Assembly: GCF_012939995.1 (NCBI RefSeq)
Contig: NZ_SPMZ01000022.1
Span: forward strand, 537 to 64,536
DNA length: 64,000 nucleotides
Direction: 5' to 3'
DNA from: Candidatus Competibacter phosphatis
GTDB lineage: Bacteria; Pseudomonadota; Gammaproteobacteria; Competibacterales; Competibacteraceae
Shown here: positions 1 to 64,000 of the stretch, one piece after another
Position numbering within the stretch: the first letter of the stretch is position 1
Layout of the letters: every line of letters begins with the position of its first letter
The notes under the pieces: generated by a model
What the model was told of the DNA's origin: nothing
The model's input: the letters and a program-made list of their open reading frames with translations, nothing else
Databases searched by the model: none
Program-made: the position numbers and the translations under genes

Positions 1-46
1 GGGAATCCGCCCGGAATCCGTTGGGAATCCGCTGACCGTTCAGCGG
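1..46. repeat. StbA-type direct repeats followed by a hairpin
   Basis: Three 9-bp copies of GGGAATCCG (the second with C first) lie at 1-9, 12-20 and 23-31, each separated by 2 bp, which gives an 11-bp period. The last copy runs into a perfect hairpin with CCGCTGA at 29-35 and TCAGCGG at 40-46. The array is cut by the window edge, so more copies may lie outside. In plasmid R388 the StbA protein binds 9-bp repeats spaced by 2 bp upstream of stbABC. The same spacing here, upstream of StbA-like and StbB-like genes, suggests the centromere-like site or operator of the locus. The repeat is seen directly; its role is inferred. Confidence 0.6.
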
Positions 47-111
47 ACAGTCCATCTCCAAACCGGACGCTCTTCATGCGAACATCCCGGCTGCTTGCAA
101 AATATATTATT

Positions 112-128
112 TGTTATAGATTATAACA
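112..128. promoter_or_regulatory. AT-rich palindrome in the stb-like promoter region
   Basis: A perfect 7-bp inverted repeat, TGTTATA at 112-118 and TATAACA at 122-128, lies about 35 bp upstream of the first StbA-like start codon in an AT-rich stretch that contrasts with the GC-rich genes around it. The position fits an operator or promoter core for an autoregulated operon. No clear -35/-10 pair can be assigned by eye. Confidence 0.35.
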
Positions 129-162
129 TAAATATTTTCGCGCCTCACACGGAGTGGATTCA

Positions 163-459
163 ATGAGCGAGCGACCCTCAAAAAGAAAGCCAAAACCCCG
201 CGCCTTGGACTTGGTGGCCCTCGCGCGGGAACTTGCCGCCTTGCCACCCGCCCGGTTGACGCCACGCAAGAGCAGCAAGCGGGATCTGATCGAACAGCTA
301 CGCGGGCCGCTGGTCGATGCGTTGGTGGACCGCCACTACTCGTTCGCGGCCTTGGCCGAGGTCTTGGGTCAGCGGGGCATCGACATCCACCCCACGACCC
401 TACGTCATTATCTTGGTCCCATCGACCGGTCGGCGCGACGGACCGTTTCCGGCGGATGA
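163..459 (+). CDS. StbA-like small DNA-binding protein, copy 1
   Basis: A 98-residue basic protein that begins with a lysine- and arginine-rich segment (SERPSKRKPKPR). Residues about 45-90 hold a conserved block, DLIEQLRGPLVDALVDRH then YSFAALAEVLGQRGI, that reads like a helix-turn-helix. I start at ATG 163, which has GGAG at 151-154 at good spacing; a GTG at 154 is the alternative. It is paralogous to the next gene and precedes a ParA-like ATPase, the arrangement of StbA-StbB plasmid-stability or mobilisation loci. The likely job is binding the direct repeats at 1-33 and repressing the operon. The family assignment rests on motif and context, not on a search. Confidence 0.55.
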   Translation: MSERPSKRKPKPRALDLVALARELAALPPARLTPRKSSKRDLIEQLRGPLVDALVDRHYSFAALAEVLGQRGIDIHPTTLRHYLGPIDRSARRTVSGG

Positions 460-556
460 CCTTCGACTCCGTGGTGGGCCTGGCGGTCGCGTGATTCCTC
501 CAATCCTCACGCCACGGTTGAGAGGGGAGGTTCCGTGCAATCCAATATTCCTTGAT

Positions 557-1105
557 ATGAAGAAACATAATATCGAGCACCGAAAACCCTCCGTCCCTCC
601 GGTCCGCTCCGTGGATGTCGCCGCCCTTTCGCGCGAACTGGCCGCCTTGCCGGCGGTTCCGCCGACGGCGCGACCACGTACCCAGCGGGATCTGATCGAA
701 CAGTTACGCGAGCCGCTGATCGAGGCGTTGGTGGATCGCCACTACTCATTCGCGGCCTTGGCCGAGGTCTTGAGCCAGTGGGGCATCGATATCCGCCCCG
801 ATACCCTGCGCCGCTATCTCGGTCCGGTCGACCCCAACCGGAGGGTCTCGCCACGGAGGGTCCCGCCAGCGGATCGACCGCCCGTGGGCGAACCGTCACC
901 CGTGCCGAACGCACCACCGCGCGGGGGATCGCCCGATGCGATTGTCCGGCTGGACACCGCCTGGGCGGAGACGCCCTCGGAACCGCCCGTCCAGCCGCCG
1001 CGCGATCCGTCGGGTGAGCGGCCCGCCGATCCGCCAGCGGCCGAGCCCGGTACCTTCACGCCACGGCCCGAACGACCCATCGACTGGTACAAACCGTCTT
1101 CCTAA
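557..1105 (+). CDS. StbA-like DNA-binding protein, copy 2 with long proline-rich tail
   Basis: A 182-residue paralogue of the preceding gene. The same block (DLIEQLREPLIEALVDRH, YSFAALAEVLSQWGI, TLRRYLGP) sits at about residues 40-90. It is followed by some 90 residues rich in proline, arginine and alanine that are probably disordered. ATG 557 is chosen because it precedes the conserved part, although its ribosome-binding site is poor; an in-frame TTG at 518 is possible. The tandem pair suggests duplication followed by extension of one copy. The tail could mediate partner contacts, for example with the ATPase encoded 18 bases downstream, but that is inference. Confidence 0.5.
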   Translation: MKKHNIEHRKPSVPPVRSVDVAALSRELAALPAVPPTARPRTQRDLIEQLREPLIEALVDRHYSFAALAEVLSQWGIDIRPDTLRRYLGPVDPNRRVSPRRVPPADRPPVGEPSPVPNAPPRGGSPDAIVRLDTAWAETPSEPPVQPPRDPSGERPADPPAAEPGTFTPRPERPIDWYKPSS

Positions 1106-1123
1106 CTCCAAGGAGCACGCACG

Positions 1124-1892
1124 ATGAACGAATCGATCCTCCCCCCTGTTCTTGATCGGCGGCTGCAAGGGCGGCGTCGGCAAATCGATGGTCGGCGAGG
1201 CGCTGGTGGACGATCTCCTGCAACGCGGCCTACCGGTCTTATTGGTGGAAACGGATATCTCGGTACCGGATGTGTGGCGGGCCTACCAAAACGTATCGGG
1301 TGTCCAGGCGCTGACCCTGGACCTGGACGAGGTCGATGGCTGGATCGTCCTGAGCACCACGCTCTCCCAGCACCCGCATCATGTGGTGGTGATCAATACG
1401 GCGGCCCGGAACGACCGAGGGATCGTGGCCCACGGTCCCCTGCTGACCAAGGCTCTGGCTAAGCTGAACCGTCCCTTGGTCACCTTGTGGGTGATCAATC
1501 GCCAGCGAGACAGCCTGGAGCTGCTGGAAGACTATCTGAAGATCATGCCCGACGCACAAACGCATGTCGTCCGCAACGGACATTTCGGCCCGACCGAGAA
1601 GTTCGAGCTGTACAACACCTCGCCGCATCGCCAGCGGATCGAGGCGCGCGGCGGCCGGTCGCTGACCTTTCCAGACTTGGCCGACCGGGTGAGCGATGCC
1701 TTGCGCCTGGGGCGGCTGGCCATCTCCACGGCGCTGGATGAGCAACGCAACGATGGGCTTGATTTTGGCGGCCGCATCGAGTTGGAGCGTTGGCGCGAGC
1801 AAACCCGGCTCGTTTTCGACGCCATCGTGCCGATGGCCGGACGCCCCACGGCGGATCGGCCTGACGACGAAACCCACGCGGCGACCGCTTGA
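1124..1892 (+). CDS. StbB/ParA-like P-loop ATPase (frameshifted near start)
   Basis: A deviant Walker A motif, GGCKGGVGKS, lies near the N-terminus, as in ParA/MinD/StbB proteins that hydrolyse ATP to position DNA or conjugation machinery. A central VVVINTAARNDRG segment resembles the ParA motif A' region. A good start (ATG 1124, AGGAG 8 bases upstream) is out of frame with the Walker region. Dropping one C from the run of six at 1141-1146 joins them into a 255-aa protein beginning MNESILPLFLIGG. Otherwise translation would have to start at TTG 1152, inside the motif strand. The order StbA-like, StbA-like, ATPase, membrane protein matches plasmid-stability operons. Confidence 0.65.
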
Positions 1893-1941
1893 ACGCGGCC
1901 CTCGTCAATGCGACCCCGCTTTCCCGATCTTGGAGGTCTTG

Positions 1942-2556
1942 ATGAACGCACCGACTGAATCCGTGACCCGAGCCGCCGATGTCCCGCCCGGCCCCGCTCT
2001 CCACGAGAGCGCCTTTCAACAGGTCGTGGGCCGCTTGCCGAACGGAGCGGAACGGGCGCGGTTCGACGCGATCCGCAATGCCCTGCGGCTGCGCGACGAC
2101 GATGCCGTGTGGACCCTCTTCGTGGCGCTGGAGTATTACCTGAACCTCTACGAGCGGTTTCCGGCGATGATCCGGGGCGCCGCGCGCGAACTGCTGATCG
2201 AGTGTAAAAACGAGAGCGACCGGCATATCGCCCAGGCGAAACAGCAGGTCCAACAGCGGACGGAAGCCGCCGCCGTCGAGGTGGCGCAAGCGGCGGTCGC
2301 GGCGCACGCCTCGTTGGAGAAGACTATTCAACAGTCCGCCCGCCGGATCGCGCTCGCGGCCGGCTTCGCCGCCCGCTGGCCCTGGGTGCTGGGTGGCGCG
2401 GTGGCGATGGCGGCGGCGTTGATCCTCACCGGCGCGGTCGCCCTGGGTTTCGGGCGCCAGCAAGGTTACGCAGCCGGTTACACGGCGGGCTTTGCCGTGG
2501 CGATGCAACCGCAACGACCCTCAACAGCTCCATCGTCGCTTGGCCCTGGATTATAG
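1942..2556 (+). CDS. Membrane-anchored coiled-coil protein at the StbC position
   Basis: A 204-aa protein with GGAGG at 1932-1936 before ATG 1942. The first 120 residues are soluble (GRLPNGAERARFDAIRNAL; a segment like that in plasmid-mobilisation accessory proteins). An alanine- and glutamine-rich coiled coil follows at about 95-130. One transmembrane helix at about 150-175 (WVLGGAVAMAAALILTGAV) is followed by a short glycine/tyrosine-rich tail. It is the last gene of the stb-like operon and may anchor the ATPase at the membrane. I do not recognise a named family with certainty. The IS701 element sits 29 bp beyond its stop. Confidence 0.5.
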   Translation: MNAPTESVTRAADVPPGPALHESAFQQVVGRLPNGAERARFDAIRNALRLRDDDAVWTLFVALEYYLNLYERFPAMIRGAARELLIECKNESDRHIAQAKQQVQQRTEAAAVEVAQAAVAAHASLEKTIQQSARRIALAAGFAARWPWVLGGAVAMAAALILTGAVALGFGRQQGYAAGYTAGFAVAMQPQRPSTAPSSLGPGL

Positions 2557-2585
2557 CTTCACTATAGAATTGGAAATGGAATTAG

Positions 2586-4032
2586 TACTACAGTTGTAGA
2601 AACTCCCATAAAGTCATGGAGAGAGGACAGGACTTTGCACGTTGTCGTCGCCGCCAATGAAAATACTGGGCGATGCGCTGATGACGGCGTCGCCAACGGA
2701 ACCAATGGAGCATACAGTTTCGGTGAGAAAACGGTCCGGTCAGAGGGGTGATAAACCATAACCAACGGCGAAGGTCGGCCAAGGAGACCGTGACCGTGAC
2801 GGGTCTATCTGGAAGCGGTAGAGGTTTTTTTTCAACACACGCTGTCGACAACCGACGAGGAAGGCATAAGCGGCCATGACCAGCGTGATATGCCGGTACC
2901 AGCCGTGCCAGGTCCGCACTTCGTACTGATCCAGGCCCAGTTGCGACTTGGTTTCTTGAAAGCAGCGTTCGATGGCCCAACGGGCACCGGCGGCCAAGGC
3001 CAATTCGGCCAAGGAACAGGTCACGGGCGCGAAGGCCAAATAGGCGGTCAGACGCCCCTCATCCAAGGTGCGGCGGACCAGAAGATAGCGTTGGCCGATC
3101 GCCTCGGGCGGCGTGTTGATCGGTTGGCAAGTCCATTCGTACTCACGGGGTCCTTGGCCGCCAGCCCCCGCGCTGAGCCGCGCCCACGCGGTCTGCGGGT
3201 CGGTGGCGAGGGCGGCCAAGACGTCCCGCACTGCGTATTGGACCCCACCCTGCCAGAAATAAGTTTTACCACTGACCGCCAGAACATAGGGTTGATTCCG
3301 CTCCTCCAGACTGGCGCGCAGGCGATCGCTCTCTCCATACACCGCATCGCCGGTGACCCAACGGGCCGGGATGCCCGCGTCCAAAGCCCGCAGAATCATT
3401 TCACGCGCCAGTTCGGTTTTCGGCTGGTGCGCCACGTCGTCATCGATGCCCGCCCGCTGACAGCGCGCGCGATCCGCCGACCACGCTTCCGGGAGAAACA
3501 AGGCGCGGTCGATCAACCCCTGTCCCCAACAACTGGCATAGGCCAGAAACACGCCGACCTGACTGTTCTCGATCCGGCCCGCCGTGCCACTATCTTGGCG
3601 CTGCACCCCAGCAGAATGGCGGCCTTTCTTCAAAAAGCCGGTTTCATCGACGATCAAGACGCCTTCCGCATCCGCCAGCGCATGGATCACCCGAGCCCGC
3701 GCCGCATCCCGCACCCCGTCCGCATCCCATCGGGCACGGCCCAGTAAGTGCTGGAATCCATAGGGATGGGCCTCCCCTCGTGCTTCCGCCAACTGCCAAC
3801 AATTGCGTCGTTCCACCCCACCCAGCAACCCCTGGAGATACGCCGCCAGCCATTCGCGCGTCTCGAACCGTTTCGCGTAACCACCCAGTTCCGCAACCCA
3901 CTCGGCCCAGGCCGCTTCCCAATCCCTCGCGTCTCCTTCCCATTCATCCTGCCACGCTTCACCCATCACCAACCGTTCTCTCGGCAAAAAATCCAGATGA
4001 AGTATAAACTTGTATTATCTACAACTGTAGTA
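2586..4032 (-). mobile_element. IS701-family insertion sequence, complete
   Basis: A 1447-bp element with terminal inverted repeats TACTACAGTTGTAGA (2586-2600) and its complement (4018-4032). It is flanked by the direct repeat TTAG at 2582-2585 and 4033-4036. TTAG fits the 4-bp YTAR target duplication known for IS701. It carries one transposase on the minus strand. The right-hand TTAG forms the outer edge of the next IS, so the element landed precisely at that border. Confidence 0.9.
2740..3987 (-). CDS. IS701-family DDE transposase
   Basis: An intact 415-aa transposase that cuts and joins the element's ends. Catalytic-type motifs are visible in order: IVDETGFLKKG (first Asp) near residue 115, VTGDAVYGES (second Asp) near 220, and RWAIERCFQETKSQLGLDQY (Glu region) near 340. 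It begins with AEWVAELGGYAKRFETRE, typical of the family. Length and single-ORF structure match IS701 members. No frameshift is seen, so the element may be active. Confidence 0.9.
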   Translation of the reverse strand: MPRERLVMGEAWQDEWEGDARDWEAAWAEWVAELGGYAKRFETREWLAAYLQGLLGGVERRNCWQLAEARGEAHPYGFQHLLGRARWDADGVRDAARARVIHALADAEGVLIVDETGFLKKGRHSAGVQRQDSGTAGRIENSQVGVFLAYASCWGQGLIDRALFLPEAWSADRARCQRAGIDDDVAHQPKTELAREMILRALDAGIPARWVTGDAVYGESDRLRASLEERNQPYVLAVSGKTYFWQGGVQYAVRDVLAALATDPQTAWARLSAGAGGQGPREYEWTCQPINTPPEAIGQRYLLVRRTLDEGRLTAYLAFAPVTCSLAELALAAGARWAIERCFQETKSQLGLDQYEVRTWHGWYRHITLVMAAYAFLVGCRQRVLKKNLYRFQIDPSRSRSPWPTFAVGYGLSPL

Positions 4033-4035
4033 TTA

Positions 4036-4884
4036 GAACGTGTTCACGATCTCCTGCTGAGTCTGCGAACATCGGGGGATGCGTACGAAGAGATACCCCA
4101 GTGACATCAGTAGAGAACAGTTTGGGCAACTTTTGCCGCTGCTGGAGCAGGCCAGGCGCAAAACCAAGCCCAGGACGGTAGACCTGTACGAGGTGTTTTG
4201 CGCCGTGCTGTACCTGCTACGCACGGGCTGCCAGTGGCGAGCGCTGCCCAGTGACTTTCCCAAGTGGCGCACGGTGCATTCGTACTTCGCCCAGTGGAGC
4301 GAGCCGGGCCAGGATGGCGTGAGCCTGCTGGAGCGGGCATTAAAAAATCAGGTTGGCGCGGCCCGCGAGCGACAGGGGCGTAACGCCTCCAGCACGCTCT
4401 TGATCGTGGACGCACAGCGTGTGAAGAACACGGACACAGCGGACCTGAAGGGCTATGACGCCGGCCAGAAGGTCTCGGGCATCAAGCGCCACATCGCGGT
4501 GGATACCCAGGGGTTGCCGCATGCGGTGGCGGTGACCACGGCAGAGGTCACGGACCGCAAGGGAGCCTTGCAGGCCTTCAAGCGCCGCAAGGCAGCGCTG
4601 AACCGAGTGCAAAGCGTACTGACCGACAGCAGCTACACGGGCGAGCCCTTTGCGCGGGGCGTGCGCGAGGTGCTGGGCGAGCAGGTCACTGTGCAGATTG
4701 CCAAACGCAGCGAGCTGCACACCTTCAAAGTCATGCCCAAGCGTTGGGTGGTGGAGCGCAGCTTTGCTTGGCTGGACAAGAATCGCAGACTATCGAAAAA
4801 CCGCGAGCGCTGGCTCAATACCAGCCTGCAGTTCGTCCACTTGGCATTCCTGGCATTGCTGCTCAGGAGATCGTGAACACGTTC
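4036..4884 (+). mobile_element. IS5-family insertion sequence, complete
   Basis: An 849-bp element with matching ends: GAACGTGTTCACGATCTCC on the left and its complement ending at 4884. It is flanked on both sides by TA (4034-4035 and 4885-4886), the 2-bp target of the IS427 subgroup. The transposase stop lies inside the right inverted repeat. On its right it interrupts a group II intron relic; on its left it is abutted by the IS701 element. The ends closely resemble those of the second IS5-family element at 18915-22274. Confidence 0.85.
4079..4876 (+). CDS. IS5-family transposase
   Basis: An intact 265-aa single-frame transposase. The N-terminal DUF4096-like part reads RTGCQWRALPSDFPKW near residue 50. 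The catalytic Asp regions are LLIVDAQRVKNTD near 110 and VLTDSSYTGEPFA near 185. The C-terminal signature ERSFAWLDKNRRLSKNRERW is near 230. Most IS427-type elements encode the transposase in two frames; here it is one continuous ORF. Confidence 0.9.
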   Translation: MRTKRYPSDISREQFGQLLPLLEQARRKTKPRTVDLYEVFCAVLYLLRTGCQWRALPSDFPKWRTVHSYFAQWSEPGQDGVSLLERALKNQVGAARERQGRNASSTLLIVDAQRVKNTDTADLKGYDAGQKVSGIKRHIAVDTQGLPHAVAVTTAEVTDRKGALQAFKRRKAALNRVQSVLTDSSYTGEPFARGVREVLGEQVTVQIAKRSELHTFKVMPKRWVVERSFAWLDKNRRLSKNRERWLNTSLQFVHLAFLALLLRRS

Positions 4885-4887
4885 TAA

Positions 4888-5103
4888 GGCATCCGGCTCC
4901 TCGAAAGCAAGATTCGCTTAGTGACGTTAGCGCGCCTGGAGTATGCGGGGTACTGGCAATGGCTGACGTTCCAGTAATCGCCGGGCTTCGTCCCAGTTGA
5001 TCCGTGCCCGTTGTGAGCGGCGTCCCAGCCATTTAATCCACAACCGCCCCACACAGAAGTGGAACCGATCCAGTGCACGCATGTTACCGATGATACCGTA
5101 ATA
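4888..5103 (-). pseudogene. Relic of a group II intron: 3' end of reverse transcriptase/maturase plus start of domain V
   Basis: On the minus strand, 5103 to 4927 encodes the C-terminal end of a group II intron protein: YYGIIGNMRALDRFHF, then RLWIKWLGRRSQ and LLERQPLPVPRI, followed by a stop. About 30 bases downstream the sequence GAGGAGCCGGATGC matches the 5' strand of intron domain V and is cut by the IS5 element. The other end stops exactly at the inverted repeat of the small element at 5104. Only about 60 codons of the enzyme remain, so splicing and mobility are lost. Confidence 0.75.
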
Positions 5104-5395
5104 GGGGTCTGCTCGGGATACGTGTAAATTTTTATCACACGGCAGTTTTATCAATCGTAACGATTTATAAATCAACTAGTTGACTAGGTTAAAATCTTCC
5201 GATGTCAAAGGACAACATGCTGCTTTTGATAGCGCGAGTGTCCTGAAAGGTAAACCTTTATTGGACACGCTTACTCGCATAATAAACTTTTTAAAAACAA
5301 ATAGTTGAAAATCATAGCCGCAAACCCTTTTTCGGACACCATCCCTTCAACCAGTAAGAAGTGATAAAAATTTACACATATCCCGAGCAGACCCC
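5104..5395. mobile_element. Putative Tn3-derived miniature inverted-repeat element (TIME-like)
   Basis: A 292-bp segment bounded by near-perfect inverted repeats of about 35 bp (5104-5138 and 5361-5395; one mismatch), both beginning GGGGTCTGCTCGGGATA. The GGGG start and near-38-bp length are typical of Tn3-family ends. There is no transposase. The AT-rich centre holds a strong dyad: GTGTCC (5238-5243), AAAGGT (5246-5251), ACCTTT (5254-5259), GGACAC (5263-5268), with a further GGACAC at 5334. This looks like a resolvase res-type site. No 5-bp target duplication is present (TAATA against GTTTT), and the flanks belong to unrelated genes, so a rearrangement has occurred at the element. Confidence 0.55.
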
Positions 5396-6243
5396 GTTTT
5401 CGCGTGATCCGCCAGAGACCGGTAGATGCCCGCCGAGCGCGACAGGAAGTGTATTAGGCACACAGGGGGTGAGCCACCTGTGGCAATCGTGCTGAAATAG
5501 TCTCTGTCGGCCTCGACCTGCGCTTGAAACTGCGTGGGGTTGCGGCCATACAGCAGGGTCAATGCGCTGTAGTTGATGGCGCGGTTCTTCTCGCACCGCT
5601 CGTCCGTCAGCCGGAACACGAACTTCCACAGAGCCTTGAAGACACCCTTCTCGACCTCCGGATTGAAGCGCGAGAAATACTTGCTTTCCAAGTACGCCTT
5701 CAGCTTCTTGTCGTCGATCAGGATGCCGGACACCTACTCAAGATCTTCGACCAGGTCACCCACGATCTGCTTGGACAAGATCGGCGCCTTCATGAGCAGG
5801 CTGTCGAGCGCGTTGCGAATCAGGGCACGAGCCGTGTCACGGTTCAGGCGATGCATCTGGAAATTGGCGTTGACCACTGGGTGCGCAGCAAGGTGGCGCT
5901 GACGTTGCAGGTGCAGCAGGTTCTCCCGCTCGGCGATGTCGAGCAACTGTGTCTGCTCGGCCACCGACTCCACCATCTTCGATTCCCATTCCGAAGACCA
6001 TTCGTTGGCCTGCTGCAGCTTGCCGATCTCGACCAGAATGGTCTTGGCCTTGTCGTCACCGTAGAGATCGACGAGATGCTGGAGCTTGAATAGCAGGTTA
6101 CAGACCACGACCGACCACAGCATCACGACAGTCGACCGGTAGTCGCCCGCCGCGTAGCAGTTCAACACCTCGGAGAAGTATTCCTTGCTGCGGGCGTCGA
6201 AGATCTGCGTTGCGCCTTGCTCGATGGAGTATTCGTCCAGCAT
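5347..6243 (-). pseudogene. HEPN-like protein at end of defence operon, interrupted by a TAG stop and truncated
   Basis: The last gene of the defence operon starts at ATG 6243 (GTG 6246 possible) and overlaps the helicase stop. The first 169 residues are helical and contain an Rx4H motif (R116-H121, RHLAAH), the signature of HEPN RNases. A TAG at 5734-5736 stops it, but the frame stays open afterwards (SGILIDDKKLKAYLESKY and on) to 5396. The last codons (SARDMCKFLSLLTG) come from the inverted-repeat element, so the native C-terminus is lost. If the TAG is a base-call error the protein would be about 298 aa. HEPN membership is a motif-level inference. Confidence 0.5.
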
Positions 6244-9023
6244 CACGCCTCCCGACCGATGATTTCGACGTAGCTGATCAGTTCCACCGAATAGCTGCCA
6301 TCGCCATTCGCGGCTCCCTTGTGTTTCAGCTCCCGCTGCAGGGTCGGTTCAACGGCGTGGGTGAACAGGTCGCTCCGCTGTTCGGGCCGGAACATCGGTT
6401 TGGCAGGCGGCGCTTGCAGGAACTTCTCGCACAGGCGCTCGACCGCCGGAACGCGCGTGCCGTCCTGTTTGACGGCAATGGGCTGCACGACCACGCGGCG
6501 TTCGCCCTTGCCAGCCGATGCTTCAACCATCCACAGCGACAGCAGCACCAGCTCGTCGACGTCGCCGGACACGGCGATGCCGACTTCCTCCGGCGGCACG
6601 CTGCGCCAGCGGCCCAACTCGTCCTGTACCAAAGGGTGATCCAAGCCCATCAGTTGCAGATCGTCCTGATTGGTCGCGGCTTCACGGCTCAGGGTGAAGC
6701 GGGCACGGTGCGTGCCTTCGACGGTAACGAGGTCGTAGGTTGCATCGTCTACCTTGACCAGTTTCTGCTGGTGATCCGCGACCGCTGCCGACAGAAAGCG
6801 CACCAGCCGATCCAGGCTGGACGACACGTCCGAGAAGGGCTTGTAGTCGTCGAGGCTGAAGCCGTCGAGGTCTTGGAACAAGTCGAACACCACCTGCCGC
6901 GCTTCGCGGGAATTCGATAGCGCCGCCTCCAGCTCCACCTGCGTGCGTTTCAGCTCCGGGTCGGACAGCGCCTCCTGATACAGGCGGTCGTAGTTCAAGC
7001 GTTCCGACAACTGCCCAAGAATCTGTGCACGCAGATCTTCGGCCACGTTGCCCTGATCGTCCACCTTGCCGACAGTGCGAGCGATCTCGGTCAGCTTTTC
7101 GTCGAGCAGCAGGAAGATGCGGCCTTCGATGGTGTCGGACAGCACAAGGTTGTAGACCTGCGCGGTGTGGCTCTGGCCGTAGCGATGGATGCGCCCGATG
7201 CGCTGCTCCATTTCCATCGGGTTCCACGGCAGATCGAAATTGAACAAGACGCGCGCAAATTGCAGGTTGATGCCTTCGCGCCCGGCCGCCGTGCAGACCA
7301 GTACGCGCGGGCCGTCCTTGTGGCGGAAGCGCCGCTCCGCCGCCACCTTCGCGCCGTGGTCGCCGCCGCGCAGCACGGCGACGCCCTGACCGGGGAAGGC
7401 CTGTTCGGTCTCACGGGCGATCATGTTCACCGTGCCGAGGTAGGTGGCAAAGATCACGATCTTCTCGTTGGGGTTCTGCCGCCACAGCGTGCCCAAGCCA
7501 TTGAGCAGCTTTTGCATCTTGGTTTCGCGCTCTGCCGGGAACACGCGCAGCAGGTCGCCGACGCGCAGGCGCTCCTCGGGCAGATGCAGGTTCACCACCG
7601 CCGAAGCGGCTTCTTCCGCGTGCGTGGCCGAATACTCGCTGCCGTAGGGGTCGGAGGCCATCTCCAGCGCCTTTTCGTCCAGCTTCTTGACCAACCGGTA
7701 CTTCAGATCGGCCAGCACACGATCCACCTCGCAACGCCCGACGCTGTCGCGCGGCAAACCGAATTCCTCGTGAATCAGATTGCGCGCTTCTTCGGTCAGC
7801 CGTTCGCGGCCTTCGATGTCCAGTTCCTTGTCGCGCAGGAACGCCTCGTGCAGTGTCAGCATCAGCAAGCGGCGCTTGAGCGTGCGGCGCACGGCGGCAA
7901 AGCTCGATGCCGCGATCTTCTGGAAGATCGCCATCAGGAAGCCCAGCGCGCGCCCCTGATTGCCCTGGCGGCGCGCGAGGTCGAAGCCGTCCTCCAGATA
8001 CTCGCGCAGCTTCTCGTAGAACAGCCGCTCGGCTTGGTTCATCACGAAGGATTCGGTGTGAACCCAGCGCCGCGCGAACAGCGGCGAGCCATCGGGCTGG
8101 CAGGCGTCCGCCTTGGTGCGGCGGAACATCACCGTGTTGAGCCGGTGCCGCTCCTCCACCATCTCCTCCGGGCTATGGAACAGCGTCGGGTTCAGCAGTT
8201 GCGCCAGCATCCAGAACTGGAAGTGATTGCCCTGATGTGGCGTGGCTGACAACAACACGAGGTCGCGCGAATGATCCTTCAACGCCTCGGCCAGCTTGTA
8301 GTTCTCCGTTTTGCGCACCTTGCCGCCGGTACGGTAGGCGGTCAAGTGGTGCGCTTCGTCGAACACCACCAGATCCCAACGCGGCGCATCCAGCAGGCGC
8401 TTGATGCGCGCCGGGCGCTTCAGGGTGTCGATGCTGGCGATCAGCCGGTCATGCTTGGCGAAGGCGTTGGTCTTGCGGTCGGTGATGTCGCCCTCGGAGC
8501 CGAACACCTCGAAGTCGAGATTGAACACCTCGTTCAATTCGCGGTGCCAGTTGTTCACAAGACCAGCGGGCACCACCATCAGCGCGCGCTTCAATTCGCC
8601 GCGGCTGGCCAGCTCACGCAGGATCAGCGCAGTTTCGATGGTTTTGCCCAAGCCCACCTCGTCGGCGATCAGGTAGCGCCGGGGCGACGCGGTAGCAATG
8701 CGATGCGTCAGCACCACCTGGTGCGGCAGCAGGTCAATCTTGGCCGAGGTCAGCGCCGAGGCGCTTTCCATCACCGGAAGTGCGTGCGCTTCGTAGGATA
8801 GCCACGCCTTGCGCCCGCGCTCCGCGCCGCCATCCACTGCACGCAGGATGCGCTCAGTGCGCGTGAGTTCGCGCCGTAGCGAGGCGACGGGCACTCGGCG
8901 TTCGCCAATGCTGAAAAATGCGCGGAGGTAGCCGTCACGCTCCAGGTCGAGTACCACGCCCTGGCCATACTCATGGTGGGTGATGCGCTCGCCAGGCGCG
9001 AACGGGGCAGGACTATCCAGCAT
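6243..9023 (-). CDS. SNF2/RapA-like DEAH helicase of the defence operon (BrxHII-like)
   Basis: A 926-aa superfamily 2 ATPase. An N-terminal Tudor-like segment (ITHHEYGQGVVLDLERDG) resembles RapA. It is followed by Walker A DEVGLGKT (121-128), DEAH (222-225), SATPHQGN near 255 and motif VI QRIGRIHRYGQ near 600. It is expected to translocate on or remodel DNA. ATG 9023 is chosen because AGGGAAGGAC precedes it and the RapA-like part begins there; the frame is open further upstream. It overlaps the AlbA_2 gene by 11 bases and its own stop overlaps the next start. Large helicases of this kind occur in BREX (BrxHI/BrxHII) and DISARM systems. Confidence 0.85.
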   Translation of the reverse strand: MLDSPAPFAPGERITHHEYGQGVVLDLERDGYLRAFFSIGERRVPVASLRRELTRTERILRAVDGGAERGRKAWLSYEAHALPVMESASALTSAKIDLLPHQVVLTHRIATASPRRYLIADEVGLGKTIETALILRELASRGELKRALMVVPAGLVNNWHRELNEVFNLDFEVFGSEGDITDRKTNAFAKHDRLIASIDTLKRPARIKRLLDAPRWDLVVFDEAHHLTAYRTGGKVRKTENYKLAEALKDHSRDLVLLSATPHQGNHFQFWMLAQLLNPTLFHSPEEMVEERHRLNTVMFRRTKADACQPDGSPLFARRWVHTESFVMNQAERLFYEKLREYLEDGFDLARRQGNQGRALGFLMAIFQKIAASSFAAVRRTLKRRLLMLTLHEAFLRDKELDIEGRERLTEEARNLIHEEFGLPRDSVGRCEVDRVLADLKYRLVKKLDEKALEMASDPYGSEYSATHAEEAASAVVNLHLPEERLRVGDLLRVFPAERETKMQKLLNGLGTLWRQNPNEKIVIFATYLGTVNMIARETEQAFPGQGVAVLRGGDHGAKVAAERRFRHKDGPRVLVCTAAGREGINLQFARVLFNFDLPWNPMEMEQRIGRIHRYGQSHTAQVYNLVLSDTIEGRIFLLLDEKLTEIARTVGKVDDQGNVAEDLRAQILGQLSERLNYDRLYQEALSDPELKRTQVELEAALSNSREARQVVFDLFQDLDGFSLDDYKPFSDVSSSLDRLVRFLSAAVADHQQKLVKVDDATYDLVTVEGTHRARFTLSREAATNQDDLQLMGLDHPLVQDELGRWRSVPPEEVGIAVSGDVDELVLLSLWMVEASAGKGERRVVVQPIAVKQDGTRVPAVERLCEKFLQAPPAKPMFRPEQRSDLFTHAVEPTLQRELKHKGAANGDGSYSVELISYVEIIGREA

Positions 9024-11011
9024 GTCCTTCCCTGTCGAGCCTACCGAGGGCTTCCTGAAACCGCTTTTCGCTAGGATCAATCTCTACCGCCTTCTCGAAG
9101 GCAGCACGAATCTCTTGCTTCGGCGCTCTGCTCCAATTCAACACGCGGCCCAGGTCGAACCAGGCCCAGGCGTGTCGGGTGCGCGGGGCATCCATCTGCA
9201 CCACACGGCGCAGCATTTCTTCGGCTTCTCTGAGCTGCCGCAGATAGGCCCCCTTGTTCCCAGCGGGGCCGCCTGGGCGCACTTTCTCGGCCAGCTTCAT
9301 CTTCACCTGCGCAAACTCATGCAAGGCTTTGACATCGGTGGCCACCGCATCGCCGGCGGCCTTGAAGTAGCTATGCGCTCGCTCCAAGCGGCCTGCACGC
9401 TTCTCCTGAATCGCCGCGTCGAAAGCTTCTTCAACGGCGTCCAGCATCGGCAGACGATCCAACCAAGCGGTCGCATCTTTCTGGCGATTGTTGTCGAGGT
9501 AGGCGGCGGCGATCTGCGTGATAATCGCGGCAAGGTTCGCGGTCGGGTTGGCCTTCCTGACCGTCTCATACACCTCTTCGGCAGCATGGATGTCATCGCG
9601 CACCAACTGCTCTTTCACCAGTTCGATTGCGATGGCAACTGCGCTGGGATGTCGCGCGTGGGCCTCCTTCAAGCGCCGCATCGCGCCGCTGTTGTCGCCA
9701 ACTGCGCGCAGGTTCGCCACGTCCTGAATCGCCAGTATGGCCTGGTACTCGGGATGAGCGGGAAGCGTTACCCTGAAATAGCTGCGATCCGCATCAAAAT
9801 CGAAACGTGGTGGTTCTGAGCCGTTCTGCGTCATAGAGCGGCGCACTTTCGGGATTCCCGTTCCACGTCCTTCGGCCAGTCGTAGCTCCTTCAGCAGCTC
9901 GCCGATACGCCGATTCCTGGCGGGCACTGGCGGGATCGGCGCCCTGCCGTCGAGATGCGTTTGTTCGATGCCGGGCACAGGGCCGGGGTAGCTGATGATT
10001 TCCAGTCGATCCGAATACAAATACACCTTGATCGGCTCACTAGTCCCTTCGTAGGAACGGTGATACACCGCGTTCACCAAAGTCTCGCGCAGTGCGAGCG
10101 AGGGGAAGCTGACCCAGTGTGCCGCCTTAGAGGTTCTGGGCAGCTTCTGAATCAGTCGCGCCGACAGGCTCTCCAGGTAAGTCAGGCACTCCCGGAGTTG
10201 CTCGTGAATGGGGCGCTTCTCAAACGCCTTTTCTTCTAGCATGTTGCCGGCGGCATCGTCGGCAAACTGCACCACCTCGATTCGAGCGCCGGGGAACCAC
10301 TGTTCTGGATTTTGACTGAAGAACAGCAGACCTACATTGCGCGGTGCATCGTGTCCATTGACCGGCTCGGCGATGCGCAGGCTTCGATACAGGCTGCGGG
10401 TGTCCTGTTCTTCCACCAGGCCACTGCCCACATCGTGCAGAAACTCCCGTACCTTGGTTTCGCGGATGTCCAGCATGCTCGCCTGCAAGGCGCGACGGTC
10501 ATCAAACGGAACGCGAGCCGTGAGCTGTACCAACTGGGTTTTCAGTTCTGGCTTGCTATCGGCATCCACGCTGCTGGACTCGATGCGAATGTAATACTTG
10601 CGCTGCGCCCCTTTCCCAGAATGCTCTGGGGCTTGATGCGGACGAACCTGGCTGCCCGGTGCCCAGATCACCAGCAGGTGTTTTCCGTCCACCACCTCTG
10701 GCGAGACGATTGGCTGATACACCGGATCTATTGTGTTACAGCGCCCTCTGATCCACTTTTGAGCGTCTTCCAGCTCGGTGGTGGTCAGGCCCTTGGGGGG
10801 GCAGCACGGCGGCTCCGTCGGCTTCGGCCACACCAATCACGATGTAGCCGCCGTTGAGGTTCTGGAAATCGTTGGCGTAGGCGCAGATGGTGCGGATCAC
10901 CTGCGCGCCGGTGAACTCCTCATTCCAGGAGGCTTTGAACTCCACGCGTGACGACTCAACGCCCCGGAAATAAAGCAGGTCCTGTAGGTTGATCGGAAGG
11001 ATTGAAGTCAT
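9013..11011 (-). CDS. AlbA_2 / HATPase_c_4 / TPR protein of the defence operon (frameshifted)
   Basis: Two frames join into a 665-aa protein if one base is removed from the G7 run at 10795-10801. The N-terminal AlbA_2 (divergent AAA_4, Schlafen-like) domain shows VESSRVEFKASWN near residue 20 and GGYIVIGV near 55. A HATPase_c_4-type block (LRETLVNAVYHRSYEG, then RGTGIPKVRRSM) follows at about 300-390. The C-terminal 250 residues are TPR-like helical repeats (IRAAFEKAVEIDPSEKRFQEA). Such proteins are usually called ATP-binding transcriptional regulators. Position inside the operon, 9 bases after the upstream stop, implies a role in defence, perhaps as nucleic-acid-sensing regulator or effector. 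Confidence 0.7.
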
Positions 11012-11020
11012 GCAGTGACC

Positions 11021-11527
11021 CTAGGTAATGCGCAAATGAAAAAGCCCAGCAGCCTTCGCGCCGGGGGCCAGCAGGATTTCCTGCGGGTATTCGTTGGCCT
11101 GTCCCCACAGGACGCGACCGAAGTCGAGCTGATGCCCGTGGGGCGTGTGGCACAGCCAGCCCACCTCGTCAGTGGCCGCCTGCACCTTGATACGGCTATG
11201 GCCACCGGGCAACCAGAACACCAGCGCCGCATCGCCTTGGTACTCGTCCTGAAACGACAGGATGGCGGGTTTGATCGTATCGGCCAGCCACGCTTCGGCA
11301 TCCGTCGGTGTCAGTAGATCGAGGCTGCCGTCCAGCCCGGCGACCACGAGCGTTTTACTGCCATTGCTGGGCAGGTCGTCCGGCCAGTCGCCCGGCACGC
11401 TGGCAGCACGCAGGAACTGGCGCAGGCTCCAGACCTCACTGGCCGCGCAGATCTGGTTGCGCGCTTCCTCGTCCCACACCCAACTGGTGCCGCGACGCTG
11501 CCACACCGTATCGAGCAGTTGCCTCAT
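11021..11527 (-). CDS. Hypothetical 168-aa protein between methylase and AlbA_2 gene
   Basis: An intact ORF whose ATG overlaps the methylase stop (ATGA), so it is almost certainly co-translated with it. The sequence is tryptophan-rich (VWQRRGTSWVWDEEARN, EVWSLRQFLRAASVPGDWP), with a central LVVAGLDGSLDLLTP and a C-terminal LAPGAKAAGLFHLRIT. There is no signal peptide or membrane helix and no catalytic motif I can name. It does not resemble BrxA, BrxB or BrxF as I know them. Possible roles are methylase specificity partner or chaperone; this is inference from position only. Confidence 0.65.
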   Translation of the reverse strand: MRQLLDTVWQRRGTSWVWDEEARNQICAASEVWSLRQFLRAASVPGDWPDDLPSNGSKTLVVAGLDGSLDLLTPTDAEAWLADTIKPAILSFQDEYQGDAALVFWLPGGHSRIKVQAATDEVGWLCHTPHGHQLDFGRVLWGQANEYPQEILLAPGAKAAGLFHLRIT

Positions 11528-14500
11528 CGCCCGTACTCCCCATCGTCATCGAACAGAGAAGCCTGCAAAGGCTGCGGCCCTTGGCTGGATGCCCATGTGT
11601 TGTAGATCGTCGTCGCACGCGATGCCGCATTGCGGGTGGCCTGATCCGGGCCATTGCGATGTAGCCATTCCAGCAGTGGCTTCAATGCGACGTGCGGCTT
11701 GAAGTTTTCGTTCTTCAGCGTGTCCGATGCATTGATGCCGCTGTTGTCGAAGCACGCGCCGACCAGCACCAGCGCCTGATCCAGATCGGACGTCAGCTTG
11801 CGGCGATGCCTGCCAGACCACTCGCGCGCGAAATCCAGCGGATCGGTGCGGGTGAACACTTTGTTCTTCTCCGCGCACCAACCGCGCTGCACGAACTCGT
11901 CCGGTGTGGTGATGGAGCCTTTGAGGAACTTCTGCAACTGGTCGCGCTTCAGCTCGGCGGCATTGCCGAAGGTGCGCAGAAACTGGCGCGTCATCGGCTC
12001 GGCGTTGACCGGAGGCGCTTCCTTGCCCTTGTCGGCGTCTTCGTCGATAAGCTGGTTGATGCCGACCAGCGCGTCCCTGACGGAGATGGTGCGCCCTTCA
12101 TCCACATACACCTTGCCGTAGTGGCGCGAGAAGTACTCCAGCGCCTTGCCGCGCCGGATGACCTGAATGTCGGCGGCGGGCAGACCTTCCTTCACGTGGT
12201 TCTCCAGCATGGCCTGCAACTGACGCACGTCGGCCATCACTTCGCGGCGCATGCGACCCCAGCTCACCGGTTTCGGTTCCTCGGTGCGTTTGCGACAGAC
12301 GTGGATGATGTCGTACTCGATGGTCTTGGAGCCGAATTCGCCTTCACCCTTGGTTTCGTCGGAGCGGATGGGGTACGTCGCTTCGAGGTAGTAGCCCGCG
12401 TCGAACAGAGACTCCAGCACCGCCACCCACGGCTCGTCCTCGCTGTGGTGGAAGGTGAAGGCCAGGATGCCGCTGGGCTTGAGCACGCGATGCGCTTCGC
12501 GCCAGCATTGCGTGAGCAGACGCTGATAGAAACCATCTGGGTCTTCCGGCTCGCGGGCGCGGTTGGCCACCGCCTCCAGTGACTTGGGCGTGTACTCGGC
12601 GCGGAAGTAATCCGGATACTTGTCCTTCAGCGCGAGGCGTAGCCAGACGTAGAAGAAATCGGACAGCTCCGAGTAATGCAGCAGGCCACCGAAAGGCGGG
12701 TCGGTGATGACCAAATCGAGGCTGGAATCAGCAACCGTCGCCAATTCCGTGGAGGAGCCACAGAAAAGGTCTGCACCGTTTACCGAGTCGCCCGGAAAAA
12801 CCTTCTCGCTCTTGCCACCGATCGCCCCAGCAAGCGCGGCATCCTTGCGCTTCAAGCTTTCTGCGCTCACCGCCTCCCACGGCTGCATCGCCCAATCGCG
12901 GCCCTCAAGGAGAACGGGAACACAAGAATTCCAAGGGCCGTAGCCCATCGGGGTGAAGACACCAACCTCAATCAGTGTCGATTTCGGGTGAAAGTTGTTG
13001 TTCGACAGCGCTGGAACAAAGTGATCCTTTTTGATGTGCCAGAAAGCTAGAACGCTCTGGTTGCGCAGGTAGTTCTGGAATGCCCCAAGCACATACTCAC
13101 GGACAGCCCAGTCGTAGTTCCCGACCTCGACGATAGCCTTAAGCAACTGCGAATGCACCAGCAACTGGCGCGGATTGAACATGTCCATCCAATTCAGGCA
13201 GCCATGCTGCGGCAGCGGCTGCCGCTGGTGAGTCATGTGCCCGAACGGAATGGCGCTCCGGGGCCAGTAGTCCTTCAAGTCGGACTCTTTACGCTCCTCC
13301 CATTCCTTAAAAGCTGCGTCGTATTGCCTGGCGAAAGCGCCGTCTGCAGCGGAAAAGAAGCGGCCACCGTAGGGTTTGCCTGCGGCATCACGCTTGGGCG
13401 CATAACCCTGGATGGCATACATGCTTGATGGCGCAGTCTTCTTCGTTGCCTCAATAGCAACGACGATGGGTTGCACCGCGCCACAAGCAGCGCATGTGAA
13501 GTTTGCCGCTTTCGGCACCGTGCCGTTCTCTGGCGCGAACGTGATTTCCGTTTCCGGGTCGGTCACTTCGTCTGGCAGCGCGCCGCGCACTTCCAGCAGG
13601 CGAATCTTCGCGGCGCGTGCCGCATCCCACCGCGTGGTCGCCGCCACGTCGTCCTGCGCCGATCCACCGTAGGACTGGCCGTTCGCATCCTGCTTCGCCT
13701 CACCCGCCAGCCATTGCGGATGCACCAGCAGACTCAGCTCCACCTTCTTGTTCTTGCCCTTGTCGAGGTTCGCCAGCGCGGTGTAGCCGCAGTGGGGGCA
13801 GATCACGCCCTTTCGGCGGTCGAGCACGGAATACGGCGATTCGGTGGGGGCAACGTAGAACGGTACGTCGGGAGCCATGCGCGCGGCTTCTTCTTCCACA
13901 TCAAAGGCTTCGCCGCATTTGCCGCAGGTGTGTTCCCACGACTTCACCGCCAATGTCTTCACCGCCATAACCAGGCTGGTCATGATCGGCGTGCGGTGGC
14001 CGCACCCTGTCACCTGACACGGCCCATGCTTGGCCCAGAAGGTATAAATGATTTCCGGGCCTTCGTAGCGGTAGTCCTTGCGCTCATCGCGCGGGACGGC
14101 GAGCGGGTCGAAGTCGGCGGGCATCGCCTTGCCCGTGGGCAGATGCGTCCATTTGCCTTTCTCGCCTTGCGGGCCGTCGCAGTAGTAGTACGGCATGATC
14201 TGCGGCTTGACCTCGGCCTCGATGTCGGCGAGGAGCTTCTTCACTCGCTCCAGATCGACATTGGCCAGTTCCTGCTTGACCACGAACCACGCGACCGGGT
14301 TGAGGTCGTTGCCGATCATCTGCATCCCGAGGCGTGAGCCTTCCACCAGCGTGGTGCCGCCGCCCATGAAGATGTCCGCCACCTTCAGGTGCTTGAACGC
14401 GCCTTTCTTCTGGTGGTTGGCGTAGTAGTTGTCCCACACCAGCTTGGCCGCGTGCGAGGGATCTTCCGGCGCTTTGGTTGCCGCCGCGATTAGCATCGAG

Positions 14501-14733
14501 CGGAACACGCTGGAGCGCCGCCGCGCCCACCACTTCGACATCTGGTAGATGGGCTTGCCCGCGTTGCCCTCGATCACCGCCACCTGATTGACAGGCAGGA
14601 TAGGGAAATCCACCTCCAGACAGGTCTTGGGGCGATTCGGATCGTTGAAGTCCACCGTTTCCAGCGCGACGGCCTTGCCTGCGCCGACGGCCTTGGCGAC
14701 CTCTTGTGCGAGTAGTTCTTTTTTGGTGGCCAT
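11524..14733 (-). CDS. DUF1156-type adenine-specific DNA methylase (PglXI-like)
   Basis: A 1069-aa protein. The N-terminal DUF1156 signature reads YQMSKWWARRRSSVFRSML near residues 63-81. The SAM-binding motif DIFMGGGTTLVE with GNDLNPVAW lies at 120-149, and the catalytic DPPF (LVITDPPFGGLLHYSEL) at about 660. Several CxxC pairs (CGKCG, CPHCG, CAACG) form zinc ribbons between them. It probably methylates adenine in host DNA. ATG 14733 is preceded by AAGGA that overlaps the PglZ stop. In BREX type 3 the methylase PglXI is of this DUF1156 class. No frameshift is seen. Confidence 0.88.
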   Translation of the reverse strand: MATKKELLAQEVAKAVGAGKAVALETVDFNDPNRPKTCLEVDFPILPVNQVAVIEGNAGKPIYQMSKWWARRRSSVFRSMLIAAATKAPEDPSHAAKLVWDNYYANHQKKGAFKHLKVADIFMGGGTTLVEGSRLGMQMIGNDLNPVAWFVVKQELANVDLERVKKLLADIEAEVKPQIMPYYYCDGPQGEKGKWTHLPTGKAMPADFDPLAVPRDERKDYRYEGPEIIYTFWAKHGPCQVTGCGHRTPIMTSLVMAVKTLAVKSWEHTCGKCGEAFDVEEEAARMAPDVPFYVAPTESPYSVLDRRKGVICPHCGYTALANLDKGKNKKVELSLLVHPQWLAGEAKQDANGQSYGGSAQDDVAATTRWDAARAAKIRLLEVRGALPDEVTDPETEITFAPENGTVPKAANFTCAACGAVQPIVVAIEATKKTAPSSMYAIQGYAPKRDAAGKPYGGRFFSAADGAFARQYDAAFKEWEERKESDLKDYWPRSAIPFGHMTHQRQPLPQHGCLNWMDMFNPRQLLVHSQLLKAIVEVGNYDWAVREYVLGAFQNYLRNQSVLAFWHIKKDHFVPALSNNNFHPKSTLIEVGVFTPMGYGPWNSCVPVLLEGRDWAMQPWEAVSAESLKRKDAALAGAIGGKSEKVFPGDSVNGADLFCGSSTELATVADSSLDLVITDPPFGGLLHYSELSDFFYVWLRLALKDKYPDYFRAEYTPKSLEAVANRAREPEDPDGFYQRLLTQCWREAHRVLKPSGILAFTFHHSEDEPWVAVLESLFDAGYYLEATYPIRSDETKGEGEFGSKTIEYDIIHVCRKRTEEPKPVSWGRMRREVMADVRQLQAMLENHVKEGLPAADIQVIRRGKALEYFSRHYGKVYVDEGRTISVRDALVGINQLIDEDADKGKEAPPVNAEPMTRQFLRTFGNAAELKRDQLQKFLKGSITTPDEFVQRGWCAEKNKVFTRTDPLDFAREWSGRHRRKLTSDLDQALVLVGACFDNSGINASDTLKNENFKPHVALKPLLEWLHRNGPDQATRNAASRATTIYNTWASSQGPQPLQASLFDDDGEYGR

Positions 14734-14745
14734 CAGCCGCAATCC

Positions 14746-15735
14746 TTACTTGGTCAGCTCGACGAAAGGCGACAGCACTTCCAGTAGCGACAAGCCGCCA
14801 TGCGTCAGCGTCGGATAGCCGCCTTGGTTGCGCCACTTCCTGCGGCCCAAGGCCAGCAGGTGTGCGCCATGAGGGCTGTTGATCTGCAATGCCACGGGCG
14901 GCACGAAGGGGCCGGTATTCCCCGTACCCGTCTTGCTGCGTCCGCTGGAAAATGTCTGCTTGAGGAACTGGCCAACATCGCCATCCGCGTCGGGGAAGTA
15001 GCCGGTGGCCGCGTAGCCGTGGTCGGAGGTGATGATTAGCCGCCGTCCAGTCGCCAGACGCTTGACGAAAGCCCAGAAGTCATCGCTAGACAGTTGCTTG
15101 GCCACATCCTTCGTCAGCGGCTCCAGCCCCTGGCCCGCGCCGGAGCCGTCGTGCAGCTTGGCGTCAGGCCAGTGGTGCCAAAAGATCTGGTTCGGCGCGC
15201 TGCCGATCAGGGCTTCGCAGTCCTTCCACGGCAGGTCCACTGATTCGGTGCTGGCGACTTGCAGCTTGTGCGCGAGGCCGCCGCCGTTGTTTTGGAGCTT
15301 GCTGCGGCTGGCGAAACCGAGAGCGCGGGCGAATTCATCGGTTTCGCCGGGCAGCTCGGAGGCGCACGCAGCAACCTCGTGCGCGGTGAAGCCGCGTTCC
15401 TTCGCGCCCTGCAACAGCCACGGCAGTTCACGCAGGGACAAGCCATCGAGGATGAGCACGGCTTTGGCGCTGAACGGCTCGCCCCACCAGCGAACCAAGC
15501 GATCCGAGGTGCGCTCGACGCTGGTGCCGAAGACTTGCCACAAATCCCAGCCGCTGGAGGAGAGAAACAAATCCAGCTCGCCGATTTCGCGGTCGCGCTT
15601 GACGACCTCGCTGGGCGCGTTGCCCGCAGCCAGCGGCTTGCGGGCAATTTCAACAGCATGGCCGACGATGACGCGCCAAGCGTCGGCATCCGAGCCTTGT
15701 GTAAAGGCGTGCAGTGCGGCAGCGGTCAGTGCCAT
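14746..15735 (-). CDS. PglZ-type alkaline-phosphatase-superfamily protein
   Basis: A 329-aa protein with the metal-binding and catalytic motifs of the PglZ family: VLILDGLSLRE (Asp97), IITSDHGYAATG (237-240) and THGGLSLLEVLSPF (His312) close to the C-terminus. PglZ is the hallmark protein of BREX and Pgl phage-defence systems. It is much shorter than standard PglZ proteins (usually 650 aa or more) and seems to consist of little more than the phosphatase core. Its start overlaps the DUF499 gene's stop by one base, implying translational coupling with the ATPase. Confidence 0.85.
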   Translation of the reverse strand: MALTAAALHAFTQGSDADAWRVIVGHAVEIARKPLAAGNAPSEVVKRDREIGELDLFLSSSGWDLWQVFGTSVERTSDRLVRWWGEPFSAKAVLILDGLSLRELPWLLQGAKERGFTAHEVAACASELPGETDEFARALGFASRSKLQNNGGGLAHKLQVASTESVDLPWKDCEALIGSAPNQIFWHHWPDAKLHDGSGAGQGLEPLTKDVAKQLSSDDFWAFVKRLATGRRLIITSDHGYAATGYFPDADGDVGQFLKQTFSSGRSKTGTGNTGPFVPPVALQINSPHGAHLLALGRRKWRNQGGYPTLTHGGLSLLEVLSPFVELTK

Positions 15736-18467
15736 CAGTCGTCCTCCTTCTCAAGGTTCAGCTCGAAGGTCATGCCTTCGGGCAGTTTTTTGAGCAGTTC
15801 CTTGAGCTGCGCGCCGGTGGCGGTGGAGACCTTGATGGATACCTCTGCCACCTTCGTGGCCGGGCCAATGCCCCAGCCTTCGATCTTGCCGATCAGGTTG
15901 AGCGGCGACGTGGCGGGGTTCGACAGCGGAATGCGAGGCTTGGCAGTACTGCTGTCGCCACCGAAGATTCCACCCGGCGTGGGCGCAGGTGGGATGCCGG
16001 GAGGCGCGTCGCCTCCGGGCGCGAGTGTCGTCCCGCCATCGCCGCCGAACAACCCGCCACCATTGGTTGGTGCGGGTGCTGGCGCGGACGGTGTGGAACC
16101 GCCCGTCGCAGGCACTGCCGAGGGCAACATTACAAACACGTCGTCGAGGTGGCGGCCCGTGAGTGAGAGCTTGGGCCGCAACCGCCGCCACGCCGAGTCC
16201 TCGTCCTCGCCCGGATAGGTTTGCAGGTATTCCATGCCACGCACGTTGATGGCGACCTTGCCTTTGGAGCACAGGCGCAGCAGGCGCTCCTTCATCGCCG
16301 TCTCGCCCAGCCACGGGATGCAGTCTTGCCCAGCCGGTCGCGGCTCTTGAAATTCGCGAAGCAGCTTGCCTACCGATTCGTTGTTGTTAGCATATTCCAG
16401 CACTAGTTCCTCGAAGTCCTCCGGCACGAACAGATCGCTGGTCAGTGCCTCTTCTATGGCTTCGGGAATCTGCGAACCCTGCTTGTCGAGGCGCTCGACG
16501 CTGAACTTGCATTGCGCAGGGTCGGCGAAATTCCAGCGATGCAACACGGCGAAGCGGTCGAAGCGCTTCATGAGGTTGTCGCGCAGGGTGTTCTCGAATT
16601 CCTTGTGTAGCTTCTTGTATTCTGGGTTTTGGCTGCTCCACTCCTGCGCCTTCATTTCGGCACGGGCGAGGATGAGCAGGTCGCGATCCAGAAAGACGTT
16701 GGTGCCGCCCGCGCGCGGCAAGAGGAAACGCACGGTGTTGCGGCGTTTCTGCATCTGGTCTTTGAGCCAGCGGCCCAGCGTGGCGTCGAGCTTTTCCGGC
16801 TCTTCGGGTAACACGAGGATGGGCAGACGGTCGTCCCACTTGTCGGGCTGCTCGGCTTCGTTGAGCGACATCCACGGATCGGTGACCCATGACTTCGGCA
16901 GGGCGATTACTCGGAAGGTCTTGGCGACTTCGTCGCTGCCGCCGATGACATAGCGCACCTGCTTGGCGAGCTGCGCCTGATCCACGCCGTTAGTGAATAG
17001 TTTGTCGTTGCGCGCGTAGGCCATGAGCTTGGCGCGCGGGTTGTCTTCCTCGCGGAACAGCAGCTTGGTGCCTTCCTGATGGATGTTGAAGCTGTTCTCG
17101 ACGATGGTCGCCAGCTCGACCTGGAACACGTTGTCGTCCACCGGCTTGCCACGGGTGATGTCCAGTTGCAGCGTGGCGGGTTCGGCGCCAGCGAGGTTGC
17201 CTACGGCAATCGAGCGCAGCCACAGCGCGCCGATGATTTCTTGCAGGTGCGGCGCGATGGCGGCGTGGTCGTGCCGCGCTTCCTGCACCGAGATGATGTT
17301 CTGCTGGGCCTTCTCGCGCAGCGTGCGGTGGTGCTGGTTGGCGACGGCTTCGAGCAGCGCGCCGATGCCAGAGGCGTCATCGTCCAGCCGGAAGTCGGCT
17401 GCGGTGAGTACCGGCACGGCCTCGCCACGGCTCTTGTAGAGGTTGGCGAGGATGCGGATCAGATCGCGTGTTTCCTGTGCATCTGTGGCGATGAGCACCT
17501 GTTCTTCAAGCAGGCGAAACAGGTGCGGCGCGTAGGGCCACGATTCAGTGAATTCGCGGCGTTTGCGATCCTGCTCGGCGGGCGGCACACCCAGCAGACG
17601 AAAGGATTCAGCGACGTGTTGCTCGACCAGCGACTCGATGGTGCCGCTGGCGATCTGCAAGCGGTTGTCGAACAAGCGGTGCAGCAGCATCCGACGGCGG
17701 TCCTGCTGGATGCGCTCGGCGCTGCCGCCTGCCTTGAAGTCGATGGCAACCGGGTTGACGCGATGCACCTGCTGATAGGCATCGCTGCCACCGTTGCGCA
17801 CCGAGATCACCAGCACCAGCAGGTCGGGGCGCTCTTTAGCGATCTCCGAAAGAATCTGGATGGAATTGAATGCCCAGTTCTTCCACGGGTACTGCTTGGT
17901 GTTGGTGAGACCGTCGTACCACGTCTGGAATTCGTCCAGCAGTAGCATCGTCGGCTTCTTCTCCAGCAGCTCGATGATGAGCTTGTCGGACGGGATTTCG
18001 GTCTTGGATGCGCCTTGGCCTTCCCATTTGCCCTTGATGTAGGTGCCATGGGGATGGTTCTCGAACAACACATCCCACAGGAACTTGTAGCGGTGTCGAT
18101 GCAGGCTTTCACCGATGACGTGCATTCCGTCGCGTAGGGCGATTTTGCCGATGCTGGCTTCGGCCAGCGTGGTTGCCCATGCATTGAGCCACGAGCTCGT
18201 CGAGGACGGGTCGGTCACCGCGTGGTAGAGCGCGGCCATCAAGTGCGACTTGCCGAGGCCGCGTTCGCCGATCACGACCACGGGGCGTCCCTGGTTGGGG
18301 CCGACGGCCTCGATGCCCTTCAGCAGGTCGTGTGTGGGATAGGTGATCTCCAGAAACTGCTTGGCCGCGATCTGGGTCGCGCCCGTGTGCTGGTCGTTGG
18401 ATAACTCGATGGCTGTGCCCTTGAGGCGCTTGCCCCGGAATTCTTCTCGTAGCGTCAGTCCAAGCAT
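15735..18467 (-). CDS. DUF499-type P-loop ATPase (BrxC/PglY-like)
   Basis: A 910-aa ATPase with Walker A GERGLGKS (67-74) and Walker B TMLLLDEFQTW (173-183). Near the end is a low-complexity proline/glycine linker (about residues 785-855), then a ubiquitin-like or DUF499-tail segment (GATKVAEVSIKVSTATGAQ). DUF499 ATPases partner DUF1156 methylases in defence loci, and BrxC/PglY ATPases are core BREX components. ATG 18467 is chosen because it overlaps the HTH gene's stop (TAATG); the longer upstream reading is only the HTH gene in another frame. Confidence 0.85.
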   Translation of the reverse strand: MLGLTLREEFRGKRLKGTAIELSNDQHTGATQIAAKQFLEITYPTHDLLKGIEAVGPNQGRPVVVIGERGLGKSHLMAALYHAVTDPSSTSSWLNAWATTLAEASIGKIALRDGMHVIGESLHRHRYKFLWDVLFENHPHGTYIKGKWEGQGASKTEIPSDKLIIELLEKKPTMLLLDEFQTWYDGLTNTKQYPWKNWAFNSIQILSEIAKERPDLLVLVISVRNGGSDAYQQVHRVNPVAIDFKAGGSAERIQQDRRRMLLHRLFDNRLQIASGTIESLVEQHVAESFRLLGVPPAEQDRKRREFTESWPYAPHLFRLLEEQVLIATDAQETRDLIRILANLYKSRGEAVPVLTAADFRLDDDASGIGALLEAVANQHHRTLREKAQQNIISVQEARHDHAAIAPHLQEIIGALWLRSIAVGNLAGAEPATLQLDITRGKPVDDNVFQVELATIVENSFNIHQEGTKLLFREEDNPRAKLMAYARNDKLFTNGVDQAQLAKQVRYVIGGSDEVAKTFRVIALPKSWVTDPWMSLNEAEQPDKWDDRLPILVLPEEPEKLDATLGRWLKDQMQKRRNTVRFLLPRAGGTNVFLDRDLLILARAEMKAQEWSSQNPEYKKLHKEFENTLRDNLMKRFDRFAVLHRWNFADPAQCKFSVERLDKQGSQIPEAIEEALTSDLFVPEDFEELVLEYANNNESVGKLLREFQEPRPAGQDCIPWLGETAMKERLLRLCSKGKVAINVRGMEYLQTYPGEDEDSAWRRLRPKLSLTGRHLDDVFVMLPSAVPATGGSTPSAPAPAPTNGGGLFGGDGGTTLAPGGDAPPGIPPAPTPGGIFGGDSSTAKPRIPLSNPATSPLNLIGKIEGWGIGPATKVAEVSIKVSTATGAQLKELLKKLPEGMTFELNLEKEDD

Positions 18468-18697
18468 TACTTCCGATCCCTCTTGTTCGATGCCTTGCCC
18501 GCGGCGCGTTCGGGATTGCCCGCCGATTGCTGCTTGATCCAGCTCTCGATGTCGCTGCGCGAGAAGCGCCATGTCCCGCCGAGCTTGAACGCAGGGATCT
18601 CCCCGCTCGCTGCGAGCCGATAAATCGTGCGCTTGCCCGCCTTCAGGTAAGCCGCAACCTCGTCCAAGGTCAGGATGTCGCCATCAGGCTCCGCCAT
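18467..18697 (-). CDS. Excisionase-type helix-turn-helix protein, first gene of the defence operon
   Basis: A 76-aa protein: ILTLDEVAAYLKAGKRTIYR, AASGEIPAFKLGGTWRF and RSDIESWIKQQ are the classic MerR/excisionase (HTH_17) fold at residues 8-58, followed by a basic tail (GKASNKRDRK). ATG 18697 has AGGA at good distance; the upstream in-frame extension has no family similarity. It heads the operon and probably binds the operon promoter, or acts as a recombination-directionality factor left from an integrative element. Small DNA-binding regulators such as BrxR commonly lead BREX operons, though of a different fold. Confidence 0.75.
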   Translation of the reverse strand: MAEPDGDILTLDEVAAYLKAGKRTIYRLAASGEIPAFKLGGTWRFSRSDIESWIKQQSAGNPERAAGKASNKRDRK

Positions 18698-18914
18698 TGC
18701 CGTTCCTATGCAGACGTTGAATTTGAATTGCCAAGTCTTGCAGATTCTCCCACAGAACGGCACCATCGATTAGCCAGAGCCGTGCTCGAATTTCAAGTGT
18801 CTTGAGGCAGGGGCGCGTGAGGAGCAGCCACGTATTGACGGCCAATCTCGATATGGCCAAATCGTCAAATCTACGCCATCAAGGGTTTGTCATTACCAAA
18901 ATTGTCTGCATTTA
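18698..18914. promoter_or_regulatory. Upstream region of the defence operon
   Basis: About 217 bp without a gene between the HTH start and the IS5-family element. The promoter of the defence operon must lie here, reading leftwards, unless transcription comes from the IS. On the minus strand TTGAAA and TTGACG occur but neither has a convincing -10 box at 16-18 bp, so no promoter is assigned. Confidence 0.3.
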
Positions 18915-19127
18915 GAACCTGTTCACAAAGGGTATAATTTTCTGAGCATGATGGAGCTGGAAGCGATGTAAACCATCGCTTCGGAGGACTTGGGGGGAAT
19001 GCTCGAAGTCCTTGGAGAGCCTTCGGTGCCATGCAAACCATGCGAAGGTGCGCTCGATGGCTCAACACACTGCTGTCATACAAGCATGATTTTGGCGTCG
19101 GGTAGGGCATGCGAATGACCTCGAGCG

Positions 19128-21288
19128 TTAAGATCGGCGAAGGGTATCCCGTGTAATAGTCTCGGGCGGTGGGGCGTCAAGCCAGCGCTGGCGGCGGGTG
19201 TCGCTGACCGGTACCGCCCGGCGCTGGCGGAGCCGTTCGAGTTCGGCGGAATCGGCCCAGACGATCCAGCGCCGGTTCGCCTCATGGCGACGGGCGATGA
19301 CCCAGCCGCATTGAATCCAATGGTGCAACGTGGTGCCGGGCATGTCCAGGGTGCGGGCCAGATCGGCCAACCACCAGTCGTCCGGCGGGAGCGGGACCGC
19401 GCGTCGGGGGCGTGGCTGGCGGGTACCCAGTTGCTGGAGCAAGGCGCGGATCGTCTCGGGACGGAACCGTTCGGCGGTTTTCGGCGGATGATAGCCTTCC
19501 TGCCGCAGGCGGTCGGCGATCGCTGGGGCCTTTATAGCCCTGTTGCGCTAACTGACGGACGCGCGCGCAGAGTTGGGGGTAATGACTGAGGTGTGCCAAC
19601 CGGCCCACCGGGTGAATGACGACCCCATTGGTTTGATGGCCTCCCGCCCACTGCAGGGTCACGTGCAGCCGTTCGCTGTGGCCCTCATTCGCGATGTCGA
19701 TGTGCTCGATCACCTCGCGGATCAGCGCCTTGCGTTCCACCGCCGTCGTGGTGGGCGCCTGCCAGAGCGCCGGCAGGTCCTGCGCGAGCTGGCGGACGGC
19801 TTCCCGTTCGGTCGCCGACAGCGTCGGCGGTTGCTGGGAGCAAAAGCGCCGGTAATCCTCTTGCAGGCGCTGCTGGGTGGCCAGCGCGGCCTCCCACTCC
19901 TGGGCCAACGAGCGCGCCACTAGCCGGTTTTCCGGCTCGCACAGCCGGTAGTGACGGGCGGCGCGGTCCGCGGCAAACGCCGCGCGCTCCAGCCGTTGCC
20001 GCCACAGCCGATCAAGCGCCGCCCGTTCCTGCTCCAGGTGGGCCGCCGCCGCCAAGGAGCACTCCAGCGCCGCCGGCGCCAGCGCTTCAAGGACCTGCCG
20101 GCTGACGAACGCGTCCAGGGCCGGCCCCGGCAGATACTGGCAAGCGGGTTCGCCGTAGTCGGTCGACCGGCGACTGCAGGTGTAGCTGTGGAGCGGCGGG
20201 GTTCCCCCATAGCGCACGAACATCCGAGCGCCACAGCGGCCACAGACGAGCAGACCGGCCAGCAGCGCGGCACCCGGCCGCGCCGCCCCGCGCGCCTCGG
20301 CCCGGGCCCGGTTCGCCGCCAGTTGCGCTTGATGGCGTTCGTACTCCGCCCAACTGATATAGGCGGGCACGCGATCCGGAATCAGCACATGGTAGCGTTC
20401 GGGTCCGCAGGTCATCCGCCCCGTGCGCGGGCAGCCGGGCTGGTGTTTGCGCGGGTCCACCTGCCGGCGGCCATAGGCGTAGGCGCCCGCATACATGGGA
20501 TTTTTCAGCAGATTTTGCAGTGTCATCCGGCTGGGGCGGCGCCACTCCAGCGTCCCTTTAGCGACGCCTTCGCGAACCCGTACCCCCAGGCGGATGTCGT
20601 GGTGGAGCAGGTAGCGCAGCAGCGCATGCAAGGTGCCCAACTCGCCGAACTGGTGGAAGATCAGGCGCACGACGTGCTGTACCTGCTCGTCCGGGTCGAA
20701 GCCCACCTCGCCCGAGGGGTGGCGGACGTAGCCGATCGGCAGGGCAAAGGCCAACTCGCCCCGGCGCGCCTTGTTCAGCTTGCCGTGGTGCAAGCGTTGC
20801 TTGAGGACATGTAGTTCGGCTTCCGACATCGTGCCTTTCAGCCCCAACAGCAAGCGATCGTTGTACTGGCTCGGATCGTAGACTCCATCGAGATCGGCAA
20901 TCAGCGTCCCAAACAGGGCGCAGATTTCCAGCAGTTGATACCAATCCTTGGACGAACGGGCCAGCCGCGACATCTCCAAGCCCAGGATCAGTCCCACATG
21001 ATCCAAGCCGACTTCGCTGACCAGCCGGCCAAAGCCCGCCCGGCCCGCCGCGCTCGCGCCGGATTTGCCCAGGTCGTCATCGATGACCAACACCCGGCTC
21101 GCCGGCCAGCCCAAGGCCGCCGCCTGGTTGACCAGGCCGTACTGCAAGCGGGTGGACTCTTGATGATCCAGCACCTGCTGAACGGTGGATTGGCGCACGT
21201 AAACCACCGCCAACCGCTCCAGATGCCGCGACTGAATCTTCTCCGACCGCCACTGCGGCGCCCACTCAACCACCGGTTGCGGAACCAT
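19128..21288 (-). CDS. Large serine recombinase of the nested element (frameshifted near C-terminus)
   Basis: An N-terminal resolvase domain with catalytic serine (VVYVRQSTVQQV, residue about 32), GLEMSRLARSSKDW and KGTMSEAELH. It continues with a Recombinase domain (GYVRHPSGEVGFD; NPMYAGAYAYGRR) and a zinc ribbon (LLVCGRCGARMF with a later YTC) near residue 355. The frame shifts at about 19531, where one extra C in CCCC diverts it. Corrected, it continues AIADRLRQEGYHPPKTAERF and ends with a MerR-like winged helix (LARTLDMPGTTLHHWIQCGW), 719 aa in all. The reaction is serine-mediated cleavage and strand rotation. Confidence 0.8.
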
Positions 21289-21394
21289 TACGGTTCTCCT
21301 CCGGTCGGGGGCGGGCGGCGAGCCACCGTTCCACCAGCTGGCTGAGCAGCGTCACCACCCGTTGTCGGCTGGCCGGCGGCAACTGCGACCACAC
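21266..21394 (-). CDS. Small ORF overlapping the recombinase start
   Basis: A 42-residue frame (GTG 21394) reading MWSQLPPASRQRVVTLLSQL, then VERWLAARPRP. Its stop lies 21 bases inside the recombinase gene, a coupling geometry I associate with serine-recombinase IS-like units. The N-terminus could extend upstream, since codons before the GTG are open in the same frame. Function unknown; probably an accessory DNA-binding or regulatory peptide of the element. Confidence 0.4.
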   Translation of the reverse strand: MWSQLPPASRQRVVTLLSQLVERWLAARPRPEENRNGSATGG

Positions 21395-22699
21395 CGGGAG
21401 AGGTTGGCGGATTATAGGCGGGGGGGGAACCGTTCGGGGGTACCTTCCTCTTCGGGCAAGCAGGGAGCGGCCCGCAACTTGCCAACCACCTCAACAAGTT
21501 TCAGCAGGGCCGTGATGTCAATGATAGGACAATCGGAACTTGATGCTTCTATGAGGGCAGTGTGGTTGGGTGATATCGACGATCCAGCGTTTGGGCAGGA
21601 CGACAAACTGGGGAACATCGGGTCGTTTGACGACTTCAAGGCAGTAGCCGAACAGGGCTTTGGCCCAATCGATGACGCCCTGCTTGTAGCCGCCATCGAC
21701 GAAGATTTTGCGCAGGTGGGGCAGGCGGATAAACAATCGAATCAGCACCCGATGACCGCCCCGTGTGTCGGAAATACCGCAGGAGTGCGCAACGACCGTC
21801 AGGAGGTGGCCTGGCGTGTCAGTGGCGATGTGGCGCTTGCGGCCTTTGATCCGCTGGCCGGCATCGTCGCCGCGTTGCCCCCTTTTTGCACCGTCTTCAC
21901 ACTCTGGCTGTCCATGATGGCTACGGTGGGATCGGGATCACGTCCGGCCTTGATGCGCACCTGGCACCGCAAGTGGTGATGGATCGCCACCCAGGTTCCG
22001 GCGTTACGCAAACGCCAGAAGGTCATGGACACCGCGCGCCAGGGCGGAAAATCCTTCGGCAACATCCGCCATGGGCGACCGCTGCGCTCCACGTACCGGA
22101 TCACGTTATATAGGCTTCGCACCGGATGTTTGCGGGGCCGTCCGATGTGCTCGGGTTCGAAAAACCGTTCGATCTCCGCCCATTCCCGGTCGCTCACGTC
22201 GCTGGGATACCCCATCGCTCTGTCCTCCTGATGGACAGAGTCGCGCCTATCTTCATGGCGTTGTGAACAGGTTCTAAGATGTTCTCCCAGGCGCAGCAGC
22301 AACCCACGGAATACCCCGGGCAGATCGTTCTCGCCGTCCTCCAGAATCGCCGGCAGGCGTTGGGCAATCTGATGGATGCCCGGCGGGATGACGATCCCGT
22401 ACTCGGCCAACTAGCCGCGCATCTGGTTCGCCTGGGCGGTGCGTGCCTTGACGAGGCTTTGCCGGGCGCGATGCAGCGCCAGCACCGCCTGTTGTTCGCC
22501 GGTCTTGATCGGCACGAAACGCATGTTCGGCCGGTCCACGGCTTCGCAGATCGCTTCGGCGTCCGCCGCGTCATTCTTGTTGGTTTTCACGTAGGGTTTG
22601 ACGAACTGTGGAGCCATGAGCTTGACAGTGTGCCCGAGTTTCTCGAACGCCCTCGCCCAATAATGTGCCCCGCCGCAGGCTTCCATGCCAATCAGACAC

Positions 22700-24116
22700 C
22701 ATCCGATTACCCATAATTCATCCATCCCCCACATACACGGCACGGGTAGCCGCAAAGGCAATGGCAAACGCTCTCACTTTTTGCATCCCTTCCCAGATCG
22801 CTTTGGGACCGGGATGACCGTCATGTTTGCGGCCGAGAAAGCCGCCGAAGCCGGCGATCAGGCGCACCATCTGGCCCAGAGGTGGAGGTGTTTCGGGCGG
22901 TGGGGTGCGATGGGCCACGATCCAGGCGGCCTGCCATTCCTCGGGATCGAACACCACGTCACAGGGCAGATTCGGGCAGTCCCGGCCCCAGGTGACTAGA
23001 TGCAGGATGCGCCAGGCGATCATCAGGTAAAGGACCAAAGCCCGTTCCAACCGCTCCAGGGTGCCCAGTTGCAGGGCCTCGACCCGGCAGCCGGATTTCC
23101 AAATCCGGAAAAAAAATTTCCACCAGCCAGCGGCGACGATACCCATCAATCAGTTCCACGACCGCCTCAAGCGTTTCCGCTGTCCGGTTGGTCAGCAGCC
23201 GCCACTCAATCGCCTGCTCACCCGCCGGCGGCTGTTCCTCCCGCGCCAGGATCGCGGTCACGGTCACGGCGGGTTGGCCGTGATGGGCCGGCAGCGTCGC
23301 CACGGTGCGATACAGCGTCTGCCGCACCGACCGGGCGGGGCGATCCGACGCCGCCGGCAGGGTGAATTCGACCTCGCCCAGCGGTTCGCTCCGGGCCAGC
23401 CGCGCCCACAGCTTCTCGCCGGTGGTGGTTTTGCGGTCGTGCTTCGACCGGATCAGCCAATCGGCCGGCGTGCCGCGCCGGGCGGCGGCATCGATCAGCG
23501 CCCGCAGGTCGCCTTCCCGATCCGCCACGTACACCAATCGGGTATCGGGGAGGGTCTCCGCCAGATCGGCCACGATCGCGTAGCCTTCGACCCAGCGGGT
23601 GCTTTCCTTGACGTCGGGCTGGTCTTTGGGTTTGCGCACCCAGATCCAGGCATCCAGCACCCCCAACGCCACCCCGGCCGGCGTCACCGCCAAGGTCGGA
23701 TGCACGTACAGTCCATGCTGGGCCTCGTAGCTGAGTCGTCCCAGCCCGGCAATCCCCGGTTGCGACGTGAAATCCGCTTGGGTCGTGTCTTGAATGCACA
23801 AGACCACCGGCTGACCGGCCATCCGCTCCACCGTCCGCGTGGTATGGACCTCCAAAATCTCCCGCCACTCCACCGCCGGATTGTCCAGCAACCGGTAGGC
23901 CGCCTTGGTCTCGGGCCAGCCCCCGCAGGCCAGTGGGATACTCCCGGTCGGCTGGGCCGACAGATCGTCCACCAATTTGATCAAGCGCTGGGTCCGCCGC
24001 GCATCCCCCAGCTCCAGATCGTGAAACTCGGCCTGTGCCCAACTCATGCCGCACGCCTATCGCTTGATGAAAAATTACATCTTAACAATGAGTTGGGATT
24101 TGTGGGTAATCGGATG
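22700..24116 (-). mobile_element. IS4-family insertion sequence, complete
   Basis: A 1417-bp element with terminal inverted repeats starting CATCCGATTACCCA, flanked by the 11-bp direct repeat CAATCAGACAC (22689-22699 and 24117-24127). An 11-bp duplication fits the 10-13 bp known for IS4. It lies inside the IS110-family gene, and removing it plus one repeat restores the IS110 frame. Confidence 0.9.
22718..24047 (-). CDS. IS4-family transposase (frameshifted at A8 run)
   Basis: MSWAQAEFHDLELGDARRTQ with GSIPLACGGWPETKAAYRLL is the Tn5/IS4-type N-terminal DNA-binding domain. IQDTTQADFTSQPG near 108 and VYVADREGDLRALID near 185 hold the two catalytic Asp residues. The YREK signature appears as Y-x2-R-x3-E-x6-K (YRRRWLVEIFFRIWK) once one T is removed from the T8/A8 run at 23108-23115. 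Corrected length is 442 aa. Without correction the protein loses the catalytic Glu context and the C-terminal third. Confidence 0.85.
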
Positions 24117-24264
24117 CAATCAGACACGGTTCCAACTGGGCGAAGAACGGCAAAACTCGTGCGTGCTTCATTGGCTTTTTGAGTACCACTCGGCCCCGCT
24201 CGTCAACGCCATGAAGTTGAAACACGTTCTTTGCTAAATCCAGTCCGATCGTCGTCATCTTCAT

Positions 24265-24460
24265 CGTGGTCGCCTCTTTCGTGAAGGGGATAGCTTAGCT
24301 ATCTCCACCTTGGCACATCGATGCCGTTCGGAAAAGGGGCGACCATTCCATTAGATTTGACTATAGCTCCAGACCCTGTTCTCATCTATAATAACTTCGG
24401 CGCAATTGCGCTAACTTTTTGGATAAGAGATGAGCGAACAGTAGGTATAAAGTTGGGAAT
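24265..24460. other. Short gap between IS110 relic and glycosyltransferase
   Basis: It contains the palindrome GATAGC-TTA-GCTATC (24288-24302), probably part of the IS110 flank. TATAAT occurs near 24390 about 70 bp upstream of the glycosyltransferase start, but no -35 at proper spacing is visible. The base composition turns AT-rich here. Confidence 0.3.
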
Positions 24461-25273
24461 ATGAACATTTCATTTTGTTCAACTTGTATGCAGAGAAGAC
24501 AATTTCTCGAATCGACGTTACCGGTAAATTTGCAGGTGCTACGACAGTTTAGAGGGGAAGCTGAGCTTGTTCTTCTCGATTATAACTGTCCTGAGCAACT
24601 AAGGGACTTGGTTTCTGAGCAGTTCCTTCCCGCCATCAAGGCCGGGATTTTAAAATATTATCGAACAAAGTCCCCTGTCTATTTTCACATGTCCCATGCT
24701 AAGAATGTTAGTCATAAGCTTGGCTCTGGACATTTTGTTTTTTAATCTTGATGCTGACAACTTTATTTCAACAGAACTTGTTAAAACCCTTTTTTTCGGT
24801 ATTTCAAGACGACAATGTGCTTGCCCATGGAAGTATAAAGAGAGGGGCGATGGGTAGAATTGGTCTTTCGAAGCGCCGCTTTCTTGAGATTGGTGGCTAC
24901 GATGAAGATTTTTTACGGGTGGGGTCGTGCTGATAAGGAGTTTATGTACCGTGCATTGGCAACCCATAAATTACAAGAAGTGGATGTTGGCCGCTTCGAC
25001 GATTATATCGATCATTCAGATGAACTGCGCATTCATAAATATGGACCTTTCGATTTGGATGCAAACGCCCTGGACGAGCTTGATGAATATGACATTACCT
25101 TTTATAATACGCTCTGTACACGCAATGAGACACTTGGTCGTCATTGGCTGCGAAACAACCTGCTCTTCAAAGCAAAGACGACATCCAATCAGCAGGTTGC
25201 GAATAAAGGCCGGAATTGGGGGGACGTCTGTTGTCCAAGATTATTACGGGCGGACCTACAAAATCTAATCTAA
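24461..25273 (+). CDS. Glycosyltransferase with Glyco_transf_7C-like domain, copy 1 (three frameshifts)
   Basis: Three reading frames join into a 269-aa GT-A-type glycosyltransferase when one T is removed from each of the T runs near 24738, 24793 and 24911. The reconstruction begins MNISFCSTCMQRRQFLESTL and has VLLDYNCPEQLRDL, then the DxD motif NLDADNFI near residue 95. The galactosyltransferase-C-like GRIGLSKRRFLEIGGYDEDF and GWGRADKEF follow near 150-170. It would transfer a sugar from a nucleotide donor to a surface glycan or other acceptor. It is homologous to the opposite-strand gene that ends 1 bp after it. Confidence 0.65.
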
Positions 25274-25274
25274 T

Positions 25275-26070
25275 CTAAGTTAAACTAATCCTTTCACCGC
25301 GGAAGTCTTCTAGTTCGGCAATGCCCCATCGGCTTTGGGCTAACCCTTTTACACTATTTTCGGAGGCTGTGCGGTAACTACGTAACCAACTCTGTGCTAA
25401 CCTCTCTGAGGATTTTGCATATACATTCCAGCTGTGCTGCTCTTTGTCGTCACAAAGTTCTGGAGGGCCAATGATTTCAAAAGCCTGTGGGGACAAATAT
25501 TCGATGCGTGCGCTGTTCGGATGGTTTAGAAATGAATCAAATTCGGCAATTGATCTCTCTTCAAGGCCAAGGTCTCTGGTCGCACGATTACAGAGTTCTC
25601 GGTCATCGATGCCCCAGCCAATTAGCTCCTCGTTGTACCCTCCTATGCTATAGAAATCTTCGCGGCGCATACCGATGCGCCCCGCACCTCCACCGCGGTA
25701 GTAGCCACGGACATAGAACTTCGCATCATCGCGAAACATGGTCAGCAAAGAAGTTACCAGATCAGTACATATGAAATTGTCAGCATCAAGGTTAAACAAT
25801 ACGTCTCCACTGCCCAGGCGATGCGCAACATTCTTAGCGTGGGTCATGTGAAAGTACAATGGTACTGCGCAAACGAAGTACTGTAAGGCATAACCAAAAT
25901 CATTTTTTGAAGGTCATCCTAATCCATTCATCTAAATCGTCGGGACTGTTATAATTCAGTACAATCAGCTCAACTTCAGAGAATTGACGCACAACTTTCA
26001 GATTCTGTGGTAGCGTTTGCTTTAGATGAAAAGTACGTCCTTTACAAGTGGTGCAAAAAGATAGCTTCAT
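25275..26070 (-). CDS. Glycosyltransferase with Glyco_transf_7C-like domain, copy 2 (one frameshift)
   Basis: ATG 26070 opens KLSFCTTCKGRTFHLKQTLP. The frame breaks at an A6 run near 25907. Removing one A gives MTFKNDFGYALQYFVCAV, which then joins YFHMTHAKNVAHRLGSGDV. NLDADNFI (DxD), GRIGMRREDFYSIGGYNEE and GWGIDDRELCNRA show the same architecture as copy 1. Corrected length is 264 aa. The two genes are tail to tail with stops one base apart. Clear sequence similarity through the whole length suggests an inverted duplication followed by long divergence. Confidence 0.65.
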
Positions 26071-26488
26071 GAAAATTTCCGCTGACAGCAGGTGGTTTTT
26101 TGGTTTTGAAAGGGTAGCCATTTTCTCTTGTATACATTTGTTTTTAAAGTTATAAAACTTACATGGATTTGTCAACACCACAATTATTAGCAGCCCTTCG
26201 CCACTTGCGGCAAGAAAGGGAGCGACTGCGGCACCGTCATACACAGGCAGGCGGCTTGGCGGTCTGTATAATCTCTAGGGACAATGGTAATTGAGACAAA
26301 CCCAACGAGCTTAATTAACGAAAGCAAAAACTCAAACCTGTCAAATGCAATTGGATTTGTGGTGGGCAGATTATTATAAGCCGAGCATGAAGCGACTCTC
26401 GAATTGGTCATGAATTAATGCTGTCTTGAAAGCTTAACGGAATTAATGACGGGTACAAATGTTAGGCAATACGAAACTGGAGGTTTAG
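26071..26488. promoter_or_regulatory. AT-rich divergent intergenic region
   Basis: 418 bp between the leftward glycosyltransferase and the rightward phosphatase. A possible rightward promoter is TTGGAT (26351-26356), 17 bp spacer, TTATAA (26374-26379). A 37-codon frame from ATG 26162 (DLSTPQLLAALRHLRQERER) has no ribosome-binding site and no recognised family. Otherwise nothing is seen. Confidence 0.3.
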
Positions 26489-27051
26489 ATGTCTAAAACA
26501 ATCACTTTTGTCAGGCATGGTCAGAGCCCTTATAACGCTGGTAACGCTGATATTGATGTCACAATGGAGTATTCAAAAAAATCCACTTTCACCAATAGGA
26601 GAATCTCAAGCTCGACTGATAGCTGCCTTGCTACCAGAAGACGCATCAAAGATAATTGTATCTCCTCTTGAAAGAGCTAAGGCAACTGCCAAATTTTATT
26701 GTGAAAGGATTCGAAAAAAAATATGATATTTGCGATATAATTAGCGAATTTGAACGCCCCAAAAGCTTAGGCATGAATAAGGACAAAGCAAATGAATATG
26801 TAGAAGAATATTGGAGCAAATCTAACTTAGATGCACCATATGGCAGTAATAATGAATCATTCAAGCAATTTAACAATCGAGTTTGCAGCTTTATAGATAA
26901 TGAGTTACAAAATTACCCAGATAAAACCATAATTTTTGGACATGGTACGTGGTTTGCTATGCTCTGTTTTAAGTTCTTGGGATATAATAAGGTCAACGAA
27001 TATAATATGAGGAAATTCAGACGTTTTTCAGATTGGATTTTCAGTGCCTAA
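26489..27051 (+). CDS. Histidine phosphatase (phosphoglycerate-mutase-like), two frameshifts
   Basis: GGAGG precedes ATG 26489. The N-terminal TFVRHGQSPYNAG contains the RHG catalytic motif. Removing one A from the run at 26574-26580 gives SPIGESQARLIAALLPEDA and IIVSPLERAKATAKFYCE. Removing one A from the A8 run near 26714 restores the C-terminal half, including IIFGHGTWFAMLCFKFLGYN, which carries the second catalytic histidine. Corrected length is 186 aa. It probably removes phosphate from a sugar or nucleotide intermediate of the surrounding cluster. Codons are AT-rich, unlike the flanking core genome. Confidence 0.7.
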
Positions 27052-27169
27052 TGGCGCTTTTTTTTTACATAAATCAATACAATGATCATTGGATGATACG
27101 TGCAGACGAGGATATGATAATGGAAGTGTCTAATATAAATGTTAGCAAATAAAATTTGAGGATTCCTGA

Positions 27170-28030
27170 TTGGATCTAAATCTATGTGCTAAAACTCTTC
27201 TTGCTGCCATACCACCAGGATCGAAGGTGCTTTTCCTCGATTATCCCCCATCACATGAATATTGGCGATCATCTGATTACGAAGGGCACGGAATGCTTCT
27301 TTGCAAATAACACTATTTCTGTCGTTGGCCGCTTCAATCTTATAGATTTCCCAGACCAAATTGACATTCACGAAAAAACCATTATCGTTTTGCAGGGCGG
27401 TGGCAATTTTGGGGATCTTTATCCCCAAAATCATAAATTCAGGGAGGCAGTTGTCCGCCGCTTTCCAGACCACAGAATTGTCGTTCTTCCACAAACTGCT
27501 TTTTTTTCAAGATGATCGCAAGCGACTCGAGTCGATAAAAAGTCTTTAGTAAACACCAGCATTTGGTCCTGTTCGCACGGGACTCTGTCAGCGCGTCGAT
27601 TATGCAAGCCTTTAGTCAGAAGGTTTTCCTGGCGCCTGATATGGCGCACCATATCTGCTTCTTTCCGTCTACAAGTCTCGCAAGAAACGATACGCTCTAC
27701 CTCCTTCGTCGCGATAATGAACTTAACTACGAAGCCCATGCGGGTCTTAGTCCGAATGCAACGCCCATGGATTGGCCAGATCTTTATAAAGACGGTGATC
27801 GACAGAGAATGCTTGAACTGCGGCGCCAAGTGGATGGGTTCACAGAGTGGTATAAGTTCATGGATTATGGAATTGACATGGCTATTAAATTGTTTAGTCA
27901 ATATAGAAATATTGTCACTTCCCGTTTGCATGGATTTATACTATCACAGATAATGAGAAAGGACTGTACTCTTGTTGACAATAGCTATGGAAAAAATTCG
28001 TCTTATATCAAAACGTGGTACAGATCGTGA
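27170..28030 (+). CDS. Polysaccharide pyruvyl transferase family protein (three frameshifts)
   Basis: A TTG start at 27170 is preceded by GAGG at 27158-27161. Removing one base at each of three runs (C5 near 27244, T8 near 27501, T3 near 27545) gives 285 aa. Motifs: MNIGDHLITKGTECFF, VLQGGGNFGDLYPQNHKFRE and IVVLPQTAFF (the family core, residues 30-110), and a C-terminal IVTSRLHGFILSQIM. Family members add ketal pyruvate to sugars of exopolysaccharides or teichoic acids. Its stop overlaps the next start (GTGA), so the two genes are coupled. Confidence 0.7.
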
Positions 28031-29255
28031 TCGCGCCAGACCGTCCTAGAATTTGCTTGACGATCAGTTCCAAAGACTCGCATTCTGTCACCGTAGGGAT
28101 AGAACCATCTGATGATTTGGACTTTTTTCTTTCGCTGTAAGACATTGATTAACGAATATTCGGTTAGCATTGAGACGCTCTCAGATGGGATATTGATCAT
28201 TCCGACAGTCTTAAATCTTTGTCATCTTGCTTGGCTTACGAATGCGGAACTGAGGGTAAGTTCTCTTGATAATAGGCTGGCGGTGGTGCTGCCAAAGTTG
28301 CGAAACGCGTTTGCGAATCTTTATCCTAACTACCAATTTACCGGCACAATCGTCGCAGACAGTCTTCTCGAGACGGACTCCAGAGACCCGCGAAACCGAG
28401 GGTTACTGCTGTTCAGCGGGGGTGTCGACTCAACTTTCACGTTTTTTTCAAAACCGAAGCTGGCTTGATGCTATCGTAACGGTATATGGTGCCGATATTG
28501 ACTTAGGGAACCGTAAGGCATGGCAAAAGGTCTCTCGGCAAAACGCTGCATTCGCCAGGATTCATGATAAGACCTATATTTCAGTTACATCAAATTTCAA
28601 GAGAATTCTAAACTATTCAAATTTGCGGAAGAAATTCGCTAAGAAGGGGCTATGGTGTTGGTGGAGCTACCTACAGCATGGGCTAGGTTTCTTAGGACTG
28701 GTGGCACCAATCTCCGTGGCCCAAGGATTCGACAAAGTACTGTTTGCCTCAACTGACGAATATGTGTACGGCCTCCCATGGGGCTCACATCCAACCGTAG
28801 ACGGCCTCACTCAGTGGTCGAACACTGAAGTAATGACAGAGTGTGACAACTGGACGCGTTTGGAAAAGATTCGCTATATCGTTAGGCTTCGACAGCCAGT
28901 GAGTTTGAGAAGCTGCTGGCGTGATGAAACCGGAGGCAATTGTTGTGTCTGTCGAGCTTGTATCGTTGATGTCGCAAGCCTATTGACAGAAGATGCTAAT
29001 CCAAGTGCATATGGGTATTTGTTTGATGGCATCACTCCAGAATCCACACTGGCAATCTTTAAACCAGGAACTGTCATGTTTAAGTCTCATGCAGATGAGC
29101 CAGACTATCACCAGTGGCTAGCAGTACAAGAGATTCTTCGGGGCAAGCTAGGAAAAGGAGCCGATTTCGGCAAGTTCCAGCGTTTTGCAGTCAAGATCGC
29201 TCAGTTAAGACTCGAAGACTATTTCGTGGACCTGCCACCCCGATGGCAAACTTGA
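28027..29255 (+). CDS. PP-loop ATP pyrophosphatase-like protein (two frameshifts)
   Basis: GTG 28027 overlaps the stop of the pyruvyl transferase. One T less near 28122 and one less in the T7 run near 28446 yield 408 aa. The motif LLLFSGGVDSTFTFF (SGGxDS PP-loop) lies near residue 125. YGADIDLGN and a cysteine set, SCWRDETGGNCCVCRAC, near 300 resemble QueC-like and other adenylating PP-loop enzymes that use a Zn site. The enzyme likely adenylates a substrate carbonyl. Its partners suggest modification of a sugar or small molecule, not tRNA, but this is open. Confidence 0.65.
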
Positions 29256-29344
29256 TTTTACAGGAACTTGAGAAGTTGCGTCAGCGGTCCAGGAATCGGA
29301 GACAGAGCACTTGGCGTTACACAGAATTCCAACCGCAATCCCCA

Positions 29345-30334
29345 TCATAATTCTCTATGCCGACGGAACGGGTAGTTTCCATTAAAACGTTTTCTAATCA
29401 ATCTGAAATAGAGGTAATGACCCGATGCGCTGAGCCGTGACAGGGCGACAGTCAACGCGTAGTAGATTCTCCATGACGGACCAGCCAGATAGGGGGGCGG
29501 TCTCAGCATCTGACCCAGAGTGTCCATATCCTGCAACGGGGAACGAAAGGTCTTTGAGTGAACAATGGCATTGATGGCCCTGCCTCGCCCATGACGCCAC
29601 TTCCGAGCGAGGACCGACCAGACGGTGTAGGAGGATCGATGGACGACCCTTAGGGCAGGTTCGAAGACTATTTTGCCGCCGCACTCCAAAATCGATGCGG
29701 CCAGATCGCGATCCGATCCTCCTCCGAGACATTCATTGAATCCTCCGCAGACCATCGCCGACCGACGTCGAACCATGAACGTGTTGTGCAGGCAGAGTAT
29801 TTCCTTTGGCCCACCCGGTTGAAGCTCGACGGGTTCCTCGTGCCACGCTACATGACGCCCGTTGCGTCGGGCGAAAAGAGCGTGCAAATCTAGTATCTGC
29901 TCCCAATGCGCGATTCCGGTCTGGGCAGATCCGTCGATTTGCGCTTGAATCGCTGCAACCTGGGGCTGTGCCCGCTGCCCAACCGAAATCGCATTCTGCC
30001 ATAGCTGCCGATCCGCGATGCAGTCGCTGTCTGTGAAGAGAATCCACGCGCCGATTGCCCGCTCGATGATCCGGTTTCTCGCCGCTGCCAGACTCAGCCG
30101 CCGGGACTCCTTTATGATCCGCACGGAAGCGTGCATTCCGGCGGGCGGGTCGAATTCATTCGCGACGATCAGGATCTCCGCCTCGCGAGGATCCACCGGC
30201 GCAAGGCTGTCTATCAGTTCCTGAAGCTGTTGAAGCTCATGACGCAACGCGACCACGCCGATGGTCAATATCGGTCGGCATGAGCTTCGATCTGCGGGTA
30301 TGGTTCTATCCACGATCATGATTGTCGAAGACAT
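29345..30334 (-). CDS. Family 2 glycosyltransferase
   Basis: An intact 329-aa GT-A protein: LTIGVVALRHELQQLQELID at the start of the nucleotide-binding fold, SLAAARNRIIERAIGAWILF then TDSDC (DxD, 102-104), and a later LGGGSDRDLAASILECGG with acceptor-site acidic residues. There is no signal peptide. It is the last gene of the radical-SAM operon, 10 bp after the HAD gene. It probably glycosylates the product built by the upstream enzymes. ATG 30334 has a poor ribosome-binding site; an internal ATG 15 bases downstream is possible. Confidence 0.8.
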   Translation of the reverse strand: MSSTIMIVDRTIPADRSSCRPILTIGVVALRHELQQLQELIDSLAPVDPREAEILIVANEFDPPAGMHASVRIIKESRRLSLAAARNRIIERAIGAWILFTDSDCIADRQLWQNAISVGQRAQPQVAAIQAQIDGSAQTGIAHWEQILDLHALFARRNGRHVAWHEEPVELQPGGPKEILCLHNTFMVRRRSAMVCGGFNECLGGGSDRDLAASILECGGKIVFEPALRVVHRSSYTVWSVLARKWRHGRGRAINAIVHSKTFRSPLQDMDTLGQMLRPPPYLAGPSWRIYYALTVALSRLSASGHYLYFRLIRKRFNGNYPFRRHREL

Positions 30335-30344
30335 TCAAACACAC

Positions 30345-31040
30345 TCAGCCAGCCATCTCCCCGATGATTCTAGACACCGGATCGAGTGTTGATATCTCAT
30401 GGTCCGGCACATAACCGAGATCCTTCAGGTTATCGCCTCTCCTGTTCACATGAATCATCAACCAGCCCGCGCCCTTGGCGCCGGTCACGTCATGGGCCGA
30501 GTTTCCGACATAGGCGAGACGTTCTCCTCGTCGACCCAGATCCGCTTCGCAGCGACGGAAGATCTCAGGATTGGGCTTGTAAGATCGCGCGTCCTCGGAC
30601 GACAGCACGTAGTCGACTTCGATACTGGCGTGATTTAGGGCGGATACCAACGTAAAGTTGTCGGTATTGGATATGATTCCAATAACATGCGAAGCACGAA
30701 GTTCGGCCAGTACAGATTGTACTTCGGGGAACAGATCGGGGTAGCTCCACCGACGAAAGAGCCGATCAACATACAACTCTGGATTGTCTTTGATTGCATG
30801 CCTTGTGAACATCTGCGAGAGGCTCTCTATGTTCATGCTTCTGATGGTCTGATAGGAGCGTTTCTGCAAGAAGACGGTGTTTTCAATTGCCAGATAGATC
30901 GTTTTCCATTGTTGGAAAAACTCGTCAGCGGAGATTCCGGGATCATGCTTTTCGACGATTTCCCGCGATATGACCGGTATGCTCTCTTTGCCTTCGTCGA
31001 AAATCGTCCCATATGCGTCGAACAGAACAGCGTCGATCAC
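30345..31040 (-). CDS. HAD-superfamily hydrolase
   Basis: An intact 231-aa protein. AVLFDAYGTIFDEG (nucleophile Asp8), VIGIISNTDNFTLV (motif II Ser/Thr), SYKPNPEIFRRCEADL (motif III Lys) and LAYVGNSAHDVTGAKGAGW (motif IV Asp) are all in order. The DAYGT form occurs in haloacid-dehalogenase-like and phosphatase members. It lies 3 bp downstream of the B12-type radical SAM gene in the same operon. Most likely it dephosphorylates an intermediate of that pathway. Confidence 0.85.
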   Translation of the reverse strand: MIDAVLFDAYGTIFDEGKESIPVISREIVEKHDPGISADEFFQQWKTIYLAIENTVFLQKRSYQTIRSMNIESLSQMFTRHAIKDNPELYVDRLFRRWSYPDLFPEVQSVLAELRASHVIGIISNTDNFTLVSALNHASIEVDYVLSSEDARSYKPNPEIFRRCEADLGRRGERLAYVGNSAHDVTGAKGAGWLMIHVNRRGDNLKDLGYVPDHEISTLDPVSRIIGEMAG

Positions 31041-31043
31041 CTC

Positions 31044-32316
31044 TCATCCTCCGTAGAACTCTTTGTAACAGAGAGCAGTCATCTGCTGAATCTCCGTCCG
31101 ACTTAGGCCAGAGGTTGATATGATCGGCTTGTTCGGGATGCCTTTCAGGAACCACATCCGATCATGGATGATCAGATCGAACTGGTCGGTGTCCTCGTAG
31201 ATGGGAGTTCCGGGAAACGGGATACAGACATTGAACACGACCATGTGAGGATCGATATCCCTCGCATAGGAGATTGTTTCGCGAACGGTGTCGGCTGTTT
31301 CGCCGGGGAGACCGATCACGAAAGAGCAGCTGGTTTCTATCCCACCTCTCTTGAGTCTCGCCACTCCGTCAGCCATATCAGCCGCAGTTTCCCCCTTACG
31401 GATGTTCTCCAATATCCGATCAGATCCGGACTCTAGGCCGAGAAACGCCCTCTTGCAAGAGACGCTTTTCAGCAGCTCGACCAGTTCGTCGTCAATGGCA
31501 TTAGCCCGCAGGTTGACGACGATTTTGAAGTAGTCCCCCGTAGTCCTCGTGGATCCGCTGCAGGAAAGACTTCGCCCAACGTAAATCGAGGTTGAACGTA
31601 TCGTTGGAGATGAAGATATTGCGGATTCCGTTCCGGTACAGGTAATTCAGTTCGTGAAAGGTAGCATCGTCCGACCGGAATCGCGTGCGGCTTCGGGACA
31701 TGGAGCAAAACACACACTGGAAGGCACATCCTCTCTGGGTGAGAAGCGGGAAGAAAGTATCCCGATAGTTGTCGATCTCGCTGAACATGTAAGGCAGGAT
31801 ACCGTTGATATCCTTCGCGTGCCGGATCGTAGGGGTCCCCTTGCCGCTGCGGGAGACTATTCCTGCTAGGCCATCGGCAGACAGCCCGTTGAGAATGAAC
31901 TCCTCCAAGACGTCTTCGCCATCTCCAAAAAACGATATAATCGGCCAAGGTGGTCCGGAACACCTCTTCTCCGAGATGCTTGATGTTGATCCCACCCACC
32001 ACTATCTTGGCCTGAGGACGCCTCGTCTTGATAGTTTCGATCAGACGGATAGTCGACGCGTAGTTGTAGGTCATGGTCGTGATGCCGATGAGGTCCGGCT
32101 TGTATTCCCACAGGACGGCATCCAATCGCTGGGCGTCGACCCCGCAAGCCAGGTCGAGCAGGACAACTTCGCAGAGTCCGATCACCTTCCGGATCGCGTT
32201 CAGGAGCGAGAGGGGGGCCTGCCTCTGGGTCGCGAAGCTGTCCTTCAGGGGGATGAGGGGGGGCTGAGGAACAACGCTTTGATCACCGGGCGGGAAGGGG
32301 ACTCGGAGACGATCAT
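31044..32316 (-). CDS. B12-binding-type radical SAM protein (three frameshifts)
   Basis: ATG 32316 overlaps the upstream stop (ATGA). Three corrections (a missing C in the C7 run near 32260, an extra T near 31939, an extra G near 31541) give 423 aa. The N-terminal Rossmann domain resembles cobalamin-binding domains (DLIGITTMTYNYAST, KIVVGGINIKHLGEE, DYIVFGDGEDVLEEF) but lacks an obvious DxHxxG. The radical SAM motif RGCAFQCVFCS (CX3CX2C) follows near residue 195, then FLGLESGSDRILENIRKGET and SFVIGLPGETADTVRETI. Relatives catalyse methylation or ring chemistry. It probably modifies a carbon skeleton in this pathway. Confidence 0.7.
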
Positions 32317-33608
32317 GGCAGGAACCCCTTAGCTTTAATCATGCCGATGAAGTTCGCGATCCTGCGTGCGGGAATGTGGATACGCTCCGCGATCAGTGCC
32401 CGGTGGATCTCTTGGTCGGACCGGCCCTCCTTGGACAGTTCGAAGATGAGCATCGCCCCCCTGTTGAGTTCGTAAAGCTTCAGTTGACGGGGGTCAAACA
32501 GTGTTGCGAGATCCCGATTCCTGCGGCGGTAGATCACCTCGGCCGACTCGTTCTCGGCACGAAGAAACGGGTGAGAGTAGGCAATGTTCCTAGAGACTAG
32601 TACCGGATAGCTGGACGGCTCGGTCAGACGAATGGATCCGGACGATCCGGTCCTGATCCATTCCACAGTGTTGCCGGGATTTACATGTCCGGATACCTCG
32701 ATGCGGTCGCCAACCCGTGCCTGAGAAATTTCGGCGCGGTTATCCGAGCGGCACGCTAGCATCTGTCCTGTCTCCTGTTCCCGGATCAGATAGACAGCCG
32801 GCAGGAACATGCTCTCCGAAATGTCCAGGACCGTACCGGTAACACAGTGTGGCTGCAGGGAGCCGGTCGATTCCCATGGGAATCGACCAAGATGTTCGAA
32901 ATCGGCCGGATAGGTCCTCACGGCGAAAATGGATACCGAGATATTGTCGAAGTAGATTTGATCCGCCTTGTTGGCCATGTGGCGCGCGAACTCTTCCCGG
33001 GTCAGGTTTGAACGGACCGCGTACCGGTCATGGAACTCCTTCCATTCCCTGATTGTCCGAAATCGGACAGCGGAACTGGTCTGTCGGCGCAGATGGTCGG
33101 TGAGAGCTAGGTAATGTTCCGAACCGTACACGACCAGGTCGATATCCGAGAAGTCCTCAATCTCCCCGCCAAAAAGCAGCGATCCGGTTAGGCCGAGCGC
33201 GTGTTGCGGAACGGCTTCCGTTACTAGATCCACCAGCCGATTGGCCGCTCGGCTAATTGAAGTTTCCGAACTGTTAGGGCGCGCCTGGAGACGAGCGGGC
33301 CCATCCGTTGCCCTGAAGGTCTCCACGATATCCATACGTGTTAAGAGGTATCCGCCGGCGCAGGAGTGAAAATCCCGCATCCGATTCCGGAGTCCGGCCG
33401 GCAGAGATGCGGTGAAGGCGAACGGATCCGAAACACGCGACCATTCCTCTCCCAGCATGTGCCAGGTCTTGCCCTGGAATTTCTGTGGCTCGAACCGGAA
33501 CGGAGCGTACTTGGGAACCGCCACAATATGTCCGTCCTGTTCCTCATGGTTATTGACGACGAACAGAAGTCCGTTCCGCGCCAACACATAGTCGAAAGGC
33601 CTCAGCAT
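32313..33608 (-). CDS. Nucleotidyltransferase-fold protein with C-terminal winged-helix-like segment
   Basis: An intact 431-aa protein of unusual make-up. Residues 1-110 are of unknown fold (CAGGYLLTRMDIVE). Residues 138-165 carry a nucleotidyltransferase signature, GLTGSLLFGG then FSDIDLVVYGSEHY (GS and DxD). The middle part has an OB-like stretch (GDRIEVSGHVNPGNTV). The C-terminal 45 residues look like a winged helix (GRSDQEIHRALIAERIHIPA). It sits between two radical SAM genes and overlaps both. It may transfer a nucleotide to the substrate, or be a regulator with a degenerate enzyme core. Confidence 0.6.
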   Translation of the reverse strand: MLRPFDYVLARNGLLFVVNNHEEQDGHIVAVPKYAPFRFEPQKFQGKTWHMLGEEWSRVSDPFAFTASLPAGLRNRMRDFHSCAGGYLLTRMDIVETFRATDGPARLQARPNSSETSISRAANRLVDLVTEAVPQHALGLTGSLLFGGEIEDFSDIDLVVYGSEHYLALTDHLRRQTSSAVRFRTIREWKEFHDRYAVRSNLTREEFARHMANKADQIYFDNISVSIFAVRTYPADFEHLGRFPWESTGSLQPHCVTGTVLDISESMFLPAVYLIREQETGQMLACRSDNRAEISQARVGDRIEVSGHVNPGNTVEWIRTGSSGSIRLTEPSSYPVLVSRNIAYSHPFLRAENESAEVIYRRRNRDLATLFDPRQLKLYELNRGAMLIFELSKEGRSDQEIHRALIAERIHIPARRIANFIGMIKAKGFLP

Positions 33609-34696
33609 GCCGCCTCTTTCCTGACCCTATTAACATGATATGACAGAGGGGGCGGCGGCGTCGGCACGTATTGCAGATTGGTGAACAGAGAGAGGAATTC
33701 GCGGAACGCCTGCAGCATCTCGTCTGCCGATCGGCTGCGGAGATTTTTCTGCAAAGCAGGATTATGACATCCGTTCACGTGCAGAATCATGTTCGAGGAA
33801 ACGTGCGGTGTGTAGATGCCCTCCTGGCAGGTCAAACCATAGTATCGGCAACGGTTCATGCAATCCTCTCGGTGAAAGAAGCTTCCTCGCGTCGAGTCTT
33901 TAAAGATGATCCGGGCCCCGCCTGTTTCGTAGGCGTACATGGGGATCCCAAAGCCGCCATCTTCGCAGTATTTATCGATCTTTCTGTCGGAAATGCGCTG
34001 CACTTCCGGGATGAGGTCATTTAGATCCACATAGTTCTCGCGCCAGTACTCCATGGCGCGATTAGAATCTTCCTGCGCGTGCGCACCAGAAGCGTCGCGA
34101 GTGGCGATGTACTCCTCCTGCATGTAAAGATCAAGCAGCTTAAGATCGAATCCCAGCGAGATTGCCAGATCGGCGAGAGCATCCAGTTCCTTCCTGTTGA
34201 TGCTTGTGATAACGGTGTTAAATCGGGTTCGGATGCCTCTGCGGGACAGCTCAACCAGGGTTTCCTTCAGATTGTGAGTGAGAATCTTGTATAGGCCAGC
34301 CTGCCGATGGTTTTCATTCGTCGAGTCGAGGGACACCCGGATTCCGACACGATCCCGGTACTTTTCCAAGAGATCCAAGTGCCGTCCCAATCGTGAACCA
34401 TTGGTGCATATGTTCACATGAACGTCGGGGGCCCGCTTGAGAGCATAGACTAGGGCTTCCTCAAACCAGGCAAGGAGCGTGCATTCACCCCCCGTGAATC
34501 GATAGCGCTTGATTCCTGATCGCACGGCGGCATCAATCACCTCCTCAAGTTCCCGCTGTGTTAAGTTCTCCCCGTAAGTCACCTTGCTTTCTCCCATGGG
34601 GTGGCAGTAGGCGCACTTGTAGTTGCATTCCTTGAGAAGCGCGATCGAGAGGTATAGCTTACTGGCGATCTGTTGCGGAGACTCTTTCGTCTTCAT
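33602..34696 (-). CDS. MoaA-like radical SAM protein
   Basis: An intact 364-aa enzyme beginning at ATG 34696, with GGAGGT just upstream. The cluster motif CNYKCAYC (Cys24, 28, 31) is followed by FTGGECTLLAWFEEALVYAL and later NICTNGSRLG and RVSLDSTNENHR, as in MoaA-type SPASM/twitch proteins. A C-terminal cysteine set (DCMNRCRYYGLTC) probably binds an auxiliary FeS cluster. It is the first gene of the five-gene operon; its stop overlaps the nucleotidyltransferase start by 7 bases. Substrate unknown. Confidence 0.85.
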   Translation of the reverse strand: MKTKESPQQIASKLYLSIALLKECNYKCAYCHPMGESKVTYGENLTQRELEEVIDAAVRSGIKRYRFTGGECTLLAWFEEALVYALKRAPDVHVNICTNGSRLGRHLDLLEKYRDRVGIRVSLDSTNENHRQAGLYKILTHNLKETLVELSRRGIRTRFNTVITSINRKELDALADLAISLGFDLKLLDLYMQEEYIATRDASGAHAQEDSNRAMEYWRENYVDLNDLIPEVQRISDRKIDKYCEDGGFGIPMYAYETGGARIIFKDSTRGSFFHREDCMNRCRYYGLTCQEGIYTPHVSSNMILHVNGCHNPALQKNLRSRSADEMLQAFREFLSLFTNLQYVPTPPPPLSYHVNRVRKEAAC

Positions 34697-35204
34697 AAAT
34701 ATAACCTCCAGCCGCGCGTAGCGTTTCATATTGTGAGGCTTGATCACGAAACATGGGAGCACTAGAACAATTGAGATGCGGTCGCCCTTTAGACCCCATC
34801 TTCTTTACCAACTCTAGGTATTTTTGGGCTCTAGGAACCTGTCGGAGTTATTATTTGCTCAATATGGATTCCAGACTGTTGAAGCCGGTTCGCCCCGACG
34901 TGGATCAGGGGCCACAGTGGACAGGTTCCGAGTGGCCACGACCAGGGGTCCGCTGTCAATGATCCGCCTCGGGGTCCAGTTCACTCCACTGAATACCCAT
35001 GTTACCGAGACCCTCCATGGATGAATCGCTCCAGCAAGAAATTTACAACACGTAACGGGAAGCCCTTGTAGCGGAGCTAAGCGGAATTGGTTTGATGCCG
35101 GAAAGCGCATGAGCGCTTGCAGGCGATTAGGCCGATTACCGTTCCAGCGAGTGTAGCTCAGCTCCACTTATTATGGACCTGTCAAAAAATAACCTGTACA
35201 AGTT
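34697..35204. other. Non-coding stretch upstream of the radical-SAM operon
   Basis: About 500 bp with no ORF of recognisable family on either strand. The promoter of the leftward radical-SAM operon is expected near 34700-34760, but no -35/-10 pair stands out. The part from 35030 to 35160 looks structured and non-coding and may belong to an IS or intron remnant; I cannot identify it. Confidence 0.3.
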
Positions 35205-35435
35205 TCATGTGGACGGAAGGATGGTGTAATTCCATTCACCGTGAAAGTCTGCCCTCTCAATTTTGATCTTTTCAAGTTCTTAGTCGGTCACATGGATTCC
35301 TTGCGGGTAGGCGTTGGTATCGAGTTCGGCTTCAATCTTCAGCCCCGTCCGAGTGGTCGTGCCTGCGATCAAATTCACCACGACTTCATGGCTGAACAGG
35401 GGCTGTCGGGTCTGAGGATTGTGGCCGATTATGGA
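35205..35435 (-). pseudogene. 3' relic of an ISAzo13-family transposase
   Basis: The minus strand encodes QPLFSHEVVVNLIAGTTTRT, GLKIEAELDTNAYPQGIHV, a TAA in place of a Glu codon, then ERADFHGEWNYTI and a stop. This is the conserved C-terminus of ISAzo13 transposases. The flank with TGTCAAAAAATAACCTGTA beyond the stop resembles the end of such elements. Only about 75 codons remain, so it is inactive. Confidence 0.75.
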
Positions 35436-35771
35436 TCATGCAAGGCTCCTAAACCACCAACACAAATATAAAAAATTTTGCGTATCATGAATATAACTAA
35501 TGGTCAAAAAATAATATAAATTTATGCAATTTCCATAACCTGATGTGGCAGAAAAAAAATATATGATGCATATTGACTAGACATTTGATAGTTAAGTGTC
35601 GGGTATGCGCAATGTCAAGATTGGAAGAACACCGGACCCATCCGGGAGGTCGGATACGAGGAAGGTGGCACCGTTATTGGCTTCGGAGGAGACCTGGAAC
35701 GCGGGTTCGTCTACCTTTGGCTCCATGACAACTCCTAACGCCTTCCACCACCAGACCCGGAGGGGATCGCC
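35436..35771. other. AT-rich non-coding stretch
   Basis: Strongly AT-rich up to about 35600, then GC-rich just before the M15 peptidase gene. A 67-codon frame at 35596-35799 has no family similarity and overlaps the peptidase start. No other feature is seen. Confidence 0.3.
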
Positions 35772-36671
35772 ATGGGCACGAAAGCCAACGATCTATTGAT
35801 CGGACACTACCTCGACGCGGCGCGCTTCATGCTGTTTGCCGGTGAAATCCGGGACCTGTTTCCGCGGATCAAGGCGCTTGACCAAAGGCTACTCGCGTTG
35901 CACCGCTTCGTGCACGTGCTGAGCGATCCCGATCGGGGCGCGGCGTTCATCGCCGACCGCTGGGTCTGGTCCAAGGACGAGGTCAGCGACTGGGAAACCA
36001 CGCCCGCGCATGCACTCCAGGCGAGCGAGATCGCCCAGGTGATCAAAAAATTCAACGACGCCAATCCAGGCCACCGCCTGAAGGCGGGCTCCGAGCATCG
36101 CGATCTCGGTGATCAGATCTGGGGCTGGACGCACAATGCCGGTGTCAAGACCAATGCGCCGGAATACCTGACCAAGGCCCGCGTCGAGATCAAGCGCAAG
36201 GCCAAGGATGGCACGCCCCGCTATCCCGACCTCGGTGACGTGATCGACCCGGTGACGGGGCAGCACGCCTTCCAGATCGGGCATGGCGGGCCGGACTTGG
36301 TGGCCCTCTCGGCGGCGGCGCTGCTGTTCTGGCCGGCGGCCCTGTTGCCGGCGACGATTGGGCTGATCGAGGCGGAGCGTTTCCAGGCGGTGGCCCGCTT
36401 CATCGAATTCCTGAAGAAGCGCTTCAAGGGCTCCGGCACGATTACGGTGGCGGCGCCGGGACTCTCGGCGCACGGGACCGGGCGGGCAATCGACTTTCGG
36501 GTACACGACCGTTCCGGCAAGAAACTGCACGGCGCGGGCGGCGCGGCGAACTGGCGTTCCTCGGGCTTCGCCGCCCAGCTGAAGGCGGCGATGGCGGTGG
36601 CGCCCCATTTCCACGGCCCCCTGACCGCGCCGGACGAACCCTGGCACTACTTCTTTGATCCGGACGCCTGA
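35772..36671 (+). CDS. M15-family (VanY/D-Ala-D-Ala carboxypeptidase-like) peptidase
   Basis: A 299-aa protein with GGAGGGG before ATG 35772. The C-terminal domain has the M15 zinc-site motifs: LSAHGTGRAIDFRVHD (SxHxxGxAxDF) near residue 235 and EPWHYFF near 290. The first 200 residues are helical and hydrophilic apart from one hydrophobic segment near 175-195 (LVALSAAALLFWPAALLPAT). No classical signal peptide is visible. It likely trims peptidoglycan peptides; absence of a signal suggests export by another route or a phage or effector origin. GC content returns to core-like values here. Confidence 0.7.
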   Translation: MGTKANDLLIGHYLDAARFMLFAGEIRDLFPRIKALDQRLLALHRFVHVLSDPDRGAAFIADRWVWSKDEVSDWETTPAHALQASEIAQVIKKFNDANPGHRLKAGSEHRDLGDQIWGWTHNAGVKTNAPEYLTKARVEIKRKAKDGTPRYPDLGDVIDPVTGQHAFQIGHGGPDLVALSAAALLFWPAALLPATIGLIEAERFQAVARFIEFLKKRFKGSGTITVAAPGLSAHGTGRAIDFRVHDRSGKKLHGAGGAANWRSSGFAAQLKAAMAVAPHFHGPLTAPDEPWHYFFDPDA

Positions 36672-37453
36672 GGGATTCGCGGCATTTCGGCTGAACCACC
36701 GCCGTGCCGGCTCGGCGATACCCTCGGCGAGACCGGGGATCGACGCCGACTCACCACCCCAGGGTTGGATGAACCCAGTGTTTACATCGTCATCAAAGGC
36801 ATCAGCATCGGCTATCGGCGGGAATGCCCTTGGCCTTCGGGGCCGGGGTCAACCCGAAACCTCAGGGATGGACGGCCAGAGGTCCACCGCAGGGTTGTGC
36901 CCGACCCGGTCCCGCTGGCGCGCTGAGCGCACCTCATTAGTTCCGATAAAATGAATTATCAGAACTCTAGAGGTCGGCTTTTTTGTTGATAAATAACGTG
37001 TTACGTATTATGTAATAATGACCCAATTGGTGGCTCGCGAGCGTTGACGCCTGTCCGTTCAGGCCGGTGGTGGAAACAGCCCTTCGTTTTGCGCGCTGAA
37101 CTTGAATCGCCTGATCTTGGCGTCGGCTCCGTTCAACATGGCCATCCCGGCCAGACCCCAGTTCAACTGGTGGACGTGATCGGGAAAGACCGGGAGTCCG
37201 ACTGGGTAGCCGCTGTCGCGGGGGACCCAGATCGGACCGCGGATTCGGCTGTACACGCGCGTCCAATCCCGATCGTTCGGTCTCGCGATCAGCGCCCGGC
37301 TCCCCTCGCGGGCACGGCTTAAGGATTTCCCCTCAGCGAATTCGCCAGCAGTATCCACTGCTCCCTAAACCCCGGATCAAGATCTGTGTAATGGACAGCC
37401 TTCTACCGGATCTGCCCCGTCATGAGGAACTGATAGGTGGTAAGGGGTTTCCA
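36672..37453. other. Gap with a possible unidentified pseudogene on the minus strand
   Basis: About 780 bp. From 37420 to 37059 the minus strand reads DLDPGFREQWILLANSL and, after a one-base shift, RIRGPIWVPRDSGYPVGLP, then NWGLAGMAMLNGADAKIRRF. The composition looks protein-like, but I do not recognise it, and an overlapping plus-strand frame is also open. An AT-rich stretch with partial palindromes lies at 36950-37020. Treat the coding claim as weak. Confidence 0.25.
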
Positions 37454-38678
37454 CAGGGCAATCGCGCTATGTGGTCGTTGGACTGGGCTGGCCGAGGAGC
37501 AGGCACAACCGGTACTCATCGTTGAGGGCGGCGCGGAGTTTGCGACGGCGGAGGCTATCGCGCGAGGGACCGTTATGGCGTAGCACATTCAGGGCCATGC
37601 GGCGGACGAGCGCCAAGTTTTGGTCGGCGTGGTTGCGCCGTGTCCGACAGGCATCTTCGCCAAATTGCACATCCAGAACTCAATGCTGCTGGTTTTCGAT
37701 GCCCCTGTGGCCACGGACCGCGGCGGCGAAGCGGTGTTGATGAGCGAACACAGGAAGTAGCGACATTCGGTGCTAACGTCTTCGCCGATGATCCGCGTCG
37801 ACTCGACGCGCCCGACCGCCTGGAGTCCCGCCCAATGGGGTTTGGCGTCCAGCCAGTCAAGGTGGCGACTGAGGGCATAGCGCCGAATCTTGATGCGCCC
37901 ATGAGCTTTCTCGATGGTTTCCTGGACCGGCAGGCGCCCGCGCGCAATTTCGGTATCGAGCCAGAGTTGGACGTCTTCGCACAAGGTCGGATGGTTATCC
38001 TTCAACGCCAAGACATAATCCGCCCCGGCCTCGATGATCGTTTGCGCAATGGCTTTTTGGCAACCCATCGCATCAATGGAAACGATGGCACCTTGCAGAT
38101 CGAGCAACGTCAAAAGATCGGGAATCGCAGTGATCTCATTGGACTTCTCGGCGACGGCCTGCTGCGCCAACACCCAGCGGGCTTGTCCGGCAAACGCACT
38201 GACCAGATGGACCGCCGGGTTTGTCCCCTCGCGGCTGCCCCGGAGGGTTTTACCATCAATACAAACCTGCTCACCGGCCAAACGTGGCAACGCGGTCGTT
38301 GCCCAAGTGGTGAACGCCGCCCGAAACGCGACCGGATCGATTCGTCCCATCACCTCACTCAGGGTATCGTGCGAGGGAATCCCATTGGACAACGATAACC
38401 CTAGACCGCCCCGCAGCCACGCGACTTTCTCTTCGGCAAACGCTTCCATGCCCACCCAATCCTCGACCCCGCTGAGTACCGCGCACAGCACAATCATCAA
38501 AATATCCTGCAGGGAATGCAGGTTGTTCCGAGTCTCGCGACGCGGATCGGGTAGATCGGCAAAATAGGGGCGTGGGTCGAGTAGGCAAGGTTGCATGGGA
38601 AAGCTCCACAAGATCGGTAGCACCCCTTATCCAGTCTCTCCATCCGTTGTCAACTCCCCACATAGCGCGATTGCCCTG
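37454..38678 (-). mobile_element. ISAs1-family insertion sequence
   Basis: A 1225-bp element with perfect ends that share CAGGGCAATCGCGCTATGTG on the left (37454 onward) and its complement at 38658-38678. Size and single transposase fit ISAs1. No target duplication is visible; the right end lies 4 bp from the next IS, whose insertion may have removed it. Confidence 0.8.
37467..38596 (-). pseudogene. ISAs1-family transposase, broken
   Basis: From ATG 38596: QPCLLDPRPYFADLPDPRR (H-repeat-associated N-terminal domain), VCIDGKTLRGSREG (catalytic region), IVSIDAMGCQKAIAQTI and ADYVLALKDNHPTL. After SLIN near 37735 the frame is lost through one missing base. The rest reads RFAAAVRGHRGIENQQH, a TGA in place of the usual Trp, then VLDVQFGEDACRTRRNHAD. 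Two separate lesions make it inactive unless both are sequencing errors. Confidence 0.8.
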
Positions 38679-38682
38679 ATAT

Positions 38683-39508
38683 TGTAGTCACGAGATTTGA
38701 AATATGAGAGAATCATGTTGACCGGAAAGGAGGTTGGCATGAAAGCAATGCATAGAAGGCACGATATTTCGGACAAGGTCTGGGCGTTACTGGAGCCGCG
38801 TCTTCCGGGTCGCGAGGGCGTATGGGGCGGCGTTGTGAAAGACAACCATTTGTTCATCAACGCCGTTTCTGGATTTTGCGCACGGGCGCGCCGTGGCGCG
38901 ATTTGCCGCCAGATCTGGGCGGGTGGAGCAACACGCACCGCCGTTTTATCCGGTGGCGGGATGCTGGAATTTGGGAAAAGCTACTGGAAATCCTGATCGA
39001 CGATCCAGATTACGAATGGCTGATGATCGACGCCAGCCATTGCAAAGTCCACCCCCACGCCGCCGGAGCCAAAGGCGGAAATCAGGAGATGGGCCGTACA
39101 AAAGGGGGCTCAACACGAAAATACATCTGGCCGTGGATACGCATGGTCTGCCGGTCCGAGTCCTTATTACACCAGGTACCACAGCGGATTGCACACAGGC
39201 AGGCCGCTTGATCGAAAGCATAAACGCCGATTATCTGCTGGCCGATAAAGGCTATGACAGCGACGCCGTCATAAAAACAGGCCAAAGACCAGGGCATGGA
39301 GCCGGTTATCCCGCCAAGGAAAAACCGAACCGAACAACGGCCTTACGATGAGGAGCTCTATAAACTCCGCCATCTGGTCGAAAAACGCTTTCCTGCACCT
39401 GAAAAGATGGCGCGGCATCGCCACAAGATATGCCAAAAACTCAAAATCATTCCTCGCGGCAGTCCAGATCAGGTGTATCGCCCTATGGGCTAATATCTCG
39501 TGACTACA
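38683..39508 (+). mobile_element. Third IS5-family insertion sequence, degenerate
   Basis: The ends are TGTAGTCACGAGAT at 38683 and its complement ending at 39508, an 826-bp unit. ATT occurs on both outer sides if the ends are taken as GTAGTC/GACTAC. The transposase carries several frameshifts. It is of a different subgroup from the two GAAC-ended IS5 elements. Confidence 0.7.
38739..39503 (+). pseudogene. IS5-family transposase with four frameshifts
   Basis: An AAAGGAGG site precedes ATG 38739. Fragments in order: RRHDISDKVWALLEPRLPGR; RTGAPWRDLPPDLGGWSNTH and WLMIDASHCKVHPHAAGAKG; GLNTKIHLAVDTHGLPVRVL and LLADKGYDSDAVI; then IPPRKNRTEQRPYDEELYKL, ending RWRGIATRYAKNSKSFLAAV. At least four single-base changes are required to join them, more than in any other gene here, so true decay is more likely for this one. 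Confidence 0.75.
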
Positions 39509-39578
39509 TTATCTAATCATCGGAGACCTCGTGATCCGCAAGAGGTAAGCTACGCAACCTGCGATCACCAGAAGCGCA

Positions 39579-40988
39579 TCAACTACGCAAAATGCGGTTG
39601 ACCAAGTGCCAAGCGAGGCGCAACGTCAGGGCTAGCACAGTGACGGTGGGATTAGCCCAGCTGACCGTTGGGAACACGCTCCCACCAGCGATATAGAGGT
39701 TATCAATGCCATGGACCTTGCAGTTCTCATCGACGACGCCATCACGCGGGTGCTTTGACATCCGGGTGGTGCCCAGCTGATGATTAGAATACAGAATTCT
39801 GTCGGATACATGGATCGGGCCTATGCGAATGGCGGAGCCGCTGTGTATCAGATCGTCAGCCAGCAAATCGCCAAGTATCCGGTGTGACCGCCTGTCGATA
39901 TTAGAAACGTCCCAATGCAGGCACACGCGCGGCAGCCCGAACCCGTCCTTATCGTTCGTCAAGGTCAGGCGGCTGGCCGGGTTGGGAGCCTGTTCGAAGA
40001 ACAACCCGACTCTCGGTGCCGCATCCGCAGCCATAGCGGGTGTCCTGTAGAAATGCGCCCTGGCATTCAATACGCCGAGCCGAGCCTGCGCGTCGGGACG
40101 CAGCCCAGCGCAGTACGTGAACTTGCGGCCATCGCCGGTCTGCGTAACCCCGGTCCACCTGGAAAGCGCTGGGTTCGGTGCCATTTCTATTCCTTCAATG
40201 GAAACGTGTGGATGCTCCATGAACCATCGTCCGACGTGATCGTGCGCATTTCCGACACCTTTATCACATAGGTCTCTCGATGCCAGCATCAGCCGCGGGG
40301 TTTCAATGCCTCCGGCGGCAAGAATGAAATATTTAGCACGAACAGTGCCTGAAGCTCCTGACAGGGTATGGATACTCAGGCTGGAGACGGATCCGCCGTC
40401 GTCGGTCAGATTAATGCTGATCACGCATCCGTTAGTCAGCACATGTACCGAATAGGAACGATCTAGAAAATCCCTGTTCTCACGGGCAAAATCGGCTTTT
40501 GATTCACCAAATCGCCAGATATCTAGATGATAGTGATTAGCATTGAGTCGCGACAGGAATGGTTCGCCGTATTCTTCGAAGGCTTTGAGGTCGAAACAGG
40601 CGTCCGCAATGTGAAGGCGTTTCGCTGCATCCGGGTAGTGTTCCGTAAGTTCCGCTATGTCAAACGGCCAGCCACTGTAGCTGACCCACGGTCGAGCCTC
40701 GAAGTCGATCTGATCGAACACCGCGCAATACCCCGCCCAAAGTGCAGTTGCCCCACCAAACTGTCGCGCTCGCGTTTCATTCAGCGGATAGTCAAGACCG
40801 CTGACCTCCCCAGCTAGGCAATCGTTGCTAGATGCACTGGTTTCGCTGCCCCCGGCTTCTAGCAGCAACACCTCACGCTGAGTGCCCAGCACGCGTGCCA
40901 GCGTGATGCCGGCCGGACCCGATCCGACGATCGCTATATCGGCGGTCCGGTCCAGCGCGATGGATGGATCCAACGCATCGTAGATCAT
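39579..40988 (-). CDS. GMC-family FAD-dependent oxidoreductase
   Basis: An intact 469-aa enzyme. The Rossmann motif ADIAIVGSGPAGITLARVLG lies at residues 17-36, then LLLEAGGSE, ARQFGGATALWAGYC and FILAAGGIETPRLML (the GMC signature 2 region). The C-terminal NHQLGTTRMSKHPRDGVVDE plus VSWANPTVTVLALTLRLAWH hold the active-site His and Asn. It oxidises an alcohol or sugar with FAD. AGGAG precedes ATG 40988. It lies alone between a degenerate IS5 element and an IS481 element that starts 39 bp upstream, so its native operon context is lost. Confidence 0.85.
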   Translation of the reverse strand: MIYDALDPSIALDRTADIAIVGSGPAGITLARVLGTQREVLLLEAGGSETSASSNDCLAGEVSGLDYPLNETRARQFGGATALWAGYCAVFDQIDFEARPWVSYSGWPFDIAELTEHYPDAAKRLHIADACFDLKAFEEYGEPFLSRLNANHYHLDIWRFGESKADFARENRDFLDRSYSVHVLTNGCVISINLTDDGGSVSSLSIHTLSGASGTVRAKYFILAAGGIETPRLMLASRDLCDKGVGNAHDHVGRWFMEHPHVSIEGIEMAPNPALSRWTGVTQTGDGRKFTYCAGLRPDAQARLGVLNARAHFYRTPAMAADAAPRVGLFFEQAPNPASRLTLTNDKDGFGLPRVCLHWDVSNIDRRSHRILGDLLADDLIHSGSAIRIGPIHVSDRILYSNHQLGTTRMSKHPRDGVVDENCKVHGIDNLYIAGGSVFPTVSWANPTVTVLALTLRLAWHLVNRILRS

Positions 40989-41026
40989 GGCCCCACTCCT
41001 TCGCCGTCAACTGTTTCATTCATAGC

Positions 41027-42103
41027 TGTCGGGTCCCGGATGATTAATAGGTTTTTTTTTTGAAAAAGTTCGGGTTTAACGCGGTAGTACTCCTTCAGTT
41101 TGTCGACCGGGGTGACATGGCCGAGATTCTTCTGAGGAATGTACTGATTATAGAGATGCCGATACTGTTGCAAGGTCGTTTCCAAGTGGCGAGCGGAGAT
41201 GAACGTGGTGCTTTTCAAGACCTCGGCGACGCGACCATTGAAGCGTTCGATCATGCCGTTGGTCTGGGGATGCTTGGGTTTGATCAAGCGATGCTCGATG
41301 CCGTGTTGGGCACACCTGCGATCGAAGCGATGCTGGCCCGTCGGTTCGCGCTCGCCGGTGGCGCAAAAGCGGTCGGTGAACTCTTTCCCGTTGTCGGTCA
41401 GCACGGTGCGAATGACGAACGGTGCCTTGGCACGCAAAAAAGGCGTTCCAGGAAGCCGGCGGCGGTGGCGGCGGACTTGTCGGGTTGGATCTCGAAATAG
41501 ACCCAGCGGCTGGCGCGATCGATGGCGGCGATCAGATAGCGATGTTCGGCCTCGTCGGGCATTCGGGGCAGGTACTTCACATCCACATGCACGAAGCCCG
41601 GTTCGTAATCCTTGAAGGTCTTGGGCAACGGGGGTTGGTCTTCCGCCTCCGGCAACAGGTCCGCCAGCGGGCCACGCCGTGGCGGCGCAGACAGCGATCC
41701 AACGCCGAGCGCGACAGCTCGGGACACACGAACTCGCGAGCCACCACCAGCAAGTCGTCCAGCGGCAGCAACAAGAGCTTGCGCAACTCCACCACCACAA
41801 ACTCTTGCAGCGGATTCAGGATCGTCGCCAAGCGGTGCGGCGTGTGCGGGCGATCCCGCACCGTGTCCCGTGCTCGCCAGCGACGAATCGTGGTCTCGCT
41901 CACTCCGATCTCCACCGCCAGTTCGGCCGCCGGGCGAGTCGATTGCTGGATGTACGCTCGTTGCTTGGGCGTGGTGGTGGCGTTGGCGTGCAGGCGAATC
42001 TCCATCAGGGCCTCCGTAGCGCGAGAATCAGATCGTGTAAGAACCGCCGCGATTCCAGCAAACGGCGGCTCCTAATGTCAATATAATCTCGCGGGACCTG
42101 ACA
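41027..42103 (-). mobile_element. IS481-family insertion sequence
   Basis: A 1077-bp element with ends TGTCGGGTCCCG (41027) and CGGGACCTGACA (to 42103), inverted repeats of the IS481 type. No target duplication could be seen (atagc against gttaa). It lies directly upstream of the GMC oxidoreductase and may have replaced that gene's promoter or truncated the gene at 42114. Confidence 0.75.
41046..42005 (-). pseudogene. IS481-family transposase with frameshifts
   Basis: The N-terminal HTH (STRPAAELAVEIGVSETTIRRW) starts at ATG 42005. After one missing base near 41665 the rve core begins: FVHVDVKYLPRMPDEAEHRY, AAIDRASRWVYFEI. After a missing T near 41440: VIRTVLTDNGKEF and HPQTNGMIERFNGRVAEVL complete the DDE triad. 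An A10 run at 41051-41060 shifts the end; with one A less it stops at TY near 41046. All three lesions are single-base, so it might be intact in reality. Confidence 0.75.
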
Positions 42104-42113
42104 GTTAAAAAAA

Positions 42114-42641
42114 GTGCCTGGCAGACGAAACGCCGATCGTCATATCATCAAGTGGTCTATCCCTCGCCCACATGGAACAAGTGCATTACATATCTTTCAA
42201 GTTCGAATTCCAGAAACAGAGCTACGCGTTATCAACGCGACCGAGAACTTGAATGCTGTCGAGTGGTTACCTATTCCTCCCACAGGCCACAGCGTCTCAC
42301 TGGAATGCTACATCACACCTGTATCCCATTATGATCCCGCACTTTTGAGCAATTTACCTCATCCACACTTATTCTCATTACCACTAGCCGATGGTCGGTG
42401 GTTTACGGTACTCCATCACATTCCACCACTCGACGGCAAAGACCTTGAGCCATTGCGCAACCAAATGAATGCCCAAGCCCTCGCTGCCGGTATTCATCCC
42501 AAACCGGAACACAGAGGCTCAGCCTTCACTGTAAGCAAGGGTACCGCAAAAGGACTAATCGAACTATGTACCTGTAGAGATGAACTCAGCAGTCAATTTG
42601 GCCTGCGAAAAAATTCGTTTATACATTTAATTTTTAATTGA
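42114..42641 (+). CDS. Hypothetical protein, possibly truncated by IS481
   Basis: A 175-aa frame opening with GTG 42114, 10 bp from the IS481 end, with no ribosome-binding site, so the natural start may have been lost to the insertion. The sequence (ENLNAVEWLPIPPTGHSVSL, DPALLSNLPHPHLFSLPLAD, GRWFTVLHHIPPLDGKDL) has normal protein-like composition but no family I recognise. No signal peptide, membrane segment or catalytic motif is visible. Base composition is intermediate. Confidence 0.45.
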   Translation: MPGRRNADRHIIKWSIPRPHGTSALHIFQVRIPETELRVINATENLNAVEWLPIPPTGHSVSLECYITPVSHYDPALLSNLPHPHLFSLPLADGRWFTVLHHIPPLDGKDLEPLRNQMNAQALAAGIHPKPEHRGSAFTVSKGTAKGLIELCTCRDELSSQFGLRKNSFIHLIFN

Positions 42642-42667
42642 TTAATTTTTGGCATCACACACGAGAT

Positions 42668-43085
42668 ATGAAAAAAGAACATTACATTCTTATTAGTCAT
42701 TTATTCGTCACTTTCCTTAGGCGACACGGCACCCATGGAAATGATGGTCCAAGGGAAATACATACTCGTGGGCAAAGAATTGGATACGAATAAGACGTAT
42801 CTTGGCAAAGTAGAAATCAGGTCCATCAAAGATCATTTGATTGTTGAGCGTAAGATCAACGGAAAATCAGTCAAAGGCTCGGCAGCTATCGAGTCTGCGG
42901 CCGGTGGTGATGCGCAAGTATTGCGGATCAGATTCACAGAAGATGGTGACAGCTACGAGCAAACCTGCCTTGTCAATAGTGACTTAGACAATTACGCAAG
43001 AATAAGCTGCTATTTATACAAACCAGGCATTAAAACCATGCAGCCCGGCCTTGAAGTTCTTTTCCATGATCACACTGCAAAATAA
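42668..43085 (+). CDS. Small secreted protein (frameshift in signal peptide)
   Basis: Removing one A from the A6 run after ATG 42668 gives KKNITFLLVIYSSLSLGDTA, a typical signal peptide, in frame with the body that starts MEMMVQGKYILVGKELDTNK. Corrected length is 138 aa. The mature part looks like a small beta-rich domain (TYLGKVEIRSIKDHLIVERK; RIRFTEDGDSYEQTCLV). Without the correction, translation would have to start at ATG 42735 and the protein would be cytosolic. Two cysteines in the second half could form a disulfide in the periplasm. Function unknown. Confidence 0.5.
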
Positions 43086-43222
43086 GTGTGTACACTCAAG
43101 CGAAAACAATCCCTAGCCACGCTAACGGACCCATCATTTATCCCCTCCGCCGAAAAAGATCGCCACATCTTACTTAAGCCTGACATATCGTCACCCGCCA
43201 AAGGCCCGGAGTCACTATAACC

Positions 43223-43747
43223 ATGAATCAAACCCCATCTTCTCCTATTCAGGGAAACAAAGCCGTAAATCCCTGTGCCCGTGTTTTTCGCGATCCCATC
43301 CACTTTCTCGCCCTCGGCTTTGGCTCCGGCTGCGCGCCCAAGGCGCCCGGCACCTTCGGCACACTAGCGGCGATTCCGCTGTATCTGCTGGCGCAACCGC
43401 TGCCGCTGTGGGCTTATCTGTTGCTGACGACGATCGGTTTCATAGTGGGCATCTGGATCTGCGATCGCGCCGCGCGTGACTTAGGCGTCCACGATCACCC
43501 GGCCATCGTCTGGGACGAAGTGGTCGGCTATTTCGTCACCATGATCGCCGCGCCAGCCGGTTGGCTGTGGATCGTGATCGGCTTCGTCCTGTTTCGGGTA
43601 TTCGACATTCTCAAACCGTGGCCGATCCGGCGAGCCGATCAACGCATCGGCGGCGGCTTCGGCATCATGTTCGACGACCTGCTGGCGGCCGGTTACGCCT
43701 GGCTGGTGTTGCAGGCGCTGGCTGGGTTGTTCACGACCACCCCCTGA
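43223..43747 (+). CDS. pgpA: Phosphatidylglycerophosphatase A
   Basis: A 174-aa inner-membrane enzyme that dephosphorylates phosphatidylglycerophosphate in phosphatidylglycerol synthesis. The family signatures GSGCAPKAPGTFGTLAAIPL near residue 35, AIVWDEVVGYFVTM near 95, FRVFDILKPWPI near 125 and FGIMFDDLLAAGYAWLV near 145 are all present. Hydrophobic segments at about 45-80 and 100-130 span the membrane. It usually follows thiL, which is absent here. It marks the return to core-type genes. Confidence 0.92.
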   Translation: MNQTPSSPIQGNKAVNPCARVFRDPIHFLALGFGSGCAPKAPGTFGTLAAIPLYLLAQPLPLWAYLLLTTIGFIVGIWICDRAARDLGVHDHPAIVWDEVVGYFVTMIAAPAGWLWIVIGFVLFRVFDILKPWPIRRADQRIGGGFGIMFDDLLAAGYAWLVLQALAGLFTTTP

Positions 43748-43782
43748 GATACCGCCAACAAGGCGGTCGTTCGATGGCGTGG

Positions 43783-44184
43783 TCAGTGCTGGACTGCGAT
43801 GACGGTCAGGCTGGGAAAAATGGTGAAATCGGCGGGATTGGCGGTGAGCACGGCGAACCCATGCCGCAAGGCCGTGGCGGCAATCAGCGAATCGAAGGCG
43901 CTCGCCGTGAGATTTTTGGGCAGCGCGGCGATCATGCCGGCGTGAAGCCGCGCGGTTTCCAGATCGAACGCCAAGGCGGGTATCGCCGCCAGAATGCTTT
44001 CCACGAATGCGAGACGTTTCAACCGTCGCTCGGCGGTATTGGCGCGATGGACGCCGACCAGCAGTTCCGAAGCGGTAATCGCGCTGAGATACAAGCCGCC
44101 GTGCGTCTCGTAATCACCGAAACGGAAACCGCCCGGCTGGCGTTCGGCCTGAATCAGAACATTGGTATCCAAAATCAATCCCAT
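43783..44184 (-). CDS. VapC-like PIN-domain toxin
   Basis: A 133-aa PIN ribonuclease. MGLILDTNVLIQAER carries the first catalytic Asp, LYLSAITASELLVGVHRA the conserved Glu, and NLTASAFDSLIAATALRHGF the later Asp pair. It overlaps its antitoxin gene by 10 bp, the usual toxin-antitoxin geometry, with the antitoxin first. It would cleave RNA (often initiator tRNA or rRNA) when the antitoxin is degraded. Confidence 0.88.
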   Translation of the reverse strand: MGLILDTNVLIQAERQPGGFRFGDYETHGGLYLSAITASELLVGVHRANTAERRLKRLAFVESILAAIPALAFDLETARLHAGMIAALPKNLTASAFDSLIAATALRHGFAVLTANPADFTIFPSLTVIAVQH

Positions 44185-44456
44185 GATCGTTCCGATCCGT
44201 CCAGTTGCGCCCTGGCCGCCCGAATATCCGCATCGAAGCAGGCGGCTTCCTCCATGCCCAGATGAGGAATGGCGTCGGCCAACAGACGATCCAGTTCGGC
44301 ACCGGTGGGCGCGGTGGGCGCGGAAGCGGGTTCGATGCGCGCGACGCGCTCGCCACCGCGCAGAATGACAAAAGATTGATGCGCGTAGCGCACCCGATTC
44401 AACAATTCCGAGAAAGCCCGTGCGGCCTCGGTGGCGGTGATGGTCTGTATGGTCAT
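44175..44456 (-). CDS. Phd/YefM-type antitoxin
   Basis: A 93-aa protein from ATG 44456 (GAGGGG upstream). TIQTITATEAARAFSELLNR, then VRYAHQSFVILRGGERVARI, is the Phd/YefM DNA-binding fold. The C-terminal half (DRLLADAIPHLGMEEAACFD) should bind and block the PIN toxin. It probably represses its own promoter together with the toxin. Confidence 0.85.
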   Translation of the reverse strand: MTIQTITATEAARAFSELLNRVRYAHQSFVILRGGERVARIEPASAPTAPTGAELDRLLADAIPHLGMEEAACFDADIRAARAQLDGSERSWD

Positions 44457-44474
44457 GTCTCTGCCCCTCCGCAA

Positions 44475-44497
44475 ATCAGAAAATCTGATCAGTTATA
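44475..44497 (-). promoter_or_regulatory. Likely promoter/operator of the toxin-antitoxin pair
   Basis: A perfect palindrome ATCAGA-AAA-TCTGAT (44475-44489) lies about 20 bp before the antitoxin start and just downstream of a minus-strand TATAAC (44492-44497), which reads as a -10 box. The overlap fits autorepression by an antitoxin dimer. The -35 box is not clear. Confidence 0.45.
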
Positions 44498-44606
44498 CTG
44501 TATCGAGCCAACGCGCGGTTTGCCAGCAGCGCCGTCCTACTGGACATTTCCTGATTCCCCCGTCCAGACTTTGCAGGCCCACGACCACTGAAGGGAATAC
44601 AAACCA

Positions 44607-45881
44607 ATGAAAATCGAAACCATCGCCATCCACGGCGGCTATACCCCGGAACCCACCACCAAGGCCGTTGCCGTTCCCATCTATCAAACCACGTCCTACG
44701 CGTTCGACGACACTCAGCACGGCGCCGATCTATTCGATTTGAAGGTGCCGGGCAACATCTACACCCGGATCATGAACCCCACCACCGCCGTGCTCGAACA
44801 GCGCGTCGCGGCCATGGAAGGCGGGGTCGGCGCGCTGGCGGTATCCGCCGGTTCGGCGGCCATCACCTACGCGCTGATGACGATCGCGGAGGTTGGCGAC
44901 AACATCGTCACCACCTCGACCCTGTACGGCGGCACCTACAATCTGTTCGCGCATACCCTGCCGCGCTTCGGTATCGAAGCGCGTTTCGCCGACTATCGCG
45001 ATATCGACGCCATGGGCCGCTTGATCGACGGCAAGACCAAGGCGGTATTTTGCGAATCCATCGGCAATCCGGCGGCGAACGTGGTGGATTTCGGTGCCTT
45101 GGCCGCCGTCGCCCACGCCCAGGGCGTACCGTTGATCGTGGACAACACCGTGCCGACCCCGTATCTATGCCGGCCGTTCGAACACGGCGCCGACATCGTG
45201 GTCCATTCCTTGACCAAATACATGGGCGGCCATGGCACCAGCTTGGGCGGCATCATCGTCGATTCCGGCCATTTCCCTTGGGACCAGCACAAAGAACGCT
45301 TCGCCCGGCTGAATGAGCCCGATCCGTCCTATCACGGCGTGGTCTACGTCGAGGCGCTGGGACCGGCGGCGTTCATCGGCCGGGCGCGGGTGGTACCGCT
45401 GCGCAATACCGGCGCGGCAATCTCGCCCTTCAACAGCTTCCTGATCCTCCAAGGCATCGAGACGCTGCCGGTGCGGATGGACCGCCACTGCGAGAACGCC
45501 GTCAAGGCCGCCGAATATCTGCGCGATCATCCGCAAGTCACCTGGATCAAATACCCGGCGCTGGCGGACAGCCCGGAAAAACCGCTGGTCGACAAATACA
45601 TGGGCGGACGCGGCTCCAGCATCCTCAGTTTCGGCATCAAGGGCGGTCGCGAAGCCGGCGCCAAGTTCATCGACGCGCTGCAACTGGTGACCCGGCTGGT
45701 CAACATCGGCGACGCCAAGTCGCTGGCCTGCCATCCGGCGACAACCACGCATCGGCAATTGTCGCCGGACGAGTTGGCCAGAGCCGGCGTCAGCGAGGAT
45801 CTGGTACGGCTGTCCATCGGGATCGAACACATCGACGACATCTTGGCCGATCTGGAACAAGCACTGGCAGCGGCAAAGTAA
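44607..45881 (+). CDS. metY: O-acetylhomoserine sulfhydrylase
   Basis: A 424-aa PLP enzyme that makes homocysteine from O-acetylhomoserine and sulfide in methionine synthesis. Family motifs: [20 protein letters not shown] at the start, [20 protein letters not shown] (PLP phosphate contact), and [19 protein letters not shown] with the PLP-binding lysine near residue 208. The length fits MetY (about 425 aa) and not MetB/MetC (about 390). GAAGGGA precedes ATG 44607. No SAM riboswitch is visible upstream. Confidence 0.92.
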
Positions 45882-45921
45882 GCGCGTCGTCATCCCAACC
45901 CCTCTAGAGGAAACTGCTCAT

Positions 45922-47031
<1,110 letters not shown>

Positions 47032-47044
47032 GGGAATTCCGCCG

Positions 47045-47917
47045 GTGGAGCACATCGAAGCGATCAAGGAATTCGGCGGTTGGTTGAACCGCTACCGCCA
47101 CCGTTCGCAAGCCTGCGATTGCGACATGACCTTTTCGGTCTATTTGCCCCCCGCGGCGGCGCAGGAAAAGGTGCCGGCGGTCTACTGGCTGTCCGGCCTG
47201 ACCTGCACCGACGACAATTTTCGGGTCAAGGCCGGGGCGCAGCGTTACGCGGCGGAATTGGGGCTGGCGCTGGTCATTCCCGACACCAGCCCGCGCGGCG
47301 CGGAGGTGCCGGATGTACCGGAACGCTACGATCTCGGTCAAGGCGCCGGTTTCTACGTCAACGCCACGCAGTCACCCTGGGCGCGGCATTACCGGATGTA
47401 CGACTACGTCACCTGCGAACTGCCGGCGCTGGTGGAAGCAAATCTGCCGATTACCGAAGCGCGCTCCATCACCGGCCACTCGATGGGAGGTCATGGCGCA
47501 CTAATCTGCGCGTTGCGGGAACCGGAACGTTACCGCTCCGTCTCCGCCTTCGCGCCAATCTGTCACCCGATGGCCTGTGGCTGGGGGCAAGGCTGTTTCA
47601 AGGCTTATCTCGGCCCTAACCGTGAGGATTGGGTGACTTACGATGCCGTTCGATTGATCGAGGAAGGCGCGCAAGCCATTCCCTTACTAATCGATCAAGG
47701 CACCGCCGACGAATTCCTCGCCCAGCAGTTGCATCCGGCGTCGCTCGAACGGATCTGTGCCGCCCGCGATTTTCCGCTGACCCTGCGGTGGCAAGAAGAC
47801 TACGATCACAGCTATCACTTCATCGCCACCTTCATCGGCGAGCATCTCGCCTATCACGCCGACAAGCTCCGTGAAACAAGAACTACTGAAACTGCTACAA
47901 AGCCTGCTGCGCGGTGA
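47045..47917 (+). CDS. frmB: S-formylglutathione hydrolase
   Basis: A 290-aa esterase-D family enzyme that hydrolyses the FrmA product to formate and glutathione. The nucleophile motif is GHSMGGHGALICALREP near residue 150; YWLSGLTCTDDNF near 50 forms the oxyanion region; DYDHSYHFIATFIGEHLAYH near 260 holds the catalytic His. It starts at GTG 47045 with AGGGGA upstream. The C-terminal about 15 residues overlap the next gene and exceed the usual length (about 280). Confidence 0.93.
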   Translation: MEHIEAIKEFGGWLNRYRHRSQACDCDMTFSVYLPPAAAQEKVPAVYWLSGLTCTDDNFRVKAGAQRYAAELGLALVIPDTSPRGAEVPDVPERYDLGQGAGFYVNATQSPWARHYRMYDYVTCELPALVEANLPITEARSITGHSMGGHGALICALREPERYRSVSAFAPICHPMACGWGQGCFKAYLGPNREDWVTYDAVRLIEEGAQAIPLLIDQGTADEFLAQQLHPASLERICAARDFPLTLRWQEDYDHSYHFIATFIGEHLAYHADKLRETRTTETATKPAAR

Positions 47918-48464
47918 ACTCAATCGCAACCGCCGCCGCAAGAATCGCTCGCCCTGGATGATCGGCGGCTTGGCGGTCGCCGTCGCCGCAGTCAGTTATT
48001 TTTTGCATGAACCCAAAGCACCATCATCGGCGACCACCAAGGGAGCGGAACTGGTTTGCACCGTCAAATCGGTCTACGACGGTGACACCCTCACCGCCAG
48101 TTGTCCCAGCGGCGAAGTCAAAGTGCGGATGTTCGGCATCGATGCCCCGGAAATGAAGCAGGAACCTTGGGGCGGTCGTTCGCGCGAGGCGCTGCGGGGT
48201 CTGTTGCCTCGATTCGGCTCGATCAACCTGCGGGTGATGGATCAGGACCGCTATGGCCGGACCGTTGCCCAAGTCTTTGCCGGCGAGCGCGACGTCGGTC
48301 TGGAAATGGTTCGGCAGGGACGGGCAGTCGTGTACGAGCAATACAACGACTCGCCGGTCTACTGGCAGGTCCAAACCGAGGCGAAACGGGACCGGCGCGG
48401 CATCTGGGAAAAACCCGGCAGTCAGCAGGACCCGGCCGCTTGGCGGCGACTGAACCCGCGCTGA
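47871..48464 (+). CDS. Thermonuclease (SNase)-family nuclease, membrane-anchored
   Basis: A 197-aa protein from GTG 47871, overlapping frmB by 47 bp. The N-terminus is basic (NRNRRRKNRS) followed by one membrane helix (WMIGGLAVAVAAVSYFLH) at about 24-42. The SNase domain then has VYDGDTLTASC, VRMFGIDAPEMKQEPWG and MDQDRYGRTVAQVFAG, i.e. the catalytic Asp, Arg and Glu set. It is probably a periplasmic or surface nuclease. The overlap suggests co-translation, although no functional link to formaldehyde metabolism is known. Confidence 0.8.
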   Translation: MKQELLKLLQSLLRGELNRNRRRKNRSPWMIGGLAVAVAAVSYFLHEPKAPSSATTKGAELVCTVKSVYDGDTLTASCPSGEVKVRMFGIDAPEMKQEPWGGRSREALRGLLPRFGSINLRVMDQDRYGRTVAQVFAGERDVGLEMVRQGRAVVYEQYNDSPVYWQVQTEAKRDRRGIWEKPGSQQDPAAWRRLNPR

Positions 48465-48652
48465 GACATATAGACAAGCATGGTGCTTTTAAGTGTAATT
48501 ATTTTATACACATCCATGTACTATTTATCAAAAATAGCGTAATTACTTATCTTATTGTCAAACTGATGAGCCCTTCCAACAGTCTAGCATCATTGATGCT
48601 TTGATTTTCAGCTTAACCGGCAGGCTCAACCAACCATCATGAGGATATTGAA

Positions 48653-51230
48653 ATGACTTATAGACATGATCATTTCTGTTTATCAGTCAACCTTCTTGCC
48701 TTGTTGCTCGGATTGTGTCTCGCACTATTGAGCGCTTCCTCGCGAGCACAATCCTCCCTAGCGACTCTGGAATCCCCCACGGCGGGGGCGTTCGTGCAAA
48801 GCGGGGTGGGGCTGATCCGAGGCTGGGGCCTGCGCGGCGCAACGGATCGAATTCAGCATCGACGGCGGGGCGTTGCAAGCCATCGCCTATGGCACCGACC
48901 GGCCCGACACAGCGGCCACCTGCGGTGACAGCAACAACGGTTTCGGCTTTACCCAGAATTGGAACAATTTCGGTGACGGCGTCCACAACTTGCGGGCCTT
49001 CGCCGACGGGGTGGCCTTCGCCGACGTCAACTTCACGGTCACCACCCTGGGCCGGGCCTATCTGACCGGCCTGGTGGCGCAATACACTCTACGCGACTTC
49101 CCCGCCGCCGGCAACGAACCCCAGGTGCGCTGGTCCGAGCCGCAGCAGAACTTCGTATTCGCCCGCTCAGTCGCGATCCCGGCCAATACCCCGCCGCCGG
49201 CCCACCCCCGAGCGGCGCTGGAATCGCCGACCCAAGGCTCGTACCAAAGCGGGGTCGAGTTGATTCGGGGCTGGGCCTGCGAAGGGCAGCAGGTCGAGTT
49301 CAGCATCGACGGCGGCGCACGGCAAGCCATCGCCTACGGCACCGACCGACCCGATACCGTCGCCACCTGTGGGGACAGCAACAACGGTTTCGGTTTTACC
49401 TATAACTGGAACCGGATCAGCGAGGGCACCCATAACCTGCGCGCGTATCTCGATGGGGTGGAATTCGCCAACGTCAACTTCGCCGTCACCACCCTGGGGG
49501 CGGAGTACCTGACCGGGCTCAGTCGCCAGTTCGTCTTCGCCGATTTCCCCGAGACCGGCCAGACCACCACCGCCGAATGGTCCGAGTCGAATCAGAATTT
49601 CATCGTGGCCCGCAGCACCGCCACGCCCTCCCGGCTGGCGTTGATCGCCGCCATCACCGATGTGCTCAATCCGATGGCCGTGGCCGGCAACGGCACCGGC
49701 GCGGCGCTGGGGGAAAGCACCGGGGTGATCGCCACCAAGCGCGGCGACGGCGTGCCCACCCAGTTGGAGGGCCTCACCTGGGCCAACACGCAAACCGGCC
49801 AGTCCGCCGATCTGAGCCTCGCGACCGACGGTCTGCCCGCCGCCTATACCGATTCCAGCGGCATGGAAGCGCGGTTCAGCGATTACCAACTGACCGATGC
49901 CACGTCCAGCGTGACGGTGAGTTTTTTCCGCAACGGCGCCGCCATGGGCAATCCGGCGACCGTGCCGGTCGACGGCGCCGGGTTGCGCGCGCTACAGACC
50001 ATGGCCGAGCGGGTACGCCTGGCGGTGCAAGGCGCGTCGGCCAGCACCAGCCGGCAGGTGGCGCCCACGGTGAGCACGGCGTCCGCCCGGCAGACGCAAG
50101 ATGCCAACCTGTCGCGCTTTACCCTGAGCGCGCTGCTGGTCAACAGCTACTGGTATGGCAGCGTCGCCGCCGGCGATACCCTGTGCGCCGTGCGCGCCGC
50201 CGCCGAGCAGGCCGGCGTGAGCGGCTTAGTCGCCCCGACGGCTTGCCAGTCGCCGCTGATCGCCGCATTCCTGGCCCGAGCCGCCACTCGCCGCGGCGCG
50301 GCGGCCGAACCGCCCACGTCCAGCATCGATCCGCTGGTGCAGCAGGCCTTGCAGGCCGATGCCGATGTCGTCGAGGCGCCCTGCGGTCCAGCCGGTGGGG
50401 GCGTGTCCTGTCTGGAACCGGTCGCCACCCAGTTGCAAACCCGTCAGGACGAGTCCGCCCAGCTACCCACCTTGCCTCGGGAGGAGCCCTCGGATGGCGT
50501 CATCCTGCTGGCGCCGACCGGGGTTAACGCCAGCGATGGAACCTTCACTGATCGCATTCGGGTTACCTGGGATGCCGTGGCCGGCGCGATCGCCTATGAG
50601 GTGTATCGTGATGGCTTGCTCGTCGCTTCGCTGACCGACATCGTCTTCGAGGATACCCATGTGACGCCCGGGGCTACCCATGCCTACACGATTAGAGCCT
50701 GCAACGCCAAGGGGTGTGGCGGTCTTAGCCAACCCGACGATGGCTATGCTCAAGCGCAACAAACCGTGACCTACCTGGTCACGACCACCGCCGGTTCCGG
50801 CGGCACTATCTATCCATCCTCGCAAACGGTCAACGCGGGCGCGACCACCAGCTTCACCGTGACCCCCAATAGCGGCTACCAAATCGACTCGGTCACCGGT
50901 TGTGGCGGTCACCTCAGCGGCACCACCTACACCACCGGCCCAATCACCGCCGATTGCACTGTCACCGCCAGCTTCCGCCTTGCAACCTACCTGGTCACGA
51001 CGGCCATCGATGGTTCTGGCACCATTAGTCCAACTTCGCAGATGGTCGAACACGGCGCGACCGCCAGCTTCACCGTTATCGCTGATAGTTATTACGATTA
51101 CTATGTTAACTCGGTCACCGGCTGCGGGGGTAACTACAGTGGTGATTCTCTAAGTGGCACTTATACCACCGGCCCGATCACCGAGGAATGTACCGTCACC
51201 GCCAGCTTCTCCTACTATCCTCCACAATAG
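48653..51230 (+). CDS. Large secreted repeat protein with InlB-type C-terminal repeats (one frameshift)
   Basis: Signal peptide LLALLLGLCLALLSASSRAQ. Removing one G from the GGGG near 48825 joins the signal part to the body, 858 aa. Domains: two about 125-aa repeats starting LESPT and containing LIRGWAC, FSIDGGA, AIAYGTDRPDT and CGDSNNGFGFT; a unique central region (about 250-560); a fibronectin-like domain (PTGVNASDGTFTDRIRVTWD); then two InlB B-repeat-like units (SGGTIYPSSQTVNAGATTSF and SGTISPTSQMVEHGATASF). The repeats imply an extracellular binding or adhesive role. There is no LPXTG or outer-membrane anchor at the C-terminus. Confidence 0.75.
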
Positions 51231-51360
51231 GTGTTGCGCAGATTAATAGCCAAGCTATTGATTTATCTTGAGTATAACTCGCTCGACGGACAATCGAGTT
51301 TCAATAGCAAATCAGCAAGCCAAAGTTTTAGCTGCGTAACGCCTATTATTTGTCCTTGAA

Positions 51361-51415
51361 CAGGAGCAACCTCGACCATAATGGCTCGCGTCTTGGTTAA
51401 GGTTGCTCCTGTTGT
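51361..51415. terminator. Long hairpin between surface protein and lipid-transport operon
   Basis: AACAGGAGCAACCT (51361-51374) pairs perfectly with AGGTTGCTCCTGTT (51402-51415), with ACCA/TGGT extending the stem inside the loop. No T-tract follows, so it may act as an attenuator, an RNA-stability element or a DNA palindrome and not a simple terminator. A smaller hairpin AATAGC-CAA-GCTATT sits at 51245-51259, just after the surface-protein stop. Confidence 0.4.
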
Positions 51416-51479
51416 CCGCGCTGACCTATAACCATCGGTCCATATCCACCTTCAAGGGTGGTATGACTGACGGTAAACC

Positions 51480-52622
51480 ATGATTGCATCCAACCCGCTT
51501 TCGACCACCGAACCCGCCGCCGTCCGTCGCGACCAGGGCCATTACCGCTGCGAGGGCCGCTGGACCCTGGCGGGCATCGAGACGCTCGACGCACAACTGC
51601 AAAACGTTCGCTGGGCGAGCGGCGCACTGCAATTGGACGGCTCCGGCATTCGGGCCATCGACACCACCGGCGCGCTGCAATTGCTCAATCTGGTCGCCGC
51701 GCTGGAGCGGGACGGCCGTCGAGTGCAACTGGTCGGTTTGCACGAAGAACACCGCGAACTGTTGGAGCTGGTGCGAGAGCGCCGCGCCGCCGCCGGAGAA
51801 CCGCCGCCGACCACGCCACCGAGGAACCGGCTGGAACGACTGGGCCGCTGGGTCTGGCATCACCTCAGGCGTGGCGGCGATTTTCTGGCCTTCGTCGGTG
51901 AAGCGGCGTTGGCGTTGGGTCAATTGCTATTGCATCCCAGGCGGTTTCGCTGGCGGGCGTTGTTCGGCAACGTTGAAACCGCCGGCATTCATGCCCTACC
52001 CATCGTCGCGTTGCTAGCCTTCATGATGGGCGTGGTTATCGCCTATCAAGGCGGTCGCCAATTGGAATTCTACGGTGCCAATATTTTCATCGTTGAACTG
52101 GTCTCACTGACCATGCTACGCGAGCTGGCGCCGCTGATCACCGCGATCATCGTCGCCGGCCGCACCGGTTCGTCCTACACCGCCCAGATCGGTACCATGC
52201 AGGTCACCGAGGAAGTGGACGCGCTGCGCACCATCGGCATCCCGCCCATGAATCTGCTGGTGCTGCCCAAACTGCTAGCCCTGGTGGTGGCCCTGCCGCT
52301 GCTGACACTGTTCGCCGACGCGTTGAGCGTGTTCGGCGGCATGGTCATGGCGCAAATCATGCTGGATGTGAGTTACGGCGATTTTCTTGATCGATTCCCG
52401 CAGGTGGTGACACTGACCTCGTTCTTGATCGGGATCGGTAAGGCGCCGGTATTCGCCGCCATCATCGCTCTGGTGGGCTGCTATCAAGGTTTCCAAGTGC
52501 GCGGCGGCGCCGACAGCGTCGGCCGGCAAACCACGGTCAGCGTGGTGCAATCCATTTTTCTGGTGATCGCCACCGATGCTGTGTTCTCGGTGATGTTGGG
52601 TAGTGTCGGCTTATGGCGCTGA
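51480..52622 (+). CDS. MlaE-family lipid ABC transporter permease with N-terminal STAS domain
   Basis: A 380-aa protein. The first 100 residues are a STAS domain (LQLDGSGIRAIDTTGALQLL). The rest is the MlaE/YrbE permease: GFIG-like amphipathic start, then IVALLAFMMGVVIAYQGGRQ, LAPLITAIIVAGRTGSSYTA and GTMQVTEEVDALRTIGIPPM, the last being the strongly conserved cytoplasmic loop. It forms the membrane channel of an MCE lipid transporter with the next two genes. In E. coli the STAS protein (MlaB) is separate, so this is a fusion seen in many proteobacteria. Confidence 0.88.
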   Translation: MIASNPLSTTEPAAVRRDQGHYRCEGRWTLAGIETLDAQLQNVRWASGALQLDGSGIRAIDTTGALQLLNLVAALERDGRRVQLVGLHEEHRELLELVRERRAAAGEPPPTTPPRNRLERLGRWVWHHLRRGGDFLAFVGEAALALGQLLLHPRRFRWRALFGNVETAGIHALPIVALLAFMMGVVIAYQGGRQLEFYGANIFIVELVSLTMLRELAPLITAIIVAGRTGSSYTAQIGTMQVTEEVDALRTIGIPPMNLLVLPKLLALVVALPLLTLFADALSVFGGMVMAQIMLDVSYGDFLDRFPQVVTLTSFLIGIGKAPVFAAIIALVGCYQGFQVRGGADSVGRQTTVSVVQSIFLVIATDAVFSVMLGSVGLWR

Positions 52623-53407
52623 GCATGGGTTCGGCGGAGAAAGTGATCGAAATCCGGGGCCTACACACGCGCTTCGGCGAGACGATCATTCATGACAACC
52701 TGGATCTCGATATTTCCCGAGGCGAAGTGGTGGCCCTGGTCGGCGGCAGCGGTTCCGGCAAGACCACCTTGGTGCGAGCGGTGATCATGCTGCTGAAGCC
52801 GGCGGCAGGCTCCATCAAACTGTTTGGAGAAGAGATTGTCGGGATCGGCGACGGTCCGGCGTTTCGGCTACGGCGGCGCTTCGGCATGCTGTTTCAGCAA
52901 GGAGCGCTGTTCGGTTCGCTCACGGTGCGGGAGAATGTGGCGGTGCCGCTGCGCGAGCACACCCGGTTGCCGGCCCGGCGAATCGCGGAAATCGCCGATC
53001 TCAAGATCGCGCTGGCGGGTCTACCGGCCGACGCCGGCAACAAACTGCCGCGCGAACTGAGTGGCGGCATGCTCAAACGCGCGGCCCTGGCGCGGGCGCT
53101 GGCGCTGGACCCAGCGCTGCTGTTTCTAGACGAGCCGACCTCCGGCCTCGATCCGGTCAGCGCCGGCGCGTTCGACGAGCTGGTGGTGCAGCTCAAGGAA
53201 TCGCTGGGATTGACGGTGGTCATGGTGACCCACGACCTGGATTCGCTGTGGCACGCCACCGATCGGGTGGCGTTTCTGGGTGAAAAGCGGGTGATCGGTT
53301 ACGCGCCGATGGCGGAGTTGGTGACGGCCGAACATCCGCTGATCCGGGCCTATTTCGAGGGACCACGCGGCCGCGCGGCGCGGGGACAAATATGTACAGC
53401 AAAGTGA
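52613..53407 (+). CDS. MlaF-like ABC transporter ATP-binding protein
   Basis: A 264-aa ATPase: Walker A VGGSGSGKTTLVRAV near residue 45, Q-loop LFQQGALFGSLTVREN, signature LSGGMLKRAALARALALDPA near 145, Walker B ALLFLDEPTSGLDPVSAG, and the H-loop VMVTHDLDS. It overlaps the permease stop by 10 bp and the MCE gene by 16 bp, so the operon is translationally coupled. It powers lipid movement between the membranes. Confidence 0.92.
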   Translation: MALSMGSAEKVIEIRGLHTRFGETIIHDNLDLDISRGEVVALVGGSGSGKTTLVRAVIMLLKPAAGSIKLFGEEIVGIGDGPAFRLRRRFGMLFQQGALFGSLTVRENVAVPLREHTRLPARRIAEIADLKIALAGLPADAGNKLPRELSGGMLKRAALARALALDPALLFLDEPTSGLDPVSAGAFDELVVQLKESLGLTVVMVTHDLDSLWHATDRVAFLGEKRVIGYAPMAELVTAEHPLIRAYFEGPRGRAARGQICTAK

Positions 53408-54378
53408 ATTACGCTCTGGTGGGCCTGTTCGTCGTCCTGTTTGGCGCGGCGGCGGTGGGCGTGTCGTTCTGGCTGACGATTGGGGTCGAGAACAAAACCT
53501 ACGACCGCTACCGGGTGTATTTCCACGAATCGGTGGCCGGTCTGAGCCTCAAGGCGGCGGTCCGCTATCGCGGCGTTCAGATCGGACAGGTGGAATCCAT
53601 CCGGCTCGATCCCGCCAACCCCGATCAGGTGGATGTGGTGCTGAACATCGAACGCGGCACGCCAATCCGGCGCGGCACCATCGCAACCCTGTCCAAGCAG
53701 GGCCTGACCGGCGTGGCGTCGGTGGAACTGAGTGGCGGCGGTCAGTCGCTGCCCTTGGAGAAGCAACCGGGGCAGGAACTGCCGGTGATTCAAGCCGGAC
53801 CGTCGCTGGTGGCCCGCCTGGACGACGCTTTCAACAATATCATTACCAATGTCGACAACCTGTCGCGGCGCCTCGAACGCTTGCTGGGCGATCAAAATCA
53901 GACGGCCCTGACCCAGACCCTGCAAAATCTCAGCACGATCACCGGCGCGGTGGCCGACCGCTCCGACCGCATCCGCCAGACCCTGGATCATGTGGAAGTC
54001 TTCACCGGCACCTTGGCGGATCGCTCGGGGCAATTGGGCAAGGCACTGGATCAACTGACAACGATGTTGCAGGGCACCGGCGACTTGAGTGCACGGGTTC
54101 GGGCCACCCTGAGCGATTTTCGCGCGGGTGCCCAAGCGGTGCGTCGAACGGCCGACACCTTCAACCAGACCAGCCGGGACCTGAGCGGCCTGGCTGAGGT
54201 CGGGCAACGGGAATTGCGACAATTGGGGCAAAATACCGTGCCGGAATTCAATAGCCTGCTGGTGGAAGCCAACGAACTGGTGGTAGTCCTACGGCGGTTG
54301 GCCGAATTGCTGGAACAGAACCCGCGCGCCCTGCTGGTGGGCAAGCCCAGCGGCCGACCGGGTCCTGGGGAAAAGTAA
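53392..54378 (+). CDS. MlaD-like MCE-domain substrate-binding protein
   Basis: A 328-aa protein anchored by one N-terminal helix (ALVGLFVVLFGAAAVGVSFW). The MCE domain spans about 40-120 (YRVYFHESVAGLSLKAAVRY; VRYRGVQIGQVESIRLDP). A long helical region (about 145-300) with repeated aspartate/glutamine heptads suits a helical needle or tube. It is periplasmic and carries lipid towards or from the outer membrane with the lipoprotein encoded next. Confidence 0.9.
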   Translation: MYSKVNYALVGLFVVLFGAAAVGVSFWLTIGVENKTYDRYRVYFHESVAGLSLKAAVRYRGVQIGQVESIRLDPANPDQVDVVLNIERGTPIRRGTIATLSKQGLTGVASVELSGGGQSLPLEKQPGQELPVIQAGPSLVARLDDAFNNIITNVDNLSRRLERLLGDQNQTALTQTLQNLSTITGAVADRSDRIRQTLDHVEVFTGTLADRSGQLGKALDQLTTMLQGTGDLSARVRATLSDFRAGAQAVRRTADTFNQTSRDLSGLAEVGQRELRQLGQNTVPEFNSLLVEANELVVVLRRLAELLEQNPRALLVGKPSGRPGPGEK

Positions 54379-54428
54379 GGGCGCGAAAAGCGGGTCAACA
54401 ACGAATAAAAAGTCGAAAAGGACGGAAT

Positions 54429-55076
54429 GTGCGGAATCACAACGTAGGGTGCCTCGAAGGCGAACGCGGGCGATGCTGGATCCGATTTGGGGGAGTGCTA
54501 CTGGCCACGCTGGCGCTGAGCGCTTGTCTGCTGCCGCAGGACAAATCGCCGCCACGACAGGACTATCTATTGGAGGTCACGAGCTTCGCGTCACCACCAG
54601 CTCGACGCGCCAGCGACAAGATCCTGCTGGTGGCGATGCCCAAGGCCGCGCCGGGTTTCGATTCCAACCGTATCGCCTACAGCCGAGAACCGCTGAAACT
54701 GGACTACTACAACGACAGCGGCTGGAGCGATACACCGGCCAAGATGCTGCTGCCCATTCTGGTGCGGGCGTTCGAAACCACTGGGGCGTTCAAGGCGGTG
54801 GTATCGCCGCCGGCGCCAGGCTTGGCCGACTTGCGGGTGGACGTGGACGTGATCCGCTTGCAGCAGGAGTTCATGACCCAACCCAGCAAGGTGCGGTTGA
54901 CCGCGCGGATCAAAGTGCTGGATATGAAAAGTAGACACGTACTGGGAACTCAGGTGTTCGAGGCGGTGGAACCGGCCCCCAGCGAAAATGCCTACGGCGC
55001 GGTCCGGGCGACGAACGCCGCTGTTCAGAAAATTCTGGGAGAGATGGTGCCGTTTGCGCTGCAATATGTGGGGTGA
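54429..55076 (+). CDS. ABC-type transport auxiliary lipoprotein (PqiC/YmbA-like)
   Basis: A 215-aa protein from GTG 54429 with a lipobox LALSACLL near residue 34. The body (PRQDYLLEVTSFASPPARRA; YSREPLKLDYYNDSGWSD; FETTGAFKAVVSPPA; LRVDVDVIRLQQEF) matches the auxiliary lipoproteins of MCE transporters. It is probably the outer-membrane partner of the MCE needle. Its residues 1-20 before the hydrophobic stretch are unusually long, so an internal start is possible. Confidence 0.82.
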   Translation: MRNHNVGCLEGERGRCWIRFGGVLLATLALSACLLPQDKSPPRQDYLLEVTSFASPPARRASDKILLVAMPKAAPGFDSNRIAYSREPLKLDYYNDSGWSDTPAKMLLPILVRAFETTGAFKAVVSPPAPGLADLRVDVDVIRLQQEFMTQPSKVRLTARIKVLDMKSRHVLGTQVFEAVEPAPSENAYGAVRATNAAVQKILGEMVPFALQYVG

Positions 55077-55184
55077 CCAGCTCAATGCCGCCTCCGCGTG
55101 GCCGCGCGTGCGAGACCATCGAAAAACCGATCTCGTCCCTTTTCGTACCATCGCTCAATCCATCGACATCCACCGGAGGCGCAC

Positions 55185-55280
55185 ATGAACCTTGGCGACA
55201 TGATCATCGAACAAGCCCGCGATTTTCCATACCGAACTCTCGAAGCGGCTGGCAACCGACTCATGGAGCACACATCATGA
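55185..55280 (+). CDS. Possible 31-aa small protein upstream of the beta-rich small protein
   Basis: A 31-codon frame with GGAGG at ideal distance: NLGDMIIEQARDFPYRTLEA, then GNRLMEHTS. Its stop overlaps the start of the next small gene (ATGATG), the coupling seen for leader peptides. It is amphipathic and has no membrane helix. It may be a real small protein or a translational leader. Confidence 0.4.
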   Translation: MNLGDMIIEQARDFPYRTLEAAGNRLMEHTS

Positions 55281-55513
55281 TGTACTTCTCCGGGACCATC
55301 GCCGACGTGATCGAAGACGGCGCCACCGCGACGCTGATTCTGGACACGGGCCGAATCAAGCACCAGTTACACGCCGATTCGCGCCTGCTGGCCGAGGCGT
55401 TGACCGCGCTCTACGGGGATGACTGCATTGGCAAACCCGCCGCAGTCCAGTGCGAGGGCTCGACGCTCACCAGTATCGAGATTCCCGGCGCGGCGCCGAA
55501 CTACACCATTTGA
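55277..55513 (+). CDS. Hypothetical 78-aa protein
   Basis: ATG 55277 opens MYFSGTIADVIEDGATATLI, then LDTGRIKHQLHADSRLLAEA and GKPAAVQCEGSTLTSIEI. The pattern suggests a small OB-like beta barrel. There is no signal peptide. The gene lies between the lipid-transport operon and the metallopeptidase and is probably co-translated with the 31-aa frame before it. No family is recognised. Confidence 0.5.
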   Translation: MMYFSGTIADVIEDGATATLILDTGRIKHQLHADSRLLAEALTALYGDDCIGKPAAVQCEGSTLTSIEIPGAAPNYTI

Positions 55514-55590
55514 TTTGGTTGAAGCCTACCAGCGGCATGCGAGCCGCAAACAGTTCGAGCAAACACCGCAACGTTTCATGGTGCCGCACC

Positions 55591-55617
55591 GGTGGCGCAC
55601 CACGCTGGTGCGCCACC
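55591..55617. repeat. Perfect 12-bp inverted repeat
   Basis: GGTGGCGCACCA (55591-55602) and TGGTGCGCCACC (55606-55617) are perfect complements with a 3-base loop. They lie in the 200-bp gap before the metallopeptidase gene. No T-tract follows. An open frame without a start (FDLVEAYQRHASRKQFEQ) passes through it, possibly a gene remnant. Confidence 0.5.
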
Positions 55618-55714
55618 TGGCGGACGCCGGATTTTGGAAAAAGTGCTAACCGTTGGCCGCACCGACACTCACCACGCTACACTTTTCTCCATCGAACCGG
55701 AAAGAGGACTCCCC

Positions 55715-56575
55715 ATGCGTTGGCGTGATCTGAGGCGCAGCAGTAACGTGGAAGACCGGCGGGACGAGTCGCCATCCGTCCGTGGCGGCGGCGGCATCAA
55801 GCTGGGTGGCGTCGGGTTGGTGCTGGTGATGGTGGCAAGCCTGATATTCGGGGTCGATCCCACGCAAGTGCTGAGCCTGCTGGGCGGCGGATCGACGGCG
55901 ACGGCACCCCAGCAGCGCAAGGCGCCGCCCGCCAACGATCCGAACGCGGATTTCGTCGCCGCCGTCCTGGGCGACACCGAAGATACCTGGAGCCAGTTGT
56001 TCCAGGCGCAGGGCGGCCAATACGCGCGGCCGAAGCTGGTCCTGTTCCGCGACGCCGCACAATCCGCCTGTGGTTTCGCCAGCGCCGCCGTGGGTCCCTT
56101 CTACTGTCCGGGCGACCGCCAAGTTTATCTCGATCTGTCTTTCTTCCAGGAACTGTCCCAGCGCTTTGGCGCGCCCGGCGATTTCGCTCGCGCCTACGTG
56201 ATCGCCCATGAGATCGGACACCACGTCCAGAATCTGACCGGTATTTCCGCCAAGGTGCAGGCGCAACGGCGACAACTGCCTGAGGCACAGGCCAACGCGC
56301 TGTCGGTGCTGGTGGAATTGCAGGCCGATTGCCTGGCGGGCGTGTGGGGCCACTATGCACAGCGGCGGGGCGTGCTGGAACCGGGCGATATCGAAGCGGC
56401 GATGAAGGCGGCCTCGGCCATCGGCGACGACCGCCTCCAGCGCCAGGCTCGCGGCTATGTCACGCCCGACTCCTTCACCCACGGCACTTCCGAACAGCGG
56501 ATGCGCTGGTTCAGCCGGGGACTGAAAACCGGCGACGTCAAGGAATGTAATACTTTTGTGGCGCAACGTCCCTGA
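55715..56575 (+). CDS. YpfJ-family neutral zinc metallopeptidase
   Basis: A 286-aa protein from ATG 55715 (AAAGAGGA upstream). A basic N-terminus (RWRDLRRSSNVEDRRDE) is followed by one membrane helix (VGLVLVMVASLIFGV) and a low-complexity linker. The zinc motif AYVIAHEIGHHVQNL (HExxH) lies near residue 165, with LQADCLAGVWGHYA downstream holding the third ligand region. KVQAQRRQLPEAQANALSV between them is typical. It ends 16 bp before creB; the spacing allows co-transcription, but I know no functional link. Confidence 0.88.
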   Translation: MRWRDLRRSSNVEDRRDESPSVRGGGGIKLGGVGLVLVMVASLIFGVDPTQVLSLLGGGSTATAPQQRKAPPANDPNADFVAAVLGDTEDTWSQLFQAQGGQYARPKLVLFRDAAQSACGFASAAVGPFYCPGDRQVYLDLSFFQELSQRFGAPGDFARAYVIAHEIGHHVQNLTGISAKVQAQRRQLPEAQANALSVLVELQADCLAGVWGHYAQRRGVLEPGDIEAAMKAASAIGDDRLQRQARGYVTPDSFTHGTSEQRMRWFSRGLKTGDVKECNTFVAQRP

Positions 56576-56591
56576 GCGGATTTCACCCGGC

Positions 56592-57302
56592 ATGGCCGCC
56601 CGCATCCTGCTGGTCGAGGACGAACCCACCATCGCCGAAATCGTCGAGTTCGCGCTGACCGGCGAAGGGTTCCAGGTCGCCTGGCGTACCCTGGCCCGCG
56701 ACGCCGAAGCCGCACTGGCCGCCGATGCCCACGATCTACTCATCCTCGACATCGGTTTGCCCGATGGATCGGGTCTGGAGCTGCTCAAGCGGATAAGACG
56801 CGATTCGGACATGCCGGTGCTGATCCTCTCCGCTCGCAACGCCGAACTGGATCGGGTTCTCGGGCTGGAACTGGGCGCGGACGATTACGTCAGCAAGCCG
56901 TTCAGCCCGCGCGAGCTGGCTGCCCGGGTCAAGGCCATCCTCAAGCGCAGCGTTCGAAACCACGTCATCGCGACGGAGCCGGCCGCCGGCGAACCCGCTG
57001 ACTCCAACGGATTCGAGGTCGACGAGGCCCGCGCCACGATTCGGTTTCAGCGCCGGCCCCTGGACTTGACCCGGTATGAATACCTCATCCTCAAGACGCT
57101 TCTGACCCAACCGGAACGGGTGTTCTCCCGCGCCCAACTGATGGATCGGGTTTGGTCCGACCCCGCCGCCAGCTTCGAGCGCAGCGTGGACACCCACATC
57201 AAGACGCTACGGGCCAAGCTGCGCGAGATCGAACCGCGCTTCGATCCGATCCGCACCCATCGCGGTTTGGGTTATTCGATCCGAGTCGCGGACCGACCCT
57301 GA
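56592..57302 (+). CDS. creB: Two-component response regulator, CreB-like
   Basis: A 236-aa OmpR/PhoB-type regulator. The receiver domain has ILLVEDEPTIAEIVEFAL (acidic pair), LLILDIGLPDGSGLELL (phospho-Asp) and GADDYVSKPFSPREL (conserved Lys). The C-terminal winged helix includes LTRYEYLILKTLLTQPERVF and SVDTHIKTLRAKL. The assignment to CreB rests on order: creB, creC, creD follow one another. It should bind direct repeats upstream of creD when phosphorylated. Confidence 0.88.
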   Translation: MAARILLVEDEPTIAEIVEFALTGEGFQVAWRTLARDAEAALAADAHDLLILDIGLPDGSGLELLKRIRRDSDMPVLILSARNAELDRVLGLELGADDYVSKPFSPRELAARVKAILKRSVRNHVIATEPAAGEPADSNGFEVDEARATIRFQRRPLDLTRYEYLILKTLLTQPERVFSRAQLMDRVWSDPAASFERSVDTHIKTLRAKLREIEPRFDPIRTHRGLGYSIRVADRP

Positions 57303-57314
57303 AACCGCGCCGCC

Positions 57315-58757
57315 ATGCGTCTGGGTCTCAAGCTGTTTCTCGGCTATTTCCTGATTGTCGGTCTAGGCGTGTATTTCTCCCTGAACATCTTCGGCAAGGA
57401 GCTCAAGCCGGCCTTCCGCCAAGCCACCGAGGACACGCTGATCGACACCGCCAACCTGCTGGCGGTGCTGGTGCGCGACGACCTGCTCGACGGCGGCATC
57501 GCCGACGGCCGCTTCCAGGAGCGGCTGGCGGAATACGCCAATCGCGCGCCCAATGCCCGGATTTGGGATATCGCCAAGCAGGCTTTCGATCACCGCATCT
57601 ACATCACCGATCAACGAGGTGTAGTGCTGTTCGACTCCAGCGGGCGGGATGTTGGTCAGGACTATTCCCGCTGGAACGATGTCCACCTGACCCTGCGCGG
57701 TCAGTACGGTGCCCGCACCACCCGCGACGACCCACACGACGAGCGGACCTCGGTGATGTACGTGGCGGCGCCGGTTCGGGACGGCGAACGCATCGTCGGC
57801 GTGCTGACCGTGGCCAAACCCGGCGCCAGCGTTCAGCCCTTTGTGGACCGGGCCGAAGCCAAGCTGTATCGCGCCGCCGCCGTGCTGGTGGCGGTGTCGC
57901 TGACCGTGGGGCTGGTGTTCTCCTGGTCGCTGGCCCATTCCATCGGCCGGCTGGCTGGCTACGCCCGCGCCGCCGCCGATGGCCGGCGGGCGCTCGTGCC
58001 GAAAGGCGGCGGACCGGAATTGCGCGCCTTGGCGGAAGCGGTGGAAACCATGCGGAGCAAGCTGGATGGCCGGGATTACGTGGAGCGCTACGTCCATACC
58101 CTGACCCACGAAATGAAAAGCCCGCTGGCAGCCATCGCCGGCGCCGCCGAATTGTTGCAGGGCGAGCTACCGGGACCGCAACGCGAGCGCTTCGCCAACC
58201 TGGTCGCCGGGGAGGCCGAACGGCTCCAGCAATTGGTCGAGCGTCTGCTGGCGCTGGCCACCGTCGAGCAGCGGCGCGAACCGCAGGAGCGGCGACCGGT
58301 CGAGCTGCGCCGAACCGTGGAGGAATGGCGGACCGCCCGCGCGCCCGCCATCGCCCGCAAGGATTTAGAGATCGACAACCGGATTGCCGAGGGTGCAGCC
58401 TTTCTGGGGGAACCGTTCCTACTGGTTCAGGCCATCGGTAATCTGCTCGATAACGCGCTGGATTTCACGCCCGCGCACGGGACCGTGACGATCGAGGCCG
58501 ACCCGGCCGGCAACGTCTGGCGACTGAGCGTGACCAACAGCGGTAGCGCCATTCCCGACTATGCCCGCGAGCGGCTGTTCGAGCGCTTCTATTCCCTACC
58601 TCGCCCGGACACCGGCCGCAAGAGCACCGGACTGGGGCTGGCCTTCGTCCGGGAAGTCGCGCAACTGCACGGCGGAACGGTCACGGTGGATAACGTGCCA
58701 GATGCCGATGGCGCTATCATCGGAGTGGTTGCCCGACTGAGCCTGCCGGCGGCCTGA
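57315..58757 (+). CDS. creC: Two-component sensor histidine kinase, CreC-like
   Basis: A 480-aa kinase. Helix 1 is at residues 4-22 (LKLFLGYFLIVGLGVYFSL), then a periplasmic sensor of about 165 residues (VVLFDSSGRDVGQDYSRWND). Helix 2 is near 195-215 (AAAVLVAVSLTVGLVFSW), then HAMP and HisKA with YVHTLTHEMKSPLAAIAGAA (phospho-His). HATPase boxes follow: LLDNALDFTPAHG (N) and KSTGLGLAFVREVAQLHGG (G). It starts 12 bp after creB and should phosphorylate it. In E. coli CreC responds to carbon and redox state. Confidence 0.9.
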   Translation: MRLGLKLFLGYFLIVGLGVYFSLNIFGKELKPAFRQATEDTLIDTANLLAVLVRDDLLDGGIADGRFQERLAEYANRAPNARIWDIAKQAFDHRIYITDQRGVVLFDSSGRDVGQDYSRWNDVHLTLRGQYGARTTRDDPHDERTSVMYVAAPVRDGERIVGVLTVAKPGASVQPFVDRAEAKLYRAAAVLVAVSLTVGLVFSWSLAHSIGRLAGYARAAADGRRALVPKGGGPELRALAEAVETMRSKLDGRDYVERYVHTLTHEMKSPLAAIAGAAELLQGELPGPQRERFANLVAGEAERLQQLVERLLALATVEQRREPQERRPVELRRTVEEWRTARAPAIARKDLEIDNRIAEGAAFLGEPFLLVQAIGNLLDNALDFTPAHGTVTIEADPAGNVWRLSVTNSGSAIPDYARERLFERFYSLPRPDTGRKSTGLGLAFVREVAQLHGGTVTVDNVPDADGAIIGVVARLSLPAA

Positions 58758-58786
58758 CTCCCGCTCGATCAGCGTTACCGGCCGCT

Positions 58787-58813
58787 TCACTCAATCCTCA
58801 CACTTCCCTCACT
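58787..58813 (+). promoter_or_regulatory. Cre-tag-like direct repeats upstream of creD
   Basis: TTCAC (58787-58791), CTCAC (58798-58802) and CTCAC (58809-58813) are separated by exactly 6 bp each. The E. coli CreB site (cre tag) is two TTCAC boxes with a 6-bp spacer. The array is 71 bp before the creD start, in the creC-creD gap. Fit to the known site is good, but binding is inferred. Confidence 0.6.
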
Positions 58814-58883
58814 CCCCGCGCATCAGGGCCTCAATTCACCGGTTTAGGCTGGCCTCGTCATTCATTTACCCGAGGAAGCCCCG

Positions 58884-60245
58884 ATGAAAAACCCACTGTT
58901 CGTCAAGGTGGTTCTAGTGTTCCTGGTCACGGTGGTGCTGGCCACCGGCCTGTCGCAAATCGATTATCTGGTGCGAGAGCGGACGCAACGCCGCGATCAG
59001 GTCGTCGCCGGCATCGCCGCCGCCACCGCTCGCGACCAAATCCTGGTCGGGCCGTTGCTAGTCATTCCCTACACTCGCATCGTCAAGACGCAGAAGCCCA
59101 GCGAGAAGGACGACAACAAGATGATCGAGGTCGAAACACGTTATGCGGACTGGCTGTATCTGCCGCCAGCCGAGCTGGATGTCCAGGCCAACCTGAACAC
59201 CGAACAAATTCGCCGCAGCCTGTATTACGCCGTGGTGTTTAGCGGTGCCGTTTCGCTCAAGGGCCGCTTCGCGTCCGATGGCGAATTGCTGCAACCCGGT
59301 CCGAACGAACGGATCGAATTCGGCGATCCTCGCCTGATCGTCGGGATCGGCGATCCGCGCGGCATCCTGCGAGCGCCGGCGCTGGTTTGGGCCGGACAGC
59401 GGCTCGATTTCCTGCCAGGTACCGCCGAGGAAAAAATGCCTAACGGTATTCAGGCCCGCCTTATGGGTCTCGACCTCCAGCACGGGTGGTCGGCCGAGTT
59501 CGAATTCACGCTCGACCTGCGCGGTACCCAGTCCTTCGATGTCGCGCCGGTGGGCGACACCACCCACATTGACGTGCGCGGCAACTGGCCGCATCCCAGT
59601 TTTTATGGCCAGTTCCTACCGGAATCGCGCCAAGTGAACGACGCCGGCTTTTCCGCCGCCTGGTCCACCACTCGGCTGGCCACCAACATGCTCCATCAAT
59701 TGTTCGAACATCTGCGTAACAACCGCCCGCTCGATACCTTGATCGGGGTGCGCTTCGTCGATCCGACCGACAGTTACACCCAGACCGACCGCGCGATCAA
59801 ATACGGGCTGCTGTTCATCGGTCTGACCTTCGCCGCCTTCTTCCTGTTCGAGGTACTCAAGCGGTTGGCGATCCATCCCTTTCAATACAGCTTGGCCGGC
59901 ACGGCGCTGGTGTTGTTCTATCTGCTGCTACTGTCACTGTCGGAACATGTGGACTTCGGGATCGCCTACGCGACCGCCACCGCCGGCTGCGTGGCGCTGC
60001 TAGCCTATTACCTCAGCTATGTGCTGGGTAGCCTGGGCTGGGGTTTGGGTTTCGGGGCGCTGATCGGCGCGGTGTTCGGGATTCTGTACGTATTGATCAG
60101 CCTGGAGGATCTGGCGCTGTTGGCCGGCTCGGTGACCTTGTTTGGTGCCCTGGCGCTGGTGATGACGCTAACCCGCAAGGTGGACTGGTATCAATTAGGA
60201 GAGGCGCTGGGCACGCGACGCGGCAAGGGATTGGACGGCGTGTGA
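58884..60245 (+). CDS. creD: Inner-membrane protein CreD
   Basis: A 453-aa protein: N-terminal helix (VVLVFLVTVVLATGLSQI), then a large periplasmic domain with family motifs (YTRIVKTQKPS; EVETRYADWLYLPPAELD; NNRPLDTLIGVRFVDPTDSY), then about five C-terminal helices from residue 312 (LLFIGLTFAAFFLFEVLKRL; VLFYLLLLSLSEHVDFGIAY). This is the full CreD architecture. CreD is the main CreBC-regulated gene and affects envelope integrity and beta-lactam response. GAGGAAG precedes ATG 58884. Confidence 0.92.
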   Translation: MKNPLFVKVVLVFLVTVVLATGLSQIDYLVRERTQRRDQVVAGIAAATARDQILVGPLLVIPYTRIVKTQKPSEKDDNKMIEVETRYADWLYLPPAELDVQANLNTEQIRRSLYYAVVFSGAVSLKGRFASDGELLQPGPNERIEFGDPRLIVGIGDPRGILRAPALVWAGQRLDFLPGTAEEKMPNGIQARLMGLDLQHGWSAEFEFTLDLRGTQSFDVAPVGDTTHIDVRGNWPHPSFYGQFLPESRQVNDAGFSAAWSTTRLATNMLHQLFEHLRNNRPLDTLIGVRFVDPTDSYTQTDRAIKYGLLFIGLTFAAFFLFEVLKRLAIHPFQYSLAGTALVLFYLLLLSLSEHVDFGIAYATATAGCVALLAYYLSYVLGSLGWGLGFGALIGAVFGILYVLISLEDLALLAGSVTLFGALALVMTLTRKVDWYQLGEALGTRRGKGLDGV

Positions 60246-60258
60246 GATGATACGCCCT

Positions 60259-60300
60259 GACCCATGTCCTCTCTCCCGCAAGGAGAGAGGATTGTGGGTC
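60259..60300. terminator. Bidirectional terminator-like palindrome between creD and yhaN-like gene
   Basis: CCTCTCTCC (60268-60276), loop CGCAA, GGAGAGAGG (60282-60290) form a 9-bp perfect stem. GACCCA and TGGGTC extend it outwards with small internal loops. The position between two convergent genes fits a shared terminator, or a REP-like extragenic palindrome; there is no strong T-tract. Confidence 0.55.
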
Positions 60301-60304
60301 GAAC

Positions 60305-63300
60305 TCATGGGCGGGCCTTCATGGCAAGGCTGTCTGGTTCGGCGCTCAAATCGTGCCGCCGCCAAGCGTCCGGCGGCAGCGCGGCGGCCGCCAATTCGCA
60401 GAGATGGCCGTGATGGGTGAAAAACAGCACCTGCGCGCGGCAGGCCAATTCGGCCAACACCCCCAGTGTCGCCACGGCCCGGTCATCGTCGAACTGCACC
60501 AGCAAATCGTCGATGGCGATGGGAACGGCCTCGCGCTCCCGCAGATGTTCCTCGATGGCCGCAATGCGCAATGCCAGGAACAATTGGTCGCGCGTGCTTG
60601 GCTCAATCCATCCATCCCTACCTTGACCGCATCCGGCCGTTTCCCCACCAAGATTTGCCGGTCGTCCTGGTAATCCATTTCCAAGCCGCTGAAACTACCC
60701 AGGGTGATCCGGGCGAAGATTTCGCTGGCACGGCGCAGCACCGGTCCCTGATGTTGCTCCCGGTACGCCTGCACGACCCGCGACACGACGGCGCCGGCCA
60801 GCCGGGCGCGGGCGTAGGCGCGGGATTGCCGGGCGATACGGGCGGCCATCTCCTCGGCACCCTGTTGCGCCTGTGCCGCCACGTCGCCGCCGTCGATGAC
60901 GTCAAAAGCGCGGCGTGCGTCCAGACAGACCGCATACGCGGTTTCCAGCTCGGCTTCACCCTCGCGGATCGTGGTTTCCAACTCATCCAAGCGGGCATGG
61001 GTGGCATCCAGATCCTCGCCCTCGATCTCGGTCAATACTTCGGCCAGCGGGCGAGCGGCACCGCGCACCAGTTGCTCCTCGATCTCGGTCACCCGCTCGG
61101 CCAACCGCCGCTTGTGCGTCGCTTGTTCCTCGACCGCCGCCAATTCGTCCAGCGATTCCACCCCGGCGCGACGCAGCAGTTCGACCAGGCGGTCGTGCTG
61201 ACTCGCGGCGGCGGCCTCCGCTCGGTCGAGTCCGTCCTGTTCCCGGACGATGGCGGCGTCGGCCTGCTTGCGCCGACGGTCGGCGTCACGCGCTTCGTTC
61301 AAGGCGGTGTACAGCGTATCGGCGATCCGGTCGGCCGTTCGATCGGTGGCGGTTTCGCCGACGGCGCGCGTCAATTCGGCCAGCGCGCTTTCAAAGTCGG
61401 CACGGGTCGTCCGTTCCCGCTGGACCTCGCCAGACAAGCTCTCCAGCTTTCGCAAGGTCTGGGCAAGCCGATCCCACTGATCGAGCCGGACTCGCGCCTC
61501 CGCCGGCAAGGCTTGGGGCGACAATCGCAATTCGCGCATGGCGGCGTCCCATTGCGTCCGCCAGACCGCCTGTTTCTCGGCCAGTCCGGCACGCTTCGCG
61601 GCAACTTCACGCCGTTCGGCTTCGCATTGGCGGATGCCGCTATCGAGCTTAGCGCGTGCCATGGCGGTTTGGCGGCCCTGCTCGATGGCCACCTTGGCAC
61701 GGCCGAGCGCGACCGACAGGGCTTCGTCATCGCTCAACGCCGGTAAACCGCATTTCCGTAAGGCCCGATCCAGCGTTTGACGGACCACCGCCAATGCCGC
61801 GCCGATCTCTCGTCGTTCCCGCCGCAACGTTTCCAAATGAGCGGAACGTTCGACCAGCAGCGCCTGTTTGCCCAGCCACTCCGCCGCCGCGCCGGGCGAA
61901 AGATCGGGCTGACGCAAGGATTCGGCGATCACCTTCCAGCGCGTGTCGAGTCGGTCGCGTTCAGCGGTCAGATCGGCGAACTGGCCCGCGCAATCCGAGC
62001 GCGCCCGCTGCATGTCGACGATGCGCTGGCGGAGACTCTCGACGTTGGCGGCCCGCGTGGCGTCGGCGTGCAGCAAATCGGCCAGACGATCGGCTTCCCG
62101 CATGGCGGCCTCGAAGGCATCGAGCGGCGACTGTCCCGGCACGGGGTCCATCGTGCGCTCGACATAACCCCGACGAATCCGCCGCCAGTCTTCGTCACGC
62201 GTTTGACGGGCCTGCCGTACCTGATCGTGGGTCACGATTTCGGCGGCTGCGGCCAGAGCGCGCAGTTCGCGTTCCCGCTCGCCGATATCCCGTTGCAGGA
62301 TTCCATCCTGGTTTTTGAGCGAACGTTCCGCCTCGGCCCACTGCCTATAGCGGTCGGCTATCTCGGTCACCGTGGCCAAGGGCGGCACGCGCAGCGCGAT
62401 CAACTCATCGAGCGTCCCCTCCCACAACGACGCGGCCTCGTGCACGAGCGCGGTTTCCAGTGCGGCGATTTCTCGCGCCAACTGGATGCACTGGCCGGTG
62501 AGGTCGCCGGGCGCGGCCGCCTGCTCGCGTGCCTGTTCCAACGCCTCGAAGGGCACGGGCACGGGCTGAATTTCCAGCTCATCCCGCAGTCGTTGGCGCA
62601 TGTCGGTCAGCTCGCGCTCCCGTTCTTCCAGTTGCTCGCTCTGGACCGACCGTTTGTCGTATTCCTCCAGCAGCGCTTGTACCCGCGCCCGCGCCGTGGG
62701 TACAGGCGCCAGCGCGCGAATCCGCTCCGACAGTTCGGTGGGCGCGAGATCCGCCGCCAGCGCCGGATCGATCTCGGCAAGCTGGCCAACGCAAAACTGG
62801 CGCGCGGCATCGAGATCCGCTTCGATGCGGGGCAGGCGTTCCAGCGTACCCCGATAGTCGTTCGCGGCGTGATGCAGCCGCTCGATGGCGCCCGCATGGC
62901 GCAGCAACGCTTCGCGGACCACCAGTTGGGCACGCTGCCGGCGCAACTCCTCCAACGCTGCTCGGGCTTCCCGTTGGTTGTCGGCGGCGGTGCGCAGGCG
63001 TTCCTCGGTTTCGATGCGTTGCTGTCCGGCCTCCGGCGGCAGAAGAGGAATCGTGGCCAGCGTGGCCAGTTCCCGAAGTTTCGCCGCGCGCTCGGCGGCC
63101 AGCGGCAGGTGAGCGATGATCCGGGACAAGCGGCGCTGTTCCTCGCGCCAGCGATTCAGTTCCGCGCGCAGCTCCGAATGCTTCTCCTCGGCTTGACGCT
63201 TGGTCCGCTCGGTCTGCTCCCAGGCCGAGGAACGCACCGTCGCTTCCCGTGCCCGTTTGCGTTGCTCTTCCAGCTCCTTGAGGGCGACTTGAATTTCGCT

Positions 63301-63858
63301 TTTTTTGCCACGCGGGTTGAATAGGTCGGAGGCTTCGACCTCCAGTTTGCCCGACAACTGACGCAGATCGGCCAATCCCGCCGCCGCCGCGAACAGGCTC
63401 TGGCCGATGTCCCCTTTTCCTTCCAGCAGCGCTTCGCCGCCGCGTATCAATTCATCGTGATCGAGCCCGAACAAGGCGCGATACAAGCCTTCATCGAGAC
63501 CGCCCAACAGCCGGGTCAGCATATCCTCGGCCAGCGGCTGGTCGGTCCGTTCCTCGCCGCCGACCTCGTCCAACGCGAACAGGGTTTGCTTGCGCCCCTT
63601 GCGCCGCATGACCGCCAACCGTCCGGCGTCGGCGGTCGCCAGCGCGGCGCCGATCCGCAAGTTGGGTTTGGAATGGACGAAGTCGTCGGCGGTGCGTTCC
63701 TCGATCCCGAACAGCAAACCGATCAGGGCACGCAAGGTGGTCGACTTGCCTGCCTCGTTTGGGCCGTAAATGACATGGAAATCCGGTCCGCCGGTAAAAT
63801 CGAGCCGGCGTTCCGAGAACGCGCCGAACGCTTTGAGATAGAGATGCTCGATCTTCAT
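60305..63858 (-). CDS. YhaN-like SMC/SbcC-type AAA ATPase (one frameshift)
   Basis: An 1184-aa protein after adding one base near 60602. The N-terminal KIEHLYLKAFGAFSERRLDF and VIYGPNEAGKSTTLRALIGL (Walker A near residue 35) are followed by very long coiled coils. The C-terminal half-site contains STRDQLFLALRIAAIEEHLR (ABC signature region) and VPIAIDDLLVQFDDDRAVAT (Walker B), then VLFFTHHGHL. The ATPase works with the exonuclease encoded upstream, by analogy with SbcC-SbcD and YhaN-YhaO. Its ATG overlaps the exonuclease stop (TGATG). Confidence 0.85.
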
Positions 63859-64000
63859 CAGGCGCCTTCGTCCCCGGACAGTCGCGCCAGCAGATCGGCT
63901 TCCACCTCGCCCAGCAGTTCGAGCAAGGCATCGGCGGTATCCAGACCCAGGGCATCGCGGTCCTCGCGGAGCTCCGCCGGCAACTTCCGCCGCAGCTCGC
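63858..64000 (-). CDS. C-terminal end of YhaO/SbcD-like DNA repair exonuclease (partial)
   Basis: The minus strand from the window edge reads ELRRKLPAELREDRDALGLD, then ADALLELLGEVEADLLARLS, and stops at 63858-63860, overlapping the yhaN-like start. Only the last 47 codons are inside the window and they carry no catalytic motif. Identity as a metallophosphoesterase nuclease is inferred from the gene pair and the overlap. Confidence 0.5.
   Translation of the reverse strand, partial: ELRRKLPAELREDRDALGLDTADALLELLGEVEADLLARLSGDEGA

Follow-up and report, generated by a model that had tools for sequence, protein, structure and literature searches.

What kind of element interrupts the transposase gene of an IS5-family insertion sequence (IS) in Candidatus Competibacter phosphatis, and what brings it to that position? 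The window, a 64-kb stretch of DNA analysed as a whole, carries a 2,522-bp unit inside this gene, and an earlier note on the same DNA had proposed a serine transposon with inverted repeats and a repeated TCGA target. Comparison with related loci suggests another answer, to which we assign a probability of about 85%: the window copy is one insertion of a cargo-free lineage of large serine recombinases (LSRs) that integrates at the stretch of DDE transposase genes that codes for the catalytic-glutamate motif. Target specificity was absent from the earlier note, yet it is the main finding here.

The window copy and its coding content

On the minus strand, the IS5-group DDE transposase reads RWIV and then, 2,522 bases further on, ERTFAWF. 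That a serine-recombinase mobile element sits precisely in this gene, as the earlier note had it, is borne out by the Pfam domains of the recombinase, by the restored RWIV-ERTFAWF frame, and by an IS5 copy without the insertion on another contig of the same genome (G000:C73, L011), which has one TCGA against the two of the window. This copy aligns with the left flank as far as CTCGATG, and with the right flank from TCGA, at 88-92% identity, and since it aligns with both flanks the empty site is shown, beyond deduction. The host IS5 is about 838 bp once the element is removed; its transposase ORFs match DUF4096, and the gene seems to be frameshifted too, near homopolymers. The region is rich in insertion sequences, with transposase remnants beside the IS5 at 22411-24047 that we take to be IS110-like and IS4-like. 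The features of the locus are as follows.

18915..22274, minus strand: interrupted host IS5-group insertion sequence, recognized by its termini GAACCTGTT...AACAGGTTC, its transposase ORFs and the L011 homologue
19054..19055, TC on plus, GA on the transposase strand: core dinucleotide, left copy, within TCGA 19054-19057
19056..19081, plus strand: P arm (attP half-site) at the recombinase 3' end, GATGGCTCAACACACTGCTGTCATAC
19128..19442, minus strand: continuation of the recombinase, C-terminal helix-turn-helix region (104 aa), collinear with the C-terminus of intact relatives
19282..21288, minus strand: large serine recombinase ORF (Resolvase PF00239, Recombinase PF07508, Zn_ribbon_recom PF13408)
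19525..19528: G4 tract, apparent one-base frameshift site by comparison with intact relatives
21266..21394, minus strand: body of conserved small reading frame ORF2 (..VWSQLPPASRQRVVTLLSQLVERWL..), in a frame different from that of ORF1
21412..21576, minus strand: small reading frame ORF1 (..PIIDITALLKLVEVVGKL..), conserved in relatives
21420..21427, minus strand: C8 tract between the small frames; most relatives other than the Streptomyces group keep it as C6-C8
21550..21575, minus strand: P arm (attP half-site) at the recombinase 5' end, TATCACCCAACCACACTGCCCTCATA
21576..21577, TC on plus: core dinucleotide, right copy, within TCGA 21576-21579; bases 1-2 of the catalytic Glu codon (RWIV|E)

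The recombinase has the domains that define an LSR, a Resolvase domain with the nucleophilic serine and, after it, Recombinase and zinc-ribbon domains. Ser36 of YVRQST and the four zinc-ribbon cysteines are invariant in all nine relatives compared, and profile comparison identifies YokA and the phiC31 integrase as its kin of solved structure. As read, the ORF encodes 668 aa, with its C-terminus out of frame past about 19528. The extra base, apparently in the G4 tract, is either a mutation or an assembly error, and the frameshift may have disabled the window copy. The continuation ORF (19128..19442) gave no match in a Pfam scan. AlphaFold produced a poor model of the whole recombinase (pTM 0.34), which was left out of fold searches, and a helix-turn-helix model of a relative's C-terminal region (pLDDT 79, pTM 0.44). 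Weak PDB matches of the latter include a phage Xis and MerR-like proteins, and no match reached E < 0.001; a Xis/MerR-like identity for this extra region is a lead only.

Beyond two terminal half-sites and the recombinase gene, the element consists of one or two small reading frames. ORF1 and ORF2 flank the conserved C6-C8 tract, each in a frame of its own, in the window (21266-21576) and in L012, L015, L018, L071 and L083, and share a single frame in L025 and L079; the Streptomyces group has no C-tract. This arrangement looks like programmed slippage that would yield one small protein, and no start codon is a consistent candidate for ORF1 across relatives. A clade of 42-46% identity (L006, L073, L111, L121) carries an extra upstream helix-turn-helix gene (..VQVKYEMLR..).

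Ends, core and insertion sites of the relatives

Relatives were drawn from species genomes (58 loci), plasmids, one viral contig and whole-genome samples, and their hosts span Cyanobacteria, Chloroflexota, Actinomycetota, Planctomycetota and Proteobacteria. In an LSR tree built without TnpX/TndX sequences, the transposase-targeting LSRs form a supported clade. Ends were called with a P-arm profile covering the 24 bases inside the core and using no flanking sequence; its seeds were loci whose ends were visible, and GA/TC cores received a score bonus. Both ends were called in 35/60 relatives, in 0 gene-internal control windows and in 0/300 shuffles, where 35/60 is not an independent recovery rate, since the profile was trained on the arms of many of the same loci. 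These counts show that the two-ended calls are not chance, and do not imply unbiased recovery. Automatic inverted-repeat calling had been wrong at many loci, where it returned long low-identity matches, and the profile was used in its place; a brute-force search of the uncalled loci for inverted ends with an open joined frame was dropped as noisy, with many chance matches. In the window, the arm at 21550..21575 scores 29.5-30.2. The opposite arm (19056..19081) is degenerate, with a short indel relative to its partner, and the two match each other only when that indel is allowed; the profile missed it, and it was entered by hand owing to the indel.

Alignment of the window with 26 other two-ended sites places the common crossover at GA, read on the strand of the transposase. 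The window copy does have TCGA on either side and imperfect inverted repeats at its limits, as described earlier from the sequence, and both would fit a serine transposon with inverted-repeat ends whose insertion duplicates a 4-bp TCGA target. The other copies have the shared ends and lack the TCGA repeat; what they hold in common is GA alone, and we thus read the crossover as the 2-bp GA, with TCGA a longer identity due to chance. Nor do inverted ends set the unit apart as a class of serine transposon. The earlier note held that LSR attachment sites normally have no inverted repeats, whereas the A118 attP is a pseudo-palindrome of 25-bp half-sites around a central dinucleotide (PMC3783163), and the ends seen here match such half-sites. 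A TCGA-duplicating transposon is therefore scarcely credible. The two inverted half-sites of these elements, placed around a central dinucleotide common with the target, form the attP expected of an LSR.

Homologues differ in how the core is oriented with respect to the recombinase gene. At L023, two related elements abut near 4688 with their left ends facing each other across GA, where TC would be expected; this is possibly the outcome of antiparallel recombination in which the core is mismatched, or an assembly artefact. L016 holds a nested copy (around 855-3414), inserted where another related element has its attachment site, and was rejected as an off-target gene (L016a) on that ground. 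An apparent inverted duplication at L104/L105 was likewise rejected, longer flanks revealing ordinary insertions. L140 carries a second, more distant LSR gene (5565-7665), apparently frameshifted, adjoining the first.

Among 27 non-redundant two-ended insertions, 25 break up a DDE transposase gene, at the codon for the catalytic glutamate, a share whose true value is uncertain given the off-target cases and about a dozen loci without called ends. The 27 sites are phylogenetically related, and two loci (L018 and L050) are variants of one IS; merged, the count is 24/26. At the on-target sites, the GA core forms bases 1-2 of the Glu codon within Y-x2-R-x3-E-x6-K or its IS5/ISAs1 variants. The Glu of the motif Y-(2)-R-(3)-E-(6)-K in the IS4 literature is the DDE Glu (PMC2266710). 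The joined frame is open at all 25 of these sites, with ends called from element-internal sequence only. Two-ended targets include IS5, IS4 and ISAs1 transposases, and Pfam matches transposase families in 18/18 joined-flank proteins, 17 of them with a DDE domain and the remaining one with a Tn5-type DNA-binding domain only. Further sites, resolved manually or at a single end, show the same residue struck in IS3 (L039, both halves, YDNAPM|ESFFHTLK), IS6 (L046, 3' half) and IS630 (L072 and L145, 5' halves), where the Pfam matches are rve, DDE_Tnp_IS240 and DDE_3, and in IS701-like genes.

The exceptions are informative about an alternative, in which an ordinary LSR element of low specificity inserts widely and its insertions into IS genes survive because those genes are dispensable. 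Multi-targeting LSRs do exist (PMC10083194), Tn4451-type elements are low in specificity (PMC5704250), and 2/27 sites lie outside transposases: L017, and L110, which is in or by a tyrosine integrase gene. A further locus, L047, lies in an IS256 transposase away from the Glu. Survival of insertions wherever they do no harm would predict hits in any dispensable sequence, against the 25/27 observed at one catalytic residue across several IS families. The position of the insertions largely refutes this alternative, which we consider very improbable.

Other targets occur at the edges of the group. A Planctomycete subclade (L041, L146, L147), nested inside the wider clade, splits a gene at Y[AC]V|EK. 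This gene is presumably DUF1257; a Pfam scan of the DUF1257-like 91-aa half returned no match. A sister clade, monophyletic with full support, inserts in group II intron reverse transcriptases at an RPLG[IV] motif, again with a GA core. Its four loci are L140-L143, of which L143 holds both halves of the reverse transcriptase, the downstream half matching RVT_1 and a maturase domain.

How would such a site be recognized? The common half-site, GCTGGnnn[AG]TnGA, encodes R-W-x-[IV]-E, its core part TGGnnn[AG]TnGA encoding W-x-[IV]-E. Set in register with the P arms, the upstream half of attB has a mean profile score of 0.1 (shuffled, -14.2, sd 7.4), and the downstream half scores -13.7, unlike P arms. 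The target half-site thus resembles the element's own attP half-sites, and an attB defined by one P-like half-site plus GA is plausible. At L005, L097 and L102 the site is on target and its upstream half is not P-arm-like, so that one-sided mimicry is not universal and other lineages presumably read the motif differently.

In the mechanism that we favor, the recombinase would circularize the element by joining its ends, creating a pseudo-palindromic attP with GA at its centre, and this attP would recombine at the GA dinucleotide with a genomic GCTGGnnn[AG]TnGA carrying one P-arm-like half-site. The core position comes from comparison; the chemistry, circle formation, catalysis and directionality would be those of the LSR family. 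Conserved transposase genes would supply the R-W-x-[IV]-E half-site everywhere. Because the transposase is truncated at or just after the glutamate, the IS copy entered is very probably silenced.

Probable independent insertions in Leptolyngbya PCC 7375

A 2.56-kb element is present in Leptolyngbya PCC 7375 in at least 14 near-identical copies, which fix its exact ends; joined in a circle, these ends would give GGCTGGCGCATT-GA-GATACGCCAGCC, pseudo-palindromic about the central GA. This genome also gives the best footing to another alternative, a rare LSR insertion after which the interrupted IS carried the element as a passenger in a composite unit. A 303-bp empty-site query returned 22 half matches, which correspond to 11 occupied copies of one IS4-like element, all 11 interrupted at the identical nucleotide, and no unoccupied copy. 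Every composite is bounded by its own outer target repeats, which would fit movement as a unit as well as separate insertions. The sequences of the 11-copy IS tell against carriage: the elements are near-identical, and the host IS copies differ right beside the core. In the ten copies compared in full, 8/2,568 sites vary in the element against 9/302 in the core-adjacent IS (Fisher p 1.6e-5), which points to independent insertions and not to one spreading composite, though gene conversion confined to the element may be an alternative source of this pattern. The same element also occupies a second, different IS of that genome as well as other places in it, and other genomes have unrelated IS families struck at the same residue. 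For the second IS (L020 and L052), the compared flanks are identical (385 and 950 bp) and the elements differ at 3 sites, and here carriage or duplication is possible. As a general account, passenger spread seems to us quite improbable, and we retain integration at the glutamate motif as the explanation.

A broader reading is more tentative, and as a whole rather unlikely. It would describe a hyperparasite lineage that homes on the catalytic codons of mobile elements (the DDE Glu of at least six IS families and, in the sister clade, reverse transcriptase RPLG[IV]P), that has been repeatedly retargeted, and that silences IS with the aid of a fused C-terminal winged-helix (Xis/MerR-like) domain and a small C-tract slippage protein. 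The narrower reading has consequences enough, as the element, which sits at this codon here and in dozens of other genomes, appears to specialize in striking and breaking insertion sequences. Transposases are very abundant, and no part of them is less dispensable than the catalytic motif; an integrase reading that motif as DNA would find targets in almost any genome and could hardly lose them through target mutation. It would also disarm each IS that it entered and, if the reading is correct, act as a natural brake on insertion sequences. A recombinase would then be exploiting a protein-level motif, and the lineage would offer a set of LSRs with a ready-made, motif-defined attB, allowing specificity to be compared over many natural targets.

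Relationship to known systems

LSR transposons, multi-targeting LSRs, and mobile elements inside IS or prophage genes are already known. In the open-access full texts searched, we found no description of an LSR lineage aimed at the catalytic-Glu codon across IS families, and such an absence is weak evidence of novelty. The phiC31, A118 and SPbeta/YokA-type LSRs likewise have Resolvase, Recombinase and zinc-ribbon domains, a pseudo-palindromic attP and a central dinucleotide. In contrast to these phage and integrative LSRs, the element described here has no phage or conjugation cargo, its site is a coding motif of many IS families and not one locus, and its recombinase has an extra C-terminal helix-turn-helix region.

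Tn4451/TnpX, TndX and the multi-targeting LSR clade likewise use several targets and reach multiple copies per genome. Transposition of Tn4451-type elements is driven by an LSR and occurs between 2-bp identical sequences (PMC5704250), and DUF4368 is found in 63% of the LSRs of the multi-targeting clade (PMC10083194). Those elements are of low specificity or bear DUF4368, whereas here a coding motif is struck. DUF4368 is absent from the Pfam matches of the window protein, which is still compatible with kinship, as 63% carry it. In the IS607 family, a serine recombinase likewise drives transposition, with an N-terminal DNA-binding domain and neither terminal inverted repeats nor target duplication (PMC6188088). 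The present recombinase is instead large, with its catalytic domain near the N-terminus and its DNA-binding domains C-terminal, and the ends are inverted; the small recombinase, N-terminal DNA-binding domain and non-inverted ends of IS607 members are not found.

Life within another mobile element has parallels of different mechanism. The group II intron RmInt1 lives inside the transposase gene of ISRm2011-2 and limits that IS (PMC4238363), but it enters one IS by RNA-based retrohoming, where the element described here would use DNA recombination in many IS families. Helper-embedded PICIs have a clade of integrases in which new sites, inside genes of other mobile elements, have evolved repeatedly (PMC10111431). 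These PICIs are satellites that carry cargo and reside in prophage late genes, whereas the present lineage is cargo-free and resides in transposase genes.

Follow-up and report, generated by a model that had tools for sequence, protein, structure and literature searches.

A five-unit 11-bp repeat array upstream of creD as a predicted CreB-dependent promoter in a Competibacter-like gammaproteobacterium

Described CreB sites and the creBCD locus

Passages of two published papers describe a TTCAC-N6-TTCAC tag upstream of creD, together with expression of creD that depends on CreBC (PMC4689548, PMC3660660), and CreBC control of the gene also appears in a passage of a third (PMC3962086). As given in those passages, this cre/blr-tag, the site of CreB in E. 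coli and of BlrA in Aeromonas, has two units, each opening with T. Passages of PMC4689548 report activation by CreBC in E. coli, in Aeromonas and in P. aeruginosa, and a passage of PMC3599342 has colicin M raising creD, cbrB, cbrA and cbrC together in E. coli. The sign of the CreBC effect is not to be assumed, however, because Stenotrophomonas maltophilia, which has a creBCD cluster and a tag homologue (TTCACACTCGCTTCAA) upstream of creD, differs in this respect: CreBC lowers creD expression there, and deletion of creBC sends it up (passages of PMC4689548).

A second described system with 11-bp direct repeats is that of PhoB, whose pho boxes at E. coli phoA and pstS have the half-site CTGTCAT. 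Pho boxes stand in for a −35 element. Promoter-proximal sequences are reportedly named in the title of a paper by Cariss, Tayler and Avison of 2008 (J Bacteriol 190:3930). Our search, which covered literature listings and passages of accessible papers, found no description of a longer cre-tag array or of its register; a passage search of the main text of a P. aeruginosa binding atlas (PMC8041468) returned no occurrence of creb, and in the accessible part of PMC2654508 the tag occurs in the reference list only. The family of sites is known and the lineage is new; the five-unit layout that we describe here is a variant, which may already have been described in part. The creD array extends a known switch and is not new in kind.

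We examined a window of 64,000 nucleotides, the whole stretch of DNA analysed, from a Competibacter-like gammaproteobacterium whose genome comprises 4.39 Mb in 121 contigs; the most similar named CreD, 92% identical, comes from a Candidatus Competibacter genome. The window carries a creBCD locus on the + strand. creB (56592..57302) encodes an OmpR/PhoB-type response regulator with Pfam Response_reg and Trans_reg_C matches, which scores 312 bits against NCBIfam NF008296 (CreB; cut-off 273) and aligns with E. coli CreB; its open frame runs from TTG 56556, with ATG 56592 as the likely start. creC (57315..58757) encodes a sensor histidine kinase (NCBIfam NF008312, CreC; 642 bits, cut-off 356), and creD (58884..60245) an inner-membrane protein of 453 aa (Pfam PF06123, E 5e-141; NCBIfam NF008712, 480 bits, cut-off 275). 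All three proteins pass the equivalog cut-offs, so the genome encodes both CreB and CreC. Fourteen of 15 residues are the same in CreB here (RSVDTHIKTLRAKLR) and in E. coli CreB (RTVDTHIKTLRAKLR) over a putative recognition-helix segment.

Around the locus, genes for an MlaD-type protein and an ABC-transport auxiliary lipoprotein lie at 53392-55076, a few kb from creB, and a lipoprotein gene judged by eye to be similar faces creD in three relatives of genus g3 (L137, L138, L139). On the other side, a 1170-aa AAA_27 ATPase frame (60346-63858, − strand) shows an apparent frame change near its end, with an ATPase-like tail in another frame at 60305-60583; this change seems to be a frameshift or a sequence error.

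A five-unit array between creC and creD

The array lies in the 126-bp gap between creC and creD. On the + strand, positions 58786-58812 read TTCAC TCAATC CTCAC ACTTCC CTCAC, and the YTCAC words start at 58786, 58797 and 58808, in steps of exactly 11 bp. An earlier note on this DNA had recognised this triple, with coordinates one base too high (58787-58813), and had described it as the E. coli CreB site with one extra copy. The half-site and the 11-bp step do match that site; the count does not, for the rhythm extends past the triple through CGCAT at 58819 and CTCAA at 58830 to give five units in total, and by its score E. coli creD has four.

From the distal end, the units are TTCACTCAATC (58786..58796), CTCACACTTCC (58797..58807), CTCACTCCCCG (58808..58818, where the triple ends), CGCATCAGGGC (58819..58829) and the promoter-proximal CTCAATTCACC (58830..58840), all on the + strand; the last two had been missed, and the fourth occupies the position of a would-be −35 hexamer. 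TAGGCT (58845..58850, + strand), which begins 15 bp on from the start of the last unit, is a predicted −10 hexamer without a recognisable −35, and GAGGAAG (58872..58878, + strand) is the predicted ribosome-binding site. The array shares with the cre/blr-tag its half-site, its 11-bp step, its place before creD and its CreB partner. It differs from the published site in having five units rather than two and Y in place of the initial T, and in the 15-bp distance from its last unit to the predicted −10; strict TTCAC is present in unit 1 only, and the tag occurs in the form YTCAC-N6-YTCAC, in three copies.

The two-unit count in the window alone is only mildly unusual: YTCAC-N6-YTCAC occurs twice, as the overlapping halves of the triple, against a shuffle mean of 0.38, and two or more occurrences arose in 5 of 100 shuffles. 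Four units at 11 bp are another matter: when the 150 bp upstream of creD were shuffled 300 times, the observed score was never reached. In the 4.39-Mb genome, the creD site is the sole exact match to YTCAY-N6-YYCAY-N6-YYCAY-N6-YNCAY, and the reversed control matched nowhere in that genome and once each in G003 and G005. One more place fits with a single mismatch (G000:C79); we set it aside, as it overlaps an open frame of 151 aa. Sigma-70-like promoters with a −35 numbered zero in 58700-58900, where the shuffle mean was also 0.0, so that none was to be expected by chance either. The possibility that the array serves as a creC terminator was rejected: the same interval holds no terminator-like sites (shuffle mean 0.1), and the array is no by-product of creC, because G025, G033, G034 and G036 keep it with creD on a different contig from creC.

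Seventeen arrays from the family, one per array-bearing genome, align gap-free over 65 bp, in stretches cut beforehand with ends picked by eye. CA stands in 81 of the 85 unit cores and only 0 to 20 times in each of the other phases of the 11-bp step; it is invariant in units 4 and 5, and YARGNT occupies the predicted −10 in all 17 arrays, although common ancestry also keeps columns similar. The rhythm is better kept than the letters of the triple, the third unit of G005 being CGCGC and the second and third of G004 being CCCAT and CACAC. Two family arrays (L047, L049) showed no excess over shuffles in the single-sequence scan. In G037 (L022), where the array (3015-3079, − strand) is intact, about 130 bp more than in relatives separates the creD promoter from the start codon; this extra DNA contains inverted CCCTCCCC and GGGGAGGG stretches and resembles a small repeat element.

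The inner units are less regular in their letters. Across the 17 arrays, unit 4 is a near-fixed CNCATCA and the final base of unit 5 is more often A than C, unlike the consensus half-site, as would be expected if only the outer pair or triple were the CreB site and units 4 and 5 were a conserved core promoter with CA in phase by accident. We regard that reading as unlikely: TTCAC itself forms the −15 unit of Methylotenera and of Aeromonas, and the E. coli CreB targets cbrA and cbrB carry TTCAC-N6-TTCAC at −26 and −15 from the −10 (predicted, like that of the array, by reading the sequence), which is the register of the array. No tag was seen upstream of cbrC.

Register in other lineages and co-occurrence with creB

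The earlier note had proposed comparing the regions upstream of creD in relatives, and the 11-bp spacing proved to be kept in close and distant relatives alike. We assembled 85 upstream stretches, consisting of 79 of 80 relative loci (L069, with a partial CreD, was dropped), five loci from the family search, including that of the window, and E. coli, with creD start codons set from the protein match. Scans with the E. coli half-site over periods 7 to 16 gave means that single out 11, for three units and for four alike. Strict YTCAC at a fixed 11-bp step gave scores reached by at most 3 of 300 shuffles in nine of 18 family stretches and in 13 of 67 others; many single stretches are unremarkable, and the case rests on the alignment and on pooled scans.

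For the pooled scan, the 85 stretches were thinned to 67 non-redundant ones, a −10 at fixed distance was added and steps of 10 bp were permitted. The scan peaks at a step of 11 and a gap of 15 from the last unit to the −10, with a lesser peak at a gap of 26 (15 plus 11). The best array sets the −10 28-48 nt upstream of the start codon in 58 of the 67 stretches, compared with 14% of shuffles, and the score exceeds the shuffles' 99th percentile (16.6) in 49. Gamma- and betaproteobacteria outside the family, among them E. coli, mostly share the register.

The gap of 15 had first been spotted by eye in some of the sequences scanned, and seven fresh creD records were fetched as a better test. Six of them (Xanthomonas, Aeromonas, Burkholderia, Klebsiella and two Vibrio) score 18.5-20.6, above 16.6, and place the −10 29-34 nt upstream of the start codon; one of the six, Klebsiella, is a near relative of E. 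coli, and the start codon was chosen among candidates for Aeromonas, Burkholderia and one Vibrio. Burkholderia allows a second, equal-scoring placing, whose −10 lies no more than 18 nt upstream of the start. The seventh record, Roseomonas creD, has no array (score 14.8).

The steps between units differ among lineages, being 11-11-11 in Competibacteraceae, Pseudomonas, Vibrio and Xanthomonas and 11-10-11 in E. coli, Klebsiella, Aeromonas and Methylotenera. Many Janthinobacterium stretches have three good units only. At E. coli creD, with its four units, the perfect TTCAC words form the outer pair and the inner pair reads TTCAA and CCCAC. Six Pseudomonas loci (L065, L083, L089, L093, L110, L117) have units that are mostly TCCAC, TCCAT or CCCAT; none contains TTCAC-N6-TTCAC, and a search with the E. 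coli tag would therefore miss them.

Were the array a chance repeat in a pyrimidine-rich spacer, one would expect what is indeed seen at the level of single sequences, namely that the two-unit pattern shows only mild enrichment in the window and next to none across the genome, and that many individual stretches fail to beat their shuffles. The conservation of period, phase and register over many lineages makes this explanation scarcely credible.

Among 39 family genomes, creD is present in 20, CreC in 13 (E<=1e-60), CreB in 15 (E<=1e-70) and the array in 17; a search of the order added only one genome, which lacks creD. All 15 genomes with CreB have the array, compared with two of the 24 without it (G007, G035). 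G035 is 58% complete and keeps the array with no CreB match. In G007 (L137:1973-4682), which has neither a CreB nor a CreC match, the conserved array precedes a creD frame of only 165 aa, and a different OmpR-type response regulator and a histidine kinase lie just upstream of creD. In G008 (L138:2559-2808) and G010 (L139:1934-2159), a single contig carries creB, then directly an intact array, then creD; CreC was not found at E<=1e-60 in either genome (82% and 75% complete, respectively). Three genomes of genus g4 (G012, G013, G015) have creD and no array, CreB match or CreC match; in G012 and G013, TAAGCT nevertheless remains at the would-be −10 position.

The neighbouring regulator and kinase of G007, together with the arrays that G008 and G010 keep without creC, are what one might expect if another OmpR-family regulator, whether PhoB or an unlinked system, used the array and the linkage to creBC were a legacy. 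The array units (YTCAC, CGCAT, CTCAA) do not match the PhoB half-site CTGTCAT, which belongs to a different regulator, and the array follows CreB across the family as counted above; we therefore consider use by another regulator very improbable.

Candidate targets and a proposed mechanism

The earlier note had offered YTCAC-N6-YTCAC as a motif for finding other members of a regulon, but in this use it hardly outperforms chance: the genome holds 10 matches, two of them the triple, against seven for the reversed control. Five of the other eight lie inside predicted frames (L002, L006, L008, L009, L010), some of which may be overlong at the start, two (L001, L005) lie at the edges of opposite-strand frames, and L007 has no same-strand predicted frame within 1.5 kb on either side; no gene finder was used for these frames, which were chosen on length and third-position GC. 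A sequence-only profile of the array has a single strong match in each of 17 genomes, always at creD (E 6e-16 to 3e-12), and was trained on these same 17 positives, which makes the matches there circular. Its useful outcome is that there is no strong second place among the 134 first-look candidates scored per genome, out of roughly 160 to 2,100: the next best across the 39 genomes has E 0.04, and in the window's genome it reaches 13.0 bits against 58.7 at creD. A wider regulon is not borne out.

Requiring a −10 at the fixed gap after two units yielded nine matches in five genomes of the genus against seven for the control (three against none in the window's genome), a total that is not above chance. 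Four of these loci were inspected, of which we followed only the one present in two genomes. This is a two-unit CreB-like promoter, TTCATCAGAAT TTCACGGCACCCGAT TAAGTT, upstream of an oxygenase-like gene (G000:C7:100408-100439; L184:1501-1532, − strand). The product, of 268 aa, has a partial match to Pfam HalD (E 8.5e-8); no NCBIfam family matched it at cut-off, and a sequence search of solved structures returned nothing.

Among 17 orthologues, the promoter score is at least 11 in 11: seven of nine in genomes with CreB (G000, G003, G004, G005, G006, G029, G034) and four of eight in genomes without it (G007, G012, G015, G035), the place in G015 being at another distance. The promoter was not found in the remaining six of these 17, namely G009, G014, G018, G026 and the two genomes without creC, G008 and G010. 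When 12 of the 17 upstream stretches were shuffled 1000 times each, the observed score came up 0 to 7 times for ten of them and more than 500 times for G008 and G010. We treat the oxygenase-like gene as a weak lead to a possible CreB target, with modest odds because genomes with CreB are not clearly favoured.

On the evidence of the sequences compared, we consider it probable that 58786-58850 is an activator-dependent creD promoter, on which phosphorylated CreB acts from five 11-bp half-sites in the manner of PhoB. The five direct repeats, which lie roughly along one face of the helix, would form a landing strip for phosphorylated CreB supplied by the adjoining creB and creC pair, with the protein probably bound head to tail as PhoB is. 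The better outer units (TTCAC, CTCAC, CTCAC) would help to load CreB co-operatively onto the poorer inner units (CGCAT, CTCAA), and CreB on the inner units would replace the apparently missing −35 and hold RNA polymerase at the predicted −10, TAGGCT, to set a presumed transcription start. The likeness to E. coli phoA and pstS lies in 11-bp direct repeats whose last TCA core precedes the −10 by 14 nt, again predicted by reading the sequence; the PhoB register is not clearly visible at the E. coli phoB promoter.

Such an array might also bind CreB and mainly repress creD, covering the −35 and spacer region and blocking RNA polymerase until CreB leaves. The proximal units do overlap the promoter, and the rise of creD on creBC deletion in S. 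maltophilia has this sign (a passage of PMC4689548). Repression nevertheless seems to us very unlikely here: the promoter has no recognisable −35 with which to work free of an activator (a weak point, for the shuffles gave none either), it shares its register with the PhoB sites at phoA and pstS and with E. coli genes reported to be activated by CreBC, and activation is the effect reported for the three other organisms named at the outset.

We tentatively extend the proposal of a CreB-activated array beyond this locus, at somewhat less than even confidence. CreB might be a head-to-tail array protein throughout gamma- and betaproteobacteria, with creD promoters of about three to six half-sites (extremes counted by eye) in steps of 10-11 bp at a fixed distance from the −10; the published two-copy tag would then be the best-matching pair, and the number and quality of units would set promoter strength. 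In Competibacteraceae, the full array would serve creD alone, and the two-unit promoter of the oxygenase-like gene would be the sole other candidate.

If this holds, a promoter rule of fixed register takes the place of a two-copy consensus word. Such a rule would explain why the plain motif finds targets poorly and would tell which bases to mutate. CreB targets would be predictable in genomes without genetics, and CreB would be tied to the PhoB way of activating. The genomes in which creC, or both creB and creC, are missing would serve as natural experiments for testing where in the array selection acts. In Competibacter relatives, creD, which encodes an envelope protein, would stand under a system that passages of PMC3599342 and PMC3962086 link elsewhere to peptidoglycan damage and carbon supply.
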